A DNA stretch of 21,194 nt from a virus. Position 1 is the stretch's first letter. Every line of letters starts with the position of its first letter. The position numbers and the translations under genes were made by a program. Where the stretch lies: IMG/VR virus record IMGVR_UViG_3300007516_000186, positions 1-21,194 of that record. One strand, written 5' to 3'. Under the pieces are notes generated by a model. That model had not been told where the DNA came from. It made no database searches and saw only the letters and a list, made by a program, of their open reading frames with translations. This document shows positions 1-21,194 of this stretch, in pieces.

Positions 1-2
1 GG

Positions 3-497
3 TTAGACTTCTACACTTTAAATGCTATGTCGTTTGTCTCAGGCGGTGATATGTATTTAAGTTCTGCTATCGAAAAGAATACATACATTGGCAGCGAGAT
101 TCAAGAAGGGCATTTAACCAACAACATCTACTTAAAGGCAGATGTAAAAATTCTAAGTGAAGCTCCTCATGGTTTCAATGAGCAGAGGTATATTATAAGC
201 CCCGCAGGTGTGAACGTAGATGCAGGCGGAGTAATTGCGGTGGCTTCTTCAGCAGATGTATGGCTCTATACTGCAAATATTTCAACGTCTACCGAATTAG
301 ATTCAGGATTGTACAATAATCAAGAACTAATACTTACAGTTATAAATTCGTCAGGTAGCGGAAACTTGACGCTTTCATCAACAGTTAATAGCGAGTCGTA
401 CGGTGTAACAGTAGCGGCAGGTAAAACAGGAAAATTTATATTAGTGTATGACCTCACCCTTGATAAGTGGTTCCTACTTGGTTCATCAATAAACTAA
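3..497 (+). CDS. C-terminal part of a fiber- or spike-like structural protein (5' end outside window)
   Basis: The reading frame is already open at base 3 and runs to TAA at 495-497. The first in-window ATG (27) is therefore probably internal, and this is the last ~164 residues of a longer protein. What is visible is Ser/Thr/Gly/Asn-rich and looks almost entirely beta-strand. The end is GKTGKFILVYDL followed by DKWFLLGSS, a pattern of a strand, a short turn and a Trp-containing strand. It resembles the trimerising tip or terminal beta domain of many phage fibers and spikes. No catalytic motif is seen. Its position before the enzyme and terminase genes fits a receptor-binding or tail appendage protein. 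The fiber assignment is inference from composition and context; another virion protein is possible. Confidence 0.45.
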   Translation, partial: LDFYTLNAMSFVSGGDMYLSSAIEKNTYIGSEIQEGHLTNNIYLKADVKILSEAPHGFNEQRYIISPAGVNVDAGGVIAVASSADVWLYTANISTSTELDSGLYNNQELILTVINSSGSGNLTLSSTVNSESYGVTVAAGKTGKFILVYDLTLDKWFLLGSSIN

Positions 498-627
498 AAC
501 AACTATTAAAAAGGTTTGTTTTATTGCTGGCGCCAGTAACAGAACGATGAAGGTTGATGTTACCGATTCAGGGTCGCAATTTGACTCAATACTATTTGCT
601 ACCTTTATTGCTAGGAGAGTTGTGTAA
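493..627 (+). pseudogene. orphan open frame after the fiber-like gene, possible gene remnant or 26-aa ORF
   Basis: This frame is open from just after an in-frame TAA (490-492) to TAA at 625-627. Its only ATG is at 547, giving a possible 26-aa peptide that begins MKVDVTDSGS. Upstream of that ATG the translation still reads like protein (KKVCFIAGASNRT). It is in the +1 frame relative to the preceding gene. It may be the broken end of a second beta-rich domain, a shifted extension of the fiber-like gene, or chance. No ribosome-binding signal is seen. Confidence 0.2.
524..539. repeat. GC-rich palindrome around CTGGCGCCAG
   Basis: The ten bases CTGGCGCCAG (527-536) form a perfect palindrome. It extends to 16 bases if one G-T pair is allowed. 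It stands out in an A/T-rich gap between genes. It has no loop and no T-tract, so it is not a convincing terminator. A protein-binding site or chance are the alternatives. Confidence 0.2.
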
Positions 628-632
628 TATTA

Positions 633-654
633 TGTATCTTTACGGGTGTAAAAT
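633..654 (+). promoter_or_regulatory. promoter-like element, TGTAnnTTTAC-N5-TAAAAT
   Basis: TGTATCTTTAC at 633-643 contains TAnnTTT, close to the Bacteroidota -7 element TAnnTTTG, and is followed five bases later by TAAAAT (649-654). The same arrangement occurs before the next gene at 1114-1135. A well-spaced upstream TTG (-33 element) is not clear; TTG triplets end 12 and 24 bases upstream. It would drive the 136-aa gene starting at 693. Confidence 0.3.
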
Positions 655-692
655 AATTACAAGCTCAAACAAACGGTTAAAACTCTTTAATA

Positions 693-1103
693 ATGACTAC
701 AACACCTGAAAAAGCCATCAACTACTCGTTGGCAATTAAAATCTTATTCTCCCCCGACGCAAAGGGCGAGTACAACGAATTATCGGAAAAAGCAAATTAC
801 AGCCTCACTAGGTCGGCGTTAAAGCTTTCCAAGGCCAGCAAGGAGCTGGAAGATCATAAAAAAAGCCTCCTTGAGCTACACGCAATAAAAGACATGTCTG
901 GTGATTTTGTCGTAGTAGATGGTCGGTATGTGTTTAAAACACCTCAGTCAGAAGCCTCATTTATATCCTCATATAAGGAAATTGCAGATAATGAGATTGA
1001 CATTGACATCACCCCCGTGGATTTTAACGAGGTGTCAAAAGTAAAGCAACGAGATGTTGTGCTTGTGTTAATTGAGGCTGGTGTAGTCTCGGAGCCAGAG
1101 TAA
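693..1103 (+). CDS. hypothetical protein, 136 aa
   Basis: I do not recognise this protein. It starts at ATG 693 after an A/T-rich leader with no Shine-Dalgarno sequence. Residues ~5-65 look helical and Lys/Glu/Ser/Leu-rich (SALKLSKASKELEDHKKSL), suggesting a helical hairpin or short coiled coil. The centre (GDFVVVDGRYVF, ~70-81) looks like a beta hairpin. An acidic segment follows (NEIDIDITPVD), and the C-terminus is again hydrophobic. There is no signal peptide, transmembrane segment or catalytic motif. It sits alone between two short gaps that each carry the same promoter-like motif, so it may be transcribed separately. A small virion or assembly protein is possible but unsupported. Confidence 0.7.
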   Translation: MTTTPEKAINYSLAIKILFSPDAKGEYNELSEKANYSLTRSALKLSKASKELEDHKKSLLELHAIKDMSGDFVVVDGRYVFKTPQSEASFISSYKEIADNEIDIDITPVDFNEVSKVKQRDVVLVLIEAGVVSEPE

Positions 1104-1113
1104 TGGTAAATAC

Positions 1114-1135
1114 TGTACATTTACAAAAATAAAAT
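1114..1135 (+). promoter_or_regulatory. promoter-like element, second copy of TGTAnnTTTAC-N5-TAAAAT
   Basis: TGTACATTTAC (1114-1124) and TAAAAT (1130-1135) repeat the motif seen at 633-654 with identical spacing. It lies in the 39-base gap before the 928-aa enzyme gene and overlaps AATAAAATCATTT (1128-1140), which recurs at 4416-4428. No -33 TTG is visible at the right distance, so this could be a phage-specific late promoter or a leader or translation signal. Confidence 0.3.
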
Positions 1136-1142
1136 CATTTCT

Positions 1143-3929
1143 ATGGACAATCTACCTGAAGGCTGGTTTTCTTCCGAAGACATTAAGACCTACAGAGAAG
1201 CGGTATTAAAGATAAAAGACGGGGGCACTCTCGTGGAGCTCGGCGTATGGAAGGGCAGGAGCCTCTGTTCAGTTGCCGACATCATTGCAAGTAAAAAAAT
1301 TAATGTCTATGCGGTAGACACTTTTGTCGGGACGACCAACGAAAGCCCAGACTCCTACAAGACTGGGGACATCCCTGTTATTGAGGAGTTTGCGGCGAAC
1401 TGCCTTAACGCTGGCATACCAAAAGGTCAGTTAAATATCATCCACGGAGATACCCAGTTAGTTGTGTTAGATGCATTCCCTGTAATAGATCTTTTGTTCA
1501 TTGATGCTGACCATAGCACTAGTGCGGTGTTAAATGACATACAACGATGGCTGCCGCTTTCTTTATCTGTATATGGCCATGATGCACAGCACGAAAGTGT
1601 AATGGCCGCACTTGATGATAGCGGACATGAATTTCAAGTTGAGGGCAATATCTGGAGGATAGTTATATCCAACACAACGGTCGTTATCCCTACCTTGGGG
1701 AAGTTTGATTTAGCCTTGGAGGCCGTAAGGTCTATCTACAGAAACACGTCGATTCCAGAGTGCGCAAAGCTAAAGGTGTGTGTTGTAAACAACCTTATGG
1801 GTAAGGTCAGCGACGAGCAGCGTCCATTTTTAACAGAGCTAAAAGCTACTGGGGTGTTGATTATCAACTGCGAAGAAAAAGGCTTTGGTCATGCGTGTAA
1901 CGCAGGGGCTATGACGGCAACAGATAATATCATCTTCATGAATGACGACTGTGTTATTCTCGACTATGCAGAATGTGATGAGTGGTTAAAAAAAATCACA
2001 GCACCTTTAAATGACCCAAGTGTGGGAATTGTAGGGGTTAAAGAGCAGTACTCGGCGGATCTGGCCTTTGATTTTCTAATAGGCTTCTTCATAGCCATAA
2101 AGAAAGAAAAATTCTTTAAGTTAGGTAGATTTGCTATTTATGAGTGGGGTGGATGTGAGGATATTGAGCTATCTTACAGGGCTCTTCTTTCTGGGTACAA
2201 GCTTATAAACGTATCAAAAGACAATGGATACCCGATATATCACGCCCCCGAATCAACATTATTGGATGACAACCACAAAGACAAGTGGCCAGTGATATTT
2301 AGTAATAACAAGCAGATCCTTAAAAACAAATTCAAAAAAAAGGTGCGCGTTATCACCCCTATGACAAGGCCAGAAAACCTACGGGCGATCAAAAACTCTC
2401 TTGAGAGTATAAGGAATAAATTTCCTACCCTTGCCATTGAGTGGTTCATAGCTGAGGTTGGAGACAAAGGGGTAAGTGCAGACATTTTAGACACATGGAT
2501 AACTGTTAGATCGGTCGCAGACGTAGGTTACGGAGGCACGGCTAGAACACATATGCTGGAGGATATTGATGACGATTGCTATGCGTACTTTCTTGATGAC
2601 GACAACATTGTCCATCCCACTACATTTAACGACGTGCTTCTAGGTGGTTCAGACGCCATTCTTCTTAAGCAGTTGATGGTATTCCACGGGATAGGCGGAG
2701 ATAACTTCACTAGGCTTACTCCAGCCCATCACAAAGACTACAAGGAGAAAGCGGACACAGCCCAGCTGATAGTTCTTGGCAAGCATGTAAGGGGAATTAC
2801 TTGGGGTAGCACCTATCAGGCAGATGGGGAATTTATAACAAAAATATCTAACAGGCTACTTTCCTTGGGGCTTAACTACAAGCTTTCTACAAATTTCTGC
2901 TATTATAACTACCTGAAAAACAATGGCATAAGCGTGGTCATGCCTACTAGAAACAGGCATGCCACTACACTGCCTTTGTGTTTGCTTTCCGTTGTCACCC
3001 AAACAGTTGCGCCCTCTGAGGTTATGGTTATTGATGATTCTGATGAATTTGTTGATATTAGGGGCTGGCAGTCTTTCGATGCTATTTTTAAGATAGCCCA
3101 AGAGAGGGGGATTAATATACTCTTTACTCCTGGCAATGAAAAAGGTGTTTCCTACTCACGCATGCAAGGCATGAGAACGACCAACTACAGGTACGTATGG
3201 CATCTTGACGATGATTGCATCCCAAGCCATAGCGTGCTCGAAAGTCTGTACTCGGAAATACTTGGCGGGGCTATTGCTGCAGCTCCTCAGTATTTGTTTT
3301 TAGGGGAACCCGTTTATGACAACCCAGGTCTTTCAAATAAAATTGACTGCCTTAGCACGGCTCCTAATGCGCAATGGTTTAACGGCACGGGAAAGGCCAT
3401 TGAGGTTGAGCATTTCTATTCTGGAGGTCTTGTAGACAAGTTAGAGCTGCTGGCATTCGAGTATCCTGGGTTATCACCAGTTGGTTTTAGGGAAGACACG
3501 ATGATGTCGCTGTATCTACACACCAGAGGAAAGATCGTAATCACTGGATCCGCCACTGTATGGCACTACCACGCCAAAACAGGGGGTATCCGAGCAGAGG
3601 TCGGGGGTGAAATGTATGGCCATGACGATAGGTTATTCTCCGAGTTTACCAATGAACTCCTTGGCAGGACACTCAAGAGCAAGGAATTCCACGCTGTGAA
3701 CGGAAAGGGTGATGCGGAAAACCTTCTGGTCATTGTAAGGAAGTGCAGAGAAGAGGGCATAGAGCCTGTTGTATATACGACCAATAACTGTTCGGATGTA
3801 TTCGAGGGGTTTGAGACTTGCTTTGCAAATCAAGAGATGATTGAACAGGAGAGTATCTACAAGTACATGACGGAGAAAAACTGGAAAAGATCAGTTTTAG
3901 AAGCATATAAACAAAAATACTTATGGTGA
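1143..3929 (+). CDS. multidomain methyltransferase-glycosyltransferase (MTase + GT2-like + GT43-like + GT2-like)
   Basis: This 928-aa protein has at least four enzyme-like domains. Residues ~1-175 form a class I SAM methyltransferase-like domain: ELGVWKG (32-38) fits the SAM loop, with D59 after a strand, HGD at 101-103 and LFIDADH at 118-124. Residues ~176-395 are GT2-like, beginning NTTVVIPT, with NDD at 267-269 as DxD-type metal site and CEDIELSYR near 338. Residues ~400-590 begin VRVITPMTRP and carry YFLDDDN (482-488), resembling the DDDN motif of GT43 enzymes. Residues ~594-840 are a clear GT2 domain: VVMPTRNR, VIDDSD (629-634), HLDDDC (687-692), FREDTMM (782-788) and VWHYH. The last ~85 residues may start another Rossmann-type domain. 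No signal peptide or membrane segment is seen, so it is probably cytosolic. It likely transfers sugars, perhaps methylated, to a virion or host-surface acceptor. The acceptor is unknown. Confidence 0.85.
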   Translation: MDNLPEGWFSSEDIKTYREAVLKIKDGGTLVELGVWKGRSLCSVADIIASKKINVYAVDTFVGTTNESPDSYKTGDIPVIEEFAANCLNAGIPKGQLNIIHGDTQLVVLDAFPVIDLLFIDADHSTSAVLNDIQRWLPLSLSVYGHDAQHESVMAALDDSGHEFQVEGNIWRIVISNTTVVIPTLGKFDLALEAVRSIYRNTSIPECAKLKVCVVNNLMGKVSDEQRPFLTELKATGVLIINCEEKGFGHACNAGAMTATDNIIFMNDDCVILDYAECDEWLKKITAPLNDPSVGIVGVKEQYSADLAFDFLIGFFIAIKKEKFFKLGRFAIYEWGGCEDIELSYRALLSGYKLINVSKDNGYPIYHAPESTLLDDNHKDKWPVIFSNNKQILKNKFKKKVRVITPMTRPENLRAIKNSLESIRNKFPTLAIEWFIAEVGDKGVSADILDTWITVRSVADVGYGGTARTHMLEDIDDDCYAYFLDDDNIVHPTTFNDVLLGGSDAILLKQLMVFHGIGGDNFTRLTPAHHKDYKEKADTAQLIVLGKHVRGITWGSTYQADGEFITKISNRLLSLGLNYKLSTNFCYYNYLKNNGISVVMPTRNRHATTLPLCLLSVVTQTVAPSEVMVIDDSDEFVDIRGWQSFDAIFKIAQERGINILFTPGNEKGVSYSRMQGMRTTNYRYVWHLDDDCIPSHSVLESLYSEILGGAIAAAPQYLFLGEPVYDNPGLSNKIDCLSTAPNAQWFNGTGKAIEVEHFYSGGLVDKLELLAFEYPGLSPVGFREDTMMSLYLHTRGKIVITGSATVWHYHAKTGGIRAEVGGEMYGHDDRLFSEFTNELLGRTLKSKEFHAVNGKGDAENLLVIVRKCREEGIEPVVYTTNNCSDVFEGFETCFANQEMIEQESIYKYMTEKNWKRSVLEAYKQKYLW

Positions 3930-4396
3930 TACTTCTTCATATATCGCCAGCGAATGGTGATGACAACCCAAAAGCCTGGCCTGTTAGCCATGTGGAAGCC
4001 CTTATGAACCTCGCCCCAGAGCATGACTACCGAATTGTTGGGGCAGAAGGTAGCGCTATACTCCAAAACCCTAAGATTACTGCAGTTAAAGGAACGCGCA
4101 AAGAGCTTCTGGATTACATAGATAAAAACGTAGACTTGGTTATTGCCATAGATAGCTGGATTCAGCATTTGGTGGCGCTAAACACCTCCAAGCCAATGAT
4201 TGTTTTATTCAGCAGAAGCAACCCAGAGATATTTGGCCATAAAAGGTCTGGCGTTATCAACCTCTTTGAATCAGAGGATTACTTTAGATCTGAGCCATTT
4301 TACAGCTGGATTGGTGAGCGTGTAATGCCCGAGGCACTGGTAAGTCCTGAACAGGTGGCGCGGTCGATAGGGTTGCTTAAACGTCGATCTAAATGA
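3923..4396 (+). CDS. GT9 (heptosyltransferase)-like glycosyltransferase domain protein
   Basis: This 157-aa protein resembles the C-terminal, nucleotide-sugar-binding half of GT-B enzymes of the GT9 type. It opens VILLHISPA and has a polypeptide pattern of alternating strands and helices. AIDSWIQHLVAL (75-86) corresponds to the family's D[ST]-xxx-H-xxA stretch. It is followed by PMIVLFSRSNPEIFG (91-105), like the usual P-x-v-x-L-F-G-x-t-x-P segment. Complete GT9 enzymes are about 320-350 residues, so this has only one of the two Rossmann domains. Its start overlaps the end of the 928-aa enzyme by seven bases (ATGGTGA), implying translational coupling and a shared role. It may pair with the C-terminal ~85 residues of that protein. 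A lone domain with lost activity is the alternative. Confidence 0.65.
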   Translation: MVILLHISPANGDDNPKAWPVSHVEALMNLAPEHDYRIVGAEGSAILQNPKITAVKGTRKELLDYIDKNVDLVIAIDSWIQHLVALNTSKPMIVLFSRSNPEIFGHKRSGVINLFESEDYFRSEPFYSWIGERVMPEALVSPEQVARSIGLLKRRSK

Positions 4397-4415
4397 CATA
4401 TCTGATGTAGGGAAT

Positions 4416-4428
4416 AATAAAATCATTT
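4416..4428 (+). promoter_or_regulatory. leader motif AATAAAATCATTT, second copy
   Basis: These 13 bases are identical to 1128-1140, which lie just before the 928-aa enzyme gene. Here they lie 8 bases before the ATG at 4436 and 27 before the ATG at 4455. The position, in a short A/T-rich gap upstream of a start codon, suggests a shared promoter tail or translation leader typical of SD-less Bacteroidota genes. Chance similarity of A/T-rich sequence cannot be excluded. Confidence 0.25.
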
Positions 4429-4435
4429 TGTTGTT

Positions 4436-4477
4436 ATGGCTATTAAAAAGAAGAATGCTTTTTATCATTTCGCCTAA
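4436..4477 (+). other. 13-codon ORF preceding and overlapping the TerL-upstream gene
   Basis: ATG at 4436 opens MAIKKKNAFYHFA and stops at TAA 4475-4477. The early Lys-rich codons and the A/T-rich leader look like a genuine gene start. The downstream coding frame is +1 relative to it, and its ATG at 4455 lies inside this short ORF. Options are a true leader peptide, a one-base indel in the A5 run (4442-4446 region) that split one gene start, a +1 shift at or before the TAA, or chance. Confidence 0.25.
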
Positions 4478-4928
4478 CGAAACAATGTTTGAGAGCAATC
4501 CTCATTTGTCATCTATGCCTGAATTTGAAGGCGTTACAGATGCGCAGATGAGGTTTGTTTCGTTTTACTCCGACTGGAGGAGTCCGTACTCTAAGCTTGA
4601 GAAGTCAGAGAGAAGAATGAGGGCTATGGACGCAGCCTCTCTTGAGGACGATGCTGGTGTTGATAGGTATATATCTTCTTACATGCAGATACAGGGAATT
4701 GAAGAGGAGTTTAAAAGTATAGACTCTATGAACAACGCGATAGCTACGCTGAGGAAAAAGATTGACAACGACGAGGGGGACATAGAAAAGAACTCCAAGA
4801 CGCTTATCTCTACCATTAAGAACAAGCGTGTTCTAGAGCAGTTAATAAACGAGTACATGAATATCCAAGATGTCAACATAACAGAGACCGATGCCTTCTC
4901 TACAATTGACCAATATCACGTAAAATGA
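4455..4928 (+). CDS. small protein upstream of TerL, possible small-terminase-like or packaging accessory
   Basis: This protein is 157 aa from ATG 4455. The frame is open further upstream to a TTG at 4428, but that start would place WLLKRR in front and is less likely. It begins MLFIISPNETMFESNP, then EFEGVTDAQMRFVSFY, and continues as mostly long helices. The second half, about residues 60-140, is Asp/Glu/Lys/Asn-rich with heptad-like hydrophobics, and a coiled coil is likely. Its stop overlaps the TerL start in ATGA, so the two are probably translationally coupled. By position it could be the small terminase, but no helix-turn-helix could be identified by eye and no sequence signature confirms this. 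The start is uncertain because of the short overlapping ORF at 4436. Confidence 0.75.
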   Translation: MLFIISPNETMFESNPHLSSMPEFEGVTDAQMRFVSFYSDWRSPYSKLEKSERRMRAMDAASLEDDAGVDRYISSYMQIQGIEEEFKSIDSMNNAIATLRKKIDNDEGDIEKNSKTLISTIKNKRVLEQLINEYMNIQDVNITETDAFSTIDQYHVK

Positions 4929-6811
4929 TAAAACAATCGTTAATAGATTATTGCTATACTCAAGCTTTTGATGTTGATTCTGATGTAAAGCTCTACTTGG
5001 ACAAGATAGGCAAGATAGAGATGTCTACCTACACGCCAATAGCTTTCAAGATGCCTCACTTCACAAACAGGACAGAGCAGCGTAGGTGGGAGGTCGAAGA
5101 GATAAGAAGGACTAGGCAGGGCTACGGAGGAATTTGCGGCATGTCTTATCTATACACCTATTACTGGAAGATTAAGTCAAAAGAGTCTGGCTTAAGAATA
5201 CCAGAATATAGAAGGGGCATGACCGAGTTGTTTAATATCATCGAGTCGTGTCTTTATGGGGAGTCTGAGTATTACCCAGATAGAACTGGCCAGGGGCTTA
5301 TCCTAATGGGTAGGCGTAGGTGGGGAAAGTCAGCGGGTATAGCTAACGCCATGTATTCTACCGCAATTCATAACCCGTATGCAGACATTGGTATAACATC
5401 TAAAGACGAGGCTGATGTAAAAAAATTCTTTGCCGAAATCCTTAAGATTGGATATGACAACTTGCCGCCCTTTTTAAGGGCATCTTCTACGGCTGGTAAT
5501 AGCGCTATGCGTATGGACTTTTCTAGGAAGGTATCAGACAAAGAAGGCAACACAAAAAGAGAAGGCATCGGGTCAACAATATTTGGCCGCAGTCCTACGG
5601 AGACAAATTTTGAAGGTACGGGCATGAAGATGTTTGTAATCGACGAGATAGGCAAGATGAGCCCTAATCAGTTAAAGCAGCTATGGTCATACACAGAGCC
5701 CGCGCTTGCTGCGGATGATGGTATTACCCGTATTGGAGTGCCTATACTTGGCGGAACTGCGGGAGATATGGACATGAACGGCGATGACGCTAGGCACTTC
5801 TGGCAAAAGGCAGACGACTATGGCTTTGTGAGGTATGCGGCTATGGGATGGAACGGCCTAATGGTTGGCCCAGAGGGAAATGAAAACGTCATAGAGGGGC
5901 TTAAATACATACTTTCCGAGAGAGAGAAAAGAAAGAGACAGAGCATGAAGCGCTATTACGACTTCGTGGTTCAGTACCCTCTTGAAGAGGAGGAGATGTT
6001 TATCGTTGTAGGCGATACCCCTTTTGATTTAGACCTTATCAATAACAGGAATTCTTATCTATTTAAAAACCCTACGGAAATAGTAAACGGCAGGTTTAGA
6101 GAGGTGAACGGAAATGTTGAGTTCTACCCAGAGGTAGAGGGGCCAGGTCAGATGATAGAGCACCCAGAGAAGGGTACAATATACGCAGCTGGATGTGACC
6201 CTACAGACGGGGCAAAGAAAGCAAATATCGGGTCAGACTTATCTTTCTTTATAGCAAAAGGACTTGGCCATTCAGAAGACTCTATAAGCAATTCCGCTGT
6301 ATTCCAATACACGGCAAAGCCCAAGGACATGAACGAGGCTTATGAGCAGTGCTATCTGGCATGTAGGTATTATTCGCCACCAGGATCCCCGACGGTTACC
6401 GTTCTTATTGAGCGCAACAGGGCTAGGATGATTGCTTATTTTGAGGACAGACAACTGTCTGAGTTCTTAGCCAAGAGGCCACAAAAAGTTGGTAAGATTT
6501 CTAGGCCGACACACACCATAGAGTATGGCGTTTACATGGACACCACAACACAAGACCAGCTAATAGGAATGATTGATGATGACATCATGAATAACATTGA
6601 GCACTACAACTTTACAGACCTTCTGGGGGACTTGGCGACATATAATCCAGACATTGATAGCAAGAAACATGACAGGGTTGACGCTTGGGGGCTAACATTG
6701 CTTAATCTACGAACAACGGCAAAAAGTAGAGTGTTTAGAGAGAAGACTGATTCAGATATGTATAATGGAATTGGTTTCGTGAAAAACAAAGGCAAATTAG
6801 TCCAAAAATGA
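4925..6811 (+). CDS. terL: terminase large subunit (DNA-packaging ATPase and nuclease)
   Basis: This 628-aa protein has both TerL domains. In the N-terminal ATPase, GRRRWGKS (129-136) is a full GxxxxGKS Walker A, MFVIDE (236-241) is Walker B with catalytic E241, and GGTAGD (276-281) fits the coupling motif after it. In the C-terminal RNase H-like nuclease, acidic residues expected for metal binding are D425 in GCDPTD, E496 in VLIERN, and D583/D586 in HDRVDAW. TerL docks on the portal, translocates DNA into the procapsid and cuts concatemers. Length is in the usual 450-650 range and no motif is broken. It overlaps the preceding gene by ATGA and the portal gene by four bases (6808-6811). This is the firmest functional call in the window. 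Confidence 0.95.
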   Translation: MIKQSLIDYCYTQAFDVDSDVKLYLDKIGKIEMSTYTPIAFKMPHFTNRTEQRRWEVEEIRRTRQGYGGICGMSYLYTYYWKIKSKESGLRIPEYRRGMTELFNIIESCLYGESEYYPDRTGQGLILMGRRRWGKSAGIANAMYSTAIHNPYADIGITSKDEADVKKFFAEILKIGYDNLPPFLRASSTAGNSAMRMDFSRKVSDKEGNTKREGIGSTIFGRSPTETNFEGTGMKMFVIDEIGKMSPNQLKQLWSYTEPALAADDGITRIGVPILGGTAGDMDMNGDDARHFWQKADDYGFVRYAAMGWNGLMVGPEGNENVIEGLKYILSEREKRKRQSMKRYYDFVVQYPLEEEEMFIVVGDTPFDLDLINNRNSYLFKNPTEIVNGRFREVNGNVEFYPEVEGPGQMIEHPEKGTIYAAGCDPTDGAKKANIGSDLSFFIAKGLGHSEDSISNSAVFQYTAKPKDMNEAYEQCYLACRYYSPPGSPTVTVLIERNRARMIAYFEDRQLSEFLAKRPQKVGKISRPTHTIEYGVYMDTTTQDQLIGMIDDDIMNNIEHYNFTDLLGDLATYNPDIDSKKHDRVDAWGLTLLNLRTTAKSRVFREKTDSDMYNGIGFVKNKGKLVQK

Positions 6812-9039
6812 TAAACTCTGCGCTTGGCGTAACTTTCCCCGATTTATGGGTTCCTGACAAGGATAAACAAGAAGATTACCACAAACGAGCGGTAATGTCC
6901 ATTCTTGGTCAGACGGTATCTACTGGTTTTATTCCCAACCTGTATACTGCAATGGATATGTCCATGCGGTTTTACAATTCAGATTACGATCTTTCGGATA
7001 AGTTTGACTTCATGGAGAGAGACTATAATGGTCGATCTCTTCCTGCTTTATGGATTAACTACAATAAAATACGAAGCAAGATAAACTTGCTAGAGGGGGA
7101 GATGACCCAAAGGCCATTAGTACCCCATTGCAAGACGGTGAACAAAGATGCCGCCACTCGGAAGATGAAGCGGAGAGCGTCGATCATCACCAACAACATT
7201 ATGTTTGAGGTAGCCAAAGAGCTCGATCCAGAAGGAGAATTGATACCAGAGGTTAAGCGCGACTTTGTACCCCATTCAGAAGAAGAGTTGGATTTATTCA
7301 TGCAGTCTTCTTACAAGGAGAATGTGGAGCGGGTAGCAGAGAGAATACTAGAAAAAGACTTTGAGCGCCTTCGCTATCGTCTATTACGGCTGTCATTGTG
7401 GAGAGACATACTCATCACTGGTCGGGCCATTGTTAAGCACGAGATGGTTAACAACAAGCCAAACCTACGAAGAATTGACCCTCGATATGCCATAGTAGAC
7501 CCGTACTGTTTTGACGACATGCTTTCTGACGCATCCTTTGTTGGTGAGTGGAGATATGCTCCATTAGCCGAAGCAGCACAGGACTACGGGTTGTCTTTAG
7601 AGGAGCTAGACGAATTAAGAAAAGACACCAACACATGGATCTGGGGCGGGTACACCAATGGCTCTACAAAATTCATGCTCCCGTTCATGCAAGAAAACGC
7701 ACAATGGAAAACCCTTGTGTTTTATGCCGAATGGAAGGATATTAAGCAGATGCGATGCAAGGTTACTGTAGACAAATATGGTAACGAGCACGTAAAGTTT
7801 TTAAACAAAGACGATAAGGGCACACTATCAAATAAAGAGCAAATAGCTGGATCTAAGGTAGAAACAAGAAATATAGAGACCGTAAGAAAAGCCACCCTTG
7901 TAGGAGGGTCTATTCTTAAAGAATGGGGAGAGATGGACAACCAGGTTCGCACGTCTGTTGATGATGTGGCCAGCACTCAGTTCAGCTACACATTTGTGTC
8001 CCCACAGTATGTGAACTTTAGAAGCGTATCAAAGGTTGAGGAGATTTCTGCACTGCAGGAGTTTAAAGACCTTATCATGTACACCATACAGACAGAGATG
8101 TCTACAGCTGGTCGTAAAGGATTTGTTTATGACACAAGATACAAGCCAGATAATCTATCTGTACAGGACGTGCTATACTTCTTGAAGGTCGCTGGTATTG
8201 CATTTACAGATAGCGGGAAAGAGGCAGTGCCACCTAGTGGAAATCCGTTCCCTGTTATTGATAACAGCCTTACAGATGCAATATCCAAGTACATGGAGCT
8301 TTCTAACTACGTGGACTTAGAGATGGACAGGATAAGCGGCATTAATGATGCCCGCCAGGGATTCCAGAAACCATCTACTCTTGTAGGTGTTAACCAAATG
8401 TCTCTCGTTCAGTCCAGTCTAATTACAGAGCCGCTGTTTGCCGCATTTAGGACGTTTGAGAACGTAACGCTACAAAAGTACGTAAACTTCGTTAAGACAA
8501 CATGGTCTTTTACCAAAGAGCTTTATGCTACAGCGGTAGGGGAGCTTGGGGTTAATATGTTTGAGATTGATGAGGACTTTGAGCTTCAGGACTACTCTAT
8601 TTACATAGACTCCGAAGGCGGGGGAATAATGTCAGACAGAAGTAAGTTTGAGCAAATGGTAATGGCCGCTGTACAACAGGGCGGACTTGGAATGGATGAG
8701 GCGTTAGTGCTTCTTTATGAGCCGAACTTAAAAGACGGGGTTAAAAAGTACTTAGCCATTACGGAAAGAAAAGCATCCCAACAACAACAGTCTATGGCCG
8801 CACAAGAAGAGGCTATAGGTCAACGTGAAGCACAAGCCACTCAAGCGTCTACACAGTCGCAGATTGAGGTAGACAAAGCCAAGAGCGATAACAAAGCCGA
8901 GCTGACGGTGCTAAAGGAAGAACTTAAAAATAGCACAATGAAGAACAAAGCTATGTTAGATGAGTTCATGGACAAGCAAAAAAGACAGTTTGAGCTGTTT
9001 ATGGAAACCATAAGAGAACAAGAAAACAAAAAACCATAA
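6808..9039 (+). CDS. portal protein
   Basis: This 743-aa protein directly follows TerL, with its start in ATGA overlap. Its N-terminal half has the helix-rich pattern of Bacteroidota podovirus portals: INYNKIRSKINLLEGEMTQRP (about 83-103) precedes a helical, charged stretch and the RIDPRYAIVDP strand region. It then has a mixed central domain and GINDARQGFQ with SLVQSSLITEPLF, the stem/wing-type segment. The last ~93 residues (651-743) are Gln/Ala/Lys/Glu-rich with no Gly or Pro until the end, and probably form a long coiled coil or barrel/crown helices. The portal forms the dodecameric DNA channel at the capsid vertex and binds TerL and the adaptors. The identification rests on position, length and sequence character; no short catalytic signature exists for this family. 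Confidence 0.88.
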   Translation: MINSALGVTFPDLWVPDKDKQEDYHKRAVMSILGQTVSTGFIPNLYTAMDMSMRFYNSDYDLSDKFDFMERDYNGRSLPALWINYNKIRSKINLLEGEMTQRPLVPHCKTVNKDAATRKMKRRASIITNNIMFEVAKELDPEGELIPEVKRDFVPHSEEELDLFMQSSYKENVERVAERILEKDFERLRYRLLRLSLWRDILITGRAIVKHEMVNNKPNLRRIDPRYAIVDPYCFDDMLSDASFVGEWRYAPLAEAAQDYGLSLEELDELRKDTNTWIWGGYTNGSTKFMLPFMQENAQWKTLVFYAEWKDIKQMRCKVTVDKYGNEHVKFLNKDDKGTLSNKEQIAGSKVETRNIETVRKATLVGGSILKEWGEMDNQVRTSVDDVASTQFSYTFVSPQYVNFRSVSKVEEISALQEFKDLIMYTIQTEMSTAGRKGFVYDTRYKPDNLSVQDVLYFLKVAGIAFTDSGKEAVPPSGNPFPVIDNSLTDAISKYMELSNYVDLEMDRISGINDARQGFQKPSTLVGVNQMSLVQSSLITEPLFAAFRTFENVTLQKYVNFVKTTWSFTKELYATAVGELGVNMFEIDEDFELQDYSIYIDSEGGGIMSDRSKFEQMVMAAVQQGGLGMDEALVLLYEPNLKDGVKKYLAITERKASQQQQSMAAQEEAIGQREAQATQASTQSQIEVDKAKSDNKAELTVLKEELKNSTMKNKAMLDEFMDKQKRQFELFMETIREQENKKP

Positions 9040-9044
9040 AAGAA

Positions 9045-10199
9045 ATGATTAATGAAAGCGGAATAAGCCAAGAGCAAGATATTGCAGACTTGGCTATGCA
9101 GGTTGCTACCGAAGGAACAGAGTCGGTAAATACTGGCGGAAGCGGGCCATTGGATTTAATGTTTGATGCGCTTGATAAACAAGCCCAGTCACACACCAAG
9201 GAAACGCCAGAAACGGAGTTCCATCAAGAAGCCCAGCCAGAAACGGCAGAGGAAGAGGTGGAAGAAGAAGAGGAAAACACAGAGACAGATGAAATTGTTA
9301 ATGAAATTGAGGCCGTAGAAGAGGTAGCCTTTGGTGATGATTTTGACGAGTTCCTTTCGGGGGACAAAAAGTCAGATGAATTTGGAGATAAGTTCTCGGA
9401 GCAATTCAAGGATTTAGGCATTGAAGCCAAAAACATCACGGAATTTAAATCAGCTATCTCTGAGTTAAAGCGCAAGGCAGAGGATGCTACAAATGCAGTT
9501 GAAATGGCATTTGCTAACGACCTTCTTAAAGAGGCCAATGAGCTTGCAAAGAACAACGGAGATTGGCAGGAGTATCTGGGCATATCATCCATGAATTACG
9601 AAGCTGTCCCAGACGACAACTTGATTCTATGGGAAGAGCAGAACTCGTTTGCCAATAAAGAAGAGCTTGAAGAGTATGTCGCCAGTTTGGATGACAAGAC
9701 AAAAGAACTTCTCGCAAAGAAAATAAGAAACCGCTTGGTCGCAGAACAGACCAATAAAAAGCAGGAATTGGTTGATAGAGCTAAGCAATATCAAGAGCAA
9801 TACGACCAAAACCTGAATAGCTCAATTAGTAAGCTTGAGAAAGTGTCTGATTTCAAGGTCAATGACCAGATGAAAACGGACTTAAGAAAAGCCCTGACGA
9901 GTTATGATGATAAGGCTAAGGCTACAGAGTTTCAGAAGATGTTCTTCTTAAACGAAAAGGGCGAACCAGACTTCGATAAGATGACGCAAAGCGCTATCAA
10001 GCTTATGATGTATGATAAAGTCGTTGAGTACGCCAAGTCCAAGTCCGCCAATGCAACTAAGAAGCAATTGCTGCAGGAGACAAGCAATGTTACCAAACCA
10101 GTTGGTAAGATAACATCTGCCCCCACTCCTCAGAAAGCTCTTAACGTGTATGAGGCAAATCTTGAAGCCCTCAAGCGGGGTGAAAAATCATTATTTTAA
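9045..10199 (+). CDS. scaffolding-like, acidic helical head-assembly protein
   Basis: This 384-aa protein lies between portal and major capsid genes, where phages normally encode the scaffold. It has no hydrophobic core-like segment or catalytic motif. Residues ~52-108 are strongly acidic (EEEVEEEEE near 69-77). Residues ~115-345 are Lys/Glu/Gln/Ala-rich and predominantly helical, suitable for coiled coils, and the C-terminus is short and basic (ALKRGEKSLF). In known scaffolds a basic C-terminal helix binds the coat protein, and this end is compatible with that. No protease Ser-His-Asp signature was found, so there is no sign of a fused maturation protease. It starts five bases after the portal stop. 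The scaffold role is inferred from position and composition. Confidence 0.75.
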   Translation: MINESGISQEQDIADLAMQVATEGTESVNTGGSGPLDLMFDALDKQAQSHTKETPETEFHQEAQPETAEEEVEEEEENTETDEIVNEIEAVEEVAFGDDFDEFLSGDKKSDEFGDKFSEQFKDLGIEAKNITEFKSAISELKRKAEDATNAVEMAFANDLLKEANELAKNNGDWQEYLGISSMNYEAVPDDNLILWEEQNSFANKEELEEYVASLDDKTKELLAKKIRNRLVAEQTNKKQELVDRAKQYQEQYDQNLNSSISKLEKVSDFKVNDQMKTDLRKALTSYDDKAKATEFQKMFFLNEKGEPDFDKMTQSAIKLMMYDKVVEYAKSKSANATKKQLLQETSNVTKPVGKITSAPTPQKALNVYEANLEALKRGEKSLF

Positions 10200-10220
10200 A
10201 CAATCTAAAGAAATCAACAA

Positions 10221-11573
10221 ATGGCATATACAGAAATAGTAAACCCGATTGAAAGCTCCGCATATAATTTTGAGGGATCTAACATCGGCGCAATTAACAG
10301 CACCTACGTCTTCTCTGCGTTGCAGAAGCCAGACATCAGCGATTACATTACGTATCGCTTCCCCCAGTACAGTATTACTACCCTTTTGGGTCGTATTGGC
10401 CGTAAAGACCCCGTAGTTGGTAATGACCAATGGTCGTGGTTTGAAAAGGGCTTATTCCGTAAGCCGTATAACGTTGGTGCAGGTTCCTCGAACTTGACAG
10501 CAGCTACAGCAACGATCAAGGTTTTGCTCGCCACGACTATCAACGTCAACTTGCTCGTAAACGATGTAATTCGTTTTGAAAATGGTCAATTTGGTGTAGT
10601 AACGGTTATCGCGGACAACGCGGCTAATGTTGACTTGACCGTCATTTCATTAGACGGAGCTGTCTTTGCGTTAGTAGCTGGAGATGCTTTCTCCCACATG
10701 TACAACCTCCAGAAAGAGTACTCTGACTCTGGTAACGGACGTGTATGGAAAGAAGAGACCATCACCGAGAAGATGGCTATCATGCGTCGGAATATCATAT
10801 GTACTACCACTCAGGCATCCAATATCAAGTGGGTGAAGAAAGATGGTAAGCCATACTACTACTACATCAATGAGTGGGAAACCATGCAAGAATTTGCAAT
10901 GGATCGCGAGATGTATGTATTGACTGGTAAGCAGAGTGCATCCGACCTCAGCACATCAACCTATCAAGGTGGTAACGGAATCCTTCCACGAGTTCTCTCT
11001 GAGGGCGTATATGGAACATTCTCTACCTCGGTTGCCGAGTCTGACTTGCAAGAGCAGATCCGCCTTATGAGTGTAAACAGCGAAGGAAATGAGTTCACCG
11101 TTCTTTGCGGTAGCAAGTTTCTCCGTGACTCGCAGCGTGCTTTGAAAGACTACTTCGTAGGTGGTTCTGTTAAGTACGGTGAGTTTAGCGGCAAGCCAAT
11201 GGTTGGTATCAATGTGCAGCAGTACACATTCATGGGCAAAATCATCAATCTAGTGCATTACATGCCGTTTGATAACCCAAGCTTGTTCCCTACTCCTGTA
11301 CGCACGGGTATCGACTGGAGCAATGGCTCGTTGTGGTTGAACATGGGTAACGACCCACAGGGCAACCCGCTGATTCAGCTCAAGTACAAGAAGGATATGT
11401 TAGGAAACTCTTTGGAGTTCAGCCGCACAATCCAAGAGGGCATCAGCTCTCCTGAAGCTGGCGCAGGTGTACGCCGTGCCAATGGCAAAGATGGATTTAC
11501 TGTAGACCTCTACACATCTATCGGAGTTGAGCTTCGCGCACCTAACAACCACGGTGCATTGGTAGTTGCTTAA
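10221..11573 (+). CDS. major capsid protein
   Basis: This 450-aa protein follows the scaffold-like gene and precedes a strong terminator, as major capsid genes often do. The N-terminus is MAYTEIVNPI, followed by DYITYRFPQYSITTLLGRIG. There is a beta-rich, Val/Ala/Asn/Thr-rich segment at ~86-158 that may be an insertion domain, a helical middle (EEFAMDRE-like region near 220-230 and AESDLQEQIRLM at 272-283), and a beta C-terminus ending PNNHGALVVA. An HK97-type fold is expected but not provable by eye. All 18 arginines use CGN codons, unlike most neighbouring genes, which fits selection for very high expression. The 21-base gap before the ATG has no SD sequence. Confidence 0.85.
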   Translation: MAYTEIVNPIESSAYNFEGSNIGAINSTYVFSALQKPDISDYITYRFPQYSITTLLGRIGRKDPVVGNDQWSWFEKGLFRKPYNVGAGSSNLTAATATIKVLLATTINVNLLVNDVIRFENGQFGVVTVIADNAANVDLTVISLDGAVFALVAGDAFSHMYNLQKEYSDSGNGRVWKEETITEKMAIMRRNIICTTTQASNIKWVKKDGKPYYYYINEWETMQEFAMDREMYVLTGKQSASDLSTSTYQGGNGILPRVLSEGVYGTFSTSVAESDLQEQIRLMSVNSEGNEFTVLCGSKFLRDSQRALKDYFVGGSVKYGEFSGKPMVGINVQQYTFMGKIINLVHYMPFDNPSLFPTPVRTGIDWSNGSLWLNMGNDPQGNPLIQLKYKKDMLGNSLEFSRTIQEGISSPEAGAGVRRANGKDGFTVDLYTSIGVELRAPNNHGALVVA

Positions 11574-11597
11574 TAGCATCTAGCCCAAGTGAATAAA

Positions 11598-11627
11598 GGG
11601 GAGACTTCGGTCTCCCTTTTTGTTTTT
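11598..11627 (+). terminator. intrinsic terminator after the major capsid gene
   Basis: The stem GGGAGAC (11599-11605) pairs perfectly with GTCTCCC (11610-11616) across a TTCG loop closed by C-G, an extra-stable tetraloop. A G-T pair and A-T pairs extend the base. A T-rich tract (11617-11627, interrupted by one G) follows. It should end or attenuate transcripts leaving the capsid gene. Confidence 0.9.
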
Positions 11628-11673
11628 AGGAACATTTTTTTAAAAACATGGTTAAGGGGAAAAATAACATATA

Positions 11674-12411
11674 ATGTTTCAAGACTTTGAATATTTCCGA
11701 TTGGCTAAAGGAATAGCTGGCGGGATTCATCATTTCACAACTTACTCCACTATTAGTGGTAAAAAGAAATTCATCATCGAGGATCAAGATGAAGATGGCA
11801 ACCCGATTAAGAAGCGCTTTTATTTTGATAAAGATCGGTTATATCAAGTATCAAAGCAGAACAAAGAAGAGGTGGAGTTTTTGAAGAACCACCCTAACAA
11901 CCCAGAGTCTCCAGAGTTTTCTGGCACATTGCTTTTTGAGCGAGTACAACCAGCTAAAGAGGCCAAAGAACGTCTTGACGTTAAACTCCAGCGGGCTAAA
12001 GCTGTTAACTTGGCCAGTGAGCTTGATGGAACACGATTGCTCGAGATTTGTGCTCTTGCAGGTGCGTTCTTTACCGAGAATCAATCTGGAGAGGCACTTG
12101 AATATGTAGTCAATTACGCAGAGAAGAACCCAGAAGACTTTGGTCGTTTATTTAAATCTCCTCAGTCACAAACGAAAGTTAAGTACGCTGTAACCAAGGG
12201 TCGTGCCACTGGCATACTCACAGAGGCAGGTGGGGTTATCAAGTTTGGTCAGGTAACACTTGGCTTGGATAACGAGCAAGCTGCAGCAAAGTTAATGGCA
12301 GAGGGCGGATTACTTGAGCTGTTATTGAATAAGATTGGATTAGAAGAGGATAAAAACTCGGAAGATGCGGCTGCCCCACGAGGGAGGCCAGGAGCAAAGA
12401 AAGCTGATTAA
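11674..12411 (+). CDS. conserved-looking head-region protein with AT-hook-like C-terminal tail
   Basis: I do not recognise this 245-aa protein by name. Residues ~1-85 mix strands and charged turns (KKKFIIEDQDEDGNPIKKRF). Residues ~105-215 are mainly helical, with KYAVTKGRATGILTE and a beta hairpin (GVIKFGQVTLG) that could be a winged-helix-like unit. The C-terminus is acidic (EEDKNSEDAA), then PRGRPGAKKAD, where PRGRP (235-239) is the core of an AT-hook. It has its own gap of 100 bases upstream and sits between two intrinsic terminators, so its level is likely set separately from the genes on either side. Arginine codons are CGN-rich (10 of 11) like the capsid gene, suggesting high expression. 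Capsid decoration, a DNA-contacting virion protein or a head-completion protein are all possible. Confidence 0.7.
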   Translation: MFQDFEYFRLAKGIAGGIHHFTTYSTISGKKKFIIEDQDEDGNPIKKRFYFDKDRLYQVSKQNKEEVEFLKNHPNNPESPEFSGTLLFERVQPAKEAKERLDVKLQRAKAVNLASELDGTRLLEICALAGAFFTENQSGEALEYVVNYAEKNPEDFGRLFKSPQSQTKVKYAVTKGRATGILTEAGGVIKFGQVTLGLDNEQAAAKLMAEGGLLELLLNKIGLEEDKNSEDAAAPRGRPGAKKAD

Positions 12412-12417
12412 GTGAAA

Positions 12418-12452
12418 GAAGGGGTATCGGAAACGGTGTCCCTTCTTTTTTT
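12418..12452 (+). terminator. intrinsic terminator after the 245-aa gene
   Basis: A 12-pair stem joins 12418-12429 (GAAGGGGTATCG) to 12434-12445 (CGGTGTCCCTTC), with three G-T pairs and no mismatch. It is capped by a GAAA tetraloop and followed by seven T (12446-12452). It begins six bases after the stop codon of the 245-aa gene. It separates that gene from the tail operon starting at 12477. Confidence 0.92.
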
Positions 12453-12476
12453 GTTTAAATACAAGACCTTATACCA

Positions 12477-13184
12477 ATGACAGCAGCAGAGTTTAGTAGC
12501 TATTTTGACCTTATTTGCGATAAAGTTGGAAGTCCGTATTTTACGTCTCTTGAAAAGAGTGAGTTCATTAATTTGGCTCAATTTAGCGTGTTGGACAACT
12601 TGCTATTCCCGTTAAAAGAAAGAGATCAAAAGAGCAAGAATACAGACATATTTGATTTTAGCTATGATTATGCTGCAAGGCAGGGGTTACAGCCCTTGTT
12701 TTGTACGGTAACCCATTCTCCAGCTGCTGATGATTACGCCACATACCTAGAGATAGAAGGCGATATTGACACGGAATATTCTTTAACTGGGTCGAAGATT
12801 TACAAGATTGTAAACATATATCTTCCAGAGAATATACCTACCCCTCTGAAGTACTTTAGCTGCAAATACGTAACCTCCATAAATGGGTCTAAATCCATTT
12901 ACGAGAACCTATTATTCGGTGGTGCAACATCGTCTAAATACGGGATATACACAAGCACAAACAACTCCCTAACTTGGACGCCACCACTAGGTGCTGGACA
13001 GAGCATACGGGTAGACTGCGTTAGAAGTCCCAGGAAGTTTAGTATCTCCACGTCTCAAACGGTTGAGCTGGCGGATATGTGGCATCCAGAGGTTCTTTAC
13101 AGATCAACGCAACTTGCTGGCATAGCCATGCGGGAGTCCGAATTTTATCAGATGACTAACCTTGAACAAACTAAAGAGCAATGA
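12477..13184 (+). CDS. head-tail adaptor / ring-like protein
   Basis: This 235-aa protein is the first of two adaptor-sized proteins between the capsid and nozzle genes. The N-terminal ~50 residues are helical (EFINLAQFSVLDNLLF) and the middle is beta-rich. The C-terminus follows a pattern common in phage connectors: RSPRKFS, then VELADMWHPEVLYRSTQLAGIAMRE, a helix after a P/H-containing turn. These proteins form rings below the portal that continue the DNA channel. It starts 24 bases after the T-tract of the upstream terminator. No clear promoter could be seen in that space, so transcription may come from readthrough or an unrecognised promoter. Its stop overlaps the next start (ATGA). The call is from position and pattern, not a catalytic motif. 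Confidence 0.6.
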   Translation: MTAAEFSSYFDLICDKVGSPYFTSLEKSEFINLAQFSVLDNLLFPLKERDQKSKNTDIFDFSYDYAARQGLQPLFCTVTHSPAADDYATYLEIEGDIDTEYSLTGSKIYKIVNIYLPENIPTPLKYFSCKYVTSINGSKSIYENLLFGGATSSKYGIYTSTNNSLTWTPPLGAGQSIRVDCVRSPRKFSISTSQTVELADMWHPEVLYRSTQLAGIAMRESEFYQMTNLEQTKEQ

Positions 13185-13906
13185 GCGTAGAAAGATATGT
13201 ATCATCAGAGCAGGTCATAGCCTCTGCTGCAATTGCCTTAGGGCTAGAGCAGGACGAGTACAGGGGTATCTTTACCGCCTGGGCTTATGATGCCTTGCGT
13301 GCCATTGGCTTGAACTTCGGCAACTTTAAAGAGGCCAGTCTTACAATAGCCGCCAACGCCACTGCGATACCGACAGATATGGTTTATCCAGACCAATTTG
13401 AGTTAAGGGATTCTACGGATACAAACAGAAAGGCCTGGGTGTTCTTTGACTCTCAGCTAGCCAGTAATATCACAGAAGACTCAGAGGAGTTTCACAGACA
13501 TGGGGACTATGTTATCAGCATGCAGGGATTGAATTTTATATTCTCCACCAATGTGCTTAGGGATAACTTTAATCGTTTAAATATGCGATATTACGCATTG
13601 CCCGTAGATACCAATGGGGACATGATGGTTCCTGAGTATTACAAGGAGCCAATGGTGGCGTATATAGAATACATGTACACCAAGCGCAAGCGTCATGCTG
13701 GCATGAGGGCGGTAATTCCTCAAAGCGAAATCGCGGGGTTAAAAAATGAATGGCTGAGTTTAAAGCTTCAGGCAATATCTCAGCGTAACCAAGTTAGCAA
13801 ACCAGAGGCACAGGCAGCAATAGCTCAGTGGCTCACAATGATTCCTAACTTCTCAAGACTACAGAGAACCAATAATAACTCACACGGCAATAACGGCAAT
13901 AATTAA
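13181..13906 (+). CDS. head-tail adaptor / ring-like protein, second
   Basis: This 241-aa protein begins VERYVSSEQVIASAAIALGL with an N-terminal helical bundle, then ATAIPTDMVYPDQFELRD in a beta-rich middle. YYALPVDTNGDMMVPEYYKEP is followed by the helix MVAYIEYMYTKRKRH. The middle pattern (a Pro-rich strand, a turn giving 'YxLPxDxxGxMxVPEYY' and a helix) is typical of tail-completion or adaptor proteins of podoviruses. The last 13 residues are Asn/Gly/Ser-rich (NNNSHGNNGNN), coded by a short GGCAATAAY duplication, and probably disordered. It overlaps both neighbours by a few bases, and is therefore likely made in step with the first adaptor and the nozzle. The function is inferred from position and pattern. 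Confidence 0.6.
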   Translation: MSVERYVSSEQVIASAAIALGLEQDEYRGIFTAWAYDALRAIGLNFGNFKEASLTIAANATAIPTDMVYPDQFELRDSTDTNRKAWVFFDSQLASNITEDSEEFHRHGDYVISMQGLNFIFSTNVLRDNFNRLNMRYYALPVDTNGDMMVPEYYKEPMVAYIEYMYTKRKRHAGMRAVIPQSEIAGLKNEWLSLKLQAISQRNQVSKPEAQAAIAQWLTMIPNFSRLQRTNNNSHGNNGNN

Positions 13907-16900
13907 TGGCAAAGGTTTTTCAAAAGCTTAATCGCGGGATGAACTCTGACTCCGCTCTTAGCGAACAGCCAGAGGGAACATACAGGGCCGCTATTAATAT
14001 GGACTTATCATCTCAGGGTAGTGAGGACATACTTAATCAGATAAGGTCTGCGTTGTTGATGGATACGTTTACTATATCCTCTTTACTCGCCGATGCGGCG
14101 TCAATGAATATCCTTGGATTCTGTAAGTGCTTTGCTAAACTTAGCGGTATAGAAAAAGAGGGCATATTCGTTGCTGTCGTATCTGAAAGCACTGCTAGCG
14201 TAAAACGCTCTTGGCTGTTATTTACCGACGGATCAACTTTTACCCAGATTGGACAAGTGTCACTGACTGCCCAGTTGGACTTCCCTGTAAGTGGAGCGGT
14301 AGGATGCTTCTCTACCAAAGACAGGGGGCGGAGCTTTGTTTATTTTTCAGACGAGCAGGGGGAAATCAGGAAAATCGAGATGGACTCCTCTGTGTGGGCT
14401 ACTTATTCTAGCGTAAACGATATTAGTTTGGTATCCCTCGCCCCAAGTGGAGGCGTTGTTACTTTTGATTCAATAGTAAATAACGGGGTGTTAATTTCTG
14501 GCACGTACCAGTTTTCTTATTCATTATTTAACTCGGCAAACGGGTCGTACACCAAGTGGTCTCCATTTACCAACCCTATCCCTGCTATATGGTCTCAGTC
14601 CCCAACATTAGGAGGGGCTGTGGGTCAATCAACATCAAGGGCTATTAAACTATCGGTAAGCATATCTTCTAGTGAAAATGATGACTTTACTGATGTTCGT
14701 GTCGCAGTCGTTAAAAACAACACTGGTGATAATGAGCAGCAGACTATTGCCTTTGTGTTTACCAAGGAGATAACAGCAAGTGGCGTAATGCCAATTATAT
14801 ACAGCGGAGCTGAATCCGAATACGAGCTTACCCTAGGGGATATAGTTATTGCCGATGCACCGATCAAGACGGTAAAAACATTGGTTGAAACAAACAACAG
14901 GCTTCTTGCTGGTGGCGTAACGTATTTTAACAGGAGAATACTAGATGACGAAGGGCTTCTAACTGCTGCTGCAGTGTTAAAAGAAACAGTTGACTACGAG
15001 CAGGAAGACGATTGCGTTAATAAAAAAGGACACTTTAGGGGAGAGGTGTATAGGTTCGGAATAGCTTATCATGATGAGCTAGGGAACTGGTCGCCAGTAA
15101 GACCCTTGGACTTTTCTGAATACAGATGGAGCGATATAATTACCGCTGATGTATTCGCCCTTAGTGGACTGACTGGTGCGTGGGACTCAATATCGGGTAT
15201 TGCCGTGTATGATTACATCACTCCGCTACCCGCTGGCCTCGTCTTTGGTGATATTTTAAGAATAAATGTAGCTTCTGTAGCGAATCCTAATTACAAACAC
15301 GGAACCTTCTACGCATCTACTGGTTCGGGATCTGGGACGGTTAGCATTCACTTTGATGAAGACCCAACGGCCCCTACGTTTTCAGACCCATTTGCATGGA
15401 AGTGTATTGGTAAAAGCGGCAACAACGGTAGCAGCTCGGACTTTAAATTCCCAGCTCGTGACACTAGGTTATACTCTATATTAGATGATGCGGATTTACC
15501 CCGTGCTCTGGGTCTTCAGTTAACCATCGCCACCCACCCGTCATGGGCTACTGGGTTTGGTGTGTTTAGAATGGAGAGAGACAAGAATGTTATTTACCAA
15601 ACTCCATTGATACCAGCTGTAAACAGGATTGGTATATTAACCCCAGGGAAAAGGCGTGACGTGGCTCCCGATATACTCAGGGAAGAAAATACTGGGTCTA
15701 ACGACCATTTAGCCCCAAAGGTATTGAAGCTGGGCGCGGCAAGAGGGCTGACAAGGGATTGGTCTCCAGCCTCTGGGCAGTCTTTCGAGCGTGTTTTCTT
15801 CAACAACATAGTTAACAACATCTTGTTAATGGATCAGGTCACACTAGCTGTTGCGGTAAGGAATAGCGAAGACTGGTCAATTGTATTTGCTCCCGCTCTT
15901 GACTACTTGTACAACTTTAATGGCAAACCCTTGGTGGAGGTTCCTGAAGAGGGCACTTACAACCTTAACGCTATTGATTACCTAGCGTTTATTAACAAAT
16001 GGGGAGAGTCAACTAGCGGAGGTATGGAGTCAAAGGGGTACATATCGGACAAAAATAGCCTTCACTTTTACTCTTCACCAGCTATAGACATTAATTGGAA
16101 AATACAAGTAGCGCCAGACAGCACTACTTTTATTGGCAGTCCGTTTAAGAAGATATACCAGACAAATCTTAATATATTTATTGACTTTAGAAATTTGAAG
16201 TCTGAGGAGATATACCCTATCGTTCTTAGCGGAAGTGCCGTGCCACTTATTAGCAAGGTTACTGGCGTGTATGACTCTGACGGTATAGTCAAAATAGCTA
16301 CTAGGCTTAATGACGGTACTGCACTTTCTTTTCAGCAGGTTAACGTCACAAACTCTATACCTCCAGCTCAATCTACTAGCTGGGCAGACTTGGTAGACCC
16401 ACAGAGAATGTTGGCCTTAAAGATAAACCAAAGATTTAAAGACCCGTTGTTTATTACAGCTTATTCATACAATGGTGAGACTTTTGGTGGTTTTGAAAGC
16501 TTGATAAAAAGGGAGGTTTATTGGCCGCTATACCTTACTGATCCGCCGAGTACCGACCCATTGGAGCCAAGAATGGCCGATAACCTATATGGTAATCAGG
16601 ACATGAATGTGTCTATACGGGGAGGGGCTGTTGCGGTAACTCCAGTAGAAAGAGACCCTAGTGATATAAACGTCACTCAGTCTGCAATATTGGTTAACAT
16701 GGAAACTGGCAAGACCGACTTTAGGTACGGTGGTAGCGGTCAGGCTCAAGAATATATTTTTACTGGAGCTTATGCTCAGATAACAAACCCGTCAACACCC
16801 GTAACGCTATCTGTATGGGGAGGTGATTGTTTTATCAGCAGGGCTGTATTTAAAGTTAACCAAGGGTTTTGCTTCCCTAAGACGTATGTCCCGATACCCC

Positions 16901-18276
16901 CTTCTGGCGGATCAGACCTTCACGCTTGGACTGGAGGCACTGAGCTGGTGACTAAGACGGGTTCTACGGATAACTATGGAGACTTCCTTGAGTGCTGGAT
17001 TGAGGCTGACGCTAATGCGTTTTACACCTCTGACCGAAACAGGTATCCCTTTAAATCCACAACGCCACCAACAAACGGGGATATAACTGCTCCATTCTTT
17101 TATGACTACAACTTTGGGTACTCAATTGGCAACCTGCCTAATAAGCTATTTAGCGAGGACAGGGGTATTCCTTTTATACAGGTATATCCAGCTAGGCTTA
17201 TATACTCAGACCCTAGGATTTACAATAGCACTGTTGATGGGTTCAGCAGGTTTAGGGCATTAAACTTTTACGACCTAGACGAAAGGTACGGGCCAGTTAA
17301 CTCGTTGGTTCTTATGAATGACAATAACACCCTATCCTTTCAAGACCAGGCCATTAGATACCTCCCTATCGGGAAGTCTGAAATTCAAGATACTGCAGGG
17401 AATGTCCTTACCGTTCAGAGCGGAGAGTTTATCTCTTCGGTAGAAAAGTATTTAACCACCTTCTACGGAACTCAGTCATTATACGGGGCAATAGCTACGG
17501 ATATGGGTGTGTTCTGTGTTGACTCTCGTGTGGGGGCTATAATAAAAGTTGCTGAGGAAATAGGCAACATCACAGCCAAAAGACTTGACAACTACATGGC
17601 GTCTAACTTCAGCGGTGGTCTTTATGGGGATAATGAGATGGCAATATGCTATGATGAAAGAAACAAGGAGATTCACGTTATAGCCTGTATCCTTGAGGAT
17701 CAAAGCACTGACGATGTATTTAACTGGCTGGTCTATAACATAGACAACGACGCGTTTGTCTCTAACATATCATGGTCACAAAGGTCTGATGCTAGAAAAG
17801 ATTACAGGCCAAGGTTTTTAACCTCTATAAACGGAAATCAGTTCCTGCTTCACGGCAATCCGCTGGTAGATGATTTTTTACTATACAGAATTTCAATATC
17901 TAAATGGAGGGGCGGTAGCTCATACCTAAACGTAATACCCAATACATACTCTGTTGATGCTAATGTTGAGTACGTTATGAACGCAGGTGTTGACGAGACA
18001 AAGGTGTTTGATATTACGGGCACTAATAGCTCAAAGCCATTCTCTAAATATCAGGTAACTGCACACAATGAATCATACACCACAGAGACCACAGGAGAGT
18101 CCACAGCGAACATTAACAGCAGAGATGGACAAACATATGCCCCACAGATAAGGGACGCTTCTAGCGGGAGATTACGGGGCGTTATGGCTACGGTTAAGAT
18201 ATGGTTTAGCAACGCTGTAAGCCCTGTTGGAATTTATTCTGTATTTAATGTTATAAGAAAAATATTCAGGCAATGA
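13906..18276 (+). CDS. tail nozzle / stabilization (muzzle)-like protein
   Basis: This 1456-aa, mostly beta-strand protein is the largest gene here. Residues 11-36 read GMNSDSALSEQPEGTYRAAI and on to NMDLSS, the G(M/L)NxD...P.G.YRxAxN signature I know from 'stabilization'/muzzle proteins of crAss-like and related Bacteroidota podoviruses. Near residues 1090-1300 it has further family-like parts: ARLIYSDPRIYNS, DGFSRFRALNFYDLDERYGP, LSFQDQAIRYLPIG, TFYGTQSL and GVFCVDSRVG. The C-terminus has YAPQIRD and SGRLRGVMATVKIWF (~1412-1435). In known relatives this protein closes the tail below the adaptors and serves as attachment site for spikes. No enzymatic motif or membrane segment is seen. The start TAATG overlaps the adaptor stop. 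Its length is at the upper end of what I would expect. Confidence 0.8.
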   Translation: MAKVFQKLNRGMNSDSALSEQPEGTYRAAINMDLSSQGSEDILNQIRSALLMDTFTISSLLADAASMNILGFCKCFAKLSGIEKEGIFVAVVSESTASVKRSWLLFTDGSTFTQIGQVSLTAQLDFPVSGAVGCFSTKDRGRSFVYFSDEQGEIRKIEMDSSVWATYSSVNDISLVSLAPSGGVVTFDSIVNNGVLISGTYQFSYSLFNSANGSYTKWSPFTNPIPAIWSQSPTLGGAVGQSTSRAIKLSVSISSSENDDFTDVRVAVVKNNTGDNEQQTIAFVFTKEITASGVMPIIYSGAESEYELTLGDIVIADAPIKTVKTLVETNNRLLAGGVTYFNRRILDDEGLLTAAAVLKETVDYEQEDDCVNKKGHFRGEVYRFGIAYHDELGNWSPVRPLDFSEYRWSDIITADVFALSGLTGAWDSISGIAVYDYITPLPAGLVFGDILRINVASVANPNYKHGTFYASTGSGSGTVSIHFDEDPTAPTFSDPFAWKCIGKSGNNGSSSDFKFPARDTRLYSILDDADLPRALGLQLTIATHPSWATGFGVFRMERDKNVIYQTPLIPAVNRIGILTPGKRRDVAPDILREENTGSNDHLAPKVLKLGAARGLTRDWSPASGQSFERVFFNNIVNNILLMDQVTLAVAVRNSEDWSIVFAPALDYLYNFNGKPLVEVPEEGTYNLNAIDYLAFINKWGESTSGGMESKGYISDKNSLHFYSSPAIDINWKIQVAPDSTTFIGSPFKKIYQTNLNIFIDFRNLKSEEIYPIVLSGSAVPLISKVTGVYDSDGIVKIATRLNDGTALSFQQVNVTNSIPPAQSTSWADLVDPQRMLALKINQRFKDPLFITAYSYNGETFGGFESLIKREVYWPLYLTDPPSTDPLEPRMADNLYGNQDMNVSIRGGAVAVTPVERDPSDINVTQSAILVNMETGKTDFRYGGSGQAQEYIFTGAYAQITNPSTPVTLSVWGGDCFISRAVFKVNQGFCFPKTYVPIPPSGGSDLHAWTGGTELVTKTGSTDNYGDFLECWIEADANAFYTSDRNRYPFKSTTPPTNGDITAPFFYDYNFGYSIGNLPNKLFSEDRGIPFIQVYPARLIYSDPRIYNSTVDGFSRFRALNFYDLDERYGPVNSLVLMNDNNTLSFQDQAIRYLPIGKSEIQDTAGNVLTVQSGEFISSVEKYLTTFYGTQSLYGAIATDMGVFCVDSRVGAIIKVAEEIGNITAKRLDNYMASNFSGGLYGDNEMAICYDERNKEIHVIACILEDQSTDDVFNWLVYNIDNDAFVSNISWSQRSDARKDYRPRFLTSINGNQFLLHGNPLVDDFLLYRISISKWRGGSSYLNVIPNTYSVDANVEYVMNAGVDETKVFDITGTNSSKPFSKYQVTAHNESYTTETTGESTANINSRDGQTYAPQIRDASSGRLRGVMATVKIWFSNAVSPVGIYSVFNVIRKIFRQ

Positions 18277-18710
18277 TAGGTATAACACCTCAGCAATATA
18301 GAGACAGGGCGGTTAATTCTGCTACTAGTAGAAACTCCTCTATCGGGTCTGCTATCGGTTCTGTCGTAGGGGGAGCCGTTTCGGCATTCACTGGGGTTCC
18401 AGGACTACGAAAGATGATTGGCGGACAAGTAGGCGGGGAAGCTGTTAAATCATTCACTGGGATTCCAGGCCTTGGGTCGATTGGCGGACAACTAGGTGGG
18501 CTTATTGGTGCGGCGGTTACTAATAAAGATAAATTTTCTGCCGAGGCTGATGAGTCTTACGGCAGGTTGGTTACGCCTATGTATCGGGATCAAATGAGTA
18601 GGTTTACGCAGGAGAATAAGTCCACCACGGATACAGCGTACAGGGAGCGAATGCAATCAATGCGGAGAAATGTTATACCTAATAGCGTGGACTACCTTAA
18701 ATTCATATAA
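18273..18710 (+). CDS. small glycine-zipper protein, candidate ejection/membrane-inserting virion protein
   Basis: This 145-aa protein has a long Gly/Ala/Ile/Val-rich core (residues ~23-82) with many small-xxx-small steps (SIGSAIGSVVGGAV), the hallmark of glycine zippers that pack membrane helices. The core contains a duplicated unit: AVSAFTGVPGLRKMIGGQ at 35-52 and AVKSFTGIPGLGSIGGQ at 57-73. The C-terminal ~60 residues are hydrophilic and helical with Met/Gln/Arg (RDQMSRFTQENKST). It overlaps the nozzle gene by four bases and the next gene by one. Similar Gly-rich small proteins in podoviruses are carried in the capsid and ejected to form a channel across the host envelope. That role is inference. 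Confidence 0.65.
   Translation: MIGITPQQYRDRAVNSATSRNSSIGSAIGSVVGGAVSAFTGVPGLRKMIGGQVGGEAVKSFTGIPGLGSIGGQLGGLIGAAVTNKDKFSAEADESYGRLVTPMYRDQMSRFTQENKSTTDTAYRERMQSMRRNVIPNSVDYLKFI
18385..18500 (+). repeat. tandem duplicated unit inside the glycine-zipper gene
   Basis: CATTCACTGG occurs at 18385 and 18451 (66 bases apart), and ATTGGCGGACA at 18417 and 18480 (63 bases apart). The units therefore differ by one codon. Between them the DNA has diverged at third positions, so the duplication is old and kept in protein. Confidence 0.75.
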
Positions 18711-19564
18711 TGGAAAAATCAGCAGCAGAGACTGCGGGGTTTAATGCCCCTAGAAACAATTATAGCCTCTTGCCTTTTCTTTCCCAGCTGGGAGGATTGG
18801 GTATGTCCGCATTTCAGATGTCAAGAGCAAAGAATGGCCTTGATGCCTTGCGCAGACCATCAGCGCCAATGGCTGAGAGGAGTCCAGAGCTAGCCCGTCG
18901 TATATCTCTAGCAGAGAGGGAGTCCCAATTAGGAAACCCATTGCTGTCAAGAGAAAGACAGTCGGCTACAGCACGGGGCATGGAGTCAGCTAGACAGAAC
19001 GCATCTCAGATGGGTGGAGCTACTTATGCGGCGTTAATGCAGAATGCTGCGCTAGGTGGTGCATCTCAGCAGAGGTCTGGACTTGTAGAAGATGAGGGGT
19101 TAAGAATGCAACGACAGGGGCAGCTTGACAACCTGATAGGAATGAGACTTGGCGAAAACAACAGCGCTAATGCTATGGCTTCAGGAAACTACGCCCTTGC
19201 CATGCAGGATTATAATATCAACAGGAACATGCTTGCAGGAGACCAGAGACAAGGGGTAACGAATTTAAGCTCAGCCTTTGGAGTTATCGGTGAGGACATG
19301 CCAGAATACCTTTCTACTTGGAGAGATTACAGGCAGGGAAAAAGAACCGTAGCTGAAGAGGAAAGGCTTGCAGCAAATGAAACGACCAGGCAGGGGCGAA
19401 GAATGGATCCTCTGTTTCGTGATGGAACTGCAATAGATGGGTTGCTGCAAAATAGAAACCAGTTTAACTCTATGGCTGAGATTGATTTCACGTCAATGTT
19501 ATTCGGTAAAACCCCGATGACTGACCTTGACTCTATCTTCCAGAGAGTAACACCTAAAAAGTAA
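18710..19564 (+). CDS. internal virion / ejection-like protein
   Basis: This 284-aa protein is Met/Ala/Gln/Arg/Gly-rich and almost wholly helical, with few aromatics. Residues ~18-35 (SLLPFLSQLGGLGMSAF) form a short hydrophobic, Gly-rich stretch that could touch a membrane. The middle has GNPLLSRERQSATARGMES and an amphipathic Ala/Met/Gln series (GGATYAALMQNAALGGASQQ). The end is FTSMLFGKTPMTDLDS. Such composition matches the internal proteins that podoviruses pack and inject ahead of DNA, but I recognise no named family. The start overlaps the stop of the glycine-zipper gene (TAATG), and a 10-base gap leads to the next gene. A structural tail protein is the alternative. Confidence 0.6.
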   Translation: MEKSAAETAGFNAPRNNYSLLPFLSQLGGLGMSAFQMSRAKNGLDALRRPSAPMAERSPELARRISLAERESQLGNPLLSRERQSATARGMESARQNASQMGGATYAALMQNAALGGASQQRSGLVEDEGLRMQRQGQLDNLIGMRLGENNSANAMASGNYALAMQDYNINRNMLAGDQRQGVTNLSSAFGVIGEDMPEYLSTWRDYRQGKRTVAEEERLAANETTRQGRRMDPLFRDGTAIDGLLQNRNQFNSMAEIDFTSMLFGKTPMTDLDSIFQRVTPKK

Positions 19565-19574
19565 AAGTAAACCA

Positions 19575-20924
19575 ATGCCAATAGAACAAGCGCCAAATAC
19601 AGGCAGTAGCGGAGCTGGTGGATTTGTATTATCTATGCCCAGATATAACGCTGGGTTTAATCAATCAAACGCCTCCCCTTCGTCAAGAAAAAATATCCAA
19701 GACCTGACTGGGCAACCCCTTGATGTAGACTTCTTTGCTGGAGCAGAGGGTATAGGAAACTTCGGTGGGTTTGCAGTTGGGACTAAAGAGTATGACGAGT
19801 ATCAAGTAAAGGTTCAAGACCTTAACAAGTTTATAAATACAGCAGCAGAAAAAAGATATGACCCTAGAGTTGTGGAGATGGGCAGTAAAGACTCTTGGGA
19901 GATAAATAAAGAGTATAGGGCTAGGATGAGTGAGCTAAAGCAACTAGGCAATATGCTTCACTTTGCAAAGCCCCTTGAGCAAGGCCTTCTTAAGGAAGGA
20001 AGCTTGTTTGACCGTAATGCACCAATAGGAGTTGAAAGATACGGAAATTCTGTCAGCCCTTATGGCCTTACCGATATGTCTGAGCAATTAAGCAAAGGCG
20101 TTAGCGTTCAGCCATACACCACAGGTGAAGAGTTCAATTCCGCTAGTGAGAACTACAATATAGGGCTTCAGAGCATAACTGACAATTACATGTCTCTCAA
20201 GGAGAGGTTTAAAGGCGACCCTATAGCAATACAGAAGCTTGACCAAGATTACCGTAGAGCTTTATCTCAACTACAACGCCCAACAGGGGGGAACCCTATT
20301 CTTAGGAATGATCAATACACTCCACAGGAGAGGGCTCAGATTCAGTTATATAAAGAAGGTGTAAGTATAGAGCGCGCTAGGATAGCCAGGTTAGAAGAAG
20401 AGGAGAGAAAATTCCAGACCGAGGTAAACGACTGGAAAAACTCTTTTGCTATCGTCCTTGACGGTGGAAGCATAGTCCTCACGAGTTCTGATGGTGGAAG
20501 AACCACGTATCCTTTCTCTAAGGTAATTATAGATGCGTCCGTTCAGCCAAGTACATCCATAGCATTTTCTTCCAACCAAAAGGGAGGTGACTATAAAAAG
20601 AGAACCTTCGATAAGATTACACTTGATAACTTGATAATAGTACCTATAACTAAGAGTGGGAGGGTTCTGATGCCAGGGGATAAGACGGTTGATACTGATC
20701 CAGTTTCCCGCTTTGATATTAGGTCTTCTGGGGTTGGGGTCAAAAAAGTTGGCAACAAGAATAGTTCATTTAACGTAACACTACCAGAATCAAACTTGTT
20801 AGAGAAGTTAACAGGGGCTAAAAAGGAGGCTCTTAGAATAAAAAGAGATGAGCTTAGGTTAGAAGTAGAAAGAAGAAATGCCGAAATTAAAGGTTATAAA
20901 TATGACGCGGGAGATTTTGATTAA
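19575..20924 (+). CDS. hypothetical virion protein, 449 aa, helical N-terminal two-thirds and beta-type C-terminal domain
   Basis: I do not recognise this protein. Residues ~1-50 are Gly/Ser/Asn-rich and probably disordered (NTGSSGAGGFVLSMPRYNAG). Residues ~75-290 are charged and helical, including VQDLNKFINTAAEKR and a coiled-coil-like stretch (IERARIARLEEEERKFQTEVN). Residues ~295-390 look beta (FAIVLDGGSIVLTSSDGG and LDNLIIVPITKSGRVLMPG). The last ~40 residues are a basic/acidic helix (KKEALRIKRDELRLEVERR). There is no signal peptide or transmembrane segment. It lies in the run of putative internal virion genes and its stop overlaps the next start (TAATG), so co-expression with them is likely. 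An ejected or internal head protein is the best guess. Confidence 0.6.
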   Translation: MPIEQAPNTGSSGAGGFVLSMPRYNAGFNQSNASPSSRKNIQDLTGQPLDVDFFAGAEGIGNFGGFAVGTKEYDEYQVKVQDLNKFINTAAEKRYDPRVVEMGSKDSWEINKEYRARMSELKQLGNMLHFAKPLEQGLLKEGSLFDRNAPIGVERYGNSVSPYGLTDMSEQLSKGVSVQPYTTGEEFNSASENYNIGLQSITDNYMSLKERFKGDPIAIQKLDQDYRRALSQLQRPTGGNPILRNDQYTPQERAQIQLYKEGVSIERARIARLEEEERKFQTEVNDWKNSFAIVLDGGSIVLTSSDGGRTTYPFSKVIIDASVQPSTSIAFSSNQKGGDYKKRTFDKITLDNLIIVPITKSGRVLMPGDKTVDTDPVSRFDIRSSGVGVKKVGNKNSSFNVTLPESNLLEKLTGAKKEALRIKRDELRLEVERRNAEIKGYKYDAGDFD

Positions 20925-21194
20925 TGAACGATAAATACTTAAAAGGATACTTTGAGGCATATGTGCTTCCTAGTAAGGCATCAGCCACGTATGAGGACTG
21001 GGTGTCTAAAATATCAAAAAACGAGGATTACAAAAGGGGTATGTTCAACACCCACGTTGTCCCCGCTCGGAGAGATGCGGTTTATGAGGACTGGGACGCA
21101 AAGGTTTTTGGATCTTCAGATTTAAAAAAAAAAGACCAGTCGTTACCAAAACCTACAAAACAGCCATCGGAACCTTCGTCTTCTACCCAAACAA
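20924..21194 (+). CDS. N-terminal part of a gene with duplicated YEDW motif (3' end outside window)
   Basis: ATG 20924 overlaps the previous stop (TAATG), and 90 codons are visible with no stop. Residues 3-30 and 34-61 are a 31-residue-period duplication: LKGYFEAYVLP...ATYEDWVSKI and KRGMFNTHVVP...AVYEDWDAKV share G, F, V-x-P, A-x-YEDW and K. After residue 63 (VFG) the chain becomes a Lys/Pro/Ser/Thr/Gln-rich linker (SLPKPTKQPSEPSSSTQT), likely disordered, so a larger domain probably follows. The linker is entered through LKKKD encoded across ten consecutive A. No family is recognised. Its place after ejection-like genes suggests another virion protein, perhaps a packaged cargo protein whose repeats act as a binding or packaging tag. 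That is conjecture. Confidence 0.7.
   Translation, partial: MNDKYLKGYFEAYVLPSKASATYEDWVSKISKNEDYKRGMFNTHVVPARRDAVYEDWDAKVFGSSDLKKKDQSLPKPTKQPSEPSSSTQT
20930..21106 (+). repeat. two copies of a 31-residue-period YEDW repeat in coding sequence
   Basis: Copy 1 spans bases 20930-21013 and copy 2 spans 21023-21106 (offset 93 bases). At protein level about half of the residues match or are conservative, including G, F, V, P, A, YEDW and K. At DNA level TATGAGGACTGG is identical in both (20990-21001 and 21083-21094 by frame), the rest is diverged. Confidence 0.65.

Follow-up and report, generated by a model that had tools for sequence, protein, structure and literature searches.

Genes of the window

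The sequence analysed here, called the window, is a virus record of 21,194 bases and a fragment of a larger genome. From 5' to 3', all on the plus strand, it begins with a cut gene (3 to 497), followed by a small gene (693 to 1103), an ORF of 928 residues that starts with ATG (1143 to 3929), a second ORF of 157 residues (ORF2, 3923 to 4396), and the packaging genes. The 928-residue ORF and ORF2, designated the 'cassette', overlap by the seven bases ATGGTGA (3923 to 3929), an overlap that had already been reported in an earlier reading made without database searches (the sequence-only reading).

Pfam and PHROG searches identified a large terminase (TerL) of crAss-like type (phrog_6681, 4925 to 6811), a portal protein, also of crAss-like type (phrog_6547, 6808 to 9039), and an SU10-like capsid protein. 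The portal shares 22 to 25% identity with those of crAss-like and Flavobacterium phages, and the packaging genes place the phage near the crAss-like phages. A small conserved gene of the packaging region (4455 to 4928) is 35 to 41% identical to its counterparts in 23 terminase relatives, and in those that reach TerL it lies directly 5' of it. Alignments of this gene to its relatives begin near residue 10, and its start is probably the ATG at 4455 rather than the TTG at 4428.

Upstream of the cassette, the cut gene is represented by its 3' part, 164 residues that run off the contig end; it is possibly a fibre gene, and no convincing family match was found in Pfam or PHROG. The 136-residue product of the gene just 5' of the cassette (693 to 1103) matches phrog_1401 (E 3.8e-8), with no function assigned. 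The sequence-only reading had placed the cassette between a fiber-like gene and the packaging genes: TerL and the portal gene do lie downstream, but the fibre identity was not confirmed and the gene at 693 to 1103 intervenes.

The cassette was found in none of the 29 terminase relatives (61 to 65% identity), within the sequence covered. This rules it out as part of the core of the phage lineage, of which it is therefore a variable part. A promoter scan gave results no better than shuffled sequence.

Domains of the 928-residue protein

The first domain (residues 1 to 176; 1143 to 1670) is a predicted SAM methyltransferase of the Methyltransf_24 type, with the motifs ELGVWKG and LFIDADH; the Pfam family (PF13578) matches residues 31 to 139 (E 5.6e-12, 46.9 bits for a cut-off of 26.3). 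Three putative glycosyltransferase (GT) domains follow. The domain named 'GTa' (residues 177 to 395; 1671 to 2327) is a GT2-type GT-A domain with an NDD motif and a GGCED acid pair, and matches Glyco_tranf_2_3 (PF13641) at residues 178 to 303 (E 8.9e-10, 39.4 bits, cut-off 27). The last, 'GTc' (residues 593 to 842; 2919 to 3668), is a GT2 GT-A domain with the motifs DDDC, RED and WH...GGIR, and matches Glycos_transf_2 (PF00535) at residues 597 to 716 (E 8.8e-26, 91.3 bits, cut-off 23.3).

Between them lies 'GTb' (residues 396 to 592; 2328 to 2918), for which neither Pfam nor PHROG gave a match. It carries the invariant elements LDDDN, DxA, DG and YN, and its AlphaFold2 model (pLDDT 89.8) has a clear GT-A fold. 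The best structural match is WrtF (Z 19.1), followed by TarP, TarS and RmlT (Z 18 to 19); SpsA and the GlcAT enzymes (GlcAT-P) score about 16 to 18, and AvpGT also falls within the range of Z 16 to 19. In the GTc family the invariant elements are DDD, R-E, WH and GGIR, and the window's GTb and GTc retain all residues that are invariant in their families. The family matches and the GTb model together make it nearly certain that the predicted chain carries one methyltransferase and three GT-A domains, as the sequence-only reading had proposed from, among others, the metal motifs NDD, DDDN and DDDC, all of which are present.

GTc is followed by a C-terminal extension (residues 843 to 928; 3669 to 3929) with a GKGD motif and the pattern SIYK..W. 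Hydropathy analysis gave no strongly hydrophobic or transmembrane segment in either cassette protein. Single-sequence PDB searches returned nothing useful.

Relatives of the cassette

The only phage of the annotated collection to match beyond the methyltransferase was the Methylophilaceae phage P19250A (KX815270), one gene of which covers window residues 602 to 923. Like the window, P19250A has a methyltransferase, a GTc with extension (29% identity) and an ORF2-type protein (31%), encoded by genes 0024 to 0026; unlike the window, it has them as three separate genes, its methyltransferase is of another type, and GTa and GTb are absent. An alignment of the window's GTc and extension with those of P19250A led to 188 viral relatives, 80 of which were examined. 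Each scan covered at most 80 loci, found by short peptide patterns. GTc with its extension is hereafter named 'GTcX'.

The other modules were harder to trace. Exact peptide patterns gave no close relative of the whole 928-residue protein in IMG/VR, nor any of GTa alone or of GTb alone. Relatives of GTa turned out to be the N-terminal domain of GTa-methyltransferase genes of 409 to 477 residues, located directly 5' of GTcX in some 30 of the first 80 loci. GTb was not found in 42 related viral records and surfaced only through a search of 395 Bacteroidota genomes, in which a 396-residue protein (L117) combines a GTb-like domain with a methyltransferase of the same type as the window's; through it, 216 viral relatives of GTb were reached.

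Among 84,980 bacterial and archaeal genomes, only four loci matched, at least two of them (L113 and L114) in phage-like gene contexts; the core therefore appears largely viral. L114, on a phage-like contig of a Nitrospirae MAG (JADFXO010000033), is taken up again with the second gene of the cassette (see below).

Collagen-like fibre genes and the acceptor

A collagen-like ORF was present in 63 of 118 distinct cassette loci, compared with 20 of 109 comparison loci, a convenience set drawn from the other searches (Fisher P = 5e-8, relatedness ignored). At the 57 loci where adjacency could be assessed, such an ORF was the direct neighbour in 29, whereas 12.7 were expected when positions were shuffled within loci, again ignoring relatedness. 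About half of the cassette loci have no collagen-like gene. L114 has one next door, and in P19250A the neighbour of the cassette is a collagen-like fibre gene, which is annotated as encoding a tape-measure protein but has matches to PHROGs for tail fibres and collagen-like tails. The proximity of collagen-like genes supports a fibre or other virion protein as acceptor, without proving it.

Published readings of phage glycosyltransferases differ: a change of the host surface (PMC7029224), protection of DNA (PMC10202952) or glycosylation of the virion (PMC12363180). The last of these sources reports experimental evidence that mycobacteriophages use glycosyltransferases of their own on capsid and tail-tube proteins; for Che8, Corndog and Myrna this action on virion proteins is demonstrated, while for the window the same role is proposed from the genes. 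On the evidence of the gene neighbourhood, we regard a virion protein as the reasonably likely acceptor, and the best-supported function is the building of a short glycan, bearing a methyl group, on such a protein, for instance a fibre.

The main rival is that the cassette modifies a surface glycan of the host, LPS or capsule, and so blocks superinfection or alters the receptor. Heptosyltransferases of family GT9, such as WaaC and WaaF, classically act on LPS, and ORF2 is GT9-like. There is also a precedent, since glycosyltransferases beside tail fibres in the host-recognition regions of pelagimyophages were interpreted in this way (PMC7029224), and adjacency to fibre genes would fit a host-recognition island as well. 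However, the cassette genes lie within the structural and packaging region, and neither protein has a membrane segment. Phage O-antigen conversion normally requires membrane parts, namely a flippase and a lipid-carrier glycosyltransferase. Elsewhere in the 21-kb fragment no flippase, lipid-carrier glycosyltransferase or sugar-pathway gene was recognised, and among its scanned genes there was no match to GtrA; a Gtr-type conversion would call for a membrane flippase and a bactoprenol-linked glycosyltransferase beside a membrane glycosyltransferase. Action on the host surface is thus rather unlikely. Both acceptors had been put forward in the sequence-only reading, and a glycan cassette acting on one or the other remains the best class of explanation.

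ORF2 and a probable split GT-B enzyme

As a family, the ORF2-type proteins are related to GT9: 19 of 20 members match the Pfam profile (PF01075; best E 2.7e-6), while the window's own ORF2, which carries a DSW.QHL motif, gives 0.0028, below the Pfam cut-off. Profile comparison of the family with WaaF/WaaC/WaaQ/WaaU gave 94.2% and an E of 1.2e-7 (hhalign), and only the C-terminal half of these enzymes was aligned. ORF2 thus resembles one half of a GT-B enzyme, and the question is where the other half is.

Several observations point to the extension of GTc. An extension of about 85 residues, with GxGD and then YKKM..W, is present in every GTc relative. Over two scans, an ORF2-type gene lies directly 3' of 101 of 105 distinct GTcX genes, and GTcX lies directly 5' of 96 of 98 ORF2-type genes. 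In 112 of 119 relatives the stop of the first gene overlaps the start of the second as ATGA, and ORF2 is probably translationally coupled to the gene before it. Programmed frameshifting was weighed as another explanation of the junction, but the 30 junctions inspected show a conserved ATGA and no conserved slippery run upstream, and the idea was dropped.

The probable halves of a GT9-like enzyme lie on separate ORFs, both in the window and in almost every relative, unlike the single-chain GT9 enzymes WaaC, WaaF and TibC. The exception is L114, the sole relative with both halves fused, in one chain of 766 residues ordered GTa-GTc-extension-GT9 C-half. Like the window, it has GTa, GTc and the extension on one chain with GTa first; unlike the window, it shows no split and has neither the methyltransferase nor GTb. 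A model of its extension and C-half (pLDDT 71, with a weaker N-half whose block means are about 47 to 75, residues 86 to 126 falling under 50) has GT9 enzymes as its best PDB matches: WaaC (Foldseek E 1.6e-6), TibC (Z 13.2) and WaaF (Z 13.1). Both halves of these enzymes are covered, at Z 12 to 13, with moderate confidence in the N-half, and the extension aligns with WaaC and WaaF from residue 1 onward. The window would resemble this family in fold, as modelled for the joined halves of L114, and it resembles it in sequence profile through ORF2; the window's N-half is not recognisable by sequence. Finally, loci with GTb also hold intact single-chain GT9-like proteins that start with a similar GxGDH motif.

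ORF2 might instead be an independent small protein, a regulator or a separate enzyme, with the extension as a structural tail of GTc and the apparent split as a coincidence of gene order. It is true that the extension does not match the N-half of GT9 significantly by sequence (hhalign, 0.3%, E 0.24), even if aligned at the expected G-x-GD position, and that the L114 model is only moderately good in its N-half. Coincidence accords poorly with the near-obligate pairing and the conserved ATGA overlap, with a one-chain form whose GT9-like match spans both halves, and with the intact GT9-like proteins that start with GxGDH; moreover, a GT-B C-half alone would lack the other half of its active-site cleft. 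We consider this alternative improbable.

From the pairing, the ATGA overlap, the one-chain form of L114 and its GT9-like model, we conclude that, very probably, one GT9-like GT-B enzyme is split between the two genes. Residues 843 to 928 or so would supply its N-terminal Rossmann half, instead of being a tail to the third glycosyltransferase, and ORF2 would supply the C-terminal half. The GT9-like character that had been attributed to the partner gene was borne out; its status as an enzyme of its own was not.

Split GT-B enzymes are known: in Alg13/Alg14 and EpsE/EpsF, the N- and C-halves are encoded by separate genes and form one active site (PMC8993221). Those enzymes are GT1/GT28-related and have a membrane-anchored N-half, whereas the predicted enzyme of the window is GT9-like and soluble, with its N-half fused to a GT-A chain. 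No split GT-B is mentioned in the available portion of the account of mycobacteriophage virion glycosylation (PMC12363180), and no description of a GT-A enzyme joined to a split GT-B core was found in the literature searched.

Proposed mechanism

We propose that a phage related to the crAss-like phages encodes one chain in which a SAM methyltransferase is joined to three glycosyltransferases of the GT-A type. A fourth glycosyltransferase, GT9-like and of the GT-B type, would form only when the last 86 or so residues of this chain (N-half) pair with ORF2 (C-half), and translational coupling at the stop-start overlap would deliver both halves at the same time. Up to four sugars would be added in sequence from the nucleotide-sugars of the host, one of them being methylated, and the acceptor would most likely be a phage fibre or another virion protein. 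The scheme predicts that the two halves come together and that every site is active; the order of the sugars, the position methylated and, above all, the acceptor are likewise predictions. Soluble assembly of a glycan in several steps is its likely part; the statement as a whole, a two-gene soluble glycan machine acting on a fibre or virion protein, we hold to be somewhat more probable than its negation.

A broader version is more tentative. Aquatic phages may widely use a two-gene machine in which a GT9-like GT-B is cut between its domains, with the N-half placed behind a GT-A and the C-half coupled by stop and start, so that two glycosyltransferases would work in one heteromer encoded beside collagen-like fibres; the window would then be a line of five activities (methyltransferase, three GT-A and split GT-B) building a methylated virion glycan. 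We give this version a little less than an even chance.

A different target would be DNA: the enzymes could glycosylate a hypermodified base of the phage genome and so guard it against restriction. Phage glycosyltransferases that hypermodify DNA with diverse glycans provide a precedent (Pyle et al. 2024, as cited in PMC12619734), and a very weak match was obtained to phrog_842, a beta-glucosyl-HMC-alpha-glucosyltransferase (E 0.023). That alignment, however, is confined to the generic GT-A part, no base-hypermodification gene was recognised in this genome fragment, and the cassettes cluster with tail-fibre genes, which makes a role in DNA modification quite improbable.

If the proposal is right, over 100 uncultured aquatic phages and the cultured P19250A would have in common a set of glycan-building genes that escapes annotation, or is scattered by it as 'hypothetical protein' and stray glycosyltransferase matches. 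In the GT-A and split GT-B core, a classical enzyme family would be found in a new arrangement, which predicts that the halves assemble. Collagen-like fibres of phages, if glycosylated, would parallel the glycosylated collagens of animals and viruses, and the sugars would matter for how stable phages are in lakes and how they adsorb there.

Fusion and reordering of the modules

A census of the sampled loci counted, among stand-alone genes, 152 for GTcX, 162 of the ORF2 type and 81 for GTb; methyltransferase genes also occur separately. Fusions comprised 43 GTa-methyltransferase and 11 methyltransferase-GTcX genes, plus L114, and at two loci (L150 and L192) polypeptides of 1,312 to 1,405 residues carry several GT2 and methyltransferase domains. 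Every module is common: more than 180 viral contigs carry the predicted core of GTc and split GT-B, with the other modules separate or otherwise fused. The order methyltransferase-GTa-GTb-GTcX was seen only in the window, a rarity that holds for the sampled loci only, because of the size of the scans and the short peptide patterns used. The neighbourhood search that the sequence-only reading had suggested therefore upholds its view of an unusual four-domain order. The cassette is not isolated, however: versions of it are widespread in aquatic phages, and that of the window is divergent and fused.

The four-domain fusion is very improbable as an assembly error joining separate genes, even though it comes from a metagenome fragment, no independent copy was found and its order is unique in the sample, since its 928 codons are open without a break and its linkers short and in frame, since its GC3 is even and equal to that of the packaging genes, and since relatives hold other large fusions of glycosyltransferases and methyltransferases. 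GC3 is 0.466 to 0.474 over the four domains, compared with 0.478 for TerL and 0.470 for the portal gene, which argues against a chimera made in assembly and against an insertion of very recent date. In the GTc tree, the window lies on a very long branch (best identity 34%), and for this reason we propose neither an ancestry nor a direction in which the fusion arose.

The window illustrates how freely the modules of the cassette are fused and reordered, and L115 (CABMCB010000028, 'uncultured archaeon LFW-28') offers another combination. Like the window, it has GTa and Methyltransf_24 on one chain 5' of GTcX; unlike the window, the order on that chain is GTa-MT24-GT17, GTc is a separate gene and GTb is absent. 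Its ORF2-type gene overlaps GTcX by 4 bases. An ORF on the minus strand of L115 also overlaps the ORF2-type gene.

Fusions and stand-alone domains in related loci

Fusions larger than the 928-aa protein of the window are found among its relatives, in which very long single phage ORFs reach 1312-1405 aa (L150:388-4326; L192:769-4986; L165:798-4823). According to Pfam, those of L150 and L192 combine three to four GT2 domains with FkbM and further methyltransferase domains, and both are directly followed downstream by GTcX, the third GT-A domain with its C-terminal extension. A 676-aa GTa-Methyltransf_24-GT17 fusion (L115:3784-5814) sits upstream of a GTcX/ORF2-type pair, on a contig assigned to an archaeon. 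This locus belongs to a set of matches (L112, L113, L114 and L115) in MAGs of Mucilaginibacter, Nitrosotalea, Nitrospirae and an archaeon; the surroundings are phage-like gene contexts or short contigs, and some of these loci may be phage contigs misbinned into bacterial or archaeal MAGs.

GTb, the second GT-A domain, appears to represent a GT-A family that lacks a name and occurs commonly in phages. It is joined to Methyltransf_24 in a 396-aa protein of a Bacteroidota genome (L117:907-2097, minus strand), where the GTb domain matched no Pfam family. Stand-alone GTb genes adjoin, in three phage loci, genes for intact, single-chain GT9-like proteins of 253 aa each (L200:638-1399; L223:6584-7345; L227:634-1395), which share a GSxGDHxxxTGIPEA motif. 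A tandem GTb gene pair, overlapping by 4 bases, was also observed (L203:3540-4115 and 4112-4684).

Genes neighboring the cassettes

In Methylophilaceae phage P19250A (L031, KX815270), P19250A_0023 (3732-7337) carries the annotation "tail length tape-measure protein"; it contains a run of 138 G-x-x triplets, however, and by PHROG comparison looks like a collagen-like tail fibre. In the window, the gene at 4428-4928 (true start probably 4455), which precedes that of the large terminase, TerL, had no convincing family match among Pfam and PHROG profiles. It is kept at 35-41% identity in terminase relatives, and is a candidate small terminase.
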